Assembly: GCA_004193555.1 (NCBI GenBank)
Contig: RPGP01000040.1
Location: 377,127-441,126 of the forward strand
Direction of reading: 5' to 3'
Length of the DNA stretch: 64,000 nt
Source of the DNA: Desulfobacteraceae bacterium Eth-SRB1
Lineage (GTDB): Bacteria; Desulfobacterota; Desulfobacteria; Desulfobacterales; ETH-SRB1
The notes below the pieces were generated by a model. The model worked only from the letters and a program-made list of their open reading frames with translations, was not told where the DNA came from and made no database searches. The position numbers and the translations under genes were made by a program. Position 1 is the first letter of the stretch, and each line of letters opens with the position of its first letter. Of this stretch, positions 1-64,000 are shown one piece after another.

Positions 1-131
1 TATTGTGCAATTTGGTGTTTAATTATCCTTTTTTTACAAAAGCCCGGTTACCCTGCTAAATAGTGATGGTGGATGTTGTGCATGATTATAAGTAATCTTA
101 AAGGTTTAATTGAATGTGATGGAGTTATGAT

Positions 132-605
132 GTGAAAAGAAATGAAGCGATCAATAAAAAGAAACTTTTAAGCGGGTTACCGTATAAAAAAAGTAAGTTG
201 CAAGAATTTAATATACGAGAGCTTAAGATGCTTGCTTCTCTGATGAGTCTCGAAAGTTGGGGAAAAACAAAAGAGGAGTTGGTAAAACAAATCTTTAATA
301 ATCAACGTGAGCTTGATTTGCTGGATGAAAGACTGGAAAACTTCTGCGAAATGTGCGGAAATTACGTTGCAATAAGACAAAATGCTCACGTTGTCGCAGA
401 ATCTGGGAGGGCAAGGATAAATATGCTAAAATTATGCCCTTCTTGTCATGTGATGTTTGACACTCGATTAAAACCAAGGCTCTATGAAGCTTTGAAAAAT
501 GCCGGAGTAGAAAAGCTTCCAAAATCATGGCAAAAATCTATTTACTATCAAGCATTTGAGGCTTCAATGAAATCACCTAAAAGAAAAACAAAAAAGAATG
601 ATTAG
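132..605 (+). CDS. HNH-type nuclease, small, probably restriction related
   Basis: 157 residues from a GTG start; GGAG at 121-124 is correctly spaced for it. The second half carries a zinc-finger HNH pattern: CEMCG at about 72-76, an AHVVAE segment at about 85-90 (first catalytic His), then CPSCHVMFD at about 102-110. This CxxC...AH...CxxCHxxFD order is typical of HNH endonucleases. Residues 27-55 (NIRELKMLASLM onward) resemble a short SAP/Rho-N helical DNA-binding motif. The gene lies 188 bp upstream of a DNA methyltransferase and its cognate restriction enzyme and is read in the same direction, so an accessory nuclease role in that system is inferred, not shown. It could also be an independent homing-type HNH protein. 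Confidence 0.7.
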   Translation: MKRNEAINKKKLLSGLPYKKSKLQEFNIRELKMLASLMSLESWGKTKEELVKQIFNNQRELDLLDERLENFCEMCGNYVAIRQNAHVVAESGRARINMLKLCPSCHVMFDTRLKPRLYEALKNAGVEKLPKSWQKSIYYQAFEASMKSPKRKTKKND

Positions 606-793
606 ACGTCCAACAGAACTCCCTGTCCGACTTCTTTTAAAAGATGGGGCACTCAATGCAGACAGAATTGTCAAGGTGCTAAACAGATAAAACCATTTGG
701 AATTTTTGAAGTAAAAGCGGTACAACAAAGTGCATCGTTATACAAAATCAGACCATATAGTACAGATAATGAAATGAATAGGAAGTTGATATT

Positions 794-2284
794 GTGCTGA
801 ATATTAATGCTGTAGAACAACTTAGCTTATTTGATCTCAAGTCCAGGTTACAAAGCAAAGAGATAGGACAGTTTTTTACGGAGTCCAAAACAGCCGATTA
901 TATGGCATCAATGCTCCACTCCATTGGTAATGTTGAGTTGGTAAAAATTCTCGATGCTGGCGCAGGAGAAGGAATTCTTACAGCATCCGCAGCTCGTCGC
1001 TGCTTAGAAATAGGAAACCGTCGAGTCCATGCAGTTCTTTTCGAGGTAGATAAAAACATATTGTCAATACTCGAAGAAAACATGGATCGATTGGTTGAAA
1101 TATTTATCAAAAATGGAGGAAAATTCTCATATGAAATTCTAAATGAGGATTTTGTTTTGTCGAGACCGGATAAACACGAACGTAGTTTTCATATCTCAAT
1201 AATTAATCCGCCGTATTTCAAGTATAACTCCAAAGACTCCGTATATAGTGGAGCAACCGACGATCTGTTTAAAGGAAATCCCAATATTTACGCATCCTTT
1301 ATGGCGGTTGTATCGTCATGCCTGATGCCAGGGGGACAAATGGTAGCTATTGTTCCACGTAGTTTTACAAATGGCCTATATTTCAAAGGCTTTCGCAGTT
1401 ATCTCCAGTCACAGATGAGCTTAGAACGAGCGCATATCTTTCGATCCAGAAACCGGCTTTTCAGAAATATGGGGGTTCTGCAAGAGAACATTATTTGTAA
1501 GTTTGTAAAAAATGGACAGCAACCAAGTATAGAAATATGGTCAAGTACTTGCTCAGAAGACTTGGCGGAATCTGAGGTAGTCCGCTATCCGCAAAAATTG
1601 ATTATTGATGGAAGCAATCGACATAACATTATTCGGATTCCGGAAAGCGCGGCAGACGGTCATATTCTGAGGTTAGTTGAAGATTGGCCCAGCAGCTTTG
1701 AAGGAAACAATTACTATATTTCCACCGGCCCGGTGGTGGAATTTCGCACAAGAGAATTTATTACAGCAAAAGCCCAAAAAGATAGCATTCCTTTGTTACG
1801 AATGCACAATGTTAAGGCGTTCCGCATAGAATGGACAGGAAAACACTGGAAGGACGCGCGTTTTATTTTGAAGGAAGGACACGAGAAACACACCTGTAGT
1901 AACAAAGTTTATGTAATTCTAAAGCGGTTCAGCTCTAAAGATGAGAAGCGTCGTCTCGTCGCAGGTATTCATGACCCTAAACAATTCAAAGGTCAGCTAA
2001 TTGGATTAGAAAATCATTTGAACTATATCGGAGTGAAAGGTAAAGATATGGATCTTCCGGAAGCATTTGGGTTGGCTGCGTTGTTTAATTCTACGTTTAT
2101 GGATCGTTATTTCCGGTCTATATCTGGAAATACCCAAGTTAACGCCACAGAAATACGACTTTTAAAATTGCCAACAAGAGATCAGATTATATCAATAGGA
2201 AAGGAAGTTCAGAGGACTGAAGGCTATGAACAATCAGCAGTAGATGAGATTGTTCAATCCGCACTAAATATACGGGACATGTAA
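794..2284 (+). CDS. DNA adenine-N6 methyltransferase, BsuBI/PstI-type modification enzyme
   Basis: 496 residues from a GTG start. An N-terminal IGQFFTE segment (about 24-30), the SAM-binding motif I as LDAGAGEG (about 52-59) and catalytic motif IV as NPPY (about 138-141) identify a class I N6-adenine methyltransferase of the Eco57I/PstI type. The remaining 300 residues would hold the target-recognition part. Length is close to that expected of M.BsuBI/M.PstI. The stop overlaps the start of the next gene by one base (TAATG), and that gene encodes a PstI-like endonuclease, so the role is protection of host DNA at the cognate site. If specificity is conserved the site would be CTGCAG; this is inference from the partner's family. 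An alternative is an Eco57I-like enzyme of other specificity. Confidence 0.88.
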
Positions 2285-3264
2285 TGAGCACAAAAAAACA
2301 GCGAGAGAAGAAGCTAAAACAGTCAAAGGAAATATTGAAAGCTCTTGGTATGCCAAAGGCACAACATAACGATAGATCAGGATGGGTATTTTTAGCTCTA
2401 TCAGATATTCAACCGGAAAGTCCATGGGGTAACGCAAAATCACCACTGCTTCCAACAGTAGATATCATGCAGTTCATCCGTGAGTACTACAAGCAGGATT
2501 ACAAACCCAATAGTCGTGAAACTATTCACCGCCAGACATTACATCAATTTGAGCAAGCCCGAATTGCAGATCGGAATCGGGATGACCCTTCTCGTCCTAC
2601 AAATAGCAAAGATAATAACTATTCACTGAATGAGTCAATTCTTGCTGTTTTGAGAGAGTACCCAGCGGGGAAATGGATGACAAAGGTTGAGGAGTACAAA
2701 CAAAATTTAACCGCATTAAAAGCTCTTTATGCAAAAACATTGGATAAAGAAAAAATCCCTATCACATTACCTGATGGAAAGGAAATATTACTTTCTCCGG
2801 GGAAGCATAATCAATTGCATGCCGATATAGTCCACGAATTCTGCTCTAGGTTTATTGGGGAAGGCGGTCGTCTTCTCTATATAGGAGACACGGCCAGCAG
2901 TCGGAACGAAGGCGGTAAACTCATGATTTTGGAAAGTCAGTTTCTTGAGTCTATCGGAGTGCCGCCTATGTCACATGACAAACTGCCTGACGTTGTGGTT
3001 TTTGATGAAAAACGCAACTGGTTATTCTTGATTGAGGCGGTAACAAGTCATGGGCCAGTATCTCCTAAGAGATGGGTAGAGTTAGAAGAAGCCCTATCAA
3101 CCTGCAAAGTAGGCAGGGTATATGTAACCGCCTTTCCGAATCGAGCAGAATTCCGCAAAAATGCGGCAGATATAGCATGGGAAACAGAGGTCTGGATTGC
3201 AGACAATCCAGATCACATGATCCATTTTAATGGAGATCGTTTTCTTGGACCTCATGAACACTGA
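2284..3264 (+). CDS. BsuBI/PstI-type restriction endonuclease
   Basis: 326 residues. The C-terminal half has the family signature: [18 protein letters not shown] at about 238-255 gives the PD...(D/E)xK-like active-site strand pair, followed by [11 protein letters not shown] at about 256-266, which is characteristic of the BsuBI/PstI family (PF06616). The N-terminal half is charged, with basic residues and a conserved-looking [14 protein letters not shown] segment, as in the family. Type II restriction enzymes of this family cut CTGCAG; same specificity here is inferred. The ATG overlaps the methyltransferase stop, so the two are translationally coupled. The frame is intact, so the pair may be active. 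Confidence 0.9.
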
Positions 3265-3419
3265 TATAGACGGGCTTCAGAGCATATTCGGGGCGTACTA
3301 AACTATTCAACTTAATTCATTATATGCAATAAGTTATTCGGGTTACATGGCTAAAAAATCACGAATAGATGCCCGCCCGCCTTGCCTGAATTCGCGATGG
3401 CAGGCAGGCTCCGGGAGCT

Positions 3420-3545
3420 ATGATAAAAATCACCGAATCCGAAATCGAACAATTTGCCATCGAACTTTTCGAAAAATCCGACTACCAATATATCTACGCG
3501 TCTTCCATTGCCCATGACGGCATAAAAAACCTTGGGAATATTTAG
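3420..3545 (+). pseudogene. hsdR: hsdR 5' stub (type I restriction subunit R, N-terminus only)
   Basis: 41 codons starting MIKITESEIEQFAIELFEK, followed by a YQYIYASSIAHDG segment. This is the recognisable N-terminus of type I restriction R subunits, which are normally about 1000 residues. The frame stops at 3543-3545 and the next base is the ATG of rhuM. No other part of hsdR, and no hsdM or hsdS, is seen in the window. It is read as a remnant of a type I locus that was rearranged around rhuM. A second, shorter stub of the same N-terminus follows rhuM. Confidence 0.65.
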
Positions 3546-4586
3546 ATGAAAAAAAAGAAAAAAATCCCGGATAATCAGATTACCGTATATCAAACACCAG
3601 ACGGGAAGATTAATATCGAAGTGTTGTATGCAGATGAAAACATCTGGCTGTCTCAAAAACGAATGGCGGAACTGTTTGGGTGTAGCGCTGACAACATCTC
3701 TTTGCATCTTAAGAATATCTATAAAGAAAAAGAACTCGATGAGTTGTCAACTGCCGAGGTTTTCTCGGTAGTTCAAATTGAAGGAAAAAGGGAGGTTTCC
3801 CGTAGTGTGACCTGCTATTCTTTAGAAGCGATTATTGCCGTGGGGTATCGGGTAAATTCGGAACGTGGTACGCAATTTCGGCAATGGGCGATAACTATTC
3901 TTCAACAATACATTCATAAAGGCTTTGCAATCGACAATGACCGTTTTAAATACGGTTCCCGATTTAGTACCAGGTTTTTCGATGATTTGGTTGAAGAAAT
4001 CAGGGATATCCGTGCAAGCGAAAGAATGGCGTATCAAAAAATTACAGATATTTATGCAACTTCGATTGATTATTCTGCTAAGGCAGAAGATACGAAAATA
4101 TTTTTTGCCACAGTTCAAAACAAACTGCATTTTGCCATTACCGGGCAAACTGCCGCCGAAATAGTCGCCAAACGAGCAGATAGCGCAAAGCCCAATATGG
4201 GATTAACATCATGGCGAAAAGGTCCCAAAGGTAAAATCATGCCACATGATGTTTCCATTGCTAAAAATTATTTAAACAAACCGGAGCTCGATCATCTAAA
4301 TCGCATCGTCACGATGTATTTAGATTTTGCGGAATTACAGGCTGTTCGTAATATTCCAATGTATATGAAAAACTGGATTGAAAAGCTGAATGCCTTTTTA
4401 AAATTCAGCGAATATGAAATCCTAACCAATGCTGGTTCAATTAGCCATGAAGTTGCTTTAGCTTTGGCGCATAAGGAATATGAAATTTTTAAGAAAGATC
4501 AGGATAAAAATTACATTTCTGATTTTGACCGCGAAGTAAAAATGCTTTTAGATAAGAATAAAGACGATGGAAATGAGCATGAATAG
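3546..4586 (+). CDS. rhuM: RhuM-family protein
   Basis: 346 residues. Diagnostic segments of the virulence RhuM family are present: IEVLYADENIWLSQKRMAEL (about 23-42), FGCSADNISLHLKNIY (about 43-58), an RSVTCYSLEAIIAVGYRVNS stretch (about 85-104) and the FRQWA motif (about 110-114). The family is named from Salmonella pathogenicity island 3 and is often found inside type I restriction operons between hsdS and hsdR; its biochemical role is not established. Here it sits between two hsdR N-terminal stubs, abutting the first (TAG then ATG) and overlapping the second by 8 bp. The overlap is what one expects of the original rhuM-hsdR junction. Confidence 0.85.
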   Translation: MKKKKKIPDNQITVYQTPDGKINIEVLYADENIWLSQKRMAELFGCSADNISLHLKNIYKEKELDELSTAEVFSVVQIEGKREVSRSVTCYSLEAIIAVGYRVNSERGTQFRQWAITILQQYIHKGFAIDNDRFKYGSRFSTRFFDDLVEEIRDIRASERMAYQKITDIYATSIDYSAKAEDTKIFFATVQNKLHFAITGQTAAEIVAKRADSAKPNMGLTSWRKGPKGKIMPHDVSIAKNYLNKPELDHLNRIVTMYLDFAELQAVRNIPMYMKNWIEKLNAFLKFSEYEILTNAGSISHEVALALAHKEYEIFKKDQDKNYISDFDREVKMLLDKNKDDGNEHE

Positions 4587-4629
4587 AATAACCGAATTCA
4601 CTATCGAAAAATTTGCCATCGGTAGCTGA
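4579..4629 (+). pseudogene. hsdR: second hsdR 5' stub, 16 codons
   Basis: ATG at 4579 overlaps the end of rhuM. The translation begins MNRITEFTIEKFAIG, the same N-terminal pattern as the stub at 3420 (ITExxIExFAI), and then hits TGA at 4627. About ten bases further on the duplicated alaS 3' end begins on the other strand, so the deletion or recombination point that removed the rest of hsdR is probably close to 4625-4640. It is short, so the call depends on the match with the first stub and on the usual rhuM-hsdR gene order. Confidence 0.5.
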
Positions 4630-4639
4630 ATAGTTACAA

Positions 4640-4940
4640 ATAATTCTACATTTTCTCAACGATTTCGTATGTCTTTTCAATGGCCTGATCAAGTTTTTCG
4701 GGCATTGTGCCGCCAGCCTGAGCCATATCGGGCCTGCCGCCCCCGCCCCCGCCGACTATGGTGGCAACCTGTTTTACAATGTTTCCCGCATTAAAACGCT
4801 TTGTTAAATCCTTTGTCACAACCACGATAAGCAGTACTTTTGACCCTGATACACTTCCAAGCACGACAATGCCGGATTTTATCTTTTCCTTAAGCCTGTC
4901 GGCCAGTTCTCTAAGCGCCGCTGGTTTATCCACCGCGACC
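4640..4940 (-). pseudogene. alaS: duplicated 3' end of alaS (C-terminal about 95 codons)
   Basis: This 301-bp block is a copy of 6722-7022, the 3' end of the intact alaS, with about 16 mismatches by eye (near 95 percent). The frame stays open and runs upstream to an ATG at 4975, giving a 109-residue reading frame with 12 unrelated leading residues. It contains only the end of the C-Ala/DHHA1 region, including the glycine-rich GGGGGGRPDMAQAGG segment. Most of the mismatches fall in third codon positions, so the copy diverged while still under coding constraint, for example in a related strain, instead of decaying in place. It marks one boundary of the 4941-6721 accessory segment. Confidence 0.85.
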
Positions 4941-5059
4941 ATAGACTTTTGGCCTTCGTATGTGTCCCAAATCATGGAATCGTGCCCCTTATGCCCCTTT
5001 GGTGCCCTATTCGCGGTCGAGGGAAGATCTGAGCCAATCAGGCCATTTCTGTGTCAATT

Positions 5060-6070
5060 TTAATCTTCATGCCCCTTATGCCCCTTTGATGCCCCTTTGG
5101 CAATCCGGTAGAATACACCCTTTCCGGTGGTTCCCTCCTTCTCTATAAGACTCATAGACGCGAGATGTTTCAGATCCTTCGATGCCGTCCGTTTGGCGAC
5201 TCTGAAAAGGCCCTGATACTCGGAGTTGGTGATGCTTCGATGTGATTTGAGGTGCCGAACGGCCGCTTTTTGGCGGTCATTGAGATCAAATTCTTCCAAT
5301 CGCTGATCGGTCAGCCAATTACGCCAGATTGTGACACTAAATTGCTGGTTCATCTGTTCAAACATAGGCTCAGGCAAATGGGCCTTCCGACACCATTTGA
5401 CTACGTTCTGGGTGCCATACCCGAGCTGGTTGATGTAACCTGTCAGAAAGAAGGGTCGAGCCAGGAAAGGGTTCACAGGAATGGACACGTGTCGTTTGGA
5501 TAGGTCACTAATGGTCAATTGTTCGGGCAAGCCTCCAGGGTTTATCACCTCAACCCGATCTGCAAAGAGCGCAATCTGGACGGAGCCATCTGAGTCATAA
5601 TCACGGTGGACGACCGCATTGACGATGATCTCCGTAATTGCCTCGTTCGGGATTTCCATCTTCACCTTCGCAACCGGTCTCTCCTGCCGGCCGCCGACGG
5701 AGCGATTAAGCTTCGACAGAACAAAATCAACCGCCTCATCAACCTGTTGGAACAGGGTGCCGCTGAAAACCTGATGGCTCGGAATGGGGCGAACCACTTC
5801 CGTCCCGTAGTAGTAGGAGCACTTGACAACGGCACTCGGGCAGAATCTCTGTGGCTCGGTTCCGAAGAGCATCAAGGCTGCATTCAAGAGGTGGGTACCG
5901 TCCTTGAGGACCAACTGCTTCAAGATGTCGTCGACGCCGCCACTACCGGAAAAGGTGTAATCTCGCTCATGTTTGGCCCGTTCAATGAACCAGGCAAGGG
6001 AGTCTTTGGAAATGTCCGCTATCTCGGCTCCATGAGCGCGGGCGATGTAAAATGGCGTATGATTATTCAT
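5060..6070 (-). CDS. ATP-binding protein, HATPase_c_4/RecG-like with C-terminal winged helix
   Basis: 336 residues. NAVVHRDY (about 151-158) and VINPGGLP (about 175-182) are the nucleotide-binding signatures of the HATPase_c_4 family (GHKL fold). The C-terminal 70 residues (LNDRQKAAVRHLKSHRSITNSEY onward) look like a winged helix. In full-length relatives an AlbA_2 (Schlafen-like) domain precedes this part; here the protein begins after that point, so the domain seems to be missing. The ATG overlaps the stop of the DUF4062 gene by four bases (ATGA), giving a coupled pair. In related proteins DUF4062, AlbA_2 and HATPase_c_4 are often fused, which supports joint function, possibly in defence. 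The last residues are a GHKGHED tail encoded by a short repeated DNA stretch. Confidence 0.7.
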   Translation of the reverse strand: MNNHTPFYIARAHGAEIADISKDSLAWFIERAKHERDYTFSGSGGVDDILKQLVLKDGTHLLNAALMLFGTEPQRFCPSAVVKCSYYYGTEVVRPIPSHQVFSGTLFQQVDEAVDFVLSKLNRSVGGRQERPVAKVKMEIPNEAITEIIVNAVVHRDYDSDGSVQIALFADRVEVINPGGLPEQLTISDLSKRHVSIPVNPFLARPFFLTGYINQLGYGTQNVVKWCRKAHLPEPMFEQMNQQFSVTIWRNWLTDQRLEEFDLNDRQKAAVRHLKSHRSITNSEYQGLFRVAKRTASKDLKHLASMSLIEKEGTTGKGVFYRIAKGASKGHKGHED

Positions 6071-6519
6071 CTGCCGATTCCTCCCATTTTAGACTGATTC
6101 TGCTGCCAGAAGAGAAGGCTCTGCATCACTTTCAGTTTCAACTCATTCAAAGAGCTAAAGGTCTCGTAAGTCACCGCTTGTTTAGCCTTGGCGATCAGCT
6201 CGGCCATCTTCTTTGCCTGTCGAGCGCGCGGAGTAGGTTGTTTAAGATAAACAACACGATCTTTTCCAAGCTCTGTAGCAGAGATGCCGTCGCCGTCGGG
6301 CGTACCGTAGGTTTTCCCAAACAATCCGAGGTAGATTTTGCATTTTTCGATTTTGTCTCGGTAATTGTTTTGCGGATTCTGTTGGTTGGCTGGTAGGTTC
6401 TCAAAAATAAATACGTCAAAATACTGCTTTAAATAGGGAGCCGTCAAAACAAAGTAGCAGAGATCTTTGCGCTCTCGGGCAAATTCTGATTGTGGGCTGC
6501 TGACAAAAATAAGGTTCAT
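6067..6519 (-). CDS. DUF4062 domain protein
   Basis: 150 residues. IFVSSPQSEFARERKDL at about 4-20, a DVFIFENLPA strand (about 35-44) and YLGLFGKTYG (about 63-72) are the conserved segments of DUF4062, a TIR/STIR-like fold found at the N-terminus of many predicted NTPase and defence proteins. The usual conserved C-terminal helices follow. It is 4-bp coupled to the ATP-binding gene downstream. Its own start overlaps, by ATGA, the end of an upstream reading-frame fragment. It occupies the segment bounded by the two alaS 3' ends, so it is probably horizontally acquired. A role as a nucleotide-processing or sensing module is inferred from the fold only. Confidence 0.7.
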   Translation of the reverse strand: MNLIFVSSPQSEFARERKDLCYFVLTAPYLKQYFDVFIFENLPANQQNPQNNYRDKIEKCKIYLGLFGKTYGTPDGDGISATELGKDRVVYLKQPTPRARQAKKMAELIAKAKQAVTYETFSSLNELKLKVMQSLLFWQQNQSKMGGIGR

Positions 6520-6721
6520 ATACTTACGCTCAGATTCGTGATAATCTCATTTAAAGCATTGTTCGTCTTGAGCGCCTCGGTTTCGATTACTGTTCGAAAT
6601 ACAGAACGAACTTTGGGCTTATATTTACCACGAGCTAAAACATTCCCCGGCTTAATATCCAGCGAGTAAGCCGCCTGCTTAACCAGCCAGTCAAAATCGT
6701 ACCCCTTAGCCTCAATCTTGG
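6516..6721 (-). pseudogene. C-terminal fragment resembling REP-associated Y1 transposase tail
   Basis: An open frame of about 67 codons ends at the TGA 6516-6518 and runs up to the alaS duplication boundary, where it is cut. The translation contains KGYDFDWLVKQAAYSLDI, then NVLARGKYKPKVRSVFRT and LNEIITNLSVS. This pattern (GYD..lv...a..l.i.p..vl..GK......R) resembles the DnaA-like helix-turn-helix tail found after the Y1 domain of REP-associated tyrosine transposases. No Y1 catalytic part is present. Its stop overlaps the DUF4062 start by four bases. It could alternatively be the end of an unrelated first gene of that operon. Confidence 0.4.
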
Positions 6722-6727
6722 ATAATT

Positions 6728-9373
6728 CTACATTTTCTCTACGATTTTGTATGCCTTTTCAAGGGCCTGGTCCAGTTTTTCGGGCATTGTGCCCCCGGCT
6801 TGAGCCATATCGGGCCTGCCGCCCCCGCCTCCGCCGACTATGGCGGCAACCTGTTTTACAATGTTTCCCGCATTAAAACGCTTTGTTAAATCCTTTGTCA
6901 CAACCACGATAAGCAGTACTTTTGACCCTGATACACTTCCAAGCACGACAATACCGGACTTTATCTTTTCCTTAAGCCTGTCGGCCAGCTCTCTGAGCGC
7001 CGCGGGTTTATCCACCGCGACCTTTTTTGCCAGGATTTTTACGCCGTTTATGGTGCGAATATCTTCTTCGGTCCCGCCTGCCTTTGCTGCGGCAAGATTT
7101 GCTTTGAGCTTTTCCATTTCTTTTTCAATGGACTTATAGCCGGTTAATATTTTATCAATCCTTTTTGCAATATCTTCCGGTTTTTCTTTAATCAAACGGG
7201 CTGTTTCTTGAACTATTGTTGAAGTTTTCTGGATATATTTAAGCGCTGCTTCGCCTGTCAGGGCTTCGATCCTTCTTACTCCAGATGCTACGCTGGATTC
7301 TCCGGTTATCTTGAAAAGGCCGATGTCGCCGGTACGGCCGGTATGAGTTCCTCCGCAGAGTTCCCTGCTGAAAGATGCAAGGGAAACAACCCTGACCCTG
7401 TCGCCGTATTTTTCTTCAAAAAGGGCTGTAGCCCCTGATTTGAATGCTTCTTCAGCATCCATTTCTTTTGTTTCAACCAAAACATTTTTGCGTATCCGGT
7501 TGTTTACAAGAGTTTCAATTCTATTTAAGGCATCGCCGTCAACCTGAGAAAAATGGGTAAAATCAAAGCGGAATCTGTCCGGCGCCACAAGTGATCCGGC
7601 CTGTTTTACATGAGCGCCAAGGACATTACGCAGGGCATAATGGAGAATATGCGTGGCTGTGTGGTTGCAGGCGGTTGCATTGCGCCTGGTTTTATCAACA
7701 GACAGGGTTACTTCTTCTCCCTTTTTTATATGCCCTGAAATGATTTTGGCTTTATGGATTATAATGCCCGTTGGATCTTTAATTGTGCTGGTGATGTCCA
7801 CGTCAAGACCTTGGTTATCATTACCGCCGGTTATCTTTCCTGTATCACCGGCCTGTCCACCTGACTCGGCATAAAAAGGTGTGATATCGGTTACAATTTC
7901 AATATCGGCTCCGGGTCCGGCTTCAACAATCTCATTTCCGTTTTCAACCATAACCATAATCTTTGAAAAGCATGATAGAGTGTCGTAACCGACAAACCCG
8001 GATTTAACGCCTTTAGCCGAAAGCTTTTTATATGCATCGCTTACACTTGAAAATGCAGCGACTGACCGTGATTTTGTTCGCTGTTCTTCCATGTCTTTGT
8101 TAAAGCCCGCTATGTCAAGAGTCATGCCCTTGTCTCTGACAACATCCTTTATGATATCAACCGGGAATCCGTATGTATCATACAGTTTAAATATCATATG
8201 ACCCGGCACTTCCTTTAAGTTTTTTGCCTGTATGTCTGAAAGAGTGTCGTTTAAGAGTTTCAGGCCGTTGTCTAAAGTTTCAGAAAATCTGACCTCTTCA
8301 TTTTTTATAACACTTGTAATAAAATCTGCGGCATCTGAAAACTCGGGGTAGGCCGGTTTCATTATATCAAATACTTTTTCTGCTGTTTCATGAAGAAACG
8401 GCTTGTCAAGCCCGATATTGCGTCCGTAACGTATAGCCCTGCGCATGATGCGGCGCAGCACATATCCTCTTCCTTCATTTGAGGGAAGTATTCCGTCACC
8501 TATGAGAAATGCCGATGCCCTGGTGTGATCGGCAATTACTTTCATGGCAATATCGGTTTGAGATGATTCTCCAAGCCTCTTTTCAGAAAGGGTTTCGATT
8601 TTTTTTATAATGGGAAGGATAAGATCGGTGTCAAAGTTTGTGGGTACATTCTGGACAAGTGAAGCTATCCGTTCAAGACCCATGCCGGTATCGATGCTTG
8701 GTCTTGGAAGTGGGGTCATTTCCCCTGAAGCGTCGCGGTTATACTGCATGAAGACCAGATTCCAGATTTCAAGGTACCTGTTACATTCGCATCCGACCCT
8801 GCAATCGGGATTGCCGCAGCCGAATTCTTCGCCGCGATCTATGAGTATTTCGCTGCATGGGCCGCATGGACCAGTATTCCCCATTGACCAGAAATTATCC
8901 TTTTCCCCTAACCGCACGATCCGGTCTTCGGACACGCCAATTTTACTGCGCCATATATCGTATGCTTCATCGTCATCAAGATAGACCGAAACCCACAGGT
9001 CTTCTGTCGGCAGGTTATATCCGTTTACAAGCAGATCCCAGGCAAACTCAATTCCTTTTTCCTTAAAGTAGTCGCCAAATGAAAAGTTGCCAAGCATCTC
9101 GAAAAAGGTATGATGCCGGGCAGTATAACCAACATTTTCAAGATCATTATGTTTCCCGCCTGCGCGCACGCATTTTTGTGATGTAGCGGCTCTTACATAA
9201 CTTCTTTTTTCTTCGCCCAGGAAGGTGCGCTTAAACTGCACCATGCCCGCATTGGTAAACAGCAATGTAGGATCGTCGGAAGGGACCAGGGATGAACTTC
9301 TTACAATCCGGTGGTCATGCTTTTTAAAGTATTCGAGGAATTGCTTCCGTATTTCATCGCCTGTCATTTTCAT
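6728..9373 (-). CDS. alaS: alanyl-tRNA synthetase
   Basis: 881 residues, the usual bacterial length. It charges tRNA(Ala) in the cytoplasm. The N-terminal class II catalytic core begins IRKQFLEYFKKHDH; GGKHNDLENVG and RHHTFFEMLGNFSFGDYFK are typical AlaRS segments. The editing domain has HTATHILHYALR (about 572) and CGGTHTGRTG (about 668), which supply the zinc-binding His/Cys residues. The C-terminal DHHA1/C-Ala region ends in a Gly-rich GGGGGGRPDMAQAGG segment. It follows recA with only a short repeat array between. Its last 301 bp are duplicated at 4640-4940. Confidence 0.98.
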   Translation of the reverse strand: MKMTGDEIRKQFLEYFKKHDHRIVRSSSLVPSDDPTLLFTNAGMVQFKRTFLGEEKRSYVRAATSQKCVRAGGKHNDLENVGYTARHHTFFEMLGNFSFGDYFKEKGIEFAWDLLVNGYNLPTEDLWVSVYLDDDEAYDIWRSKIGVSEDRIVRLGEKDNFWSMGNTGPCGPCSEILIDRGEEFGCGNPDCRVGCECNRYLEIWNLVFMQYNRDASGEMTPLPRPSIDTGMGLERIASLVQNVPTNFDTDLILPIIKKIETLSEKRLGESSQTDIAMKVIADHTRASAFLIGDGILPSNEGRGYVLRRIMRRAIRYGRNIGLDKPFLHETAEKVFDIMKPAYPEFSDAADFITSVIKNEEVRFSETLDNGLKLLNDTLSDIQAKNLKEVPGHMIFKLYDTYGFPVDIIKDVVRDKGMTLDIAGFNKDMEEQRTKSRSVAAFSSVSDAYKKLSAKGVKSGFVGYDTLSCFSKIMVMVENGNEIVEAGPGADIEIVTDITPFYAESGGQAGDTGKITGGNDNQGLDVDITSTIKDPTGIIIHKAKIISGHIKKGEEVTLSVDKTRRNATACNHTATHILHYALRNVLGAHVKQAGSLVAPDRFRFDFTHFSQVDGDALNRIETLVNNRIRKNVLVETKEMDAEEAFKSGATALFEEKYGDRVRVVSLASFSRELCGGTHTGRTGDIGLFKITGESSVASGVRRIEALTGEAALKYIQKTSTIVQETARLIKEKPEDIAKRIDKILTGYKSIEKEMEKLKANLAAAKAGGTEEDIRTINGVKILAKKVAVDKPAALRELADRLKEKIKSGIVVLGSVSGSKVLLIVVVTKDLTKRFNAGNIVKQVAAIVGGGGGGRPDMAQAGGTMPEKLDQALEKAYKIVEKM

Positions 9374-9400
9374 AAGTTACTCGTTACTGGTTGTTGTCTA

Positions 9401-9464
9401 ACCTTCTAACCTTCTAACCTTCTAATCTTCTAATCTTCTAATCTTCTAATCTTCTAATCTTCTA
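9401..9464. repeat. 8-bp tandem repeat (A[C/T]CTTCTA) x8
   Basis: Eight consecutive 8-bp units lie between the alaS start and the recA stop: three of ACCTTCTA then five of ATCTTCTA, decaying into CTCTGAT-like units up to about 9490. The array fills the whole intergenic gap and belongs to the short-period arrays found throughout this window. Confidence 0.9.
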
Positions 9465-9487
9465 ATCTTCCGACCTCTGATCTCTGA

Positions 9488-10507
9488 TTACTGAGCTTTT
9501 TCTTCAGCTTTTTTAGATAGCCCCAGCGCTTCTCTGACCTTGATAAGCGCTGCGTTATAAATGTCCGGATTGCCGCTCAGGAATTTCTTCACATTTTCAC
9601 GCCCCTGCCCTATCCGTTCACCTTCGTATGAATACCATGACCCGCTTTTATCTATTATTCCCGCTTCAACGCCGCTGTCTAAAAGATCGCCGGTTTGTGA
9701 TATGCCTTCACCATACATGATGTCAAATTCAGCATCCTTAAAAGGGGGCGCCATTTTGTTTTTGACAACGCGAACCCTTGTGCGGTTTCCGACAACTTCC
9801 TGGCCGTCTTTGATGGCGCCGATGCGCCGGATGTCAAACCTGACCGAAGAATAGAATTTAAGAGCATTTCCGCCGGTGGTTGTTTCCGGGTTTCCGAATA
9901 CAACCCCGATTTTCATGCGTATCTGGTTAATAAAAATAAGTGAAGTCATGGTTTTGTTGATTGTGCCTGTCAGCTTTCTTAATGCCTGTGACATGAGCCT
10001 GGCCTGAAGCCCCATATGGGAATCACCCATCTCACCTTCAATCTCCGCTCTTGGAACAAGGGCTGCAACCGAGTCGATAACCACGATATCCATTGCTCCG
10101 CTCCTTATAAGCATATCCGTGATTTCAAGAGCCTGTTCCCCTGTATCCGGTTGGGAAACCAGCAGTTCATCACAATTGACACCCAGCTTTTTTGCATACG
10201 AAACATCAAGGGCATGCTCGGCATCTATAAAGGCGGCAATACCGCCCTGTTTCTGGGCAGATGCGACAGCGTGAAGAGCAAGTGTTGTTTTGCCGGATGA
10301 TTCAGGGCCAAAAACTTCAATAACCCTGCCTCTTGGAAGCCCTCCTACGCCCAAAGCCTTGTCAAGTGCAAGCGACCCTGTCGGTATTACCGGCACATCT
10401 ACGATTGGCTGGCCCCCTAATTTCATAATGGAACCTTTGCCAAACTGCCGTTCTATCTGAACCATGGCGGTTTCAACCGCTTTATCCTTGTCCGGTGATG
10501 TTCCCAT
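9488..10507 (-). CDS. recA: recombinase RecA
   Basis: 339 residues from the ATG at 10507, which has AGGAGG five bases upstream; an in-frame extension to 10540 has no such site and runs toward a repeat. Walker A is [10 protein letters not shown] (about 68-77). The L1/L2 region includes [19 protein letters not shown], and [20 protein letters not shown] is the canonical RecA segment. The protein forms ATP-dependent filaments on single-stranded DNA for homologous repair and SOS induction. It lies between thpR and alaS on the same strand, an order common in related bacteria. No SOS box was recognised upstream; the region is occupied by repeats. Confidence 0.98.
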
Positions 10508-10540
10508 GATGTCCTCCTGGTTTGTAGAAATATAATTCAT

Positions 10541-10616
10541 TAAGTGTTAAGTGTTAGGTGTTAAGATAAAATAATTTAATTGTCATAGCAAATACTTAAC
10601 ACTTAACACCTAACAC
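10541..10616. repeat. inverted heptamer arrays (GTGTTAA family) around a short core
   Basis: The left arm (10541-10565) consists of GTGTTAA/GTGTTAG heptamers and the right arm (10594-10616) of the reverse complement, with a 28-bp AT-rich core that contains TTGTCATA. The same core in inverse orientation recurs at 44803-44830 and 46188-46216, each time beside GTGTTAA arrays. It can fold into a long hairpin between thpR and recA. Confidence 0.8.
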
Positions 10617-10694
10617 ATTTCGCTTTACAAATTTATTTTTAGCTCTTACCGTTTAACGCTTTTGATAAATTAAAGGATGCGAAACTTGAGTCAA
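10617..10694. repeat. dispersed element copy 1 (ATTTCGCTTT...GCGAAACTTGAGTCA)
   Basis: A 78-bp sequence between recA and thpR that is clearly homologous to 23734-23814 (same orientation) and to the inverted copy 23479-23555. Shared landmarks are ATTTCGCTTT, TTTTTAGC(C/T)CTTACCG, and GCGAAACTTGAGTCA. Its end touches the thpR stop codon. No reading frame is shared between the copies, so it is probably a non-coding mobile or REP-like unit. Confidence 0.75.
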
Positions 10695-11255
10695 TTATTC
10701 TAAAGTTATGCTGCTCAGCTTTGTATAAACAGCGCCCGAAGATTTCAGATCACTTTTAAACAGATAGATATTATCGGCAATAAATGTTTCTGATTCAAAT
10801 TCACTATAATATTTTATTGCGTCGATCAGCCTTTGCGGATTGATCTTTCCCTTTACCCGTGCAATTGTAAGATGCCCCGTAAACGGCCTGTTATCCTTTG
10901 GGAAGCCGATTGCATCCAGTTTTTCATCAAGTCCTTTTTGCAGACTGACAAGCTGCTTTGTTTGCCCTGCAATTCCAATCCATATTACACGGGGGCGTTT
11001 AATATTCGGAAAAACGCCTATACCTTTTGTTGTGAGTAATATTGGAGAATATCCACATGCAGATTCCCGTATTGCTTTTCCGACCATTTCTGTGTCGGTT
11101 TCGTTGATATTACCTAAAAATTTCAGTGTAAGATGGATGTTTTGCGGACGTACCCATTTAACTTTCAACCCGCGGGCTTGAAGATCTTTCTGAACTTTGC
11201 TGATAAATATGATAATTTTTTCCGGGAGTTCAAAAGCTATGAAAATGCGTATCAT
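10695..11255 (-). CDS. thpR: RNA 2',3'-cyclic phosphodiesterase
   Basis: 186 residues, normal for the LigT/ThpR branch of the 2H phosphoesterases. Both catalytic HxT/S motifs are present: HLTLKFLG at about 41-48 and HLTIARVKG at about 127-135. The enzyme hydrolyses 2',3'-cyclic phosphates on RNA ends. Proximity to recA is common in bacterial genomes. It could work on the same RNA-end chemistry as the RtcB ligase found at 40-41 kb, but that link is only suggestive. Flanking arrays on both sides make it unlikely to share a promoter tightly with its neighbours. Confidence 0.92.
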   Translation of the reverse strand: MIRIFIAFELPEKIIIFISKVQKDLQARGLKVKWVRPQNIHLTLKFLGNINETDTEMVGKAIRESACGYSPILLTTKGIGVFPNIKRPRVIWIGIAGQTKQLVSLQKGLDEKLDAIGFPKDNRPFTGHLTIARVKGKINPQRLIDAIKYYSEFESETFIADNIYLFKSDLKSSGAVYTKLSSITLE

Positions 11256-11260
11256 AAGAT

Positions 11261-11462
11261 AAGTTTGAAGTGTCTAAAGTGAGCTAAAGTGCCTAAAGTT
11301 GTGGTACGCCTTCGGCGTGTTAATTGATAAAACCACAAGGATTTACAATCGCTCTCTTGCCAGTGCATTGAGAGCATAGAGGAACCCACCTGCCGGCAGG
11401 CTGTTAGGATTCCTTAACTTTAGGCATTTTAGGCACTTTATCTCATTTTAGGCACTTATAAG
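11261..11462. repeat. inverted short-period arrays (AAAGTGCCTA family)
   Basis: The left arm 11261-11300 has units such as AAAGTGCCTAAAG; the right arm 11414-11462 carries the reverse complement (CTTTAGGCATTTTAGGCAC). The 113-bp spacer contains further small palindromes, for example CCTGCCGGCAGG near 11389. No gene is seen between thpR and the DUF39 gene. Confidence 0.75.
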
Positions 11463-11525
11463 TTTTCAACCCTAATAAAACACTAAATATATTAATTACT
11501 TCACCGTATTGACAAATCAAAACAC

Positions 11526-12692
11526 TTAGTTTGGCAGAGTAAACTGTGGCTCACCAAGTGAAAATTTTCCTTCCATGATCCAGTTCTTTAATGTTGCGGC
11601 AATCTCGCGGGCTTTTACAACGCTTGACATGGGTACGGTTGGTGTTGATTCACCTCTGAATTGTATGTGTCCGCTTTTGAGTTCCGCATAACTGACCTGG
11701 CCATAGCTTTTTGATATGCCGTTTGGATAATCGTGCCCATAATCGACTATCTGTGTTAAAATATCCTCATCAGATACAGCGACAAATTTAGCAATCTCTT
11801 CATTCAATATCGGAATCGGGATTCCGATGCCAACGGCAAGTGAACATCCATAACCCTGAAGACTTACTCCAACCAGCCACTTTGGACTCATCTTTTTCAT
11901 ATCTCCCATGACCCACAGAGTGCCTGCCGGTTCTACGGGAATGCCTCTTTTGGTTCTTTTTACAGAAGGATTGTGCTGGGTTCCCTGCCAAGAAACATAT
12001 CCTGTGCCGCCGCCAAGGAATATTTTAGTCCCGAGGCCGATGGTTTTATAATAGGGGTCATTAAAAAGCGGGCTTAATTCACCGGATGTGCAGTAGTTTA
12101 TGTTGCCCGCTTTTGGTTTCAGAGTCCCCATATAAGTATAAATCGTTTTGTTGGTAAGGTTTACAGCCGCGTTATAATTCTGATAACAGTTCCTGGGATT
12201 GCACAGCGTGGCGGAGGGAAGTGTACGAAGGGTAATCTCCTTTTCAATCATCCGGTTGGGGTAGCATGATGTGCCATATGATGTTGACTTTAAATGTATT
12301 TTCTTTTTTGCAACCAGATCCTGGATTACATGGCCGCCGCCATATCTGAATTCGCCCGGGTAAACTTTGTTTAACGGATCATCCTCGCAGGTTTCAGTGG
12401 CCCCGATATAGCAGTCAACAGCCGCTATGCCCGCATACGCAGGCACTTTATTCAACCATACACTTGAAGCCCTTATTCGAGGAACAGAATGCCCGAAATT
12501 AATAAAAGCGCCTGAAGAACACATTGGAGAAAATGTGCCTGTAGTCACAACGTCAACTTGTCTTGCAGCCTCAACCGGTCCTTCTTTTTTGACAATGTTA
12601 ATGATTTCTTCGGCTGTAGCCACAACAACTTCACCAGATTTTATCCTGTCATTTATTTCTTTGTATGTTTTGTTGACCTTATATTTTTTCAT
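11526..12692 (-). CDS. homocysteine biosynthesis protein (DUF39/HcyBio)
   Basis: 388 residues matching the HcyBio family (PF01837). Conserved segments include TTGTFSPMCSSGAFINFGH (about 50-68), a cysteine in YGTSCYPNR (about 137-145) and CNPRNCYQNYNAAVN (about 162-176). In methanogens and sulfate reducers this family takes part in making homocysteine from aspartate semialdehyde with sulfide (L-aspartate semialdehyde sulfurtransferase). The two conserved Cys areas fit sulfur transfer. No CBS domain and no NIL/ferredoxin partner follow in the window. Its presence supports assignment to anaerobic sulfur-metabolising bacteria. Confidence 0.9.
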   Translation of the reverse strand: MKKYKVNKTYKEINDRIKSGEVVVATAEEIINIVKKEGPVEAARQVDVVTTGTFSPMCSSGAFINFGHSVPRIRASSVWLNKVPAYAGIAAVDCYIGATETCEDDPLNKVYPGEFRYGGGHVIQDLVAKKKIHLKSTSYGTSCYPNRMIEKEITLRTLPSATLCNPRNCYQNYNAAVNLTNKTIYTYMGTLKPKAGNINYCTSGELSPLFNDPYYKTIGLGTKIFLGGGTGYVSWQGTQHNPSVKRTKRGIPVEPAGTLWVMGDMKKMSPKWLVGVSLQGYGCSLAVGIGIPIPILNEEIAKFVAVSDEDILTQIVDYGHDYPNGISKSYGQVSYAELKSGHIQFRGESTPTVPMSSVVKAREIAATLKNWIMEGKFSLGEPQFTLPN

Positions 12693-12712
12693 TTTTAACT
12701 ACTCCATACCGG

Positions 12713-14071
12713 CTATCTCGATTCGATAGAATGGATCTTGGAAGTAATATTATTTTTTATCCATGACGCATCCCACCATTCAACCGGGTTTGAGAATGTA
12801 TTATGTATTAGAATCCCAAAATGGAGATGATCTCCACCGGTAAGACCCGTTATTCCGGTGCGGCCAATAATTTCGCCTTTTTTCACCATCTGTCCTTTTT
12901 GTACATCAAAGCAGCTTAAATGGGAATACATGCTGTGCAGTCCAAAACCGTGGTCAATAATTATTGTTTTTCCGTAAATGCCCAGATATTCCACAAATGC
13001 AACCTTTCCGCTGTTTGCAGCCGGAACCGGCGAATGGGCAACAGAGGCCAGATCTACACCGAGGTGAACCTGGTGGTCGATTATACGGCCATTATATTTG
13101 TATTCCCGCTGATCAGCAAAGCCGGCTCTATTTGCTGATTTTGGGAGCCTTTTAAATGTCCCTTTCCAGTATAAAACATTATCTGTCTTTTTCCCCACTT
13201 CAGTTGCCTTGCAGTAATTGGCTTTGCGAAGATCACGGTTTACCTTAAGGAATTTGTCAAGCATGGGTGTTTTGGAGCCCGGAGGTGCATTAACATCAAA
13301 TTCGGGCGTTTTCCAGTTTAGAAATTTGTCTGAAATATTGAGTATATCTTTTTTGAAGGATTTTCTTTTTATATAATAAGGGATGCCGGCTCTTTTAATA
13401 TTTCCCGCCTGATCGGTTGCTCTAACAAATATTTCGGTTTTCGCGCCCTGATCGTAATTTAAAGCAAAAAAAGCCATGTAAATATCAGCGTCTTTGAAGT
13501 ATCCATAGTGACCCGGGAAGAAATTTCCTCCAACATTGACACCGTTTTCCGGACATGATTCAGACAATTTGTATATGACAAGGCCGGCTCCCCCCGGGCT
13601 GATATTGTGTGACCTGCTCAAAACATCAACGTCCGGCGGATGTGTATCTATCGTTACCGCAGTTTCAATATATGTTTTGTTGCCGTGCCACCATCTGCGC
13701 CATGAAAAATCCCGGGCAACCATACGCAGGATCGCCTTGCCGTCTGAGATTCCCAGTTTTTTTGGTTTTATGCTGATTTTAAAGCTCTCTTCATGTAATC
13801 CTGCTTTCGGGAATTCCTTTTCAAGCAGGACGTTCTCCTTGCCGTCTTTTAACAGGCCGATCCATATCTTCCTGACACCGCTTTTTATATCAGATACTGA
13901 AACCGTAATATCCTGAGACGCGTTTATAAATGCAGATGAAGGCGTAAGCATGATAGACGGTTTTTCACCTTCAAAGCGGGTTGATAAAAACCACACAGCC
14001 GGAAGGATCACTATAATACACAATAGCAGGATAACCCACGATTTTAAATGTTTTAGTTTAGATTTCAGCAT
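12713..14071 (-). CDS. membrane-anchored M23 family metallopeptidase
   Basis: 452 residues. A single N-terminal membrane segment (WVILLLCIIVILPAVWFL, about 12-29) anchors the protein with the rest in the periplasm. A beta-rich middle part with Ig-like features (SDIKSGVRKIWIGL) precedes the LytM/peptidase M23 domain at about 325-440. The zinc ligands are seen as HLGVDLA (His and Asp), then YSHLS and HLHFG. The family cleaves peptidoglycan cross-links or acts as a divisome/envelope regulator. All metal ligands are present, so it is probably active. It is separated by 20 bp from the DUF39 gene, with no evident functional link. Confidence 0.9.
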   Translation of the reverse strand: MLKSKLKHLKSWVILLLCIIVILPAVWFLSTRFEGEKPSIMLTPSSAFINASQDITVSVSDIKSGVRKIWIGLLKDGKENVLLEKEFPKAGLHEESFKISIKPKKLGISDGKAILRMVARDFSWRRWWHGNKTYIETAVTIDTHPPDVDVLSRSHNISPGGAGLVIYKLSESCPENGVNVGGNFFPGHYGYFKDADIYMAFFALNYDQGAKTEIFVRATDQAGNIKRAGIPYYIKRKSFKKDILNISDKFLNWKTPEFDVNAPPGSKTPMLDKFLKVNRDLRKANYCKATEVGKKTDNVLYWKGTFKRLPKSANRAGFADQREYKYNGRIIDHQVHLGVDLASVAHSPVPAANSGKVAFVEYLGIYGKTIIIDHGFGLHSMYSHLSCFDVQKGQMVKKGEIIGRTGITGLTGGDHLHFGILIHNTFSNPVEWWDASWIKNNITSKIHSIESR

Positions 14072-14228
14072 GTTATGATCTACCTTTTTTTTTTGATTAA
14101 CTTAATTTTAAACGATAACAGTTAAATATACTGTAATCAAGGCAAAGTTTTTCGTTTCTTGACTTTTGACTGTGTGTACGATAAATTTGATAAAAAGTGG
14201 TAAGGATTTCTGATAAAATTGAGTGGTT

Positions 14229-15068
14229 ATGCAACGATCTAATATTGTAAAAACAGGTAATATATCAATCGGACAGGAAGCTCCCCTTGTGCTTATTTCA
14301 GGTCCATGTGTGATAGAGGATTATGAAACCTCTTCTGAAATAGCTTTTTTTCTTAAAGAGCTTACGGAAAAACTGGATATACCCTTTATATTCAAGGCGT
14401 CCTATGACAAGGCCAACCGCACGTCGATAAGTTCCTTTAGAGGGCCGGGATTGATAGATGGGATTGATATTCTAAAGCGTATCAAGAAAGAATTCGGGAT
14501 TAAGATACTTTCGGATGTCCACAGTATAAACGAAATTGACAGGGCTGCCATGGTGCTGGACATTATCCAGATTCCGGCTTTTTTATGCAGGCAGACAGAT
14601 TTTATTTTAGAGGTTGCCAGAACAGGGAAGGTAATAAATATTAAAAAAGGCCAGTTTCTTGCCCCCTGGGATATTGAAAATGTTGTTGAAAAGATTACCT
14701 CAACAGGCAATAACCGGATCCTTATAACTGAACGTGGAACAATGTTCGGGTACAACAATCTGATTGTAGATTTTCGTGGCATTAAAATTATGCAGGATAC
14801 CGGTCTGCCTGTGATATTTGATGCAACCCACAGTATTCAGCTTCCCGGAGGGGCAGGCAAAAGTTCCGGTGGGCAGCGTGAATTTGCGCCTGTTCTTGCG
14901 CGTGCGGCAGTTGCTGCCGGCGCTGACGGAATATTCATGGAGGTTCATAAAGATCCTGACAGGGCTCTTTGTGACGGGCCGAACTCATTAAAGCTTGACT
15001 CCCTTTATAATCTGTTATCTCAGCTCAAAGCTATCAGGAAGGCTTTGGATGTTCAACCGGAATCGTAA
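14229..15068 (+). CDS. kdsA: 3-deoxy-8-phosphooctulonate synthase
   Basis: 279 residues from the ATG at 14229; a GTG two codons earlier is the alternative. It condenses phosphoenolpyruvate with arabinose 5-phosphate to KDO 8-phosphate for lipopolysaccharide. VLISGPCVIE (about 22-31), FKASYDKANRTS (about 56-67) and the ITERGTMFGYNNL segment (about 165) are KdsA signatures, and FDATHSIQLPG (about 196) follows. It leads a lipopolysaccharide operon kdsA-kdsC-lptC-lptA-lptB; its end overlaps kdsC by 20 bp. Confidence 0.97.
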   Translation: MQRSNIVKTGNISIGQEAPLVLISGPCVIEDYETSSEIAFFLKELTEKLDIPFIFKASYDKANRTSISSFRGPGLIDGIDILKRIKKEFGIKILSDVHSINEIDRAAMVLDIIQIPAFLCRQTDFILEVARTGKVINIKKGQFLAPWDIENVVEKITSTGNNRILITERGTMFGYNNLIVDFRGIKIMQDTGLPVIFDATHSIQLPGGAGKSSGGQREFAPVLARAAVAAGADGIFMEVHKDPDRALCDGPNSLKLDSLYNLLSQLKAIRKALDVQPES

Positions 15069-15588
15069 AGCAATGCTTGCGGATAAACTAAAACATATTA
15101 AACTGCTGCTCCTCGATGTTGACGGTGTTCTTACCGACGGCAGTATAATTTATAATGACAACAATGTGGAAACCAAGGTTTTTAATGTTAAGGACGGACT
15201 CGGTATAAGGCTTCTTATCGAAGCTGGGATTCAGGTATGTATCGTAACCGGCAGGAGTTCAAAGGCATTATATAACCGGTGCAAAAATCTTGGTATCGTT
15301 CATATATTCGATGGGGTTAGTGATAAAGCCGCAATTCTTGATTCTGTTCAGAAGCAGACAGGAGTATCGGCCGGAGAAATCGCCTTTATTGGTGATGATC
15401 TTCCGGATTTGTCTCTGATGAGATTAACAGGAATTTCCATTTCTGTAGCCGATGCCCATAAAACAGTCCTGAAAAAAGCCGATATGGTTACATCCTCAAA
15501 AGGTGGCATGGGAGCCGTAAGGGAGGTTTGTGAAGCGATATTAATGGCCCAGGGGCTTTGGGATGAGATTATGGAACGATTTAAATAA
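15049..15588 (+). CDS. kdsC: 3-deoxy-D-manno-octulosonate 8-phosphate phosphatase
   Basis: About 179 residues of HAD type. The nucleophile motif is LLLLDVDGVLTDG, motif II is the T in IVTGRSS, and the late motif is FIGDDLPDL, as in KdsC tetramers without a cap domain. I prefer the ATG at 15049, preceded by AGGAAGG; 15073 is an alternative. It removes phosphate from KDO 8-phosphate made by the preceding gene and overlaps it by 20 bp, so translation is likely coupled. Confidence 0.95.
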   Translation: MFNRNRKAMLADKLKHIKLLLLDVDGVLTDGSIIYNDNNVETKVFNVKDGLGIRLLIEAGIQVCIVTGRSSKALYNRCKNLGIVHIFDGVSDKAAILDSVQKQTGVSAGEIAFIGDDLPDLSLMRLTGISISVADAHKTVLKKADMVTSSKGGMGAVREVCEAILMAQGLWDEIMERFK

Positions 15589-15600
15589 CTAAAAGGCTAT

Positions 15601-15710
15601 GAACGTCGAACATCGAACGTCCAACATCGAATTTTGAATAAGGTATTCTGCCAATTTATAAACTGGCGGAGCACTTTGGTCAATCAGCATAAACTCACCG
15701 ATTTCATCCA
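15601..15710. repeat. heptamer array plus palindrome and composite repeat
   Basis: 15601-15636 is a period-7 array (AACGTCG, AACATCG, AACGTCC...). 15650-15667 is the palindrome GCCAATTTATAAACTGGC. 15669-15709 resembles 20810-20850 (GAGCACTTTGGT...TCAGCATAAACTCA). The array-plus-palindrome unit recurs at 47458-47524. A single heptamer unit also supplies the ATG region of lptC at 15735. Confidence 0.8.
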
Positions 15711-15734
15711 CTCCAAGGCGTGGTTTAACGTTCG

Positions 15735-16328
15735 ATGTTAAAAAAGATATTTTCTATGAAGATAACAACAGGTAAATTCAAACTCTTTTTAATCCTGGTT
15801 ATACTCATTGTTTTGGGGGTCATTTCTGCGGTTTTTATAGGCTATCGCTTTATATTAAACAAACAGGACAGTTTTATTGCATCTGTTCGAAGTAAAGCAA
15901 ACCTGTCAATAGGAAAGATTCATCATACAGCTACCCGTGACGGGATTAAGGAATGGATTCTGGATGCCGGGTCGGCACAATATATTGATGCAGAAAAACA
16001 GGCGAATTTACAGGATCTGTCTGTAATTTTTTTTCTGAAAGATAAAAGCAAGGTTTACCTGACAGCCGACAGGGGAATTTTGAAAACAGATACAAATAAT
16101 ATTGAAGTTATTGGTAATATCGTGGTAAAATGTATTAATTATAGGATGAAAACCGAAAAGCTTCGCTATAAACATAAAGAGCGTGTAATTTTTTCAAAAA
16201 AACAGGTTAAAATAGATGGTGATTTATTTAATCTTGTTGCCGATTCCATGTCTTTTGATTTAAATACTAACAGGGTTTTGTTTGAAGGAAAGGTTGAAGG
16301 TGTTTTTAGTGAGAATTTTGTTTTATAA
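15735..16328 (+). CDS. lptC: LPS export protein LptC
   Basis: 197 residues. One N-terminal membrane helix (LFLILVILIVLGVISAVFIG, about 17-36) precedes a periplasmic beta-jellyroll with repeated short strands such as VYLTADRGILKTD and IEVIGNIVVKC, typical of LptC. It bridges the LptBFG transporter to LptA. The start is uncertain: ATG 15735 lies inside a repeat-derived GTTCGATGTT, and ATG 15756 (MKITTGKF) is a good alternative. Its 3' end overlaps the start of lptA. Confidence 0.88.
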   Translation: MLKKIFSMKITTGKFKLFLILVILIVLGVISAVFIGYRFILNKQDSFIASVRSKANLSIGKIHHTATRDGIKEWILDAGSAQYIDAEKQANLQDLSVIFFLKDKSKVYLTADRGILKTDTNNIEVIGNIVVKCINYRMKTEKLRYKHKERVIFSKKQVKIDGDLFNLVADSMSFDLNTNRVLFEGKVEGVFSENFVL

Positions 16329-16908
16329 TAGAGACTGTTGCAGGGTTTTGGTGTTTTTTGCCGCAGTTTGCGCAGTAAATATTTTATTTGCGGGAATTTT
16401 TTCATATGCCGGCGACAGCCCTTTAACCTCTGGAGATAACAATAAAGACGAAAAGATTCATATTACTTCTGACAGATTGATCGCCAATAATGAGGCCTTG
16501 AATGTTGAATTTATCGGCAATGTCATTGCAACAAAGGGTGATGAGGTTGTAACGGCAGACAGTCTGAAGATTTTTTATAAAAAGGGTTTGGATGAGGATA
16601 AAAAGATTGCCGCCGGTGAAGAAGCTATAAAGAAAATCATTGCAAAGGGCAATGTGATTATAAGGTTCGACGACAAGGTGGCGGTCACCGAGCAGGCGGA
16701 ATATATTACGGAAACCGGCGTGCTGGTTTTAACCGGTCCGAATTCAAAGGTAACAAGCGGAAACAATTTTGTTTGCGGTGAGAGGATAACACTGTACAGG
16801 ACTGATGACCGGATGACAGTGGAAGGCACTAATGAAAAAAAAGTTGAAGCGGTATTTTATTCCGGAGAAAAAGGTATAATAAAGAACAATCACGAAAACA
16901 CGAAATAA
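16309..16908 (+). CDS. lptA: LPS transport periplasmic protein LptA
   Basis: About 199 residues from GTG 16309; TTG 16282 and GTG 16300 are alternatives in the same frame. A hydrophobic signal (VLVFFAAVCAVNILFAGIF) is followed by the OstA/LptA beta domain: ITSDRLIANNEALNVEFIGN, VTADSLKIFY, and NVIIRFDDKVAVTEQAEYI. The protein polymerises as a bridge for lipopolysaccharide across the periplasm. The last five codons (HENTK) are encoded by a CACGAAA repeat array that continues downstream, so the native C-terminus has been altered or extended by the array. Confidence 0.88.
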   Translation: MRILFYNRDCCRVLVFFAAVCAVNILFAGIFSYAGDSPLTSGDNNKDEKIHITSDRLIANNEALNVEFIGNVIATKGDEVVTADSLKIFYKKGLDEDKKIAAGEEAIKKIIAKGNVIIRFDDKVAVTEQAEYITETGVLVLTGPNSKVTSGNNFVCGERITLYRTDDRMTVEGTNEKKVEAVFYSGEKGIIKNNHENTK

Positions 16909-17108
16909 GGAAAACACGAAAAAGAAAAAAGTTTTAAGTTTGACGGCTTTGTAAAAAGTCGGTTTTGCACCACAGAGCTCACGGAGATCACAGAGGGTAT
17001 TTTGCAATTACAAATAGTTATCTTTGTGTTCTCTGTGCGCTCTGTGGTAAATTATATTTTTTAAGAGTTCATCAAGTTTCGCGTCTTCGTATTTTCGTGC
17101 TTTCGTGA
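16891..17108. repeat. nested inverted short-period arrays
   Basis: Outer arms: 16891-16921 (CACGAAAACACGAAAT...) and 17077-17108 (TTTCGTGCTTTCGTGA side). Inner arms: 16969-16996 (ACCACAGAGCTCACGGAGAT...) and 17021-17047 (CTTTGTGTTCTCTGTGCGCT...). The inner pair is a different family from the outer pair, so one palindrome sits within another. It fills the gap between lptA and lptB. Confidence 0.8.
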
Positions 17109-17129
17109 TAAGCATCATTTTTTATAAAT

Positions 17130-17852
17130 ATGAAAACTCTGTCTCTCCAAAAACTGGTAAAGACCTATAATGGAAAACAGGTTGTAAATTCTGTAAGCCT
17201 GGATGTCGAAGGCGGCAGCGTGGTCGGTCTTCTGGGTCCAAACGGCGCCGGCAAAACAACAACATTTTATATGACTATAGGCATAATAAAGCCGGACGAT
17301 GGAAAAGTATATATTGACAATGATGATATCACTGATAGTCCCATGTACCTGAGGGCGCGCAAGGGGGTTGGCTATCTTCCCCAGGAGACTTCAATATTCA
17401 GAAAGCTTACTGTAAAACAAAATGTTATGGCTATTCTTGAGGCGCTTCAAATATCAAAATCCGAACAGGAAAGCCGCGCAAATATGCTTCTTGGTGAACT
17501 GGGTATAAATCATCTTGCGGACCAAAAGGCCAACGTACTTTCAGGAGGAGAACGCCGGCGGCTGGAGATCTCACGGGCACTGGCTACAAACCCGTCTTTC
17601 ATTTTACTTGACGAACCTTTTGCGGGAATAGACCCGCTGGCTGTAATCGATATCAAAAATATCATAGGGCATTTAAAAGAACGCGGCATTGGAATCCTTA
17701 TTTCCGACCATAATGTCAGGGAAACTCTTGAAGTTTGCGGCAAAGCATATATATTAAATGACGGGAAGGTTATTGAATCAGGTTCTCCGGAAAAGATAGC
17801 TTCCAGCGAAACAGCCCGGCGAATATATTTAGGAGACGAGTTCAGGTTATAA
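17130..17852 (+). CDS. lptB: LPS export ABC transporter ATP-binding protein
   Basis: 240 residues. Walker [12 protein letters not shown] (about 34-44), Q-loop region YLPQETSIF (about 87), signature [15 protein letters not shown] (about 139-153) and Walker [13 protein letters not shown] are all present. It powers lipopolysaccharide extraction from the inner membrane together with LptF/G, which are not in the window. The order lptC-lptA-lptB-rpoN-hpf is widely conserved in proteobacteria. Confidence 0.97.
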
Positions 17853-17855
17853 CAA

Positions 17856-19289
17856 ATGGCGCTTGAATTACGACAACATCTTAAACTAACCCAGCAGCTG
17901 ATTATGACTCCACAGCTCCAGATGGCGATAAAGCTTTTACAGCTGTCTCGTCTGGAACTGATTGATGCGATCCGACAGGAACTGGAGGAGAATCCAGCCC
18001 TGGAAGAGGTGCATGATATAGCTGTTGAAGAGGAGACTAAAGAGCCCTCTGAAACCGCGACCGCTGAAACGACTTCAGTAAAAGAGGTCACAATTGAAGA
18101 AAAAATCAATGACAATATCGACTGGAGCAATTATATTGATGAATACAATTCATCCGGAAAAATCCATTTTGAAACAGAAAAAAAGGATACGCCCAATTTT
18201 GAATCCTTTATAGCGCGAAAAGAATCTTTGCATGAACATCTCATGTGGCAATTGCTTATGACATTTCCAACAAAGGAGGAGGAAAAGATAGGGAGTTTAA
18301 TCATCGGCAACCTGAACAAAGATGGTTATCTAAAAGTCTCTGTTGATGAACTGGTTGCCGCGAGTGATTCTACGCCTGATAAAGTAAGCCAGATTTTATC
18401 CATAATGCAGGCTTTTGATCCCATAGGAGTATGCGCAAGGGATATCAGCGAATGTCTTCTTATACAGGCAAAACATCTTGGGCTGGATAATACCATAGTT
18501 GCCGACATAGTCAGGAACCACCTCACACATCTTGAAAACAAGAATTATAAAGCAATTTCCAGGGCTTTAAAAATAAGTTTCGAAGATGTCGTTTCCTCTG
18601 CAAATATTATTAAAGGGCTGGAGCCAAAACCCGGACGGCTGTTCCCTGACGAGGAGCCTCAATATATTAATCCTGATATTTTTGTTTATAAATTGGATAA
18701 TGAGTTCATAATAATTGTGAATGATGAAGGGATGCCGAGACTCCGTGTCAGTCCATTTTATAAAAATGCCATAAAACAAGGCGGTAAAATTCCCGCTGAC
18801 GCCAGGGATTATGTGCATGAAAAGATGCGTTCGGCGGCATGGATGATCAAGAGCATTCATCAACGGCAGAAGACCATTTACAAGGTTACGGAAAGCATAT
18901 TGAAATTCCAGAAGGACTTTTTCGAAAAGGGAATAGCGTATTTAAAGCCGATAGTGCTTAGGGATGTTGCACAGGATATCGGCATGCACGAATCGACTAT
19001 CAGCAGGGTTACAACAAACAAATATGCTTATACACCGCAGGGTATTTTTGAATTGAAATATTTTTTTAATAGTTCTATTAATCGAATCCATGGCGAGGCA
19101 ATAGCTTCCGCCAGCGTTCAGGAAAAAATAAGATTAATTATTATTAATGAAAATCCCAAAAAACCATATAGCGACGAGAAGATCTCACAACTTTTGAAGG
19201 AGGAAAATATCGATATTGCCCGAAGAACCGTTGCCAAATACAGGGAGGGAATGAAAGTGTTGCCTTCAAACAAACGTAAACAATTTTAG
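17856..19289 (+). CDS. rpoN: RNA polymerase sigma-54 factor
   Basis: 477 residues, starting 3 bp after lptB. Region I is the Gln/Leu-rich LRQHLKLTQQLIMTPQLQMA (about 4-23); an acidic region II follows; the core-binding domain and the helix-turn-helix (ESTISRVTTNKY, about 376) come next; the RpoN box appears as ARRTVAKYRE near the C-terminus. It directs transcription from -24/-12 promoters. No matching enhancer-binding protein is encoded in the window. Confidence 0.97.
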   Translation: MALELRQHLKLTQQLIMTPQLQMAIKLLQLSRLELIDAIRQELEENPALEEVHDIAVEEETKEPSETATAETTSVKEVTIEEKINDNIDWSNYIDEYNSSGKIHFETEKKDTPNFESFIARKESLHEHLMWQLLMTFPTKEEEKIGSLIIGNLNKDGYLKVSVDELVAASDSTPDKVSQILSIMQAFDPIGVCARDISECLLIQAKHLGLDNTIVADIVRNHLTHLENKNYKAISRALKISFEDVVSSANIIKGLEPKPGRLFPDEEPQYINPDIFVYKLDNEFIIIVNDEGMPRLRVSPFYKNAIKQGGKIPADARDYVHEKMRSAAWMIKSIHQRQKTIYKVTESILKFQKDFFEKGIAYLKPIVLRDVAQDIGMHESTISRVTTNKYAYTPQGIFELKYFFNSSINRIHGEAIASASVQEKIRLIIINENPKKPYSDEKISQLLKEENIDIARRTVAKYREGMKVLPSNKRKQF

Positions 19290-19302
19290 GGAGGTTTTTT
19301 GC

Positions 19303-19836
19303 ATGCATACATCTGTAACTTTTAAAAATCTTGATTCCTCTGAAAATTTAAAATCATATGTTAGAGACAAGCTTGATCGGTTTGATAAATATTTATACAA
19401 TCCAGCGGAAGCTAAGGTTGTTCTTTCGGTTGAAAAGTTTCGTCACATAGCTGAAGTAAATATTACAGGTGACAGGCTAAGCATAAGCGGCAGAGAAGAA
19501 ACAAACGATATGTATTCGGCCATTGACATGGTTCTGGATAAGCTTGAAAAGCAGATAAAGAAAAACAAGCAAAAAAACAGGGGTTTTAGGAGTGGGTTGA
19601 AAGAAAGGGCAAAGGGGGTTATTGATGAACCAATATCTTTTCCTGGCGATGAAGTAGTTAGGGAGGTTAGGGTCAAAAATATCGCATATAAGCCGATGGA
19701 GGTCGAAGAAGCAATTATGCAGATGGATCTTGTGGATAATAATTTTCTTGTGTTCACAAATGCCCGGACAGATCAGGTGAATGTCCTTTACAGTCGTAAT
19801 GATGGCCATTATGGTTTGATTCAGCCCAGTAGTTGA
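19303..19836 (+). CDS. hpf: ribosome hibernation promoting factor, long form
   Basis: 177 residues. The N-terminal part (VTFKNLDSSENLKSYVRDKL) is the HPF/YfiA ribosome-binding domain; a basic linker (KKNKQKNRGFRSGLKERAKG) leads to a C-terminal S30AE domain ending VEEAIMQMDLVDNNFLVFTN. The two-domain long form dimerises 70S ribosomes. GGGAGG lies just upstream of the ATG. Location after rpoN is standard. Confidence 0.94.
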   Translation: MHTSVTFKNLDSSENLKSYVRDKLDRFDKYLYNPAEAKVVLSVEKFRHIAEVNITGDRLSISGREETNDMYSAIDMVLDKLEKQIKKNKQKNRGFRSGLKERAKGVIDEPISFPGDEVVREVRVKNIAYKPMEVEEAIMQMDLVDNNFLVFTNARTDQVNVLYSRNDGHYGLIQPSS

Positions 19837-19862
19837 TAATAAATTTATTTGGTGAACATAAA

Positions 19863-20321
19863 ATGAAAATTCTTGATATTTTACATAAAGAATCGATTAT
19901 TGCTGATTTAAAATCAAAAGACAAGAAAGGGGTTCTTAACGAGCTTGTAGCCCCTGCTGCCCATGCTACCGGTTTGGACAATGAGGAGATTGTGCGTGTT
20001 CTCATGGAGAGGGAGCGGCTTGGGAGTACCGGTATCGGCGGGGGTATTGGGATTCCTCATGGAAAACTGAAAGAACTTGAATCGCTTGTTCTTGGTTTTG
20101 GGCTTAGCCGGCAAGGAGTCGATTTTGAATCTTTAGACGGCAGGCCGACCCATATTTTCTTTCTACTTGTGACACCTGAAAACTCAACAGGTCTTCATTT
20201 AAAACTGCTTGCCAGAATTTCCAGGATACTGAAAAAGGATCCTTTTAAGGAAAAGCTGTTAAATGCGGCTGGCAGGGACGAAATTTTTTCCATAATAATG
20301 GAGGAAGACGAAGAATTTTAG
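19863..20321 (+). CDS. ptsN: PTS IIA-like nitrogen regulatory protein
   Basis: 152 residues from ATG 19863; an upstream TTG at 19833 overlapping hpf is less likely. The EIIA(Fru/Ntr) fold shows ERERLGSTGIGGGIGIPHGK (about 43-62), in which the final His is the phosphorylation site. A regulatory phosphoryl acceptor, not a sugar transporter component, is inferred from the rpoN-hpf neighbourhood. The usual rapZ gene is not found between this gene and the next PTS gene. Confidence 0.92.
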   Translation: MKILDILHKESIIADLKSKDKKGVLNELVAPAAHATGLDNEEIVRVLMERERLGSTGIGGGIGIPHGKLKELESLVLGFGLSRQGVDFESLDGRPTHIFFLLVTPENSTGLHLKLLARISRILKKDPFKEKLLNAAGRDEIFSIIMEEDEEF

Positions 20322-20376
20322 GTAGTCCTTTCAGGTTAGATTGTAAAAATCAGACTTTAATATTCTATGGAGAATT

Positions 20377-20796
20377 ATGATAGGAATAGTTGTTGTCACG
20401 CACAGTCAGCTTGGAGATGCACTTATTGATGCTGCTGTATTCATTCTTGGGAGTAGGCCCGAAGGTGTGGAATCGGTTTCAATAGATTTGAATGAAAAGG
20501 CCGATAAACTGCGTTTAATGATTTCCGGGGCTATAAAGAAGGTAAAAAAAGAAGAAGGGGTTCTGATTCTTACCGACATGTTCGGGGGGACCCCTTCCAA
20601 TTTAAGCTATTCATTCCTCGAGGAAGGAAAGGTAGAGGTGCTGTCCGGCGTTAATCTGCCCATTTTGATCAGGGCCGTCAATACCCGTGGAAAGATGGAT
20701 CTCGGCAAGCTTGGGGCAAGTTTGGAAGCTTTTGGGAAAAAAAGCATTTCGCTTGCAAGCGGAATTTTAAAAGGAAACAAACGGAGCAAGGATTGA
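20377..20796 (+). CDS. PTS EIIA, mannose family
   Basis: 139 residues. IGIVVVTHSQLGDALIDAA at the N-terminus has the phosphoacceptor His in THSQLG (about residue 9), and ILTDMFGGTPSN (about 66-77) is the second diagnostic segment of EIIA(Man). No EIIB/C/D partner is present nearby. In deltaproteobacteria such lone EIIA(Man) proteins sit with ptsN and are thought to act in regulation; that role is inferred. Confidence 0.88.
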   Translation: MIGIVVVTHSQLGDALIDAAVFILGSRPEGVESVSIDLNEKADKLRLMISGAIKKVKKEEGVLILTDMFGGTPSNLSYSFLEEGKVEVLSGVNLPILIRAVNTRGKMDLGKLGASLEAFGKKSISLASGILKGNKRSKD

Positions 20797-20809
20797 TGAT
20801 TGAAAAGAT

Positions 20810-20870
20810 AGAGCACTTCGGTTCCTCAGCATAAACTCAGCGATTCAATAAATCCAAAATCCGCAATCCG
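20810..20870. repeat. composite repeat copy (GAGCACTTCGGT...TCAGCATAAACTCA)
   Basis: About 40 bp matches 15669-15709. It is followed by AATCCAAAATCCGCAATCCGA-like 7-8 nt units. It lies upstream of the gap promoter region. Confidence 0.6.
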
Positions 20871-20931
20871 AAATGAAAAGAGATATCATTAAACAAGTTT
20901 TCATAATATAAATAACACACTAGGAGGCATA

Positions 20932-21936
20932 ATGAGTGTCAAAATAGGTATAAACGGCTTTGGAAGGATAGGACGTATGATTTTCAGAGCTGCGATTAAT
21001 CATCCGGAAGTTGAGGTAGTGGCAATAAATGATCTTACAGATTCAGCCACAATGGCTCATCTACTCGCTTATGATTCTGTGCATGGCAAATTAGACGTTG
21101 AAGTTACGGCCAAAGATGATTCAATTGAGGTGGCTGGCAGATCTGTTGCCATAACATCTATAAAAGATCCTTCAAAACTTAGATGGAAAGAGTTTGGAGT
21201 TGATATAGTCGCAGATTGCACGGGACTTTTCAGGGATTCTGAAAGCGCATCCGGGCATCTCACCGCAGGAGCTCGCAAGGTTATTATATCAGCACCGGCT
21301 AAAGATCCTGATATTACCATTGTTATGGGAGTTAATTCAAACCAGTATGATCCCAAACAGCATCACATAATATCAAATGCCTCTTGCACTACCAATTGTC
21401 TTGCCCCTGTTGCCAAGGTGCTGCTTGAAAATTTCGGCATAAAGTGCGGGCTTATGACCACTATACATTCTTATACCGGAGATCAGCGCCTCCTTGATTT
21501 TCCGCATAAGGATCTTCGCAGGGCAAGGGCGGCGGCAGTGTCTATGATTCCAACAACAACAGGCGCTGCAAAGGCGGTAGCTCTGGTGCTTCCGGAACTG
21601 GCCGGCAAGATGAATGGGCTTTCAATCCGTGTTCCGACACCGAATGTATCGATTGTTGACCTTGTGGTAACGGTGGAAAAATCAGGCGTTACGGTTTCAG
21701 AGGTAAATGACGCTCTTAAGAAGGCTTCAGAAGGAACCCTTTCAGGCATACTCGGTTATTGCGATCTTCCTCTGGTATCATGTGATTATAATGGGTCGGC
21801 TCTATCCTCAATTGTTGATGCACCGACTACATATGTTGTTGATAATATGGTTAAGGTACTCTCATGGTATGATAATGAAGCAGGTTACTCAAACAGGATG
21901 GTCGATCTTGCAGCCATGATAGGGGCACAGCTATAA
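20932..21936 (+). CDS. gap: glyceraldehyde-3-phosphate dehydrogenase, type I
   Basis: 334 residues. NAD-binding INGFGRIGRMIFR at about 5-17, catalytic Cys in SNASCTTNCLAP (about 150) and the C-terminal WYDNEAGYSNRMVDL are canonical. It interconverts glyceraldehyde 3-phosphate and 1,3-bisphosphoglycerate. AGGAGG lies six bases before the ATG. It forms a unit with tpiA, 13 bp downstream. Confidence 0.98.
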   Translation: MSVKIGINGFGRIGRMIFRAAINHPEVEVVAINDLTDSATMAHLLAYDSVHGKLDVEVTAKDDSIEVAGRSVAITSIKDPSKLRWKEFGVDIVADCTGLFRDSESASGHLTAGARKVIISAPAKDPDITIVMGVNSNQYDPKQHHIISNASCTTNCLAPVAKVLLENFGIKCGLMTTIHSYTGDQRLLDFPHKDLRRARAAAVSMIPTTTGAAKAVALVLPELAGKMNGLSIRVPTPNVSIVDLVVTVEKSGVTVSEVNDALKKASEGTLSGILGYCDLPLVSCDYNGSALSSIVDAPTTYVVDNMVKVLSWYDNEAGYSNRMVDLAAMIGAQL

Positions 21937-21949
21937 AGGAGATAAACCA

Positions 21950-22702
21950 ATGGAGAATCGCAGACCTCTTATTGCCGGAAACTGGAAGATGTTTAAGACC
22001 TGTCCTGAGGCTGTTGAAACAGCGAGGCAGTTAGCGCAACTTGTAAATATAAGCACAGTCGATGTTATGATTGCTCCTCAATTTACAGCGCTTGTGCCGG
22101 TATCGGATGTTATTAAGAGGGGCTGTGTTTCATTAGGAGCACAAAATCTTTTCTGGGAAAGCGAAGGCGCCTATACAGGTGAGATATCGCCAGCCATGTT
22201 AGTATCTGCCGGATGCAGATATGTAATTATCGGGCATTCTGAAAGACGTCAATACTTTGGCGAAAATGACGACTCGGTTAACAAAAAAATAAAAGCCGCT
22301 ATCAGAGATAATTTAATACCGATTCTTTGTGTGGGAGAATCCGAGAAAGAGCGGGAATCAAAAGAAACCTTTAATGTGCTTGACAGACAGATAACAAAGG
22401 GGTTAGAAGGTTTTTCCTCAAACGAACTTGATACGCTGGTGATTGCATATGAACCTGTATGGGCTATTGGAACCGGCAAGACAGCCACAAAGGAGCAGGC
22501 ACAGGAGGTTCACCGGTTTTTACGCTCAATGGTTGAAAAGATTTTTGGGAATATTCTTGCCATGTCTGTAAGAATATTATATGGAGGCAGCGTCAAACCG
22601 GATAATATTAAAGAGCTTATGGAGATGCCGGATGTTGACGGCGCTCTTGTGGGAGGCGCAAGCCTGGATGCTGAAACATTCAGCAAAATAATTAATTTTT
22701 GA
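21950..22702 (+). CDS. tpiA: triose-phosphate isomerase
   Basis: 250 residues. GNWKMFK (about 10-16) carries the substrate Lys, IIGHSERRQ (about 93-101) the electrophilic His, and AYEPVWAIGTG (about 163-173) the catalytic Glu. Normal length. It overlaps no gene but its stop sits at the first base of an inverted repeat region. Confidence 0.98.
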   Translation: MENRRPLIAGNWKMFKTCPEAVETARQLAQLVNISTVDVMIAPQFTALVPVSDVIKRGCVSLGAQNLFWESEGAYTGEISPAMLVSAGCRYVIIGHSERRQYFGENDDSVNKKIKAAIRDNLIPILCVGESEKERESKETFNVLDRQITKGLEGFSSNELDTLVIAYEPVWAIGTGKTATKEQAQEVHRFLRSMVEKIFGNILAMSVRILYGGSVKPDNIKELMEMPDVDGALVGGASLDAETFSKIINF

Positions 22703-22834
22703 TGGCGTCGTAAAAAGTCCCAAGAACGTCATACCGGGCTTGATCCGGCATCCAGAAGTTGTTGAATTTACTGGATTCCGGCTTCCGCCGGAATGACGAA
22801 AAATGGTGTTTTCTGACTTTTTTTACGACTGCAT
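22701..22834. repeat. nested palindrome: GTAAAAAGTC arms enclosing a REP pair
   Basis: Outer arms: GCGTCGTAAAAAGTC near 22705-22719 and GACTTTTTTTACGAC near 22814-22829. Inner arms: 22727-22755 (CGTCATACCGGGCTTGATCC...) and 22771-22798 (CTGGATTCCGGCTTCCGCC...). The inner pair is the common CCGGAAT-type REP. A further GACTTTTTTACGAG follows at 22850-22864. It separates tpiA from secG. Confidence 0.8.
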
Positions 22835-22889
22835 CATTAGTTAAATTCGTGACTTTTTTACGAGTTCATCCTTTTAAAGAGATGGTATA

Positions 22890-23261
22890 ATGACGATATT
22901 TCTAATAATACACGTTTCAGCCTGTATAGCCCTTATTATGATCGTTTTACTGCAGACAGGGAAAGGGGCTGATATGGGAGCTGCTTTTGGAGGGGGAGGG
23001 GGCCAGACCCTTTTCGGCAGTACAGGCGCATCAACTTTTTTGAGTAAGGCTACAACAATTGCGGCAGTTGTGTTCATGCTAACGAGTCTGGGACTTGCAT
23101 ATATGTCCAGTCACAGAATGGGAGATTCCGTTATGTTGGACACAAAGGTTCCGGTGGAGCAAAAGGCTTCACCGGCTGTGCCTGAAAAAAGTCCTGTTGC
23201 CGGATCTGAGGATTCACTGCCTGCCGCATCTCCTGTAACAGACTCAGGTTCATCAAAGTAA
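22890..23261 (+). CDS. secG: protein translocase subunit SecG
   Basis: 123 residues. Two membrane helices (IFLIIHVSACIALIMIVLLQ at about 2-21 and TTIAAVVFMLTSLGLAYM at about 52-69) flank the conserved GKGADMGAAFGGGGGQTLFG segment. The Ala/Pro/Ser-rich C-terminal tail (about 85-123) is typical of delta-proteobacterial SecG. It stabilises SecYE during export. tpiA-secG-tRNA-Leu is a frequent gene order. Confidence 0.96.
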   Translation: MTIFLIIHVSACIALIMIVLLQTGKGADMGAAFGGGGGQTLFGSTGASTFLSKATTIAAVVFMLTSLGLAYMSSHRMGDSVMLDTKVPVEQKASPAVPEKSPVAGSEDSLPAASPVTDSGSSK

Positions 23262-23377
23262 ACCCTATTAGAAAGGATGAGGCTTTATACCCCGCCCTTT
23301 CTATAAGGAATTAAATTTTTATTAATTTCATCCCCGCCATAAATAGCGGTGTTTTCTAACGGGGTAAATCTTTATAT

Positions 23378-23463
23378 GCCGAAGTGGTGGAATTTGGTAG
23401 ACACGCTATCTTGAGGGGGTAGTGGCAACAGCCGTGCCGGTTCAAGTCCGGCCTTCGGCACCA
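23378..23463 (+). tRNA. tRNA-Leu (anticodon GAG)
   Basis: 86 nt including an encoded CCA. The acceptor stem GCCGAAG pairs with CTTCGGC; the anticodon stem CTATC/GGTAG encloses loop TTGAGGG, so the anticodon is GAG. A long variable arm (class II, as in leucine tRNAs) precedes the T arm with GGTTCAAGTCC. Confidence 0.97.
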
Positions 23464-23478
23464 ACGGTTTTGAAATCA

Positions 23479-23814
23479 TTATTTAAGTTTCGCATCCTTG
23501 ATTTCTATCAATATCAAGACGGTAAGGGTTGAAAATAACATTTTTACAGCGAAATCATTTGCTTATATTTTGTAAACAACATCTAAGTGCAACATAGATT
23601 ACGATCAGGCCTGCCTGTGCGTAACCGCACGCAGACAGGCGCAAAAGAGATATAACTTATTGAATTTAATAAAGCGCCAGGCATCAATCTTATAGTTATT
23701 GATTGGCGCCGTTGTAAAAACCACAGGCAGTATATTTCGCTTTAAAATTTATTTTTAGCCCTTACCGTCTAACGCTTTGGCTAAATTAAATGGTGCGAAA
23801 CTTGAGTCATTATT
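23479..23814. repeat. inverted pair of the dispersed element with inner palindromes
   Basis: 23479-23555 and 23734-23814 are inverted copies of the element also seen at 10617-10694 (landmarks AAGTTTCGCA, GACGGTAAGGG, AGCGAAAT). Between them lie a hairpin at 23608-23642 (GCCTGCCTGTGCG...CGCAGACAGGC) and a palindrome at about 23671-23710 (GCGCCAGGCATCAAT...ATTGATTGGCGCC). No coding signal is seen in 23464-24118 as a whole. Confidence 0.75.
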
Positions 23815-23823
23815 TTTTTTTAC

Positions 23824-23865
23824 AAATAGCCTTCCGGCCTTGTAAGTGGCCACGCAAGGCTATTT
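23824..23865. terminator. terminator-like hairpin
   Basis: AAATAGCCTT at 23824-23833 pairs with AAGGCTATTT at 23856-23865, with a GGCC...GGCC inner pairing. An A/T-rich run flanks both sides, so it could end transcription from either direction. The next 250 bp (23866-24118) show no gene. Confidence 0.5.
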
Positions 23866-24118
23866 TACTTCTGCGATATATGTTTTCCAAACTTTTTTAG
23901 AGCCCCCTCTTTCTCCATATTCTGGCAAGCTGCACCGAAACCCCGCAAAAAATCAAAATAACTATAAACCCTGATTTGCATAATCTACTCAAATACATGC
24001 CTAAAGTTCACATCACCTTCCTGAATTTGAAATCAACTATCTGAATTTATAGCCTCCTTTTCCGATTTTGCTTTCAGCGAGGTTTTGATGGACCAGATGA
24101 AAACTTGAGTTTGTATTT

Positions 24119-24168
24119 TAAACATAAATCTAATAATATACTAACCGTTTCGTAACTTAAGGGTTATA
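24119..24168 (+). promoter_or_regulatory. predicted Pho box array upstream of phoBR
   Basis: Hexamers at exactly 11-bp spacing: TAAACA 24119, CTAATA 24130, CTAACC 24141, GTAACT 24152, GTTATA 24163. The middle three fit (C/G)TAA(C/T)N; the outer two are weaker. The same pitch and sequence recur before pstS, the STAS gene and the second pstS. Autoregulation of phoBR by PhoB is inferred. A perfect 10-bp hairpin (24178-24187 with 24193-24202) follows immediately. Confidence 0.65.
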
Positions 24169-24402
24169 ATTTATGGTTCTTCTCCAATTTAGTTGGAGAA
24201 GAGGGTGCAAGGATTCCAGGGGTCAAGGATTCAAGCGTTTGTTTTTTAGAGACTTTATCAGCGCCTTTAACATTTTTTCGCTTTCCGCTATATTAAAAGA
24301 AATAGAGACAATAGATCTTCTCACTCGAACCCTTGAATCCTTGAACCCTTTACATCAACTAATCGGGAGATAATCCTAACTTGTTTACGGGGAAAGCATA
24401 TT

Positions 24403-25092
24403 ATGGCTGACAATAAAATTCTTGTTATAGATGATGAAGAAGATATCCTTGAGCTGGTTAGATATAATCTCGCGAGAGAAGGATACAGGGTTGTTTGCGC
24501 GGCTTCCGGAGAACAATCGCTGAATAAAGCCGGGTCCGAGCCCTTCGATCTGATTGTGCTCGATCTCATGCTTCCGGGCATTGATGGCCTGGAGGTGGCC
24601 AAAAGGCTGAAAAACAAACCGGAAACCCGGCATATCCCTATCATTATGTTAACTGCAAAAGGCGAAGAAGCGGACATCGTAACAGGACTGGAACTTGGCG
24701 CTGATGATTATGTTACCAAACCGTTCAGCCCCAGGATCCTAATTGCACGGGTTAAGGCTGTTATCCGAAGAAATTTGCAGGAAGAAGTCGATGATTCTTC
24801 AATTATTCAGATATATGAACTTGAAATCGATCCGGGTAAACGCAAAGTGCTTGCCAAAGGATCGCATGTTGAATTGACATTTACCGAGTTTCAAGTCCTT
24901 TACCTGCTTGCCAGGCGACCGGGCTGGGTTTTTACCCGTTTCAAAATCGTTGATTCAATCCGGGGTGATGATTATCCTGTTACGGACCGCAGTGTCGATG
25001 TCCAGATTGTCGGATTGCGGAAAAAACTCGGACCCTACGGCAAATATATCGAAACAGTCCGTGGCGTCGGATATAGATTCAGGGAGATATAA
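24403..25092 (+). CDS. phoB: phosphate regulon response regulator PhoB
   Basis: 229 residues of the OmpR/PhoB class. The receiver has DDEED (about 9-13), the phosphoacceptor Asp in LIVLDLMLPG (about 53) and the Lys in MLTAKGEE (about 84). The winged helix covers about 130-228 with LTFTEFQVLYLLARRPG and RSVDVQIVGLRKKLG. It overlaps phoR by one base (TAATG). The Pho-box array upstream and the large pst/phoA block in the same window make the phosphate assignment firm compared with a generic OmpR-type regulator. Confidence 0.93.
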   Translation: MADNKILVIDDEEDILELVRYNLAREGYRVVCAASGEQSLNKAGSEPFDLIVLDLMLPGIDGLEVAKRLKNKPETRHIPIIMLTAKGEEADIVTGLELGADDYVTKPFSPRILIARVKAVIRRNLQEEVDDSSIIQIYELEIDPGKRKVLAKGSHVELTFTEFQVLYLLARRPGWVFTRFKIVDSIRGDDYPVTDRSVDVQIVGLRKKLGPYGKYIETVRGVGYRFREI

Positions 25093-26873
25093 TGAAGAAA
25101 AAGAAACGGTTGATCAGTCAATTATATCCTTCATATTTGTTGATTGTTTTCATATCTCTGACTGCCGTGAGCTGGTATGCTTCTGATGCCATGCGAAATT
25201 TCTTCTTTGCGCAGACGGCAGATGTTCTTGAAACCAGGACGAAATTGCTGGAAAGCCGGATTATTAAACACCTTTCACCGCTAAATGAGAAATCTGTTGA
25301 CCTAACCTGCAAGGAAATCGGCGGGATTTCAGAGACCCGCATAACAGTCGTGCTTCCTTCCGGAAAAGTAATCGGCGATTCAGAAGAAGATCCCCGCAGC
25401 ATGGATAATCATAGCGATAGAAAAGAAGTAAGGGCGGCGATCAGCGGAAACATCGGCGATTCAACAAGATTCAGCAGAACACTTCAGCAAAAAATGATGT
25501 ATGTTGCAATACCCCTGATAAAGGATAATAAAATACTGGGGGTTTTAAGGATCTCAATTCCTGTAACGTCTGTAGATAATGCTTTAAAGTCCATACAAAG
25601 AAAAATTGCGCTTGGAGGATTGTTCATTGCTTTGTTAGCGGCAATAATCAGCCTGTTTGTCGCGCGGCGTATCAGCGAGCCTCTGGAGGAGATGAAAAAG
25701 AGCGCAGATCGTTTTGCCGAAGGCGACCTGGCCCACAGGCTGCCGGTGCCTGACACAAAAGAGATGGAGGCCCTTGGTGAGGCAATGAACCAGATGGCGG
25801 CCCAGCTTGACAGCAGAATAAAAAGCGCCATACGCCGGAAAAATGAACTGGAAACCGTACTTTCCAGCATGTTAGAGGGAGTAATTGCTGTAGATATGGA
25901 TGAACGCATCATCAGCGTAAATCAGGTAGCAGCCATGATATTTAATGGCAAGCCTGAAAAATTTAAGGGGCAAAGTATTCAAGAGGCGATAAGGGTTTCA
26001 GAATTGCAGCGTTTTGTAAAAAGGGCGCTTTTGAGTGTGGAATCGATAGAGGATGATATCGTTTTAGAGCACAATGAAGAACGTGTTTTGAATATGCACA
26101 GCTCTTCGCTTCAAGATGCAGAAAAAAAACGCGCCGGCATACTGGTTGTAATAAATGATGTCACAAAACTAAGACGTCTTGAAAATGTTCGGCGTGATTT
26201 TGTTGCCAATGTTTCCCATGAAATTAAAACACCCTTAACAGCAATCAAAGGTTTTGTAGAAACTCTTCATGACGGAACCGTTGAAAAGCCTGAAGATATT
26301 GAGCGTTTTTTCGAGATTATCATTAAGCATATTAATCGTCTCGATGCCATAGTTGAAGATCTTCTGACCCTGTCAAAAATCGAACAGGAAGATACTGGGG
26401 AAAAAGAGATAAAGTTTGAAACAGGATCTATCAAAGATGTTTTAGAGACGGCAATTCAGGTTTGTCAGGCAAAAGCAGACAAAAAGAATATTCATATCAA
26501 GTCTATTTGTGATAAAGGAATTACCACAAGAATTGATCCAGCGCTTCTTGACCAGGCTATAGTTAATATCCTTGATAATGCCATAAAATACAGTGAAAAA
26601 GAAAGCGCTGTATATGTTGAGTGTTCTTCAATGGAAAAAGAGATAATAATCAGCATTAAAGACCAGGGAATCGGAATTACCAAAAAACACCTGCCCCGGC
26701 TTTTTGAAAGATTTTACCGGGTTGATAAGGCTCGAAGCCGTGAATTAGGCGGCACAGGACTTGGGCTTGCCATCGCAAAACATATTGTTCAGACACATGG
26801 CGGCAGGATATCAGTTGAAAGCACACCAGGCAAAGGAAGCGCCTTTACAATCCATCTGCCAAGCACTAATTAG
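25092..26873 (+). CDS. phoR: phosphate regulon sensor histidine kinase PhoR
   Basis: 593 residues. Order: membrane helix near 13-30, a periplasmic segment of about 140 residues, a second helix near 172-192, HAMP (RISEPLEEMKKSADRFAEGD), PAS (LSSMLEGVIAVDMDERIISV), HisKA with VSHEIKTPLTAIKGFVETL (phosphorylated His near 375) and the ATPase domain with NILDNAIKYS, DQGIGI and GGTGLGLAIAKH. The large extracytoplasmic part differs from the short-loop E. coli PhoR and resembles the Bacillus-type sensor layout. Co-transcription with phoB is expected. Confidence 0.92.
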   Translation: MKKKKRLISQLYPSYLLIVFISLTAVSWYASDAMRNFFFAQTADVLETRTKLLESRIIKHLSPLNEKSVDLTCKEIGGISETRITVVLPSGKVIGDSEEDPRSMDNHSDRKEVRAAISGNIGDSTRFSRTLQQKMMYVAIPLIKDNKILGVLRISIPVTSVDNALKSIQRKIALGGLFIALLAAIISLFVARRISEPLEEMKKSADRFAEGDLAHRLPVPDTKEMEALGEAMNQMAAQLDSRIKSAIRRKNELETVLSSMLEGVIAVDMDERIISVNQVAAMIFNGKPEKFKGQSIQEAIRVSELQRFVKRALLSVESIEDDIVLEHNEERVLNMHSSSLQDAEKKRAGILVVINDVTKLRRLENVRRDFVANVSHEIKTPLTAIKGFVETLHDGTVEKPEDIERFFEIIIKHINRLDAIVEDLLTLSKIEQEDTGEKEIKFETGSIKDVLETAIQVCQAKADKKNIHIKSICDKGITTRIDPALLDQAIVNILDNAIKYSEKESAVYVECSSMEKEIIISIKDQGIGITKKHLPRLFERFYRVDKARSRELGGTGLGLAIAKHIVQTHGGRISVESTPGKGSAFTIHLPSTN

Positions 26874-27034
26874 GAAATCAGACCATTCAATTAAACTTAA
26901 GGCTCCACTGCCTTTTATTATTTTCTTTTGTTTCCGGACGAAAAAACAGCGTTTTTAAACAAATAATTTTACAAAAATTGCTAATTTTGACAAATTTATT
27001 TGACAAAATACTGAATAGCGTTAATAAATTTTTT

Positions 27035-28350
27035 ATGAAACGACAAATCCATGATAGATTACAAGATCTTGTTACAGATCGGACTAACAATGATGTGATT
27101 ATCATCGAAGGCGCGAGGCAGGTTGGTAAATCCCATCTTGTAAACAGCGTTTTAAAAACAATAGACAGGCCGTATCTAACTTATGACCTGGAAAAAATCC
27201 GAAAATACGCCGTGAAATTTCAAAGACAGAAGATTTTTTAGACTTTAGCGCCCTGATGACTGATCGATATAATCTTCAGCCAGGGACAATCCTGTTTTTT
27301 GATGAAGCACAGGAATGCAGGAAACTGGCAGAGTATGTCAAGTCGTTTAAAGAAGACTGGCTTGATATTAAAGTGATTCTGACAGGTTCTTCGATGAACA
27401 GATTTTTTCCTGTGGGTGCGCGAATACCTGTCGGCAGAATGAAAAGTATGTGTATTTTCAGTTTTTGCTTTTCCGAATTTGTCAAATTTGTAAAAGGAAA
27501 GCCTCTGTATGAATATATTCTCTCTGCGCCGGAAAAAACACCAGAGTCAAGGCACAGACTTCTGCTGGAACTTTTTGATGATTATATGGTGACCGGAGGC
27601 TATCCTGAAGCTGTTAAAGCATTTAAATCAGGCAAGCCTCCGGGTGACATTATTGAAGAAATTATTGCATCTCTTGAAGAAGATTTTGAAAGAAAAGAAG
27701 CATACCAACCTGGTTTGTTCCTGAATACGCTTCGCTCTGTAGCCAGTCATATTGGAAGTCCGTCAAAATATACCCATATTGATGCAACCAAATATCATGC
27801 AAAACAGATTTTGGAAGCAATGAAATCCTGGCATATTATACTTGAAGTCTCTCAGTATTCTTTAGACCCCAATCACAGCGATTTCCTTCCAAAAAGATAT
27901 CTTCATGATCTTGGCGTTGTAAATATGTTCAGAAGTTTGGCTGTTCCTGCGATTTCCTTGTTAGGCACTATTGATCCGGCATTGAGAACACCACTTGGAG
28001 GAGTATTTGAAAATGCTGTTTTGTTAAATCTTCTTCAGGGGGCTTCGGCATTTAAATCTGTTGCCACATGGAAAAAAAGCAAACAGGCGGGTATTGAAGT
28101 CGATTTCATTATAGATATTATAGATGCAAGAACCCGAATACCTGTTGAATGCAAGGCCACGACGTCAATGCAAAAACGACATTATAAAAATATTATACAT
28201 TATCTGGATTTAACCGGACAAAAATTTGGCGTACTGGTTTCGGCCGCTCCTTACGAAAAAATAGTAGATAAAGGGCGGATCATTCTCAACCTGCCAATCT
28301 ACCTCGCCACCAGATCAAATATTATAGAATATTTCAAAAGCAATAATTAA
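27035..28350 (+). pseudogene. DUF4143-type AAA ATPase, frameshifted
   Basis: The first part (27035-27241, MKRQIHDRLQDL...) has Walker A GARQVGKSHL. It ends at a TAG just after a run of six T. The second part, open through 28350, continues the same protein in the -1 frame with LFFDEAQECRKLAEYVKSF (Walker B), ILTGSSMNRFF, and the C-terminal DUF4143 nuclease-like segment GIEVDFIIDI...PVECKATTS. Together they make one DUF4143 protein of about 430 residues. A frameshift at about 27225-27240 separates Walker A from Walker B, so the gene is probably inactive unless the T-run reflects a sequencing error. Confidence 0.75.
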
Positions 28351-28482
28351 GGGGCCGGAGAATTTACCCCAAGACCTCAATCCCGGCAAGAGATAAAGAG
28401 ATATAATCAAAAGTTGTGTTTAACGGGCTTGTGACCCGTTGTTTTTCAAAATGAACCATAAATACAGGAAACAGCTAATTTC

Positions 28483-28623
28483 ATGGCAGAAGGCCATAGT
28501 ATAAAAATCATGGCAAGGCTTATTGGAATTGACGCACCGGAAACAGCAAATAAAAGAAAAAAGATGAAGAAAATCGCAAAAAAAAATATCAGTGATGATC
28601 AGCGTAGATTTGTGGCTGAATAG
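28483..28623 (+). pseudogene. thermonuclease (SNase-like) N-terminal stub
   Basis: A 46-residue reading frame contains ARLIGIDAPETANKRK, the hallmark VRLIGIDAPE(T) loop of staphylococcal nuclease domains. The catalytic Arg/Glu half is absent and the stop TAG abuts the convergent mqnC stop. It is interpreted as a truncated remnant; the lysine-rich tail (KKMKKIAKKN) may be out of the original frame. Confidence 0.5.
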
Positions 28624-29697
28624 TTACAATTCTTTTATTTTATTATAAAAACAGTCTCTTTGAAAAGCTTTGTAACCTGCGTCCTGAATCAGGCGCACCA
28701 TTTCCTCTTTTGGCAGACGGAATTTGATCCCTGCGGCAGCCACGACATTTTCTTCTATCATTGTGCTGCCAAGGTCGTTTGCTCCAAATGCGAGAGCTGT
28801 CTGGGCGATCTTATCACCCTGTGTTACCCATGATGCCTGGATGTTTGGGATATTATTTAGAACCAGCCTGGAGAGAGCGAGCACTCTGAGATATTCTACA
28901 GCAGTGGCTTTTTGAGTATTAAGACGTGTATTGTCAGGTTGAAATGTCCAGGGTATAAATGCGGTAAACCCGCCTGTTTCATCCTGAAGATCTCGAATTT
29001 TTATCAGATGTTCGATTATATGCTCTGGTTTTTCAATATGCCCGAACATCATTGTGGCGGTGGTTTTAAGCCCGCAGTTGTGTGCTGTTTTCATCACCTC
29101 AAGCCACTGGCCGGCAGTGCATTTGTTCGGAGAAATCTTTTTTCTTATCTCATCTGCGAGTATTTCAGCGCCGCCGCCAGGAATAGAGTCAAGTCCGGCG
29201 CCGACAAGTTGATTTATAGTGTCTTTTATGGATAAAGAGGCTTTGTTTGATAAAAAAGCTATTTCCGGTGGTGAAAACCCGTGAATATGAATAGTAAAAT
29301 TATCCTTAATGTACTGCAAAAGATCCAAATAGAAGTCAAGATCGAGAAAAGGGTGCATTCCGCCCTGAAGCAGTATCTGCGTTCCTCCAAGCTTCAAGGT
29401 TTCTTCAATCTTCTGTTTTAAAGCTGCTTTTGAAATAACATACGCATCCGGATGGCCGGGAGGACAGTAAAAGGCGCAGAACAGGCAGCCTGACACACAA
29501 ACATTTGTATAATTTATATTCCGGTCAACCACAAACGTAACAACAGGTTCAGGATGAAGGGCTTGTCTTCTTTTATCGGCCAGGTCGGCCAGGGTCAGGG
29601 TGTCTGCTTTGGTTAATAAAATAAGGGCATCTTCAAAGCTGATACGGTCATTTGAAGCGACTTTTTCAATAACTTCAACAACACAGTCCATAAGCAT
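28624..29697 (-). CDS. mqnC: cyclic dehypoxanthine futalosine synthase (radical SAM)
   Basis: 357 residues. The radical SAM cluster is in NINYTNVCVSGCLFCAFYC (CxxxCxxC, about 60-78). LLQGGMHPFLDLDFYLDLL and SIPGGGAEIL are typical MqnC segments. It cyclises dehypoxanthine futalosine in the futalosine route to menaquinone. It is paired with mqnE 91 bp upstream on the same strand. A menaquinone-dependent anaerobic respiratory chain is implied. Confidence 0.93.
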   Translation of the reverse strand: MLMDCVVEVIEKVASNDRISFEDALILLTKADTLTLADLADKRRQALHPEPVVTFVVDRNINYTNVCVSGCLFCAFYCPPGHPDAYVISKAALKQKIEETLKLGGTQILLQGGMHPFLDLDFYLDLLQYIKDNFTIHIHGFSPPEIAFLSNKASLSIKDTINQLVGAGLDSIPGGGAEILADEIRKKISPNKCTAGQWLEVMKTAHNCGLKTTATMMFGHIEKPEHIIEHLIKIRDLQDETGGFTAFIPWTFQPDNTRLNTQKATAVEYLRVLALSRLVLNNIPNIQASWVTQGDKIAQTALAFGANDLGSTMIEENVVAAAGIKFRLPKEEMVRLIQDAGYKAFQRDCFYNKIKEL

Positions 29698-29704
29698 CTT
29701 TTGT

Positions 29705-29785
29705 TCTTCGTAGTAAAATATATTTTAACCGTTTACGGTTGTCGGTTCACAGTTCACATAACTGTAAACCGGGAACGGTTACAAT
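29705..29785. repeat. inverted short-period array (CGGTTCACAGTT family)
   Basis: AACCGTTTACGGTTGTCGGT on the left is mirrored by AACTGTAAACCGGGAACGGT on the right across an ACATA centre. It fills the mqnE-mqnC gap. Confidence 0.6.
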
Positions 29786-29788
29786 ATA

Positions 29789-30874
29789 TCAAACCGGATT
29801 ATAAAAAGAATCCCGCTCAACAGGAGTAAACCCTGCCGATGATATAAGGCGTTTTATCTGTTCGCTGGTCAATCCCTTTGCCGATTTTGCGCCGGCCATA
29901 TGTGTAATCTTTTCTTCAATTATGGTTCCGTCCAAGTCATCCGCTCCAAAGGAAAGAGCGACCTGCGCCAGTTTTTCTCCTATCATAACCCAGTATGCCT
30001 TGATATGATCAAAATTATCAAGCATGAGTCGGGCTGTTGCCAGACTCTTTAAATCGTCAAAGGCCGTAGTGGCCGGAATTTGTGATAATTTTGTGTTTTT
30101 TGAATGAAATGCAAGGGGAATGAAGGCTGAAAAACCTCCTGTTTTATCCTGCAAATTTCTTAATTTGATAAGGTGGTCAACACGTTCTTCAATAGTTTCA
30201 ATATGGCCGTAAAGCATTGTTGCATTTGAAGTAATCCCGGCGCCATGCAGCCTTTCCATGATTTCAAGCCATCTTTTGCTTCCTATCTTTTTGGGGAAGA
30301 GTCTTTTTTTAACCCTGTTGCTCATTACTTCGGCGCCGCCACCCGGGATCATTGAAAGACCGGCATTCTTCAGGCTGGTGATGGTTTTATTTAGAGACAG
30401 ATTTGCAATCCTGGAGATATGATCTATCTCAACAGCAGTAAACGCCTTGATGGTTGCATCCAGCCGGATCTCTTTAATAGTTTTTAGCAGATCAATATAA
30501 TAATCAAACGGGAGGGAAGGGTTAAGACCGCCAACAACATGTAATTCGCGAACCGGTTCGTCAATCCGTTCCAATAGTTGCGTCTTTACATCTTCAATGG
30601 AAGAGGTAAAGGCGCCCTTTTCACCCTTGTCTCTGGCATATGCGCAAAACAGGCAGCGGTTCAGGCAGATGTTTGTATAGTTTATATGCTGGTTATATAC
30701 ATAATAGGCTTTATTGCCATGCCGTTTGCGACGCGCATGATCGGCTATGCGTCCGACTCCGATAAGGTCATTACTTTTATACAAAGCAAGGCCGTCTTCA
30801 AAGTCAAGACGCTTCCCTGAAACAACTTTTTCATTTATGTTATATAATCTGTTGTCTAAAAAAGAAAATTCCAT
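29789..30874 (-). CDS. mqnE: aminofutalosine synthase (radical SAM)
   Basis: 361 residues. HINYTNICLNRCLFCAYAR holds the CxxxCxxC cluster (about 62-80). ELHVVGGLNPSLPFDYY and AFTAVEIDHISRI are the MqnE-type substrate-binding segments that separate it from MqnC. It joins 3-enolpyruvoyloxybenzoate to SAM-derived adenosine. Other pathway genes (mqnA, B, D) are not in the window. Confidence 0.93.
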   Translation of the reverse strand: MEFSFLDNRLYNINEKVVSGKRLDFEDGLALYKSNDLIGVGRIADHARRKRHGNKAYYVYNQHINYTNICLNRCLFCAYARDKGEKGAFTSSIEDVKTQLLERIDEPVRELHVVGGLNPSLPFDYYIDLLKTIKEIRLDATIKAFTAVEIDHISRIANLSLNKTITSLKNAGLSMIPGGGAEVMSNRVKKRLFPKKIGSKRWLEIMERLHGAGITSNATMLYGHIETIEERVDHLIKLRNLQDKTGGFSAFIPLAFHSKNTKLSQIPATTAFDDLKSLATARLMLDNFDHIKAYWVMIGEKLAQVALSFGADDLDGTIIEEKITHMAGAKSAKGLTSEQIKRLISSAGFTPVERDSFYNPV

Positions 30875-30904
30875 ATATTTTCATTACCACGAAGAAATGA
30901 TGAA

Positions 30905-30993
30905 TTTGTAAAAAGTCGAATTCATCAAGTGTTAGGTGTTAAGACAAAAGACTTTTACGAGACCGTCAAAAGTGCTTTTTCGACTTTTTACGA
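30905..30993. repeat. GTAAAAAGTCG inverted repeat with an internal GTGTTAA unit
   Basis: TTTGTAAAAAGTCG (30905-30918) is mirrored by CGACTTTTTACGAG (30979-30993). The interior carries GTGTTAGGTGTTAAG heptamers. The outer arms match the 22701-22834 element. Confidence 0.65.
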
Positions 30994-31029
30994 GGCTATA
31001 AAGAAATTATAAAAGCATAGAACTGAAAT

Positions 31030-31120
31030 CCGCTGGAACGTGACCAAGTGGTCACGATATAAACCAGAAAAGGGTGTATATGGCAAGCTATTTTTCAGGT
31101 TCACCGGTCGGGGTTTTACT
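31030..31120. repeat. about 95-bp repeat, copy 1, with GTGACCA/TGGTCAC palindrome
   Basis: Homologous to 35000-35098. Both contain GTGACCA(A/G)GTGGTCAC, then CCAGAAAAG(G/C)GTGTATATGG. Read on the plus strand both copies give a similar peptide (WSRYxPEKxVYGKLFF), but neither has a convincing start or length. It flanks trmO on one side and the intact TSUP gene in the other copy. Confidence 0.6.
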
Positions 31121-31134
31121 CACGGTGTGTATAT

Positions 31135-31614
31135 TCATTTTTCCACAAACCGGCTATCTGATGTCTTGGATGCAACCTTGTTCTGATTTTTTTCAAGCCA
31201 TCCGCTGGCAGTGACGTCTTTTATATCAAACTTCGGCACATAGGGCTTGATGTCGATCAGCGGTGTACCGCTAACAACATCAATTCCTTGAATCGTCAAT
31301 ATACGGCCGCTTCTTGAAAGGAGTCTGACAATGGAGATGCCGATCGGATTAGGCCGTCTGGGAGCTCTGGTGGAAAAAAGCCCCCTTTGCTGATCATCCA
31401 GAAAGGGTTTTACCATCAAGTCATATCCCTTGGATCTGTGGAAATAGTATAACAGAATCAGGTGGGAAAATCCTTCAACATCGGTCAGTCCCTGTTCATA
31501 GGCTTCATCAACGATAATCCTTCCCTTGACGAGTTCAGCGCCCGATGGCTGAATGGGCATCCCCACAGAGTCATTAAACGGTGTTTCTATAAAGCCGATA
31601 GGTAATATTTTCAT
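31135..31614 (-). CDS. trmO: TrmO/TsaA-family tRNA methyltransferase
   Basis: 159 residues. IGFIETPF at the N-terminus, GFSHLILLYYFHRS (about 48-61) and FSTRAPRRPNPIGISIVRLL (about 80-99) are the conserved segments of the family. It methylates N6-threonylcarbamoyladenosine at position 37 of certain tRNAs, with SAM. Only the core domain is present. A specific tRNA target here is not evident. Confidence 0.88.
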   Translation of the reverse strand: MKILPIGFIETPFNDSVGMPIQPSGAELVKGRIIVDEAYEQGLTDVEGFSHLILLYYFHRSKGYDLMVKPFLDDQQRGLFSTRAPRRPNPIGISIVRLLSRSGRILTIQGIDVVSGTPLIDIKPYVPKFDIKDVTASGWLEKNQNKVASKTSDSRFVEK

Positions 31615-31843
31615 ATTGTTTATTTCTCAAATTGATTCATGTTGCCCCTACAAAATTTGTTATTGAATCATAAACGATCCTGCTGTTAAAATCCATAAAA
31701 ATTTATGCCTGCGGCTGAGAGCTTGTCCGAAAATTTTGATTCTACTGCAAAAGCGTGAGAAGCGGCCCAAATTTCCGCAAATTTTCGTCAAATAGGCTTG
31801 CTATTCTCCCCAAATTTCCAAAAATTTGGTCTCGCTTTCACAC

Positions 31844-32720
31844 TTAAAAAATCCCGATGATATATTTAACAGCTAGGAGAGTTATTATTATGGCCAGAAT
31901 TGTTTTTATTATTTTTGCCGGCATATATTTCTGAACTCTTGCGCCGCAGTACATGCCCGCAAAACCGCCGGCTCCGAACAGGGCGCCTAAGAGCCAGTCG
32001 GGAGAGATCGCTAAGCCGGTGTGTGCGTAATATGGCGCTATTATTGTGTAAAAAACAACGCCCGCAACAGAGGTTATCAATGTGCCTAACAGGGCGGCTC
32101 CGGCTATTGTAAATACAGGGAGGCCAAAAACAGCCACAAGAAAAGGAGCGATAATTGAGCCTCCGCCTATGCCGTATGTTCCGCCGATTATTCCCACAAC
32201 AAATGTAAGTGCAAACAGGGAGATTGTATTAAAGAAAAATGTTTCACCGTAGAAGCTGTATGTATAATTTGTCAGAGAGAAATTAACGGTTTTAACAACC
32301 GTTTCATGTTCAGTTCCGGATTCAATGCCCTTTCTAATTTTTTTTATCCTTTCATTAAATTTTTTTTTCAAGCTCCCTTGCTTTCTTTGTTTTGCCGTTT
32401 TTTTGCAGCACAGTAAAAAGAAGCCTGAGCCCGACATATAGAAGGATGCACCCGACAAAAAGTTTGAAATTTTTTGGATCAGGAAGGTATTTAATCCTGA
32501 GAATGGCCCCTATAAAAACCCCTGGCAAAGTTCCTGCAATAATGACCCATGCAAGGGGCCACGCCATTCTTCCCTCTCTCACATATCTGTATACACCGCT
32601 TGGAATAGCGACAATATTGTAAACCAGGTTTGTGGGGCTTACCGCAGGGCTTGTAAAACCGAGCACACTTACCTGAAACGGCAGGAGCAGGGACGGAATG
32701 CGTTCGTGCAGAGTGTGCAT
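31844..32720 (-). pseudogene. TSUP (sulfite exporter TauE/SafE-like) permease, truncated and frameshifted
   Basis: A near copy of the intact gene at 35105-36055. The first 36 or so residues are replaced by MHTLHERIPS, and the frame breaks at a run of nine T (about 32359-32367), where the intact copy reads ATTTTATTTC. After the break the second half, from KKFNERIKKI to KYIIGIF, is intact in another frame. The duplication covers at least 31840-32690 against 35105-35950. Nucleotide identity is high, so the event is fairly recent. Confidence 0.85.
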
Positions 32721-32744
32721 AACTTCTAAAAATTATGGTCACCA

Positions 32745-33134
32745 TTATATCTTGTCTTTTAGTTCGTTATCCAGGGAATTAAGTATCTCGAAAACATTAT
32801 TTATTGATGAAGCGACTGTTGCACCATCTCGGCAATGCTTATGATGCGGGAAAGAAGTTATAGTTCTATGGTGAGGGGCATTATCCCAGCGAGCTGTGAA
32901 TTTGCTATCCGGTGTTTGGAGTTGATATCTGTACTTGATTGCTATAGGCCTTCTCTGATTGATGACAACATATTCAGCCACATGGAGTTCATGGCCACCA
33001 TGTAAATAAAGAGTTCCTCGAATATAACCTTCTTTTTCGCCAATCTCTCGAAATGAAACTTCTTCATTCCGAACCCACACATTATCCTTTATTGCTTCCA
33101 GGAAGAACGAAAAATAGTCAGTTATTCGTTCCAT
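32745..33134 (-). CDS. tumE: TumE-family toxin (DUF6516)
   Basis: 129 residues from the ATG at 33134 (MERITDYF); an extension to 33170 overlaps the upstream gene further. RGTLYLHGGHELHVAEYVV and RWDNAPHHRTITSFPHHKH are typical of the TumE/DUF6516 family of toxin-antitoxin toxins, which act as nuclease-like or NTase-linked toxins; the exact activity is not inferred here. Its start overlaps the antitoxin gene by 13 bp. It lies between the duplicated TSUP copies, in an accessory stretch. Confidence 0.7.
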   Translation of the reverse strand: MERITDYFSFFLEAIKDNVWVRNEEVSFREIGEKEGYIRGTLYLHGGHELHVAEYVVINQRRPIAIKYRYQLQTPDSKFTARWDNAPHHRTITSFPHHKHCRDGATVASSINNVFEILNSLDNELKDKI

Positions 33135-33418
33135 GATATTTCGCTTAGTATCTGATATTTTTTTTCCCAAAGCTTCTTTCCGCGAATAGAAGCATACCAG
33201 TCAAACCATTGCAGATCGTCTCCCAACTCCCCTGAATCGAATTTGTTTAAAAAGAATTCGGAATCCATTTTATACTTTTTTTCAAACTTTTTGCACTCGC
33301 TTTCAAATTTCAAGAATCGGGCATAAGAAAAATTGATATGGTCTTGCAAGGCTTCCAATATGATTGGTTTTGTATCAGCAATACCATGTTTTGTTTTTAA
33401 CAATAGTGTCGTACCCAT
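33122..33418 (-). CDS. tumA: TumA-family antitoxin
   Basis: 98 residues. SYARFLKFESECKKFEKKY leads into FLNKFDSGELGDDLQWFDWYA (about 60-80), the pattern of small antitoxins that pair with DUF6516 toxins. It precedes and overlaps the toxin gene, the usual order for a coupled toxin-antitoxin unit. DNA-binding features are not obvious. Confidence 0.65.
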   Translation of the reverse strand: MGTTLLLKTKHGIADTKPIILEALQDHINFSYARFLKFESECKKFEKKYKMDSEFFLNKFDSGELGDDLQWFDWYASIRGKKLWEKKYQILSEISWNE

Positions 33419-34776
33419 ATCTAATACCCTCGTGATTAAATCTAAAAGACTTCACATTATGTGAGATATACAAAATAATTTATCATAGTGGCAAATAGAA
33501 CACAATCTATTCTTGTATCCTAAATCCACAGACCAATCAAGCGAATTTGGTTTAAATTGGGGCCGCGGCGCGAAGGGATAAGAACTGTTGAACCGCTAAG
33601 CTTGCTATATTGCAGTAAGCCTTGAGGTAATTGAATAAGTCTAACGGGCTAAAACCACAGCAATTTTCAACCCACGATTTTTCGTTTTCAACCCATTTTT
33701 CAACCGATTTTCCGGTCAAATTCTCCCTGCCAATATTATTTTCACTTATTTTCACTTTTTGCTGACGTCCAAATAACAATCAACTCCGCATAATAATGAT
33801 GTTGTGCTTTCATGGGGGACATCCTATAATAGCAATGTAAAGAAAAAAATGAATAAATTTTTATTAATGTAAAAACAGAAGGTTATGAGGTATGGCTTAT
33901 TTTGGATATAAAACTACTAATCCCATTTATGGGCTTTTTCTCGGCGAATCTCTCACTTTGAGCGAATTTTCTACCTAATCGTTACATTTATCCGGTATAT
34001 CACACGGAGGTGATCACCAATCATCCCTTATCCAGGTTAAAAATTCAGTGAGAGGCCCAGGATTGTCCCTCTCGAGGTCCGGTGCCTCAACGTCGTTAAT
34101 CGGGCTCTTTCGCCGAAGCTCTCAAATTTATTCATTTTTTTCTTAGCACGGATATAATTTCTTTAAAAGCTAATTATTTTTTATTATATAACGTTCGTGC
34201 AGAACGTGCACAAAATCAAGCATAGTTTTTCCAATACCTTTCTAATGGATATATTCTGTGATTTGAGTCCATACTTTTATGCAATCTCTCAAAGTTAAAA
34301 TTTCAGTTACAACATCTTCCAGGTTCACAAGGCCATTATTGTTTCGCCAATTTTTACAGGTGTATTTGCGTTAGAGTTACAGGGCAGAATTAATGACAGC
34401 GTCAAAAGGACAAGTGAGAAAATTAATATTATTGGATGTATGCTTTTTGAATTTTTTATTAGCACAGCAACCTCCGATAAAACCCGATTGTTATTTTGAT
34501 AGCAGGAACGTATAGATTTTATTAGAAATAAATTTCTGGAATGTCAAGAAAATTTATCCTGCTTTCTTAATCCCCATAAAGGGAATTTTGATATTTATGG
34601 CGCTATAGAATTATTGAAAAAATGGCCCCGAGGTTGTTTTCAGTTACTTGAGTGACTGTAAATTCTTTCGATAAATCAGTATTTATTGATTTTGCCAATT
34701 CTGGCATTTTCAATAAATGGTTTGATAAGTCGGTATTTAGCGGAATACGCATAAGATAAAAGAAAAAGACAAATTG
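33419..34776. other. 1.36-kb stretch without a convincing gene
   Basis: Low-GC intergenic DNA. On the minus strand around 34018-34130 a frame reads RKSPINDVEAPDLERDNPGP then TEFLTWIRDDW and a stop; it has no start and may be the tail of a lost gene. A 75-codon frame at 33552-33779 has no recognisable motif. A small exported-type peptide frame at 34325-34465 is listed separately. Nothing else is supported. Confidence 0.6.
34325..34465 (-). pseudogene. possible small exported protein, frameshifted
   Basis: GTG start at 34465; 46 residues with a signal-peptide-like stretch (PIILIFSLVLLTLSLILPC, ending in a Cys). After the stop, the overlapping frame continues with NGLVNLEDVVTEILTLRDC, similar to a dockerin-like or EF-hand tail. 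The two parts together suggest a small lipoprotein broken by a frameshift. Weak evidence, no neighbour support. Confidence 0.3.
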
Positions 34777-34953
34777 GCCGCAGATAAACGCAGATTAACG
34801 CGGATAAAAGCTGTTTTTTGTTAACTTGTCAATAACCTGTGGTGTAGTAACTGTACGTTATTGTTAAAAAATACTTTTTTGTTTTATCTGCGTTTATCTG
34901 CGTTTATCTGCGTTTATCTGCGTTTATCTGCGTTCATCTGTGTGAATCTGTGG
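34777..34953. repeat. inverted arrays with 10-bp tandem (TTTATCTGCG)
   Basis: The left arm 34777-34810 has GCAGATAAACGCAGATTAACGC; the right arm 34883-34953 has about six TTTATCTGCG units followed by TTCATCTGTGTGAATCTGTGG. Tandem units produce a spurious open frame (RLSAFICVYLRLSAFICV). Related CCGCAGAT units occur at 39988 and 49281-49546. Confidence 0.8.
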
Positions 34954-34999
34954 CTGAGAAGTTCAAAAACCGCAGTTTATGGCCGTGTAAAGTACAAAT

Positions 35000-35098
35000 C
35001 CGAAACCACCGGGAATGTGACCAGGTGGTCACGGTATAACCCAGAAAAGCGTGTATATGGCAAGCTTTTTTTTGCGGATTTACAGGTCGTGGTTTTAG
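35000..35098. repeat. about 95-bp repeat, copy 2
   Basis: Second copy of the sequence at 31030-31120, with GTGACCAGGTGGTCAC at about 35018-35033. It ends a few bases before the intact TSUP stop codon. Confidence 0.6.
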
Positions 35099-35104
35099 GG
35101 TGTG

Positions 35105-36055
35105 TCAAAAAATCCCGATGATATATTTAACTGCCAGGAGAGTTATTAATACTGCCAGGATTATTTTTATTATCTTTGCCGGTATGTATTTCTGGACTCT
35201 TGCGCCGCAGTACATGCCCGCAAAACCGCCGGCTCCGAACAGGGCGCCGAGAAGCCAGTCGGGAGAAATCGCTAAGCCTGTGTGTGCGTAGCAGGGCGCT
35301 ATTATTGTGTAAAAAACAACGCCTGCAACAGAGGTTATCAATGTGCCCAACAGGGCGGCTCCGGCTATTGTAAATACAGGGAGGCCAAAAACAGCCACAA
35401 GAAAAGGAGCGATAATTGAGCCTCCGCCTATGCCGTATGTTCCGCCGATTATTCCCACAACAAATGTAAGTGCAAACAGGGAGATTGTATTAAAGAAAAA
35501 TGTTTCACCGTAGAAGCTGTATGTATAATTTGTCAGAGAGAAATTAACGGTTTTAACAACCGCTTCATGTTCAGTTCCGGATTCAAGGCCCTTTCTGATT
35601 TCTTTCATCTTTTCATTAAATTTTATTTCAAGCTCCTTTGCTTTTTTTGTTTTGCCGTTTTTTTGCAGCACGGTAAAAAGAAGCCTGAGCCCGATATATA
35701 GAAGGACGCACCCGACAAAAAATTTGAAATTTCCTGGATCAGGAAGGTATTTAATCCTTAAAATAGCCCCTATAAAAACCCCCGGCAAAGTTCCTGCAAT
35801 AATGACCCATGCAAGAGGCCACGCCATTCTCCCTTCTCTCACATATCTGTATACACCGCTTGGAATTGCGACAATATTGTAAACAAGATTTGTGGGGCTT
35901 ACCGCAGGGCTTGTAAAACCGAGTACGCTTACCTGAAACGGCAGGAGCAGAAAAGCGCCGGACACGCCGCCCATGGAAGTAAAAAAGGAAACAACAAATG
36001 CAACGGCAAAAGGAATGAGCGGGAATACATGGATGCCTGAAACTTCAAAATACAT
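35105..36055 (-). CDS. TSUP family permease (sulfite exporter TauE/SafE-like)
   Basis: 316 residues with eight or so membrane helices. PFAVAFVVSFFTSMGGVSGAF near the N-terminus and VVGIIGGTYGIGGGSIIAPF in the second half are the paired repeats of the family. A central hydrophilic loop (about 120-165) separates the halves. Substrates in the family include sulfite, sulfoacetate and organosulfur anions; which one applies is not shown. The second, broken copy lies 2.4 kb away. Confidence 0.85.
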   Translation of the reverse strand: MYFEVSGIHVFPLIPFAVAFVVSFFTSMGGVSGAFLLLPFQVSVLGFTSPAVSPTNLVYNIVAIPSGVYRYVREGRMAWPLAWVIIAGTLPGVFIGAILRIKYLPDPGNFKFFVGCVLLYIGLRLLFTVLQKNGKTKKAKELEIKFNEKMKEIRKGLESGTEHEAVVKTVNFSLTNYTYSFYGETFFFNTISLFALTFVVGIIGGTYGIGGGSIIAPFLVAVFGLPVFTIAGAALLGTLITSVAGVVFYTIIAPCYAHTGLAISPDWLLGALFGAGGFAGMYCGARVQKYIPAKIIKIILAVLITLLAVKYIIGIF

Positions 36056-36094
36056 AAGATTTGCCCTCCGGTGATATTAAATATAACAATAACA

Positions 36095-36172
36095 CCTGAG
36101 TTGAGCAATTTTTTTGCGAAGCCTTTATGCGCAAGAGATCGGCGCAAATTGAGTAAAAAAACCGCTCAATTT
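36095..36172. repeat. inverted repeat element (TTGAGC...GCTCAA)
   Basis: GAGTTGAGCAATTTTTTTGC is mirrored by GAGTAAAAAAACCGCTCAAT, enclosing GCGCAAGAGATCGG. The same organisation, longer, occurs at 57631-57793. Confidence 0.6.
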
Positions 36173-36280
36173 AGCTGTCAGTATAGCACATTATAAGTTA
36201 TTTATAGAAGATAGCGCCGGTTGTGTCAAGATATTTTACAGGGCGTAAAGAGATTGGATTTTTTTGCGAAACCCTCAAAG

Positions 36281-36371
36281 ATCTCCGATCCCTGACCCCT
36301 GACCCCTGATCTCCGATTTCTGACCTCCGACCTCTGATCTCTGATCTCCGACTTCTGACCTCTAACCCCCG
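36281..36371. repeat. period-7 array, 13 units (A[C/T]C[C/T]C[C/T]G-like)
   Basis: Thirteen uninterrupted 7-bp units such as ATCTCCG, ACCCCTG, ACCTCTG and ATCTCTG. The array extends over the stop codon of the MFS gene at 36362-36364, so it supplies the end of that protein. Confidence 0.9.
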
Positions 36372-37546
36372 ACCCTTTTTCGATATGTGCAAATAAAAAA
36401 TATCACGGCTCCGGATATCATTATAATCGATCCAAAGGAAAAAGCCTGGCGGAGTTGAAAAACATCCATTATCAGGCCTGCGGCAAGAGCACCCAGCAGC
36501 ATTCCCATGCTGTGCGACATTGTCAACATGCCCATCACAGACCCCATGGCCTTGCTTTTGTTGCCATGTATTACAGCCAGCGCCATAAGCGCAGACATTG
36601 ATATGCTTCCGCCGACGCCAAAGAAAACATTTGCTGCAAACAGTCCATTAAAGTTTGTTGCCATGTCAAACGCAAATATCGCAAAACCTGATATAGTACC
36701 TCCTGTTATTACCATAGCGTTTTTGTTAATCTTGTCAGCAACATAACCCATCGGAATCTGTAAAGCTCCGCTGACAAAAACTCCTATCATAACAAGGAAT
36801 CCGATGGATGAACTGGAAAGTGAAAGTTCTGAGTCTGCCAGCACCGGTAAAAAACCCCATATTATCCCTATGCAGGTGGCATAGGAAAATCTAAAGATAT
36901 AAAGTCCGGCAATATTTCTGTCTTTTAAAAGCTGTTTCCAAGGCACGAGGCTGTTCTGGCTGCATATAATATGTTCTGATTTTTTAGGCGGAAGCAGAAA
37001 AAGGGTTAATAAAAATCCTGTTAGAGCAAGAAGACCCATGCAGACAAATGAGACATTTAAGCCAAAGTCGTCTTTTATCACCCCGCCGACAATGGGACCT
37101 AAGCTCAGGCCAAGAAACATTGCCATGTTAAACATGCCCATTGTTAAGCCTTCACAGCCAATCGGCGTGATATCTCCAACATAGGCCAGAATAACCGGCA
37201 TCATCATGGCGGATGATATCCCGTGAAAAAACCTTACTGCAATAAGAGCTGCGATATTATCTGCAAACAGAAATAAAAACGAAATCAGAGCATAAGTCAA
37301 AAGGCCTGCGACAATAAACGGTTTGCGTCCTTTTTTGTCCGAGAGCCTGCCGAAGTATGGTAGAAAAAATGTTCTTGAGAGGGAAAAAGCGCCGAATATC
37401 AAACCTATATATATGCCGGTGGCGCCAAGATCGTGGGCATAGACAGGCAGCAGCGGAACAACGATTCCGACTCCTGTAACAGCGGCAAATATCGAAAAGA
37501 AAAGAGTCCCAAAGACCTTCTTGTTCAACTTTTTTGTAAACGACAT
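36362..37546 (-). CDS. MFS transporter, DHA1-like
   Basis: 394 residues with about 12 membrane helices. Motif A is GRLSDKKGRKP (about 65-75), and GISSAMMMPVILAYVGD corresponds to the helix 4 region. GVGIVVPLLPVYAHDLGAT at the N-terminus is typical of drug/multidrug efflux members. The substrate is not predictable. It starts 2 bp after the phosphomannomutase stop on the same strand, and its C-terminus (RKRVGG) is bounded by a repeat array. Confidence 0.9.
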   Translation of the reverse strand: MSFTKKLNKKVFGTLFFSIFAAVTGVGIVVPLLPVYAHDLGATGIYIGLIFGAFSLSRTFFLPYFGRLSDKKGRKPFIVAGLLTYALISFLFLFADNIAALIAVRFFHGISSAMMMPVILAYVGDITPIGCEGLTMGMFNMAMFLGLSLGPIVGGVIKDDFGLNVSFVCMGLLALTGFLLTLFLLPPKKSEHIICSQNSLVPWKQLLKDRNIAGLYIFRFSYATCIGIIWGFLPVLADSELSLSSSSIGFLVMIGVFVSGALQIPMGYVADKINKNAMVITGGTISGFAIFAFDMATNFNGLFAANVFFGVGGSISMSALMALAVIHGNKSKAMGSVMGMLTMSHSMGMLLGALAAGLIMDVFQLRQAFSFGSIIMISGAVIFFICTYRKRVGG

Positions 37547-37548
37547 TA

Positions 37549-38898
37549 CTATCCTTGTTGAATATCGGCCAGCGCGGATTCGATGAGATTTCTTATTTCA
37601 GAAAGTCTTTGCTCCGACATGGCTTCAAAACGCAGCACAAGGGCAGGCTGGGTGTTTGATGCACGGACAAGACCCCATCCGTCGTCAAACAGAACCCTGA
37701 CTCCATCTATATCAATTATATTATATTGTTTACGGAAATGCTCGGTAATCTTTTCAACTACGCCAAACTTTTTATTATCCGGGCATTCAACGCGTATCTC
37801 GGGTGTGGAATATGTTTTTGGGATATCAGATATCAGGTCGGACACACTCTTTCCGGTATCGGCCAATATTTCAATAAGCCTGCATGAGGCATATACTGCG
37901 TCATCAAAACCAAAATACCGATCGGCAAAAAACATGTGGCCGCTCATCTCTCCCGCCAATTCAGCCTTTTCTTCCTTCATTTTCTTTTTGATCAGAGAAT
38001 GCCCTGTTTTCCACATAATAGCTTTGCCGCCATGTTTTTCAATATCGTCATACATAGTTTTGGAGCATTTTACTTCTGATATAAAGGTGGAACCCGGTTT
38101 CCTGGAAAGGATTTCCCTTGCAAAGATAATCATGAGCTGATCGCCAAATACTATGTTTCCATGTTCATCAATTACGCCGATACGGTCACCGTCACCATCA
38201 TAACCGATTCCAAGATCCAATCCTTTTTCCTTTACGAGAGAGATGAGGTCTGTCATGTTTTTTGCGACAGTTGGATCTGCTTCATGGTTCGGGAATGTGC
38301 CGTCCATATCGCAGTATATGTCGTGGACCTCGCAATTAAGACTTTTTAATATGGGCAGCGCCACAACTCCGGCCGTGCCGTTGCCTGCATCCACACCGAT
38401 CTTCAGAGGTCTTGTTATGGTTATATTGTTTTTAATAACCTCGGTATATGAAGGAATTAGATCCTGGGCAGACAGAGAGCCCTGTCCCTGAACAAATGAT
38501 TTTTCATTGATGATAGAAAGGATTTCTTGGATATCTTTGCCGTGTATTGAATCTGAATCAATGCAAAGCTTAAAACCGTTGTATTCTTTTGGATTGTGGC
38601 TGGCTGTCACCATGACGCCGCCTTCTTGTTTGAGATATTTGATTGAAAAATAGAGAACCGGTGTCGTGCAGACCCCGATATCGATTACACTGCAGCCGGT
38701 TGACATCAAGCCTTCAATTACTTTTTCGGAATACAGGTTGGAAGTCAGCCTGCAGTCGCGTCCCACAGTAAGCTTTGAATGGCCGCGCTGTATAAGGAAT
38801 GTGCCGACCCCTTTTCCGATCAATACAGCATCATCTTCCGTCATATCCTTGCCGGTAATTCCCCTGATATCGTATTCTCTAAACATTTCCGGGTTCAT
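37549..38898 (-). CDS. phosphomannomutase/phosphoglucomutase
   Basis: 449 residues. FREYDIRGI at the N-terminus, the phosphoserine loop TASHNPKEYNG (about 98-108), the metal loop DGDGDRIGV (about 235-243) and the sugar-binding GEMSGHMFF (about 318) are all present. AlgC-type enzymes interconvert hexose 1- and 6-phosphates for exopolysaccharide and lipopolysaccharide precursors. Normal length. Confidence 0.94.
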   Translation of the reverse strand: MNPEMFREYDIRGITGKDMTEDDAVLIGKGVGTFLIQRGHSKLTVGRDCRLTSNLYSEKVIEGLMSTGCSVIDIGVCTTPVLYFSIKYLKQEGGVMVTASHNPKEYNGFKLCIDSDSIHGKDIQEILSIINEKSFVQGQGSLSAQDLIPSYTEVIKNNITITRPLKIGVDAGNGTAGVVALPILKSLNCEVHDIYCDMDGTFPNHEADPTVAKNMTDLISLVKEKGLDLGIGYDGDGDRIGVIDEHGNIVFGDQLMIIFAREILSRKPGSTFISEVKCSKTMYDDIEKHGGKAIMWKTGHSLIKKKMKEEKAELAGEMSGHMFFADRYFGFDDAVYASCRLIEILADTGKSVSDLISDIPKTYSTPEIRVECPDNKKFGVVEKITEHFRKQYNIIDIDGVRVLFDDGWGLVRASNTQPALVLRFEAMSEQRLSEIRNLIESALADIQQG

Positions 38899-38949
38899 GG
38901 CAATCTCCTTTTGTAATGGTTCAATGGTTCAGGGTTTCTGTTTTCCCGA

Positions 38950-39145
38950 ATTAAAGAACGAAGCGACATCCTCATTCGACGTTCATCCCTATGGATTGAT
39001 GATTGTTGATTGTCGATTTATTCCAAACTGAGGAGCGAAGCGACAACAACATTCATCATTCGATGTTGAACGTTCGATGTTCGACGTTCATTTTTTTTAA
39101 CCTTCTCATCTTCTCACTTTCTGCTTTTCCGACTTCCGACCTCTG
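38950..39145. repeat. heptamer arrays and composite repeat
   Basis: Contains GAAGCGACA-type composite units, a CGATGTTGAACGTTCGATG array (39060-39092) and CTTCTCATCTTCTCACTT followed by CCGACCTCTGAT units. It fills the gap between the phosphomannomutase and uppP. Confidence 0.7.
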
Positions 39146-39152
39146 ATTTTTT

Positions 39153-39977
39153 TTACCATCCGCAAACTAATGCTAAAACGCCTATTATCATGCAATATGG
39201 CGCAAATATATGAATACGCCCCTGTTTAACCATATACACAAGCAATTTTAGAGCGCAGTATCCGACAATAGCGGCGATAACTGCGCCCAGAGTTGCTGCT
39301 TTATAAGAATGGACAGTGTATGAAGATAAATCTGCCAGGCTCAAGGCAGAGGCTCCAAGGATGGCCGGTATTGAAAGGAGGAAAGAGTATTTAGCGGCTG
39401 TTTCGCGGTCTAATCCCAGGAAAAGCGCCACTGCAATAGTTGAACCTGATCTTGATATCCCAGGCATTATGGCCATGCCCTGTACAAGCCCGATAATCAA
39501 GGCATTTTTTGCCGAAAAGCCGGCAATTCCCTTGCCGCTTTTCTTTATTCTGCGGGTACACCACAATAGCAGACCGGTTACAAGAAGCATAAAGCCTACT
39601 ATAACAACAGATGAAAAAAGCTGATCCGCTATCCTGTGAAACAGAATTCCTAAAATTCCGGTAGGAACAGATCCGACAACAATAAGAAACGCAAGCTTTA
39701 CATCCGTGTCTTCATAAATACTGGAAAATGATTTCTTTTTATTAAATAACCCGGCGATAAAATGCGTCAGGGAAACTATTATGGATATTATTTCTTTACG
39801 AAAGAAAATTACAATAGCTGCAAGAGTTCCCACATGCACGCTGATATCAAAAAAAAGTTCAGGTTCTTTCAGCCCGAAAAGATGCTGGAACATGACAAGA
39901 TGTCCTGAACTGCTCACAGGTAAAAACTCAGTAAGCCCCTGAATTATGCCTAATATTGTTGCCTGAAATAAATCCAA
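39153..39977 (-). CDS. uppP: undecaprenyl-diphosphatase
   Basis: 274 residues with about eight membrane helices. GIIQGLTEFLPVSSSGHL (about 10-27, catalytic Glu and Ser) and PGISRSGSTIAVALFLGL (about 172-189, catalytic Arg) are the BacA/UppP signatures. It recycles the lipid carrier for peptidoglycan and O-antigen. Confidence 0.96.
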   Translation of the reverse strand: MDLFQATILGIIQGLTEFLPVSSSGHLVMFQHLFGLKEPELFFDISVHVGTLAAIVIFFRKEIISIIVSLTHFIAGLFNKKKSFSSIYEDTDVKLAFLIVVGSVPTGILGILFHRIADQLFSSVVIVGFMLLVTGLLLWCTRRIKKSGKGIAGFSAKNALIIGLVQGMAIMPGISRSGSTIAVALFLGLDRETAAKYSFLLSIPAILGASALSLADLSSYTVHSYKAATLGAVIAAIVGYCALKLLVYMVKQGRIHIFAPYCMIIGVLALVCGW

Positions 39978-40278
39978 TTATTCAATCCCATCCGCAGATT
40001 TCGCAAATTTACGCAGATTGTGTAAACATTTTGTTCATCCAACCATCCCAATCATCCAATCATCTATCCCACTGCCCACTTTTTCCTCGTTCCCACGCTC
40101 CAGCGTTGGAATGCATACCAAAAAGCGAATATCGAACAGGGACTGTCGAATTATAAAGTTTTTACTTCGACATTTATCCTTCCGGATTATGATTTTTCCA
40201 AATTGCGAAGCGAAGTAACAACAATATTCGACGTTCGATGTTGGGCGTTCGATGTTCGACGTTCATCTTTTGATTGTG
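39978..40278. other. repeat-filled gap, no gene
   Basis: Carries CGCAGATTTCGCAAATTTAC-type units (39990-40018), the common CGTTCCCACGCTCCAGCGTT motif near 40091-40110, and a GAAGCGAAG composite followed by a GTTCGATGTTGGGCGTTCGA heptamer array (40222-40265). No coding signal. Confidence 0.7.
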
Positions 40279-41712
40279 TTAACCCTTTACAACAGCCATC
40301 GGTTTTAATCTTGCCACTTTTTTTGAAATTCCCGCGCCGTGAACCACTTCGATAACCTGTGAAATATCTTTATACGCATCAGTCATCTCTTCAGCAAGGG
40401 TTGAGCGCCCCGTCCACCTGACAAGTATTCCCTTGTCTTCCAGTTCCCGCTGGATAGACCTTCCTTTGCTTGCCCTTTTTGCGGCTTTCCTGCTTAAAAC
40501 ACGCCCGGCTCCATGACAGGTTGAGCCGAATGTTTCTTCCATGGCTTTTTGTGTGCCAACCAGCACATAAGAAGCTGTGCCCATATCCCCGGGAATAATT
40601 ACCGGCTGTCCCACGTTGCGATATTCATCACAAAGCGCTTCATGGCCTGGCGGGAAGGACCTGGTTGCTCCTTTTCTGTGAATGCAGACAGTCTGTTTTT
40701 TACCATCTACAAGATGAACCTCTTTTTTTGCTATGTTGTGGCATACATCATAAACAAGATTCATTCCAAGGTCTCTTGGCCCAATGCCGAATACGCTTAA
40801 AAAAACCTCGCGGGCTCTGTGCATTAAAATTTGCCTGTTGGCCCAGGCATAGTTTGCGGCGCATGCCATTGCATTATAATAGTCAACCCCTTCTTTTGAT
40901 TGAATCATGGCGCATGCAAGCTGTCGATCAGGCAGGTCAAAGCCTAATTTGCCGGCATGTTTTGCCATTTTTGCGAGAAAATCGTCGCAAACCTGATAGC
41001 CGAATCCACGTGAACCGGTATGGAGCATTATAGTTACCTGGCCTTCAAACAGCCCGAATACTCTGGCAGCTTCCGGATTATAAATGGTTTCCACAACTCC
41101 AACCTCAATAAAATGATTTCCGGAACCCAGAGTCCCTAACTGCTTCAGCCCCCTTTCCAGAGCTCTTTTGCTGACAAGATCAGGATCGGCATTCGGCATA
41201 CAACCGCCGTCTTCAGTATGATCGATATCAGACTGGGTTCCAAAACCCTGGCTCACTGTCCATAGAGTGCCCTGCCTGAGAACCTTTTTTTCTTCTGAAA
41301 CAGACAGCTTAATGGAACCGGTTGAGCCTACACCGGAAGGGATATTCCGGTAAAGTGAATTGACAAGCTGCTCAAGTTTTGGCCTTACATCTTTTTCAAC
41401 AAGGGATGTGGTTGCCAGGCGGACGCCGCAGTTTATATCATAACCAACACCGCCTGGAGATATAACGCCTGATTCCATGTCAAAGGCGGCTACGCCTCCT
41501 ATGGGGAATCCGTAACCCCAATGCATATCGGGCATTGCAAAAGACGCCTTAATTATGCCCGGCAGGGTTGCGACATTTGCCACCTGTTTCAGGGGCTCTT
41601 CCTGCTTTTCAACTTGCAGCATGGAAGCGCTGGAATAAATAATCCCCGGCACGCGCATTGCGCCTGTCTTTGGAACCTCCCATCTGTAATCGTCTATTTT
41701 TTTTAATTCCAT
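40279..41712 (-). CDS. rtcB: RNA-splicing ligase RtcB
   Basis: 477 residues. The metal/guanylate residues are visible: GVGYDINCGVRLA (Asp and Cys, about 92), GSGNHFIEV (about 196), HTGSRGFG (about 230), and the late CHGAGRVLSRKAA with the His region that accepts GMP. It joins 2',3'-cyclic phosphate or 3'-phosphate ends to 5'-OH ends, using GTP and Mn. An archease gene, its known activator, is 300 bp upstream on the same strand. Confidence 0.96.
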   Translation of the reverse strand: MELKKIDDYRWEVPKTGAMRVPGIIYSSASMLQVEKQEEPLKQVANVATLPGIIKASFAMPDMHWGYGFPIGGVAAFDMESGVISPGGVGYDINCGVRLATTSLVEKDVRPKLEQLVNSLYRNIPSGVGSTGSIKLSVSEEKKVLRQGTLWTVSQGFGTQSDIDHTEDGGCMPNADPDLVSKRALERGLKQLGTLGSGNHFIEVGVVETIYNPEAARVFGLFEGQVTIMLHTGSRGFGYQVCDDFLAKMAKHAGKLGFDLPDRQLACAMIQSKEGVDYYNAMACAANYAWANRQILMHRAREVFLSVFGIGPRDLGMNLVYDVCHNIAKKEVHLVDGKKQTVCIHRKGATRSFPPGHEALCDEYRNVGQPVIIPGDMGTASYVLVGTQKAMEETFGSTCHGAGRVLSRKAAKRASKGRSIQRELEDKGILVRWTGRSTLAEEMTDAYKDISQVIEVVHGAGISKKVARLKPMAVVKG

Positions 41713-41745
41713 ACGCTAAACCCTAAACCTTGTCCCAAAATGCCT

Positions 41746-42003
41746 CTCGCAAAGGCGCAAAGACGCAAAGATTTTAAAACTATAGCCCATTGACTATTCA
41801 TGAAATACTATCGCGAATTAGCTTAGCTTCAAAATTTATCGAAAAGCCTATGTCTCAACCTTTTATGAGTCTGAAATGCTGCATCAACAATTATCTTGTA
41901 TGTTTTCTGATCATCCATCTCTTTAATTCGTGTAATCTGTGGATCAGTCACAATTTTCTTTCATATTATTTTTTATCTTAGCGTCTTAGCGCCTTTGCGT
42001 GAG
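41746..42003. repeat. inverted arrays (CGCAAAGGCGCAAAGACGC family)
   Basis: Left arm 41746-41770, right arm 41978-42003 (TTAGCGTCTTAGCGCCTTTG). The 207-bp interior has no gene. The unit lies between archease and rtcB. Confidence 0.75.
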
Positions 42004-42010
42004 CCAACAC

Positions 42011-42439
42011 CTATACATCGAATATTATCTTCGACTCCCATCCATCAGGCCTCTGGTTAACCTCGATCTGGTGGTAAGTTACGGCCTTAATTTCAGTTTT
42101 TATGATATGTCGATCAGAATTATAAGTATCATATTTTACCCTCGCGGAAAGCTTATTTTTTGTAATTGATAAAATATGCACTGTCTTTACAAGCTTTTCT
42201 TTGCCGGTCCACATATATAATATCTCTCTAAGCCAGTTCACCATGAGATCAGGCAGGTCGCTTCCGGTAACATGGATTGTATATTCATCCATGCCTTGCA
42301 AAGAGTCGATTTCTGTAATCTGGTCATACATTGCACAGGCGGCATTAGTAAACAGCTCCTTTATATCGGTTCCAAAAACCTGCAATCCAAAATCGGCGGT
42401 ATGATCAATTGTTCGATATTTCAGTGCCCTTGTAGTCAC
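42011..42439 (-). CDS. archease
   Basis: 142 residues from the GTG at 42439, preceded by AGGAAATATCT; a longer in-frame extension to 42592 runs through repeats and is rejected. IDHTADFGLQVFG (about 10-22) has the conserved Asp of the metal site, and NWLREILYMWTGKEKLV is typical. The C-terminal VTYHQIEVNQRPDGWESKIIFDV segment completes the family. It accelerates RtcB guanylylation. Confidence 0.9.
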   Translation of the reverse strand: MTTRALKYRTIDHTADFGLQVFGTDIKELFTNAACAMYDQITEIDSLQGMDEYTIHVTGSDLPDLMVNWLREILYMWTGKEKLVKTVHILSITKNKLSARVKYDTYNSDRHIIKTEIKAVTYHQIEVNQRPDGWESKIIFDV

Positions 42440-42752
42440 AGATATTTCCTGGTTAGTTAGTGTTAGGTGATTGATACAGCAAATAATTGCTTCGATCCGA
42501 CCCCCTGTTCTCCGATACTGTTGACTTAAGCAAATTTTCTTGAACCGCAGAATGTCGAACATATTAAAAAATGAACGTCCAACATCGAACATTGAACATC
42601 GAACGTCGAATAAAAAAACAAATACTAAATGAGAAATAAAGGCTCAGGGTTACTGTTTTTCCGACATCTGGCATCTGACATCTGATCTCCGACCTCTGTT
42701 TCTTCATCTTTTCCATTCAACATTCGATGTTGAACGTTCGATGTTCATCCCT
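42440..42752. repeat. inverted heptamer arrays enclosing a different array
   Basis: GAACGTCCAACATCGAACAT units at 42571-42610 are mirrored by CGATGTTGAACGTTCGATG at 42722-42745. Between them is a CTGACATCTGATCTCCGACC array (42662-42700). The outer array reaches the stop codon of the MoeA-PBP gene. Confidence 0.75.
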
Positions 42753-44682
42753 TCTCACCTATTATCTTTCCTGTTTTCTCAGTGGAGTATCCTCCCAGGG
42801 CCTGAACACGCTTTTTGAATTCCCCTGTGTTTATTATTTCAAGCAGGATTTGTATATTTTCCGATTCAAAATATTTATCAGGGATTACAAGATCGTATTC
42901 TTCTGTGACAATCGGGATAAAGTCCATGTTAAGCGCTTTTGCGGCAGCATATATGCCAAGACCCACATCAACTGTTCCGCTGAGCACAGCCACGGCAACA
43001 GACATGTGTGTAAACTCTTCGTTCTCATATCCTTTTATTGATTCGGCATCTAAATTTAGATTTTTCAGGCTGTAATCGAGAAGTATTCTTGTGCCGGATC
43101 CTCCCTGCCTGTTTATAAATGTAATATCCTCCCTGACAAGATCTTCGATTCCCCTGATCCCTTTTGGGTTGCCTTGCGGAATAATCAAACCCTGATCCCG
43201 CATGACAAGATTAATCAGCTTTACCTTTATATCCGGAAGGTATTTTTTTATATATGATATATTATAAGAACCGTCTTTTTCGTCTAAAAGGTGTGATCCG
43301 GCAAGATGACATACCCCTTTTTTAATAGCCATAAGCCCGCCCATGCTTCCCACGTGGCTTGATGAAACGGTAACATCGCTGTATCCCGCCTTTATCTCAT
43401 CGGCTAAAACGTCAAGGGTGTTATCGTGGCTTCCGACTATAACAATTGTATTATTAACAGAAGGCAGAGGGCGCAGGAGCTGCGCATAAACAGGCTCATT
43501 ATCTTTTATCCCTTCTATATGATTCGGGATACGGATAATTCCGTCTGCTTCAGTAATCGTGGTTATACAGCCTGCGCCGCGGGGCAGAGAAGTCGCAACG
43601 ATCCTGTCGCCGACCTTTCCAAGCTTTACCCTCAGGAATTCTTCAACACCAAGCTTTGATGGAATCTTTTTTGTGGGTTCGACCCTGACCTGCTGTCTTT
43701 CTTTTTCCGGCTGTCCCAGCATCCTGCATATCAGGGGGCCGACAAACTGCTCAAAGGAAACTATGGTCGATACAGGATATCCGGGCATACCGAAGACAGG
43801 CTTATCTTTTATTGCTCCAATAATTATCGGTTTCCCAGGCATTATCGTAACACCGTGTACAAGGACTTCACCAAGATCGGCAATGACAGCCTTTGCATAA
43901 TCTTCCGAACCCGCCGATGAACCGCCGACCGTCAATATCATATTAAAGTCGTTGTTTACGGCGTTCTCAACAGCCTTTTTTATTTTATCCGGATCATCCA
44001 TTATCATTTCATTACGCTCATAGGTGCCGCCGTATGACTCGACAAGCTTTCCAAGAACAAATGAATTTGTTTCAAGCACCTGGCCCGGTTTCAGCTCATC
44101 TAAGGACGAATTGCGCCAGTCCACGAGCTCCGAACCGGTTGGAATAATCAATATTTTCGGTTTTTTTCTGACCGTGACGGAAAATATCCCGCCGGAAAGA
44201 AGGGCTCCAACGCAATACGGTGTAACAACATGGTTCCGGGGGAAAAGAAGCTCTGTTGCAACAATATCTTCCCCCATCTTTCGAATGTTTTGCCACGGAA
44301 ATGCCGGCGCTTCGATTTCAATCCGGGTCTGGTCAAGAACATTGATATGTTCGATCATAATCACCGCATTGAGATCCTCGGGAATCACATGGCCTGTATT
44401 TATATAAAAGGCGTCTTTGCCGATAATAAGCTCTTTTGGTTTTGTTTCATTAGCGCCAAAAGTAGATTTTGCTTTAACCGCTATTCCGTCCATTGCAGCG
44501 GCATGAAAATTCGGAGAAGACAGCCTCGCTGTGACCGGTTCGGCAAGTACCCTGCCAACCCCATCAGGCGCTGAAATTGTCTCGCTGTCAAGTACTCCGG
44601 ACAGAGGAAACCGTTTAAAAAGAATTTCCCGTGCATCTGTAAGGGTTTTCATTTTCAAGTAAACATTACGATTAGTTGTCAT
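42745..44682 (-). CDS. MoeA fused to a periplasmic-binding-like domain
   Basis: 645 residues. Residues 1-400 are MoeA: FHAAAMDGIAVKAKSTFG (about 54-71), VGGSSAGSEDYAKA (about 254) and KPVFGMPGYPVSTIV (about 293). Residues 410-645 are the PBP-like (PF12727) domain seen in MoeA fusions, with SHDNTLDVLADEIK and NRQGGSGTRILLDYSLK, related to molybdate/tungstate-binding proteins. GGAGATAAAACA precedes the ATG. The first half inserts metal into molybdopterin; the second could sense molybdate or tungstate. It follows a stand-alone moeA. Confidence 0.88.
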   Translation of the reverse strand: MTTNRNVYLKMKTLTDAREILFKRFPLSGVLDSETISAPDGVGRVLAEPVTARLSSPNFHAAAMDGIAVKAKSTFGANETKPKELIIGKDAFYINTGHVIPEDLNAVIMIEHINVLDQTRIEIEAPAFPWQNIRKMGEDIVATELLFPRNHVVTPYCVGALLSGGIFSVTVRKKPKILIIPTGSELVDWRNSSLDELKPGQVLETNSFVLGKLVESYGGTYERNEMIMDDPDKIKKAVENAVNNDFNMILTVGGSSAGSEDYAKAVIADLGEVLVHGVTIMPGKPIIIGAIKDKPVFGMPGYPVSTIVSFEQFVGPLICRMLGQPEKERQQVRVEPTKKIPSKLGVEEFLRVKLGKVGDRIVATSLPRGAGCITTITEADGIIRIPNHIEGIKDNEPVYAQLLRPLPSVNNTIVIVGSHDNTLDVLADEIKAGYSDVTVSSSHVGSMGGLMAIKKGVCHLAGSHLLDEKDGSYNISYIKKYLPDIKVKLINLVMRDQGLIIPQGNPKGIRGIEDLVREDITFINRQGGSGTRILLDYSLKNLNLDAESIKGYENEEFTHMSVAVAVLSGTVDVGLGIYAAAKALNMDFIPIVTEEYDLVIPDKYFESENIQILLEIINTGEFKKRVQALGGYSTEKTGKIIGEKG

Positions 44683-44705
44683 TGTTTTATCTCCGGTAAT
44701 GTATC

Positions 44706-44850
44706 AAGGTGTTAAGTGTTAAGTGTTAGGAGCTTGCTAAAACAGATAATTACTTTAACTCGAGTTCTCGATTTTTCCCGAACAGTGTTAAGTGTTAACC
44801 TCTTGATATGACAATCAAATATTTTATCATAACACCTAACACTTAACACC
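44706..44850. repeat. GTGTTAA inverted arrays with conserved core
   Basis: Left array 44706-44730, a second one at 44786-44802, core 44803-44830 (TTGATATGACAATCAAATAT), right array 44829-44850. The core recurs at 10566-10593 (inverse) and 46188-46216. Confidence 0.8.
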
Positions 44851-44897
44851 TGATGAATTCATCAATGTTCGACGTCCATCTTTTTTTCTTTTTCTTG

Positions 44898-46127
44898 TTA
44901 AAGAGCTATAACCTCAACCTCTGTGCCTTTGTCCAGCCCCTCGGTGTTTATTCCGATTTCTATCATGCCGTCGGCTTTGACCATTGTATTTATCAGGCCT
45001 GATTTGCCAAGAACAGGTTCTGCCCACAGGACTCCATCTTTTCTGATTAACCGTATGCGGACAAAATCTACACGCCCCTGGGCGGATGATATGTTCCTGC
45101 TGAGAAACGCAGTAAGTTTTGGCCTTTTTTCATGTTGCGGGGAAAGACCGCCTATCTGTTCAATAAATGGCCGGACAATTATTGCAAACACCACCATGGC
45201 CGAGACAACATGCCCCGGCAAACCCCAGAAAGCCTTGTTGCCGGCTTTGGCAAGGATTGTGGGTTTTCCCGGACTTATTGAGATTCCATGAGCAAGTATG
45301 CCGGAATCAGGCAGGGATGACAGAACTTCTGTGGTAAAATCGCGCATTCCCACGGAACTTCCGCCCGAAATCAGCACCATGTCCGTTTGTGCAAGAGCCG
45401 CGGAGCTTTTTTCGAAAAGATCATCAAAATCATCCCGGACAATACCAAAGGAAACAGGAATGCCGCCGGCTTCTTTTACAAGACCTGACAGGGTATATGT
45501 GTTGATATCACGGATTTGACCCATGACAGGGATATCGGTTATCGGCACAACCTCATCTCCCGTTGATATGATTCCGATAACCGGTCGTCTGTATACTTTT
45601 ACGAATTCTTTGCCAAAAGCGGCGAGGAGTCCGGTTTCCTGGGATCTGAGTTTCCGGCCGACAGAGAGTATGATTTCACCCTTTTTAATATCTTCACCTA
45701 CCTCAATAACATGCTGTCCCGGCGCTACACTGCGATACACCTCGATTGTGACATCATCTATCGCCTCTGCATGTTCGACCATAACGACACTGTCTGTGCC
45801 GTCCGGCAGCATGCCGCCTGTCGGGATACCGGCTGCTTCGCCTGCTTTGACTGTAAATGAGGGAACCGTTCCCATGTCAACTGAGCCCTTTAGATTAAGA
45901 TATGCCGGGGTTCCTTCTGAAGCGCCGAAGGTGGATTGGGCGCGAACAGCATAACCGTCCATAGTGGATCGCATAAAATCAGGAAGGTTGATATCGGAGA
46001 CAATCTCTGTCGCAAGAATCCTTCCGGAGGTTTCATGCAAAGGGATCTCTTCGGTTTCAACACATGGAAAATCAGCGGCGTATTTTAGCACCTGTTTTAG
46101 ATCTGTAACTTTAAAAAACTCTTTCAT
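44898..46127 (-). CDS. moeA: molybdopterin molybdotransferase MoeA
   Basis: 409 residues. DFMRSTMDGYAVRAQSTFGA (about 50-69), ISTGDEVVP (about 188), ISGGSSVGMRDFT (about 258) and FWGLPGHVVSAMV (about 303) are MoeA signatures. It catalyses metal insertion into adenylylated molybdopterin. Two MoeA-type genes side by side are common where both Mo and W enzymes are made; separate metal specificity is an inference. Confidence 0.94.
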   Translation of the reverse strand: MKEFFKVTDLKQVLKYAADFPCVETEEIPLHETSGRILATEIVSDINLPDFMRSTMDGYAVRAQSTFGASEGTPAYLNLKGSVDMGTVPSFTVKAGEAAGIPTGGMLPDGTDSVVMVEHAEAIDDVTIEVYRSVAPGQHVIEVGEDIKKGEIILSVGRKLRSQETGLLAAFGKEFVKVYRRPVIGIISTGDEVVPITDIPVMGQIRDINTYTLSGLVKEAGGIPVSFGIVRDDFDDLFEKSSAALAQTDMVLISGGSSVGMRDFTTEVLSSLPDSGILAHGISISPGKPTILAKAGNKAFWGLPGHVVSAMVVFAIIVRPFIEQIGGLSPQHEKRPKLTAFLSRNISSAQGRVDFVRIRLIRKDGVLWAEPVLGKSGLINTMVKADGMIEIGINTEGLDKGTEVEVIAL

Positions 46128-46152
46128 AATATTTCATCTCAGGATAATAGTA

Positions 46153-46256
46153 ATAAGTGTTAAGTAATAGGTGTTAGGTGTTAAAATCTTGATATGACAG
46201 TTAAATGTTTTATCTTAAGACCTGATGAATTCGATTTTTTTACGAATTCATCAAAT
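46153..46256. repeat. GTGTTAA array plus conserved core, third copy
   Basis: Arrays at 46153-46185, core at 46188-46216 (TTGATATGACAGTTAAATGT), then GATGAATTCG...CGAATTCATC. It lies upstream of moeA. Confidence 0.7.
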
Positions 46257-46352
46257 AATAACCATATAACATTTTTGAACAGGATGAAAACATAAAATTT
46301 TGTCTTACTTTCACACTTTTTCGTTACGGAGATAATTCCCGGAGAGGCTCCT

Positions 46353-46529
46353 ATGGGGAAATGCATAAATCATCCGGATAAGGAAACCGACTTTATATGC
46401 ATGAAGCATAATATATACTTGTGCGAAAAGTGTCTTATATGCCGTGATCCGGAAACATACTGCAAGTTTCGGGAATCATGTCAGATCTGGTTTATCCGGA
46501 AATACCCTGAAATGTGGAATGATGAGTAA
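46353..46529 (+). CDS. small Cys-rich protein, B-box-like zinc binding
   Basis: 58 residues, with GGAGAG seven bases before the ATG. Cys/His positions: C4, H7, C16, H19, C24, C27, C30, C37, C43. CxxH, then CxxH, then CxxC follows the order of B-box type zinc fingers (CINHPDKETDFICMKH). The remaining cysteines (CRDPETYCKFRESC) may form a second site. It is the only plus-strand gene between moeA and cmk. I do not know its function; the dense metal ligands and good ribosome binding site argue that it is a real gene. Confidence 0.65.
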   Translation: MGKCINHPDKETDFICMKHNIYLCEKCLICRDPETYCKFRESCQIWFIRKYPEMWNDE

Positions 46530-46743
46530 AAACAAAGCGGTAAGGTAACTTCTTTGACAGGATTAACAGGATAATCAGAATGCAGGATGTAGGCCGGGTT
46601 AAGCTGAACGCAACCCAACACAAAACTAAAGTGTTATGATTCGAAGGCGGAGATTTGGCAAGGGTGGCATGGGCGACAAAGAGTAAACCAGGTATTAGAG
46701 CCGGAATATATGCTGTTGTTGCCTCCTTTTTGGATTGCGGATT

Positions 46744-47415
46744 TTAACGTCCCGCTATCTTCTGTATATGGGTTAACATAAGTTCAACAACTTCTTTAAC
46801 GGAAAGAACTGTTGAATCAATAATTATTGCGTCTTTAGCCGGTTTTAAAGGAGCCAGCGTCCTTGCGCTGTCGTTTTCATCCCGATTTTTTATATCTCTT
46901 TCGATCTCCTCAAGTGTTGCTGAGCTTTTGGGCAATAATTCTTTGTAGCGTCTCAATATCCTTGTTTTACAGGAAGCATCTAAATAAAACTTCACGTCAG
47001 CATCAGGAAACACGACAGTTCCCATATCACGTCCCTCGAACACAACCCCCTTCTCTTTTCCCATATCTTTTTGCAAACCAAGAAGATACTTTCTTACAAC
47101 AGATCTGGCGGAAACCGCCGAGGCAAGCATTGTAATTTCGGGAGTTCTGATTTGATCGGTGATATCTGAATCGTTTGTTATAAGACGAGTCCCTTTTTTA
47201 CCTGATACAAATTTTATATCAAGGACTCTGCATAAATGCTCAAGACCCTCGTCATCATCATGACGTATTCCGCGTAATTTTGCTTCAAATGCAACACCCC
47301 TGTATAGAGCGCCTGTATCAATATATCTGTAACCAAGACTTTGCGCTAGCTTACGGCTTACAGTAGTTTTGCCTGCGCCTGCAGGACCGTCTATTGTGAT
47401 AAGGAGAAATTGCAT
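46744..47415 (-). CDS. cmk: cytidylate kinase
   Basis: 223 residues from ATG 47415 (MQFLLITIDGPAGAGKTT); the in-frame extension to 47511 is repeat-derived. Walker A is GPAGAGKTT (about 10-18), GYRYIDTGALYRG (about 33-45) is the CMP-binding part, and FEGRDMGTVVFPDA (about 127) follows. It phosphorylates CMP and dCMP. Confidence 0.94.
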   Translation of the reverse strand: MQFLLITIDGPAGAGKTTVSRKLAQSLGYRYIDTGALYRGVAFEAKLRGIRHDDDEGLEHLCRVLDIKFVSGKKGTRLITNDSDITDQIRTPEITMLASAVSARSVVRKYLLGLQKDMGKEKGVVFEGRDMGTVVFPDADVKFYLDASCKTRILRRYKELLPKSSATLEEIERDIKNRDENDSARTLAPLKPAKDAIIIDSTVLSVKEVVELMLTHIQKIAGR

Positions 47416-47457
47416 TAAATTAATTCTTAACCGCAGATACACACTGACTGAAAAAAT

Positions 47458-47560
47458 GAACGTCGAACATCGAACGTCCAACGTCGAATTTTGAATAAGG
47501 AATTCTGCCAATTTATAAACTGGCGGAGCGAAACGATTTCATCATTCGATGTTCAAAAGA
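47458..47560. repeat. heptamer array plus GCCAATTTATAAACTGGC palindrome
   Basis: Array 47458-47492 (CGAACATCGAACGTCCAACG units), palindrome 47507-47524, then a reversed CATTCGATGTTC unit. It is the same compound unit as 15601-15667. Confidence 0.8.
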
Positions 47561-47608
47561 ATTTTTACTCTGGCGGAAACATTTTCCCACTCAACCACTC
47601 GACGACAT

Positions 47609-48691
47609 TTAAATTACCTTCTCAATGGCCTTTATAAAACGGACATTTTCTTCATAAAGCCCGACATTTATCCTGATATATTCAGGATATCCATATGAAG
47701 TCATAGACCGTACAATAACTCCCTCCCTGAGCATGCTTTCAAAAACTTCATCAGCATTTCTTTTAACATCTATGAGAAAAAAATTTGCCTGTGTTGGAAA
47801 ATATTTAATTCCCAGCCTCTCAAGGGAACCGTATAAAAAATCAAGCCCTTCATGCACCAGCTTCAAGGTCTTTTTCAAAAATGCTTCATCTCCAAGAGCC
47901 GCAATTGCTCCGGCCTGGGCAAGTGAATTTACATTAAAGGGTTGCCTGACCTTGTTTAATATCCTGGATATCTCTTCCCTCATAATGCCAAACCCGACCC
48001 TGATTCCTGCAAGGCCGTATACCTTGGAAAAAGTGCGAAGCGTAACTACTACTGCGTCTGTATCAAGAAAATCGGCGCCTCTGGCGCAATATTTATCCCG
48101 CACAAACTCGATGTATGCTTCGTCAACCACAACAACAATTTCAGGAATACCTTCCAGAAAATTTTCAAAATCTTTTTTTGAAAAAACTGTTCCTGTAGGA
48201 TTGTTTGGATTACACAAAAAAATCATACGGGTTTTTTGCGTAATCCTGCTCTGTATGCTGCTTAAATCAATTGAAAACGACTTTAAGGGAACATATACCG
48301 GGATTGCTCCAACGCTGCGAACCATTATGTCGTACATAAGAAATGAAGGCCATGGCAATAGCACCTCATCGCCCTGTTTGAGCAATGCACGTGTCAACAT
48401 GCCGATAATTTCATCAGAACCGTTTCCTAATACTATATTATCCGGCGCAACCTTCAGTTTTTCAGAGATTTTGTCTATAAGATCATGACCGCTTCCATCA
48501 GGATAGCGATTCAGTTTGTTTAGGGAGCATTCCATAGCTTCAACAGCCATGGGGGACGGACCCAGAGGGTTTTCGTTGGAAGCAAGTTTTATGGAATCAG
48601 AAATGCCGTATTCTCTCTCAAGTTCTTCAAGAGGCTTTCCCTGTGAATACGGTTCTATCGATACTATATAATCAGGCACAAATAAATTCAT
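47609..48691 (-). CDS. hisC: histidinol-phosphate aminotransferase
   Basis: 360 residues, fold type I PLP enzyme. LASNENPLGPS (about 37-47), NPNNPTG (about 162-168) and the PLP lysine in TFSKVYGLAGIRVG (about 224-237) are present. It transaminates imidazole acetol phosphate in histidine synthesis. The remaining his genes are not adjacent. A dual role on aromatic substrates cannot be excluded. Confidence 0.9.
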   Translation of the reverse strand: MNLFVPDYIVSIEPYSQGKPLEELEREYGISDSIKLASNENPLGPSPMAVEAMECSLNKLNRYPDGSGHDLIDKISEKLKVAPDNIVLGNGSDEIIGMLTRALLKQGDEVLLPWPSFLMYDIMVRSVGAIPVYVPLKSFSIDLSSIQSRITQKTRMIFLCNPNNPTGTVFSKKDFENFLEGIPEIVVVVDEAYIEFVRDKYCARGADFLDTDAVVVTLRTFSKVYGLAGIRVGFGIMREEISRILNKVRQPFNVNSLAQAGAIAALGDEAFLKKTLKLVHEGLDFLYGSLERLGIKYFPTQANFFLIDVKRNADEVFESMLREGVIVRSMTSYGYPEYIRINVGLYEENVRFIKAIEKVI

Positions 48692-48703
48692 AATTCACGT
48701 TCC

Positions 48704-49243
48704 TTAGCTGCCGGTTGCCGCCTTTTTACCCCGGTCAATTGCCTCCATATTAAGCGGAATAAATTTAGCTTTTTTTGCAAATTCCTTTTTAACAGACTCG
48801 CGCATAAGCTCAAAATTAACAACCTTGCTACGGGCGACAAAAGCGGCAAGCGCCACAATATTTGCCGCTCTTATATTGCCAATATCCGTGGCAATATCAT
48901 TCACCGGCACAAGCAGTTCATCAACATCGCTGCGGCCGGACTTGATGGGAATCAGAGAGCTGTTTATCAATATAACTCCGCCGGGCTTAACAGTTGGCGC
49001 AAATTTTTCCAGAGAAGGGCGATTCATGGCAACGAGATGCATTGGATTTTTGATGATTGGAGAACCAATAGGTTTGTCACTTATGACTACAGTACAATAG
49101 GCTGTGCCTCCACGCATCTCAGGGCCGTATGAAGGAACCCATGCAACCTCATAACCTTCTTCCATAGCCGTATATGCAAGGATCTTCCCTATTAAAAGAA
49201 CTCCCTGGCCTCCAAAACCGGCAAACATTATTTCGCTCTGCAT
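48704..49243 (-). CDS. korC: 2-oxoacid:ferredoxin oxidoreductase, gamma subunit
   Basis: 179 residues. GFGGQGVLLIGKILAYTAM (about 9-27) and PSYGPEMRGGTAYCTVVIS (about 38-56) are the pyruvate/ketoisovalerate gamma-subunit signatures. It works with the alpha, beta and delta subunits encoded upstream to decarboxylate a 2-oxoacid to an acyl-CoA while reducing ferredoxin. 2-Oxoglutarate or branched-chain oxoacids are the likely substrates; the sequence alone does not decide. Confidence 0.9.
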   Translation of the reverse strand: MQSEIMFAGFGGQGVLLIGKILAYTAMEEGYEVAWVPSYGPEMRGGTAYCTVVISDKPIGSPIIKNPMHLVAMNRPSLEKFAPTVKPGGVILINSSLIPIKSGRSDVDELLVPVNDIATDIGNIRAANIVALAAFVARSKVVNFELMRESVKKEFAKKAKFIPLNMEAIDRGKKAATGS

Positions 49244-49280
49244 TCCAGTCTCCTCGTTTTTTTTAAATCAGTAACTACTC

Positions 49281-49546
49281 AGCCGCAGATCTACTCTGAT
49301 CATCACTGATATTTTTTCTTTTATTTATAAGCGTTCACGAAACATTGAAATTAGAAATTTGGCCTCCATGCTTTTATACTGTTGATGAACGCATTCAATC
49401 AACGATTGAAATTCGAAAACTCAAGTAATTCATCTCTCCCTAATTTCTAATTTCAAACCATGAACGGCTTCTTTTAAACCTATCTGCGTTCATCTGTGCC
49501 TGCCCCGTAGCTCCGGCAGATGGTACTGGGGTGAATCTGCGGCTGA
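49281..49546. repeat. nested inverted repeats (CCGCAGAT outer, ATTAGAAATT inner)
   Basis: Outer: AGCCGCAGATCTACTCTGAT (49281-49300) versus TATCTGCGTTCATCTGTG (49481-49498) and GTGAATCTGCGGCTGA (49531-49546). Inner: GCGTTCACGAAACATTGAAA (49331-49350) with TTAGAAATT, versus AATTTCTAATTTCAAACC (49442-49459) and ATGAACGGCT. It interrupts the kor operon between gamma and beta. Confidence 0.75.
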
Positions 49547-49547
49547 A

Positions 49548-50285
49548 CTACTCCGGCACCTTGAACTCTCCAAGTTTATAATAAGGAAGCATTGTCTCTT
49601 CCGCCCACTTTATTGCCTGCACCGGTGTAAGTCCCCAGTTCGTCGGGCATGTGCTTACAACTTCCACCAGGCTGAAGCATCTGCCTTCTATTTGATACTG
49701 AAATGCTTTTTTGATAGCCTTCTTTGCCCTGACAATATACTTTGGCTTTACCACCGATTGCCTTGTAATATATCCGGGTGTTTCAAGAGCGGAAAGGAGT
49801 TCGGCTATTTTAATCGGCATGCCGACCTCTTTAACATTTCTTCCAAAAGGGCTTGTTGTTGTCCGCTGATCAGGCATGGTGGTCGGCGCCATCTGTCCGC
49901 CTGTCATTCCATAGACTGCATTGTTGACAAAGATTGTTGTAAATTTTTCCCCCCTGTTAGCGGCATGAATAATTTCTCCCATTCCGATGCTGGCCAGGTC
50001 GCCATCACCCTGATAGGTAAAAACAATCAGGTCAGGCCTGACCCGTTTTATTCCTGTAGCCATTGCCGGCGCTCGACCGTGTGCCGCTTCCTGAAAGTCA
50101 AAAGTAAAATAGTTATAAGCCAGGACCGCGCATCCAACAGGTGCAATACCAACGGTTCGCCCTTTGATGCCTAATTCGTCAATCACCTCGGCCACCAGCC
50201 TGTGAATTATGCCATGTGTACAGCCAGGGCAGTAATGGGTATGCAGATCGGAAAGACATTCCGGTTTTTTGAATGTTTTACTCAT
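49548..50285 (-). CDS. korB: 2-oxoacid:ferredoxin oxidoreductase, beta subunit
   Basis: 245 residues. HYCPGCTHGIIHRLVAEV (about 17-34) and the thiamine diphosphate motif YQGDGDLASIGMGE...NNAVYGMTGGQ (about 90-130) are present. It is the TPP-binding subunit. The start lies 12 bp after the alpha subunit stop. Confidence 0.93.
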   Translation of the reverse strand: MSKTFKKPECLSDLHTHYCPGCTHGIIHRLVAEVIDELGIKGRTVGIAPVGCAVLAYNYFTFDFQEAAHGRAPAMATGIKRVRPDLIVFTYQGDGDLASIGMGEIIHAANRGEKFTTIFVNNAVYGMTGGQMAPTTMPDQRTTTSPFGRNVKEVGMPIKIAELLSALETPGYITRQSVVKPKYIVRAKKAIKKAFQYQIEGRCFSLVEVVSTCPTNWGLTPVQAIKWAEETMLPYYKLGEFKVPE

Positions 50286-50297
50286 TATATTATTCTC

Positions 50298-51374
50298 CTA
50301 CGCCTCTTTAACCATAGATTTAATCACATCAATTACTTCTTCCGGGGTCGGCACATCACCGCCGCATTTTCCATACCACCTGACAGGACGTTTGCCAATA
50401 ACAGCCCGCTCTACATCTTCCACCATCTGTCCCATACTCATCTCGATACTTATAACTATTTTACAACTGTTTTTTGATGCCGCTTCATTAACCGCTTTTT
50501 CAGGAAACGGAAAGAGGGTTTGCGGCCTTATCATTCCGACCTTAAAATCTTCCTTTTTCAAGTTGTCAATAGCGGTTTTGCATACCCTGCTCATGGTTCC
50601 ATAACTGACGATAAGCGCTTTATAATCACAATCAATATTATATTTCTCATACCTGATCTCTTCGCGCCTCATCCGGTCATACTTGGCCTTCAGGTGAAGG
50701 TTGTGCTTGTTTAATTCTTCTGAACTCAGATAAAGCGATTTGACCAGATTACGATTTTCACTCTTGCGTGTGTCCATGCCGCTTGTCGCCCAATCATCCT
50801 TGTTGACCGGCTCAGATGCCAGATCATCCGGGAATTCTACCGGCTCCATCATCTGGCCTATCAATCCATCTCCCAGGATCATAACAGGGTTGCGATATTT
50901 TTCTGCAAGAGGAAATGCCGTCATAACCATCTCAACAGCTTCCTGAACACTTGCAGGGGCCATTACAAGCAGCCTGTAATCTCCGTGCCCTCCCCCTTTT
51001 GTTGCCTGGAAATAATCCCCCTGTGATGGAAGAATTCCACCCAGCCCGGGGCCGCCCCTCATTATATTAACAAATACTGCCGGACACTGGGCGCCTGAAA
51101 TATAGCTGAGGCCTTCGCTCATCAGGCTGACGCCGGGGCTTGACGAGGTTGTAAAAACCCGCTCGCCGCAAGCTGATGCGCCAAAAAGCATATATGAAAC
51201 CGCAACTTCACTTTCACCCTGTAAAAACATTCCGCCGACTTCCGGCATACGGCGTGACAGGTATTCCGCAACTTCGGATTGAGGAGTAATAGGGTAGGCA
51301 AAATAATTCAGGCATCCAGCCCTGATTGCTGCCTCTCCAATAGCTTCATTCCCTTTCATTAATACCTTACCCAT
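50298..51374 (-). CDS. korA: 2-oxoacid:ferredoxin oxidoreductase, alpha subunit
   Basis: 358 residues from ATG 51374, with GGAGGT upstream; a 30-residue extension is rejected. AYPITPQSEVAEYLSRR (about 26-42), FTTSSSPGVSLMSEGLSYIS (about 75-94), and NIMRGGPGLGGILPSQGDYF mark the pyrimidine-binding subunit of the VOR/KOR type. A C-terminal transketolase-like domain follows. Confidence 0.93.
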   Translation of the reverse strand: MGKVLMKGNEAIGEAAIRAGCLNYFAYPITPQSEVAEYLSRRMPEVGGMFLQGESEVAVSYMLFGASACGERVFTTSSSPGVSLMSEGLSYISGAQCPAVFVNIMRGGPGLGGILPSQGDYFQATKGGGHGDYRLLVMAPASVQEAVEMVMTAFPLAEKYRNPVMILGDGLIGQMMEPVEFPDDLASEPVNKDDWATSGMDTRKSENRNLVKSLYLSSEELNKHNLHLKAKYDRMRREEIRYEKYNIDCDYKALIVSYGTMSRVCKTAIDNLKKEDFKVGMIRPQTLFPFPEKAVNEAASKNSCKIVISIEMSMGQMVEDVERAVIGKRPVRWYGKCGGDVPTPEEVIDVIKSMVKEA

Positions 51375-51388
51375 GTTTTTACCTCCGT

Positions 51389-51625
51389 TTATATCTCTTG
51401 TTCCGCAAAATCGTGAACATTTTCGCTGATGGTTATAGCAACATCCGGACACATCAGGCAACATGTCGCACAGAATATGCAGTCTTCAGGACGTGCTTGG
51501 TATGCAGGGAAATAACCTTTTGTATTAATCTCGCAGGATATTTCAAGAACTTTTTGAGGGCATACATCAACACACAGCCCGCATCCTTTACATCTATCAC
51601 TATCAATGATATGTCTGTATTCCAT
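51389..51625 (-). CDS. korD: 2-oxoacid:ferredoxin oxidoreductase, 4Fe-4S delta subunit
   Basis: 78 residues with two ferredoxin motifs: CKGCGLCVDVCPQK (about 12-25) and CIFCATCCLMCPDVA (about 50-64). It moves electrons from the TPP centre to ferredoxin. It is first in the DABC operon, 14 bp before the alpha subunit. Confidence 0.93.
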   Translation of the reverse strand: MEYRHIIDSDRCKGCGLCVDVCPQKVLEISCEINTKGYFPAYQARPEDCIFCATCCLMCPDVAITISENVHDFAEQEI

Positions 51626-51658
51626 TGACCTTGCTCCTTTCCTCTTTTCCCCTAAATA

Positions 51659-51731
51659 GTGCCTGAACGAAAAGTCACTTATTCAGTTTTGTTGGGTTTT
51701 GCTTCAAAAATCGGACTTTTCGTTCAGAGAC
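51659..51731. mobile_element. MITE-like palindromic element, copy 1 (73 bp)
   Basis: Ends GTGCCTGAACGAAAAGTC and GACTTTTCGTTCAGAGAC form an 18-bp imperfect terminal inverted repeat. TAAATA flanks both sides (51653-51658, 51732-51737), a plausible target duplication. Its last base is part of the stop codon of the following minus-strand gene. Copy 2 is at 61806-61928. Confidence 0.7.
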
Positions 51732-52501
51732 TAAATAACCGGCTTAATACTGACAGCTCTTTTCCACGGAGGAACAAGTTGCCGTTCTATCTGTAAAACC
51801 GGGCAATGAAAACGTGTTGTATCTATATCCGGCATTAATGCCGCTGCAACAGTAACAAATCTTAAAGGCAGCCGGCTTTCCTTTGACAACTGTTTGACAA
51901 AATCATATCCATTGTAAATATCTTCCACGCTCGTTTCATCTATCAGGTTTGCGTTGCCTATGATGCCGTTAATAGTCATCTTTGAAGCCTTTTCGATCTC
52001 ACTGCGCATTTTCAAACACCCTTTAACCGTATCGGTAAAAGGTCTAAAGGGGTTTACAACCTGAATCATATTATATTTTTTCCCTCCCAATGAATCGGCA
52101 AGCGCGGCAAGAACATTAACACCAACGTCATCGCCGCCGGCGTCAAGCAGTGTCAACCCGCACGGTTGTCGTATCATGCCTGATATAACAGGGCTCAGGA
52201 TGGGAAGATCGGCCTGCAAATATTTTTCAGGAGGTACAATAACATCGATTCCCAGCTCAGAAAGCAGGCCTTTTACCTCTCGGGTTCTAAAATACGGATT
52301 AACCAGATCTAAATCCGCTATACATACATCTATACCTGAACGCTTTTTGTTCACGGCAAGATTTATGGACACTTCGGTCTTTCCGCTGCCGTAGTTTCCT
52401 GCAATTATTACGATTCCATCAAGATCAATTTCCACTGGTTTTAATCCGATATGGAGGTATTTAAAAACTTTAATTTTATTTTTAATTTCAAATTGTGTCA
52501 A
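51731..52501 (-). CDS. P-loop ATPase, MinD/Mrp-like, linked to kor operon
   Basis: 256 residues. The N-terminus has a deviant Walker A, AGNYGSGKTEVSINLA (about 33-48), and ADLDLVNPYFRTREV (about 63-77) resembles the switch region of SIMIBI ATPases. LLDAGGDDVGVNVLAALAD (about 125) carries the DxGG-type Walker B. It does not show a metal-binding CxxC, so it differs from ApbC/Mrp carriers. It is next to korDABC on the same strand, separated by a MITE; a role in maturation or membrane-linked regulation of that complex is a guess. Confidence 0.65.
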   Translation of the reverse strand: MTQFEIKNKIKVFKYLHIGLKPVEIDLDGIVIIAGNYGSGKTEVSINLAVNKKRSGIDVCIADLDLVNPYFRTREVKGLLSELGIDVIVPPEKYLQADLPILSPVISGMIRQPCGLTLLDAGGDDVGVNVLAALADSLGGKKYNMIQVVNPFRPFTDTVKGCLKMRSEIEKASKMTINGIIGNANLIDETSVEDIYNGYDFVKQLSKESRLPLRFVTVAAALMPDIDTTRFHCPVLQIERQLVPPWKRAVSIKPVI

Positions 52502-52631
52502 GATATTTCATGCAGGTTTCCAAAACGCCTCCTAGAAAGGCCGCAAATAAAAACAAGGCGTTTTGTTTACATCAAGGAACCAGCTAAGTGAGGAGTTGTC
52601 TGATTAACCAGATAACCGTGTTGTGAAGTTA

Positions 52632-52790
52632 GGGTTCGGCAAAAAATAAGTTCGCAATTTCAGATGTTGAGGCGCTTGGCTGACAAGGCGCGAAAACGCA
52701 TGAATATCAAGCATATTCAGAATTTTCGCAACGCAGTCAGGCGGGATGCATCGGCGACTGAAATGTGAAGTTATTTTTTGTGCGAGCCCT
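52632..52790. repeat. 160-bp palindromic element
   Basis: Outer arms GGGTTCGGCAAAAAATAAGT (52632-52651) versus ACTTATTTTTTG-like ATTTTTTGTGCGAGCCC (about 52772-52790) with a TTTCAG/CTGAAA pair; inner arms GGCTGACAAGGCGCGAAAAC versus TTTTCGCAACGCAGTCAGGC around a GCATGAATATCAAGCATATT centre. No gene is seen in 52502-52823. Confidence 0.7.
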
Positions 52791-52823
52791 TAGGGCGAAA
52801 AAAGGTAAAGGTGACAGCTTGGG

Positions 52824-53480
52824 TTAATGCTCTCGATGCCGAATAATTTCACCCTCAATTAAATAAATAACCTCTTCGGCAATATTGGTGGCATGGTCTG
52901 CTATCCGCTCAAGGTGGCGGGAAACCAGGAGCAGGTTGATCAGATAACTCACACGATCCGGGTGCTTGCCAATAGCGTGTTTGACCACATCATAGGCTTC
53001 ATTCAGCATATTATCCACCTCATCGTCCAAGGCGCAAACACGCAAAGCAAGGTCCACGTCCACGTTCACAAGGGCATCCAGGCTCTTCTTGAGCATGGTT
53101 TCGCTCTTTTCCGCCATCAGAGAATGATTGAAAGGGATATCAAGCATTTGCCGTTTGGCAATAATCTGTACACGTTCTGCGATGTTCACCGCCTCATCCC
53201 CAATTCTTTCCAGATCGTTGTTGATCTTGATTACAGCTATGAGAAACCTGAGGTCTACGGCAACGGGCTGATGCAGAGCCAGAATTTTCAGGCATTCTTC
53301 TTCCACCTCTACTTCAAGCTCATCTATCTCGTAGTCACTCTTGATAATTTTCTCCGCAAGATTCGCATCTCTTAATTCGACAGCCCTGGTAGCCATGCGG
53401 ACACGCTCTTCTACCATAGCGCCAAGAGAAAGGACCATTTTTTTTATTTTATCAAGTTCTCTTTGAAAATGTATTGTCAT
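52824..53480 (-). CDS. phoU: phosphate signalling protein PhoU
   Basis: 218 residues from ATG 53480 (MTIHFQRELDKI), with GGAG eight bases upstream. Two three-helix PhoU repeats are seen; each has the acidic ExxxD-type metal motif (IKINNDLERIGDEAVNIAE and LLLVSRHLERIADHATNIAE). It links the Pst transporter to PhoR and dampens the Pho response when phosphate is sufficient. Last gene of pstSCAB-phoU. Confidence 0.95.
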   Translation of the reverse strand: MTIHFQRELDKIKKMVLSLGAMVEERVRMATRAVELRDANLAEKIIKSDYEIDELEVEVEEECLKILALHQPVAVDLRFLIAVIKINNDLERIGDEAVNIAERVQIIAKRQMLDIPFNHSLMAEKSETMLKKSLDALVNVDVDLALRVCALDDEVDNMLNEAYDVVKHAIGKHPDRVSYLINLLLVSRHLERIADHATNIAEEVIYLIEGEIIRHREH

Positions 53481-53493
53481 GATAATTTCTCCA

Positions 53494-54255
53494 TTATCCA
53501 AACCTGCCGGTGATGTAGTCTTCTGTCTGCTTAAGTTTGGGCCTCGTGAAAATGGTATCCGTCACATCGGTTTCAATGAGTTTCCCCAAGTAGAAAAAGG
53601 CAGTGATGTCTGAAACCCTGGCAGCCTGCTGCATATTATGTGTAACTATAATAATTGTGTATGTTTTTTTTAGCTCGTGAATTAATTCTTCGATCTTCTG
53701 GGTGGCGATGGGGTCAAGAGCTGAACATGGTTCATCCATAAGGAGAACATCGGGTTCCACAGCCATGGCCCGGGCTATGCATAGCCGCTGCTGCTGCCCT
53801 CCTGACAGCCCAAGGGCCGATTCATGGATTCTATCTTTTACTTCATCCCACAGGGCAGCGGCCTTAAGGCTTGTTTCCACATGTTGAGTAATATAAGCTT
53901 TGTCTTTAATACCGTTAACGCGCATGCCGTATGCAACATTTTCAAAAACGCTTTTTGGAAAAGGATTGGGTTTTTGAAACACCATGCCTATTCGACGACG
54001 AAGTGAAACAACATCCACACTTGGATCGTAAATATTTTGATCACCCAGGAAGATGCCTCCCTCGACGCGGCTGTAAGAGATCAGGTCGTTCATCCGGTTC
54101 AGGCAGCGCAGCAGGGTGCTTTTTCCACACCCGGACGGACCGATAAAAGCTGTTACCTCATGGGCGTAAATATCCAGCGAAATATCTGTCAGTGCCTTAA
54201 AATCTCTGTAAAAAAAATCTAACTCTTTTATAGCAATTTTTAATGTTTTTTCCAT
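53494..54255 (-). CDS. pstB: phosphate ABC transporter ATP-binding protein
   Basis: 253 residues from ATG 54255; a TTG two codons earlier is possible. Walker A is [12 protein letters not shown] (about 36-47), the signature [17 protein letters not shown] (about 145-161) and Walker [15 protein letters not shown] (about 167-180) are all present, along with the PstB-typical [11 protein letters not shown]. Confidence 0.97.
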
Positions 54256-54267
54256 AGTCAATCCGAA

Positions 54268-55140
54268 TCAACGCTGCTTTTGTAATCGCGCCCTGTAAAT
54301 TATTGCCATAAGGTTCAACCCCAGAACAAGGGCGATAAGTACAAGGGATGTGCCGTACTGGAGGTGACGTGTTGCCTCGATTTCCGTGCCTGCGGTTGCC
54401 AAAACATAAATATGATAAGGAAGCGCCATGACTTCATCAAAAACAGATGACGGCAGAGAGGGTGTAAAAAAAGCTGCCGCGGTAAACATAATAGGCGCTG
54501 TTTCTCCTGCTGCCCTGCTGAGTCCTAAAATTCCTCCTGTAAGGATGCCGGGCAGGGCAGCGGGCAGGACTACCCGGTAAATAGTCTGCCATTTTGTGGC
54601 GCCAAGTCCGAGAGATGCTTCCCTGTAAGTATCCGGAACAGATCGCAGGGCTTCTTCGGTAGCTCCTATGATAACGGGGAGTGTAAGAACGCCTAAAGTA
54701 AGGGCGCCTGCAAGAATACTTACGCCCATTTTAAGATAAACCACAAAAAATGCCAGGCCAAAAAGACCAAACACAATTGAAGGCACACCTGCCAGGTTGT
54801 TGATCCCAAGACGGATTATTCGCAATATCCGGCCTTGAAAGGCATACTCGTTAAGATAAATCGCTGAAGCAACGCCGATGGGGATAGCCACAATAATAGC
54901 GCCCAGGCTTAAGCAAACAGTTCCGACAATACAGGGCAAAATTCCCCCTTTTGTCATGGAATCCATTGGCGGTTGTGTAAGAAATGTCCAGGTAATGGCT
55001 CTCCATCCTCTTGCCACTAAAAAATAGAATATGGTAAGCAGTGCAATGCCGTTAATGGCAGCAGACATCCTGAAAAAACCAAACATGATATACTGTAATA
55101 ATTTACGCCGGCCCTGAATGCTGTTTGAATTTTTAAACAT
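54268..55140 (-). CDS. pstA: phosphate ABC transporter permease PstA
   Basis: 290 residues from ATG 55140, preceded by AGGAAATCCC; a longer in-frame extension overlapping pstC is rejected. Six membrane helices; the EAA-like coupling loop is YREASLGLGATKWQTIYRVV, and LSRAAGETAPIMFTAAAF is a PstA signature. Confidence 0.95.
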   Translation of the reverse strand: MFKNSNSIQGRRKLLQYIMFGFFRMSAAINGIALLTIFYFLVARGWRAITWTFLTQPPMDSMTKGGILPCIVGTVCLSLGAIIVAIPIGVASAIYLNEYAFQGRILRIIRLGINNLAGVPSIVFGLFGLAFFVVYLKMGVSILAGALTLGVLTLPVIIGATEEALRSVPDTYREASLGLGATKWQTIYRVVLPAALPGILTGGILGLSRAAGETAPIMFTAAAFFTPSLPSSVFDEVMALPYHIYVLATAGTEIEATRHLQYGTSLVLIALVLGLNLMAIIYRARLQKQR

Positions 55141-55153
55141 AAAGGGATTTCCT

Positions 55154-56065
55154 TTACAGGGTTGATGCGCCAACCTGTTTATATTTATGAGAGATATGAT
55201 CCGCTGCCAGGTTAAAAAGCAGCGTGAAGAGAAACAAAACAACTGCCGTTGCAAACAGGGCATGGTAATGATCTCCCCTGAAAGGGGCCTCCGCCATTTC
55301 TGCGGCTATGCTTGCGGGCATGGGCCTGACCGGATCAAACAGTGATATGGGGACAATAGCCGCGCCTCCTGCAACCATGAGCACTACCATGGTTTCTCCG
55401 ATTGCTCTGGACATACCCAGAATAATTGCAGTTATGATGCCGGAGAGGGATGCCGGCAGGATAACCCGGGCTATGGTTTCCCATTTGGTGGCGCCGAGAG
55501 CCAGTGAAGCCTCTTTAAGCTCTGTGGGCACGCTGAAGATGGCATCTTCCGAGAGGCTGCAAATAGTCGGAATAGACATGAAAGCCAGCATTAATGATGC
55601 ATTAAAAAGATTCAGGCCAGTGTCAATGTCAAAGACCTCTTGAAGAAATGGAGCTATAATTACCATTCCGAAAAAGCCTATTACCACAGATGGGAGCGCT
55701 GCCATAAGTTCCACAACCGGTTTGACCCATTGCCGCACACCGGCAGTGGCGGTTTCTGCAAGATAAAGGGCTGTCAGCACTCCCAATGGAATGGAAATTA
55801 CGGAAGACACGCCTGTTACGCACAGGGAGCCGACAATCAGTGGAAAGATTCCGAAATCCGGGGGCTCATCAGTCGGGTACCAGTATTTCCCGAAAACAAA
55901 ATCCATAACGGAAACCTCTTTAAAAATAGGAAGACCCTCCATAAATAAAAAAATCGTAATTAATGCAAGGGTTGCTATTGAAGCCAGCGAAATACAGAAA
56001 AATGTGATCCGGATGATCTTTTCAGTTCTGTATCTGCTTTTTCCGCTATGACTGGTTTTTACCAC
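55154..56065 (-). CDS. pstC: phosphate ABC transporter permease PstC
   Basis: 303 residues, GTG start. FGKYWYPTDEPPDFGIFPLI (about 42-61) is typical of PstC. The coupling loop is LKEASLALGATKWETIARVI, and MSRAIGETMVVLMVAGG follows. Thirteen bases separate it from pstA. 56066-56223, between it and pstS, is filled by TTCAGGG heptamers and a TTCGATGTTGGACGTTCGAT array. Confidence 0.95.
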   Translation of the reverse strand: MVKTSHSGKSRYRTEKIIRITFFCISLASIATLALITIFLFMEGLPIFKEVSVMDFVFGKYWYPTDEPPDFGIFPLIVGSLCVTGVSSVISIPLGVLTALYLAETATAGVRQWVKPVVELMAALPSVVIGFFGMVIIAPFLQEVFDIDTGLNLFNASLMLAFMSIPTICSLSEDAIFSVPTELKEASLALGATKWETIARVILPASLSGIITAIILGMSRAIGETMVVLMVAGGAAIVPISLFDPVRPMPASIAAEMAEAPFRGDHYHALFATAVVLFLFTLLFNLAADHISHKYKQVGASTL

Positions 56066-56077
56066 GCTTTTTCCTTG

Positions 56078-56215
56078 TTCAGGGTTCAGGGTTCAGGGGT
56101 AAAGTGACTAAAGTTATGGAGTCGCTCCGCTCCGTTTGTTTCAAATTGAAGAGCGAAGCGACATCATTATTCAAAATTCGATGTTGGACGTTCGATGTTG
56201 GATGTTCATCCCTTA
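56078..56215. repeat. heptamer arrays between pstS and pstC
   Basis: Three TTCAGGG units at 56078-56098 and a composite GAGCGAAGCGACATCATTAT plus CGATGTTGGACG-type array up to about 56210. Confidence 0.8.
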
Positions 56216-56223
56216 CTTTCCTT

Positions 56224-57042
56224 TTAATATAAAGGCACATATCCTGCTTCGGATACATATTTTTGACCTTTTTCAGGATGCACAATAAAGTTGATGAAAT
56301 TAAGGGTATCTCCCTTTGGCCATCCCTGGGTGAACATATAGAGCGGTCTGCTGATGGGGTATGTCCCATTCAGAGTTGTTTCTGCCGACCCCTCGAGATT
56401 GTTGACCCTTAAAGCCTTGATGGAACCGGTCATATAGCCGAGACCGATGTAGCCGATGGCATTTTTATTATTTGCAACAGCCTGGACAATAGCTCCGTTG
56501 GAAGCCTGGAGAAGCGCCCTGGGGAAAACCCTTTCTTTTTTCATGACTTTCTTATACCAGACCTCGTATGTCCCGGAAGAGGTGTCACGGGAGATGACAA
56601 CAACCGGTCTGTCAGGTCCGCCAATCTTTTTCCAGTTCCTGATTTTACCCATATAGATGTCTTTAAGCTGAGCCATGGTGAGATTCGTTATATTATTGCC
56701 TGGATGCACCACAGGCACAATACAGTCATAAGCCACTGCAAAAGGAACCGGATATCTTCCGTTTTCAACAGCCAGCTTTACTTCCTTTGTTTTGATGAAG
56801 CGGGAGCTGTCAGCAATATCGGTAGATCCATCGATGAGCGCCTTTATTCCGTTGCCTGATCCGCCTCCTGAAATAGATATCTTTACATCAGGGTTGTCCT
56901 TCATATAGATTTCGGCAACCTTTTGGGCGATGGGCAACACAGTTGTTGAACCTTTAATTACTATGTTTCCGGCAAAAACCAAATTAGCCGTAAAACAAAC
57001 GGTCAGAGCGATTACTGATATTAAAAGAGTTCGTAACTTCAT
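56224..57042 (-). CDS. pstS: phosphate ABC transporter substrate-binding protein PstS
   Basis: 272 residues. A signal peptide (LLISVIALTVCFTANLVFAG) precedes the mature protein. IKGSTTVLPIAQKVAEIY (about 28-45), SISGGGSGNGIKALIDGSTD (about 56-75) and VISRDTSSGTYEVWYKKV (about 148-165) build the phosphate site. It is the first gene of pstSCAB-phoU and is preceded by a strong Pho-box array. Confidence 0.96.
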   Translation of the reverse strand: MKLRTLLISVIALTVCFTANLVFAGNIVIKGSTTVLPIAQKVAEIYMKDNPDVKISISGGGSGNGIKALIDGSTDIADSSRFIKTKEVKLAVENGRYPVPFAVAYDCIVPVVHPGNNITNLTMAQLKDIYMGKIRNWKKIGGPDRPVVVISRDTSSGTYEVWYKKVMKKERVFPRALLQASNGAIVQAVANNKNAIGYIGLGYMTGSIKALRVNNLEGSAETTLNGTYPISRPLYMFTQGWPKGDTLNFINFIVHPEKGQKYVSEAGYVPLY

Positions 57043-57091
57043 TTTTTATTACCTCCATGTTTTATGCGTTAAAAATAAAATACGTCAATAT

Positions 57092-57130
57092 TGTTAGATT
57101 CGTGTTAGAGTTGTATTAATATCAGGTTAA
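57092..57130 (-). promoter_or_regulatory. predicted Pho box, four 11-bp repeats, upstream of pstS
   Basis: Read on the minus strand: TTAACC, TTAATA, CTAACA, CTAACA starting every 11 bp (plus-strand starts 57125, 57114, 57103, 57092), about 50-90 bp before the pstS ATG. It is the best-matching array in the window and is located as expected for PhoB activation. Confidence 0.75.
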
Positions 57131-57296
57131 TGTCCTTTTATAATCACCTCCTTTTTCCATTCTACGCGGTTTATGCTTTGCTGCGTTCTGTTTCGAGTTT
57201 ACTAAAATCTTTGTAAGCGTTCTCAGGTTCAAAAGTTTACAGTGAAGCTTTAAACTCTGAACCAGCGAACGGTTACAAATTTTTATATACCGGGAT

Positions 57297-57324
57297 TATT
57301 AGGCTTTGATTAGAAAAGAATTAG
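57297..57324 (-). promoter_or_regulatory. predicted second Pho box, three 11-bp repeats
   Basis: On the minus strand CTAATT, CTAATC, CTAATA at 11-bp pitch (57319, 57308, 57297). It lies about 260 bp before pstS and could serve a distal promoter. Confidence 0.6.
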
Positions 57325-57564
57325 ATTTAAATGAAATCAAAGCGGTCTCGGCGATCTCCCTTATTCTCGATCCGCCAAATTATAACACCTGTCACACTTC
57401 CATGTCTTAGGGTTCATATTCAGAACTATTCATGAACTGCAACAGCAAGCGAATATAAAAATAGCAAGTTTCAATTGAAGCTTGTATTCATCTCCAGGTT
57501 TGTTGAGTGATCGTAGGTTGTCACGGGAATAGGGTTGCGTGATAAACCGGAAAAGTTAAGTGAA

Positions 57565-57614
57565 CTAATCAAATTCTAACTCATTAGTAATCAAGCTTTA
57601 ATAAGAATTTACGA
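57565..57614 (+). promoter_or_regulatory. predicted Pho box, five 11-bp repeats, divergent direction
   Basis: Plus strand CTAATC 57565, CTAACT 57576, GTAATC 57587, TTAATA 57598, TTACGA 57609, all at exact 11-bp spacing. It points toward the STAS-MBL-alkaline phosphatase run that begins at 57822. Confidence 0.7.
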
Positions 57615-57630
57615 TAAAGGTTCGATCTTA

Positions 57631-57793
57631 AACCTAAATTGAGCGATTTTTTACTCGATCTGCACCGATCTCTTGCGCATCAAGGATTCGCGAAAATCCT
57701 CGACATATCCGCGGGTATGCCTGCGGTTTTCGCAAACCCTTATGCATCAAGATCTCGGCACATATCTTCGCAATAAATCGCTCAACTTAGGTT
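57631..57793. repeat. inverted repeat element between Pho box and STAS gene
   Basis: AACCTAAATTGAGCGATTTT is mirrored by AAATCGCTCAACTTAGGTT; the interior has GATCTCTTGCGCATCAAGG and ATGCATCAAGATCTCGG. It resembles 36095-36172. It would lie in the 5' leader of the STAS gene transcript. Confidence 0.7.
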
Positions 57794-57821
57794 AAAACAA
57801 ACAGAAGAGGACAAACAAGTC

Positions 57822-58178
57822 ATGAAATATCATCTAACAAAGGATAACGATTTTTTTATTATAAAAATCTCAGGTCAAACCAAAAAGAATGAGGCCCTTC
57901 AGGTCAAAAGTATTCTTTCCACTTATATAAAGGAAAGAGGCATAAGAGTAATTATGGATCTTAAAGACCTGGAAAAGTTTGAACCAATCACCCTCATAGG
58001 GGTTTTAAACGGTATGAGAAAGGAAGTTGACCTTTTAGGAGGATGCTTAAAGCTATCTTCCTTGAATCCGGAGATATTAGACTATTTTAAGGAAAATCGC
58101 ATGGATCAGTTCTTTAAAATCTATGAGGATGAAGAAGGCGCAAAAAAAAGTGAATGGAGAGATTATGGCAAAAGATGA
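57822..58178 (+). CDS. STAS-domain protein (anti-sigma factor antagonist-like)
   Basis: 118 residues. GIRVIMDLKDLEKFEPITL (about 40-58) and GVLNGMRKEVDLLGGCLKL (about 60-78) follow the STAS fold. The usual phosphorylatable Ser in DSSGI is replaced in EPITLIG, so phospho-regulation by a partner kinase is uncertain. It overlaps the MBL gene by 14 bp and stands first behind a Pho-box array. Confidence 0.75.
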   Translation: MKYHLTKDNDFFIIKISGQTKKNEALQVKSILSTYIKERGIRVIMDLKDLEKFEPITLIGVLNGMRKEVDLLGGCLKLSSLNPEILDYFKENRMDQFFKIYEDEEGAKKSEWRDYGKR

Positions 58179-58887
58179 TCAAGTTATAGAATTACAGCCT
58201 GATATTTTCCGGCTTAAGGGAGAGGGCTCCAGCAGCCACAGCTACCTGATCAGGGGTGACTATAAAAATGTCCTGATTGATTCAGGAGTGGATAAAAATT
58301 TCTCAAAATTGCAAGAATCCTTACTTACGCTGGGCCTCAAGATCAGGGATATTGATATAGTAATCAATACCCACGAGCACTTTGACCATATTGGGGCAAA
58401 CCGTTATTTCCAGGATTATGCCCTGATTGCAGCGCATCGCTTTGCGGCTACAAAGATTACGGTAGAAGATAGATACGTTACCATGTATAAATCCGGCGAT
58501 CTCAACGAGCCATCCCTGAGAGTTCATCTCTGGCTGGAAAGCAAGAGTCGATTCGACCTGGGCAACTACAGTCTTAATGTTATACATACCCCGGGGCATA
58601 CCTCAGGATCGATATGTATCTATGAACCAGTCCGGAAAATCCTCTTTGCCGGGGATACCGTCTTTGCAGGGGGAACACTTTCTTATATTGGTGAATCAGG
58701 AAGTGTGGGCGATTATATTGATTCCATCAGCCTTCTTGCGACCAGAAAAATAAACGAGCTCTATCCCGGACACGGGAAGATTTCAAAAAATCCGGAAGAG
58801 GATATGCAAAAGGCTATTTTGAATGCCAGGGCGCTTTTGAGGGATGAGGAAAAAGTAGAAATTACCGATTTTCGGGAGGTCCCTTAG
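58165..58887 (+). CDS. MBL-fold metallo-hydrolase
   Basis: 240 residues from ATG 58165, with GGAGA upstream. The zinc motif is NTHEHFDHIGA (about 67-77), then HTPGHTSGS (about 143-151), FAGDTVFAGG and a late YPGHG (about 207). It belongs to the general hydrolase branch (glyoxalase II-like). The substrate is unknown; position in a Pho-type operon suggests a phosphoester or a role in phosphate starvation. Confidence 0.85.
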   Translation: MAKDDQVIELQPDIFRLKGEGSSSHSYLIRGDYKNVLIDSGVDKNFSKLQESLLTLGLKIRDIDIVINTHEHFDHIGANRYFQDYALIAAHRFAATKITVEDRYVTMYKSGDLNEPSLRVHLWLESKSRFDLGNYSLNVIHTPGHTSGSICIYEPVRKILFAGDTVFAGGTLSYIGESGSVGDYIDSISLLATRKINELYPGHGKISKNPEEDMQKAILNARALLRDEEKVEITDFREVP

Positions 58888-58900
58888 CTTATAACGAACG

Positions 58901-58946
58901 CTAAACTGATTGTAATAAATGACCCCGCCGCAAGTGGACGGGGCAT
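58901..58946 (+). promoter_or_regulatory. weak Pho-box pair and GC-rich hairpin before phoA
   Basis: CTAAAC 58901 and GTAATA 58912 are spaced by 11. They are followed by a hairpin, CCCCGCC (58923-58929) with GGACGGGG (58936-58943). The hairpin lacks a downstream T-run, so termination is uncertain. Confidence 0.4.
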
Positions 58947-58986
58947 TAAAAATCACAATAAAAACTTTAATAAAAAGGAGTAAAAG

Positions 58987-60507
58987 ATGATGCGAAAAAT
59001 TGTTTTTAGAAGCTTTATGGCAAAAATGGTCACAGCGTGTTTCCTGGCGACCGCATTGTTACTCACTGCTCACGTTTACCCTGTTTGGGCCGAAACTGCT
59101 CTTCATGAAGGTACTCCGGCCAAGTACACTTTCTTTTTTATTGGTGATGGAATGGCTATGTCCCAGCGAACAGCCGCCGAAATGTATATGTCGTCGAAGG
59201 AAAAAGGCTCAAAAAAGGTTTTGCTGCTTATGAATCAATTCCCGGCACAAGGCATGACCACTACGCATGCCGCCAACAGGTTTATTACAGGCTCAGCAGC
59301 GGCCGGCACAGCCCTCGCATGCGGGATAAAGACCAACATTAACTATATTAGTGTTGATCCGGATTTTAAGACGGTGAAAACAATGGCTGAGATGGCAAAA
59401 GAAAAGGGCATGAAGGTGGGAATCGTCTCAAGTGTTTCCATCGACCATGCAACACCTGCCAGTTTTTATGCCCACCAACCTACTCGTAAGATGTACCATG
59501 AGATCGGTATGGATCTTGCGAAGAGCGGCTTCGACTACTTTGCCGGCGGCGGTCTTAAGGACCCCACGGGCAAGAAATCCAAGAAACCCCTTGGCGACAC
59601 CTTGCGCGTTGCAAAGAAAAATGGTTACAGAATTGTGGAAAACAGACGTAAGTTTATGGCTCTGACAAAAAGGTCCGGCAAAGTTATCGCCTTTAACAAA
59701 AATCTTCCCGATGGCAAGGCCCTTCCATATCACATGGACAACACTTCTGAAGACATTACCCTTGCGGAATTTACTAAAAAGGGAATCGAACTGTTAGATA
59801 ATTCTAAAGGTTTTTTCATGATGGTCGAAGGTGGAAAGATAGACTGGGCCTGCCACGCAAATGACGCAGTCGCTTCCATAAAAGACACCCTGGCGTTTGA
59901 TGAGGCAATTGGAGTGGCATATGACTTCTATGAGAAACATCCGGATGAAACATTGATTGTCGTTACGGGCGACCATGAGTGCGGCGGTCTGACACTTGGA
60001 TTTGCGGGCACTGCGTATGCATCGCATTTCGATATACTAAAAAACCAGAAAGTTTCTTTTAAGGTATTTACAAACAAAATAATGGCTGAATATAAAAAAG
60101 CCCACGCCGGAAAGGCTCAGTTTGAAGATATGATTCCTATTTTAAAGAAATATTTCGGACTGGAAGCGGCAGGTAAAGGGCAATTGGCCCTCAAGGACTA
60201 TGAGCTTGCCGAGCTCAGGAGGGCTTTTATCCAGAGTATGGCCGAAGTGAAAATCAACAAGGGAACTGCCGACTATCTCCTGTACGGTGGATACGACCCT
60301 TTTACCGTGAAAATCACACATGTTCTGAATCGTAAGGCGGGTCTGGCCTGGACATCTTACTCTCATACCGGTGTGCCCGTGCTTACTTCCGCCATCGGGG
60401 TGGGTGCAGAAACCTTCAATGGTTACTACGATAACACCGATGTGGCAAAAAAGCTCATGGCTGTCATGGGAGCGCTTGGCGAGATGAAGCTGGCCGTAAA
60501 CTGGTAA
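58987..60507 (+). CDS. phoA: alkaline phosphatase
   Basis: 506 residues with a signal peptide (MVTACFLATALLLTAHVYPV, cut near WAE-T). FFIGDGMAMSQ (about 51-61) gives the metal Asp, ITGSAAAGTALACG (about 98-111) the nucleophile Ser, HATPASFYAHQ the metal His region, and VVTGDHECGGLTLG the late Asp/His pair. Asp before the nucleophile in E. coli PhoA (DSA) is Gly here. AAGGAG is six bases before the ATG. It is periplasmic and releases phosphate from esters for uptake by Pst. Confidence 0.93.
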   Translation: MMRKIVFRSFMAKMVTACFLATALLLTAHVYPVWAETALHEGTPAKYTFFFIGDGMAMSQRTAAEMYMSSKEKGSKKVLLLMNQFPAQGMTTTHAANRFITGSAAAGTALACGIKTNINYISVDPDFKTVKTMAEMAKEKGMKVGIVSSVSIDHATPASFYAHQPTRKMYHEIGMDLAKSGFDYFAGGGLKDPTGKKSKKPLGDTLRVAKKNGYRIVENRRKFMALTKRSGKVIAFNKNLPDGKALPYHMDNTSEDITLAEFTKKGIELLDNSKGFFMMVEGGKIDWACHANDAVASIKDTLAFDEAIGVAYDFYEKHPDETLIVVTGDHECGGLTLGFAGTAYASHFDILKNQKVSFKVFTNKIMAEYKKAHAGKAQFEDMIPILKKYFGLEAAGKGQLALKDYELAELRRAFIQSMAEVKINKGTADYLLYGGYDPFTVKITHVLNRKAGLAWTSYSHTGVPVLTSAIGVGAETFNGYYDNTDVAKKLMAVMGALGEMKLAVNW

Positions 60508-60607
60508 AAATCTTTCTGAAACCAGCCCAATGGAAGGTTTCTTTACTGAACAGTGAGACACCTTCCTTGTGAGTTTTTTCCAGGGCAAGGCCTGGGGTGC
60601 TGAAAAT

Positions 60608-61792
60608 ATGAACTTGACGCAGGTATTGGACAAACTGCCTGATCGGATTTTAATTAAGGAAAGATCGTACTTCCGATGGAAACGGGATGCCGTCCTCGCA
60701 GCAGTGTTTTCCGTTCTTACACTTGTTCTATGTTTTATCCCAACCGGCTTTGAAGAGCTCCAGCCAAAGAATTCCGTTAGATGTAGAGGGCGCATCATAG
60801 ACGTGGACAATTCCGAGGTCAAACAGTTCGGTATCGTCAAGATTGGAACCCAGGATCTCACTGTTCAAATTCTTGACGGCCCATTTGCCGGCGAAAAAGT
60901 GCGCGCTGATAACGAGATTATCGGCAAGCTGGAGCTGGACAAGGTTTTCAAGGTCAACGATACAGCGCTGATGGTGCTATCACTCAAAGATGGCGAGATT
61001 TTCTATGCCAATGCCCAGGACCACTTTCGTCTCCATATTGAACTGGTTTTGTTGATTTGCTTTTGTCTTCTCCTTGTTTCCTTTGCAGGCTGGACCGGCG
61101 CCAAGGCCCTATTGTCATTCATCTTTTCCGCTTTGACTATCTGGAAAATCCTGATTCCCTTGTTTCTTAAAAACGTTGATCCCATCGCGGTGTCACTGGC
61201 CGTGGTCACAGTTTTAACAGCAGCGATAATATTCCTGGTAGGTGGCTTAACGCGGCGCGGTCTGGTTGCTTTTTTGGGCGCTTTTTTCGGTATTATAACA
61301 ACGTGTGTGCTTGCCTTAACCTTTTCCAGGGGCTTTCATTTGCACGGAGCAATCAAGCCGTTTTCCGAATCACTTCTTTATTCCGGCTTTCCCCATCTCA
61401 ATCTAACGAGAATCTTCCTGGCCGGTATTTTTATGGCTTCGGCCGGCGCCGTCATGGACCTGGCTATGGACGTTGCGGCAAGCATGCATGAGGTGGCGCT
61501 CAAAAAACCGGATATCTCCTTCACCGAGGCCGTACGATCCGGGTTTCGTGTTGGCAGAGCCGTTGTGGGAACGATGACGACTACATTGCTTTTTGCCTAC
61601 TCCGGAGGCTACATAACTTTAATGATGGTCTACATGGCACAGGGCGTGCCTCTGGCGAACTTCTTCAACCTTAACTATGTAGCTGCAGAAGTCCTGTGCA
61701 CCGTTATAGGAAGCTTCGGTTTGGTGACAGTGGCGCCGTTTACCGCCGTAACCGGGGCTCTGATCTATACGAAACGAGGAAATCAAAACTGA
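60608..61792 (+). CDS. YibE/F-family membrane protein
   Basis: 394 residues from ATG 60608; an upstream in-frame extension is possible. One N-terminal helix (AVLAAVFSVLTLVLCFIP), a soluble beta part of about 110 residues, then about seven helices. ASAGAVMDLAMDVAASMHEV (about 279-298) and GRAVVGTMTTTLLFAYSGGY are the conserved YibE/F segments. No biochemical function is established for the family. It sits within the Pho-type block. Confidence 0.85.
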   Translation: MNLTQVLDKLPDRILIKERSYFRWKRDAVLAAVFSVLTLVLCFIPTGFEELQPKNSVRCRGRIIDVDNSEVKQFGIVKIGTQDLTVQILDGPFAGEKVRADNEIIGKLELDKVFKVNDTALMVLSLKDGEIFYANAQDHFRLHIELVLLICFCLLLVSFAGWTGAKALLSFIFSALTIWKILIPLFLKNVDPIAVSLAVVTVLTAAIIFLVGGLTRRGLVAFLGAFFGIITTCVLALTFSRGFHLHGAIKPFSESLLYSGFPHLNLTRIFLAGIFMASAGAVMDLAMDVAASMHEVALKKPDISFTEAVRSGFRVGRAVVGTMTTTLLFAYSGGYITLMMVYMAQGVPLANFFNLNYVAAEVLCTVIGSFGLVTVAPFTAVTGALIYTKRGNQN

Positions 61793-61805
61793 CACGTTAA
61801 AGCTG

Positions 61806-61928
61806 GTGCCTGAACGAAAAGTCCGGTTTTTGGTAGGTTGGGTTGAGCGAATATCAAGCAATTACCAAAATATGGTTTCAGTGAGCAAAACCCAACAAAT
61901 CATGTGGCAGGACTTTTCGTTCAGGCAC
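61806..61928. mobile_element. MITE-like palindromic element, copy 2 (123 bp)
   Basis: Perfect 19-bp terminal inverted repeats (GTGCCTGAACGAAAAGTCC and its complement). AAGCT occurs on both sides (61800-61804, 61929-61933). The interior has GGTTGGGTTGAGC and GAGCAAAACCCAAC, which is partly shared with copy 1 (TTGTTGGGTTTTGC). Confidence 0.75.
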
Positions 61929-61961
61929 AAGCTAATAAAAACAAGAAAAGGACGGTAAGCT

Positions 61962-62147
61962 ATGAAAAAAATAGTGATCGTAACCAGCCGGCCAGAGCCT
62001 GATCACAGTTTACTTGCATCGATCAATACCCTGTTCCCTGAATGTGAAGTCCAGATTGTTTTCAAAGAGAATGAGACTATCGCGGTCTGTCCTGCCGGTA
62101 TCTCTTCGGATCAATTAATGGCTCATACGGGAGATATTGAAATTTAA
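61962..62147 (+). CDS. small uncharacterised protein
   Basis: 61 residues; AAAGGACGG precedes the ATG. It starts MKKIVIVTSRPEPDHSLLAS and has two Cys, FPECEVQIV and AVCPAGI. The alternating hydrophobic strands suggest a small alpha/beta fold. I do not recognise it. Its place between YibE/F and the second pstS suggests a phosphate-block accessory. Confidence 0.5.
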   Translation: MKKIVIVTSRPEPDHSLLASINTLFPECEVQIVFKENETIAVCPAGISSDQLMAHTGDIEI

Positions 62148-62154
62148 TCCCGCC

Positions 62155-62182
62155 TTAATAACACTGTAACATTAGGATAAAA
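62155..62182 (+). promoter_or_regulatory. predicted Pho box upstream of second pstS
   Basis: TTAATA 62155, GTAACA 62166, ATAAAA 62177 at 11-bp pitch. The first two fit the pattern well. It is about 250 bp before the pstS-like gene and 45 bp before a small hydrophobic frame. Confidence 0.5.
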
Positions 62183-62225
62183 TAAAACATTATTTTCAAT
62201 TGCTCGTGCGCTGAAAGATAATAAT

Positions 62226-62303
62226 TTGAAAGAAATACTTCTTATAATTTGTGCACTTCTTATTGTAGCGGGTTTGATCGTCTTGCAGTTTATATTAATG
62301 TAA
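62226..62303 (+). CDS. possible 25-residue single-helix membrane peptide
   Basis: TTG start; the product is a single hydrophobic stretch, ILLIICALLIVAGLIVLQFI, with a short KE head. No strong ribosome binding site. It follows the predicted Pho box directly, so it might be a small Pho-regulated membrane protein, or chance. Confidence 0.3.
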   Translation: MKEILLIICALLIVAGLIVLQFILM

Positions 62304-62427
62304 AGATCGAAACCCTAATGCTGAGCCGTTGTCGGTAGAATTTTTGCTATGGGGATGAGGACGAAATAACTTCCTCATTTAAGTATCAGCAGGTTGGAGG
62401 ATCGACGTTGGAAAAAAGGTATGAATC

Positions 62428-63294
62428 ATGAAAACCAGAGCAATATGGATTATTATTTCTGTGGTTGCAGCAGCCGGAATAATCAACCTGCCGCTATTTT
62501 TTAATGATGAACAGAATAACAGACTGGACATAAAAGGCTCCACAACGGTGTGCCCGATAATCATGCGGTGTCTTGATCTATTCAAAAAAGATTATTCCGA
62601 GGCCCTGATTACAGTTACTAAAAGCGGTTCAGGTTCAGGCATTGCAGCGCTATTGGATGGCACTGCCGACATTGCCATGTCCTCCAGGCCTTTAACAGAA
62701 AAAGAGAAAAGCATTATTGCTGAAAAAGGGCTGAAAATCGACAGGATAGTTATAGGTCTGGATGGCATTGCGATTATTGTTCATGCCCAAAACCCGATAG
62801 ACCAAATCAGTATCAAACAATTGCGCGATATCTACACAGGTAAGATTACTGACTGGAAAGAATTGGGGTGTACGCCAGGAAAGATTATCCCTGTTTCACG
62901 GGATGTATCCTCCGGCACTTTTGTAATCTTCGGCAAAAAAATACTCGGGTCAGAAAAACTCAGGCCGGATGTCCAGTTGGTTCCCTCCAACCGGGTTATG
63001 GTGCAGTCAGTGGCCGCGAATAAAGAAAGCATTGGTTATGCAGGATTGGGCTATGTTGACAAGAGTGTAAAAGCCCTTGCTGTTAACGGATGTCATACTG
63101 ATCCAACCACTATTAAGAGCGGAAAATATCCTCTATCCAGAGAGCTTTTCCTTTTTACCAGAGATGATTTTTCTGAATTAAAGAAGAATTTTCTTGAATT
63201 TGTCCTCAGTCCTGAGGGGCAGCGTATCGTAAGAGAGGAAGGCTTTGTTGCAGCAACAAATCAATCAAATTCCAAAAAGCGGCATAAAGGCTGA
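62428..63294 (+). CDS. second PstS-family phosphate-binding protein
   Basis: 288 residues with an N-terminal hydrophobic anchor (AIWIIISVVAAAGIINLPLF). KGSTTVCPIIMRCLDLF (about 37-53), SGSGSGIAALLDGTADIAMS (about 66-85) and PVSRDVSSGTFVIFGKK (about 155-171) are the phosphate-site segments. It lacks a PstC/A partner in its own operon, so it may feed the main Pst system, or serve as a sensor input. Its 3' end overlaps the next frame by 47 bp. Confidence 0.88.
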   Translation: MKTRAIWIIISVVAAAGIINLPLFFNDEQNNRLDIKGSTTVCPIIMRCLDLFKKDYSEALITVTKSGSGSGIAALLDGTADIAMSSRPLTEKEKSIIAEKGLKIDRIVIGLDGIAIIVHAQNPIDQISIKQLRDIYTGKITDWKELGCTPGKIIPVSRDVSSGTFVIFGKKILGSEKLRPDVQLVPSNRVMVQSVAANKESIGYAGLGYVDKSVKALAVNGCHTDPTTIKSGKYPLSRELFLFTRDDFSELKKNFLEFVLSPEGQRIVREEGFVAATNQSNSKKRHKG

Positions 63295-63577
63295 TCTTGT
63301 CATTGGATTTGGGCTTTGCCTGTGTATCCTGCTGGCATTATCCGGACTCTACCTTTGGAAAACAGATATATACAAGAAACAGTTCAATACTCTTATTGAG
63401 CAACAGCAGTCTTTTTCTCTCTGCGGCCGGATATCCCTGGAATTAGAACAACAGTCCCGATTTGTACTCTTCCTGGTTCATCAAAATAATTCTGGCAGCA
63501 AAGAGAAGTTCTATCAATCCAGGGAAAGAATAATCGACCTGATGCAAAAGGTCTGGTTGGAAGCCTTGGGCTTATAA
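63248..63577 (+). pseudogene. truncated membrane sensor-type protein
   Basis: About 109 residues from a TTG at 63248 (GAGGAAGG upstream). A membrane helix (LVIGFGLCLCILLALSGLYLW) is followed by a helical extracytoplasmic stretch, LISLELEQ-like (CGRISLELEQQSRFVLFLVH), as in histidine kinases or chemoreceptors. It stops without any signalling domain, then a CCCTGAA heptamer array follows, so it is probably a truncated gene. Confidence 0.45.
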
Positions 63578-63670
63578 TGGTCGCTCCATTTAGTGCATTT
63601 GCCGGCGGTATTATATTTAATTTCCGCAAGAAAGCAGGGAGCGGGGAGTTGGACGTTCATCTTTCAAAAC

Positions 63671-63698
63671 AACCCTGAACCTTGAACCCTGAACAAAG
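63671..63698. repeat. heptamer array (AACCCTG)
   Basis: Four units, AACCCTG, AACCTTG, AACCCTG, AACAAAG. It is the complement of the TTCAGGG units at 56078-56098. Confidence 0.75.
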
Positions 63699-63706
63699 GA
63701 ATATCT

Positions 63707-64000
63707 ATGGAATTTAGAATACCCTTACACGGCAATAAAAAATTGCAGGTTCTGGTGAATCGAATCAATGCGGATCAAGAATTGTTTCAACTTTGGAAAT
63801 GCGCGAATGTCAATGCTGTGGATCGTTCAGGCATTAGTGATCATGGCGAGGTGCATGTTCGTATTGTGGCCAATGCCGCCTTGCGCATTATCCGATTGTT
63901 GGTGAAAGGTGGTGTTGAGCCAAGTGTAGTTGCACATCATGGATTGACCAGCGAAGATGCAGAGTTGATTGTGGTACTGGCAGCCTGCCTGCACGACACG
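63707..64000 (+). CDS. HD-domain phosphohydrolase, cut by window end
   Basis: 98 residues are visible from the ATG at 63707 (AAAGGA upstream). SGISDHGEVHVRIVANAALR (about 41-60) has the first His, and LAACLHDT at the end is the HD motif. The usual metal-dependent phosphohydrolase fold is expected downstream. Relatives act on nucleotides or phosphoesters. The 3' part is outside the window. Confidence 0.75.
   Translation, partial: MEFRIPLHGNKKLQVLVNRINADQELFQLWKCANVNAVDRSGISDHGEVHVRIVANAALRIIRLLVKGGVEPSVVAHHGLTSEDAELIVVLAACLHDT

Follow-up and report, generated by a model that had tools for sequence, protein, structure and literature searches.

Three arrays of short direct repeats between pstS and the divergent STAS-domain gene are very probably Pho boxes, at which the PhoB response regulator encoded in the same window would bind and activate the neighboring pho genes, with a CTAACA-like half-site that may be due to glycine at residue 201 of its recognition helix. 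The window is the whole 64,000-nucleotide stretch of DNA analyzed here (C40:377127-441126 of a 3.34-Mb genome). The assignment is made because sense-strand arrays of 11-bp pitch were found to be conserved in relatives and because a -10 element lies at a fixed offset from them. The features by which a Pho box was recognized, namely at least two direct repeats at 11-bp pitch, a location at pst, phoB and phosphatase promoters that is conserved in relatives, and a fixed spacing to the -10 (TA at +14/+15), were all found.

Repeat arrays and their gene context

The 779-bp gap between pstS (minus strand) and the STAS gene (plus strand) has a GC content of 37% and contains three arrays of TAA(C/T) units, each with a pitch of exactly 11 bp. 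The features of this region are listed below.

57077 to 57082, minus strand: predicted pstS promoter -10, TATTTT, at +14 when counted from the T of the final array 1 half-site
57092 to 57130, minus strand: array 1, four predicted Pho half-sites at 11-bp pitch (TTAACC 57125-57130, TTAATA 57114-57119, CTAACA 57103-57108, CTAACA 57092-57097), in the promoter of pstSCAB-phoU
57282 to 57287, minus strand: predicted array 2 -10, TATAAA
57297 to 57335, minus strand: array 2, a second, farther predicted Pho box about 255 bp upstream of the pstS ATG (CTAATT 57319-57324, CTAATC 57308-57313, CTAATA 57297-57302)
57565 to 57603, plus strand: array 3, predicted Pho box upstream of the STAS-MBL-phoA cluster (CTAATC 57565, CTAACT 57576, GTAATC 57587, TTAATA 57598)

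The start codon of pstS lies 50 bp past the end of array 1. Array 3 is followed by a weak -10 (GATAAA), and about 220 bp separate it from the start codon of STAS. The original prediction had placed arrays between these two genes, and both its coordinates and the 11-bp pitch were confirmed. Eleven of its twelve hexamers fit; the remaining one (TTACGA, 57609-57614) is in the register of array 3 but is degenerate, overlaps the -10 region and breaks the consensus proposed with it. The three hexamers given for 57297-57324 are all correct, with an additional in-register unit (TTCATT, 57330-57335) having been left unlisted. When the 779-bp region was shuffled 5000 times with dinucleotides preserved, arrays of at least three units arose at a mean of 0.0044, compared to the three observed, and none of the 5000 shuffles gave two arrays or any four-unit array; two of the three observed arrays have four exact TAAY units each. 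Across the 64-kb window, TAAY runs of at least three units were seen five times at pitch 11 and never at 10, 12 or 13.

The genes and further arrays of the window that bear on this assignment are as follows.

24130 to 24157, plus strand: predicted phoBR Pho box, CTAATA/CTAACC/GTAACT, conserved in three related genomes (G001, G003, G008)
24165 to 24170, plus strand: TATAAT following the phoBR array
24403 to 25092, plus strand: phoB, OmpR-family response regulator, recognition helix RSVDVQIVGLRKKL
25092 to 26873, plus strand: phoR/pnpS-type histidine kinase (NF046044 PnpS, 408.7 bits, above the cut-off of 400)
52824 to 53501, minus strand: phoU (TIGR02135, above cut-off)
53494 to 54261, minus strand: pstB (TIGR00972, above cut-off)
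54268 to 55161, minus strand: pstA (TIGR00974, above cut-off)
55154 to 56065, minus strand: pstC (TIGR02138, above cut-off)
56224 to 57042, minus strand: pstS (TIGR02136, 282.7 bits, above cut-off)
57822 to 58178, plus strand: STAS-domain protein, first gene of the divergent cluster (PF01740, above cut-off)
58162 to 58887, plus strand: metallo-beta-lactamase (MBL)-fold hydrolase (PF00753)
58987 to 60507, plus strand: alkaline phosphatase, phoA-like (PF00245, 234.7 bits)
62144 to 62171, plus strand: array TTAATC/TTAATA/GTAACA, upstream of a pstS paralogue
62428 to 63294, plus strand: second PstS-family protein (TIGR02136, 236.8 bits, above cut-off)

The minus-strand operon thus reads pstS-pstC-pstA-pstB-phoU, and on the plus strand the STAS, MBL-fold and alkaline phosphatase genes are followed by one for a YibE/F-like protein. 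In the whole genome the three-unit pattern gave 15 matches, compared to five for a reversed control, and 12 of the 15 (seven distinct arrays) fall inside a 46-kb stretch of pho genes (C40:401257-447166). The seven arrays precede phoBR, pstSCAB-phoU, the STAS-MBL-phoA cluster and two pstS paralogues, and include a third duplicate array; three near-identical duplicates (62144, and C40:441887 and C40:447130 outside the window) were counted as one. Matches at C1:431229, C1:581491, C40:540222 and C40:1008097 have no obvious pho gene nearby and were treated as background. A stricter pattern, in which two units had to be followed by a -10, matched the genome once, at the pstS array, and its reversed control gave three matches.

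The pho cluster is split in this genome, since phoB/phoR and the pst operon are 26 kb apart (24403-26873 and 52824-57042), whereas only a few kb separate phoB, phoR and pstS in related genomes. The pstS paralogue at 62428 has a duplicate at C40:442.2 kb, and a tandem duplication of the PstS paralogue with its promoter array was observed (window 62428-63640 and L018:1700-5223, i.e., C40:441.7-445.2 kb). A hybrid histidine kinase following the window paralogue is only 110 aa long and runs into a YibE/F-like tail, and its second copy is complete at 727 aa; the shortened copy looks like a recombined pseudogene. The third array copy (C40:447.1 kb) is followed by genes for a GNAT protein, a type I phosphodiesterase and a PhnM-like protein (the latter two at L018:8701-10644), which may form an organophosphate/phosphonate branch of the same regulon.

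Conservation and promoter geometry

Thirty pstS neighborhoods were drawn from 58 related genomes, of which 28 had at least 150 bp upstream. A sense-strand array of at least three units was present at 17 of these 28 pstS orthologues of the order, with no antisense array and no array at pitch 9, 10, 12 or 13 at the same 28 loci; shuffled pstS upstream regions yielded 0.03 arrays on average. An exact three-unit array was missing at 11 of the 28, most of which have two-unit arrays. Arrays were likewise found at phoB promoters (11/23). Absence of enrichment of 11-bp-phased TAAY hexamers before pho genes in relatives had been set beforehand as the refutation of the original prediction; the sense-strand enrichment at pstS was the outcome. 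Throughout the order, C is the dominant first base of the half-site and CTAACA the dominant half-site. Array 1 has an orthologous array at the equivalent position in relatives, and array 3 recurs in front of the STAS orthologue of three sister-genus genomes. Identity to the sister genus is 87-93% for the MBL protein but only 66-69% for PstS between the same groups, which suggests that the STAS-MBL cluster (window 57822-58887) may have been exchanged together with its promoter.

Further evidence was seen when 56 distinct arrays from relatives were aligned on their last unit. A T was found at +14 in 73%, an A at +15 in 89% and a hexamer-final T in 64%, and TANNNT occurred at +14 in 26 of the 56 arrays as opposed to 1.8 arrays on average over offsets +20 to +28. 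Counted from the T of the final TAAY, the -10 hexamer therefore begins after 14 bases, so that 10 bases separate the two. In E. coli, Pho boxes have likewise been reported with a TANNNT -10 at a distance of 10 bp downstream (PMC1906773). As the -10 was not used in finding the arrays, it constitutes independent evidence for activator sites of class II geometry.

From this arrangement a mechanism can be proposed. Upon phosphate starvation, the PhoR/PnpS-type kinase would phosphorylate the window PhoB (24403-25092), which would then bind head-to-tail along the repeats, each 11-bp unit holding a single DNA-binding domain. The final unit would stand in for a -35 element, with the -10 sitting 10 bp beyond TAAC. 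Array 1, assisted by array 2, would activate pstSCAB-phoU, and array 3 the STAS-MBL-alkaline phosphatase cluster, with phoBR itself and the pstS paralogues likewise activated by PhoB. The half-site would be CTAACA-like instead of TGTCAT as a consequence of residue 201, which is a guanine-bonding Arg in E. coli and Gly here, while the residues expected to recognize the shared T and to contact the minor groove have been retained.

The regulator and the first base of the half-site

The best NCBIfam model for the window regulator is TIGR02154 (PhoB), but at 248.8 bits it scores below the cut-off of 296.2 and so falls short of the equivalog level. Its assignment as the PhoB orthologue comes from context, as a PnpS/PhoR-type kinase adjoins it; in relatives, phoB, phoR and pst are adjacent at three loci and lie on one contig in two genomes (G001, G003). 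The nearest named PhoB relatives are those of NaphS2 and Syntrophaceae, which point to Desulfobacterota as the lineage. Comparison of the recognition helix of E. coli PhoB, RTVDVHIRRLRKAL, with that of the window protein, RSVDVQIVGLRKKL, reveals the changes R200V and R201G; of the E. coli contact residues, V197, R203 and R219 are kept, and T194S and H198Q accompany the two former substitutions. The structure of E. coli PhoB on DNA shows a hydrogen bond from Arg201 to a guanine, contacts of Thr194 and Val197 with thymines, and contacts of Arg219 with bases lying between the half-sites (PMC3973317).

The relation between residue 201 and the first base of the half-site (base 1) was investigated at 201 PhoB/PhoP loci from the phylum, Bdellovibrionota, Firmicutes and named genomes. 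A uniform rule was applied, requiring at least three T(A/C)A(C/T) units in non-coding DNA upstream of a pho gene and on its strand. At pitch 11, 31 of the 201 loci qualified, compared to 0, 2, 0 and 0 at control pitches 10, 12, 9 and 13. Base 1 was mostly G in units of Arg201 loci (23/36; T9, A3, C1), C in those of Gly/Ser/Ala201 loci (41/59; T14, G3, A1) and T in those of His/Asn201 loci (14/17; A2, C1). When 11-bp-phased words were counted de novo, without a supplied motif, CTAAC was the top phased 5-mer near PhoB with a small residue 201 (20 observed, 0.12 expected), TGTAAC/GTAACA were among the top words for Arg201 PhoB, and TTAAC was the leading word for the Lys-Asn/His type. CTAAC was also the top 5-mer for Bdellovibrionota PhoB with Phe200-Gly201 (5 vs 0), and TTAAC was phased in the Firmicutes Arg-His type (5 vs 0.25). 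The Pho-box interpretation given in the original prediction gains support from CTAAC being the top phased word, in addition to the conservation before pst and phoB genes. No clear phased motif or arrays were found at 20 Bacilli PhoP loci, where residue 201 is His. A clear exception to the residue-201 rule is a PhoP with Ser200-Arg201 (L317:5777), which has TTAAC/CTAAC units upstream. In a separate PhoB subgroup (L119 and L123; helix VDFHITSLRRKL) with Phe197 and Ser201, the units are CTCAT/CTCAC; their third base, C instead of A, hints at a second helix position reading the third base.

When a tree was computed with the helix columns left out, five changes were counted for residue 201 and five for base 1, with only one independent pair on well-supported branches. 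As independent changes are few, much of the correlation could be due to shared ancestry. Significance is out of reach for sign tests on the independent pairs of the tree, and the rule is therefore given no p-value; a Fisher value of 3e-7 for residue 201 against base 1, which ignores ancestry, was set aside. It is advanced as a strong hypothesis, drawn from sequence comparison, that base 1 follows residue 201 across PhoB/PhoP loci. The reading of G by Arg201 is established chemistry. For Gly201 with C no contact explains the pairing, which may be permissive or dependent on residues 198 and 200. The broader proposal is that residue 201 sets base 1 across bacteria (Arg, G; Gly/Ser/Ala, C; His/Asn, T) and that the Desulfobacterota lineage of the window switched from Arg to Gly, with GTAAC/GTCAC rewritten to CTAAC throughout its Pho regulon; this would have about an even chance of being correct.

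Alternatively, the half-site dialect could reflect base composition or site drift only, with residue 201 irrelevant. The small number of independent changes and the L317 exception are compatible with this, and a review has tied consensus differences to genomic GC (PMC4415409). However, a change of base 1 from G to C leaves GC content unaltered, the bond to guanine in the E. coli complex is made by residue 201 (PMC3973317), and the Bdellovibrionota Phe200-Gly201 proteins likewise yield CTAAC, so that this explanation, while a serious one, is somewhat doubtful. It was also considered that the arrays are real regulator sites read by another factor, such as the only other protein of the genome with an OmpR/PhoB DNA-binding domain (C40:503701; helix RTVDNFIVRFRK). 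OmpR-family regulators generally bind direct repeats, such that pitch alone cannot name the protein, and this second regulator is encoded in the same genome as the arrays. However, it does not resemble PhoB, it keeps Arg at position 201, and no pst or pho genes adjoin it in the stretch read, whereas the arrays precede phoB in relatives and, throughout the phylum, accompany pst and phoB genes, making its involvement very improbable. Formation of the repeats by chance in AT-rich intergenic DNA has a negligible probability: the region is of 37% GC and some genome-wide matches at non-pho places resemble background, but the dinucleotide shuffles contradict this explanation and the strict strand and pitch conservation in the order, together with the fixed -10, refutes it.

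Relation to known Pho boxes

Reading the arrays as Pho boxes allows comparison with described systems. The proposed mechanism is like that of an E. coli class II Pho promoter (CTGTCAT N4 CTGTCAT), which similarly has 11-bp direct repeats upstream of pst, phoB and phoA, a last unit in the -35 place, a TANNNT -10 about 10 bp downstream and a PhoB/PhoR pair. The half-site differs, being CTAACA instead of TGTCAT and often present in three to four units, and V200-G201 replace the R200-R201 of E. coli PhoB. The arrays are therefore of the Pho-box kind but not E. coli-type by half-site (TGTCA, G at base 1), as the units read C, T or G followed by TAA(C/T).

The original prediction had described the half-site as closer to the Bacillus form. 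The B. subtilis PhoP box consists of TTAACA-type direct repeats, so the TAACA core is common to both; base 1, however, is T in B. subtilis and C in CTAACA, and the cyanobacterial SphR box is equally close. The latter comprises at least three tandem CTTAACCT units with 3-bp linkers (PMC1906773) and shares the TAAC core, the pitch of 11 and the number of units, but has T instead of C before TAAC and belongs to another phylum. Among sulfate reducers, the described case is PhoB of Desulfovibrio vulgaris (DVU1083), for which the box (c/t)GT(n)AC was obtained by DAP-chip (PMC3333781). Reported as a 6-bp repeat with a 4-bp spacer, this box keeps G at base 1, and its GTnAC core matches the R201-type GTAAC of other clades in the present set. 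No description of the CTAACA form or of the residue-201 rule was found in the open-licence literature.

A large group of anaerobes thereby gains a usable Pho-box model, three to four YTAAYA units at 11 bp followed by 10 bp and TANNNT; their CTAACA-type sites would be missed by the published D. vulgaris model. More generally, a known regulator-DNA contact becomes a testable letter-to-residue rule, in which a global regulator and all of its sites would have changed together.
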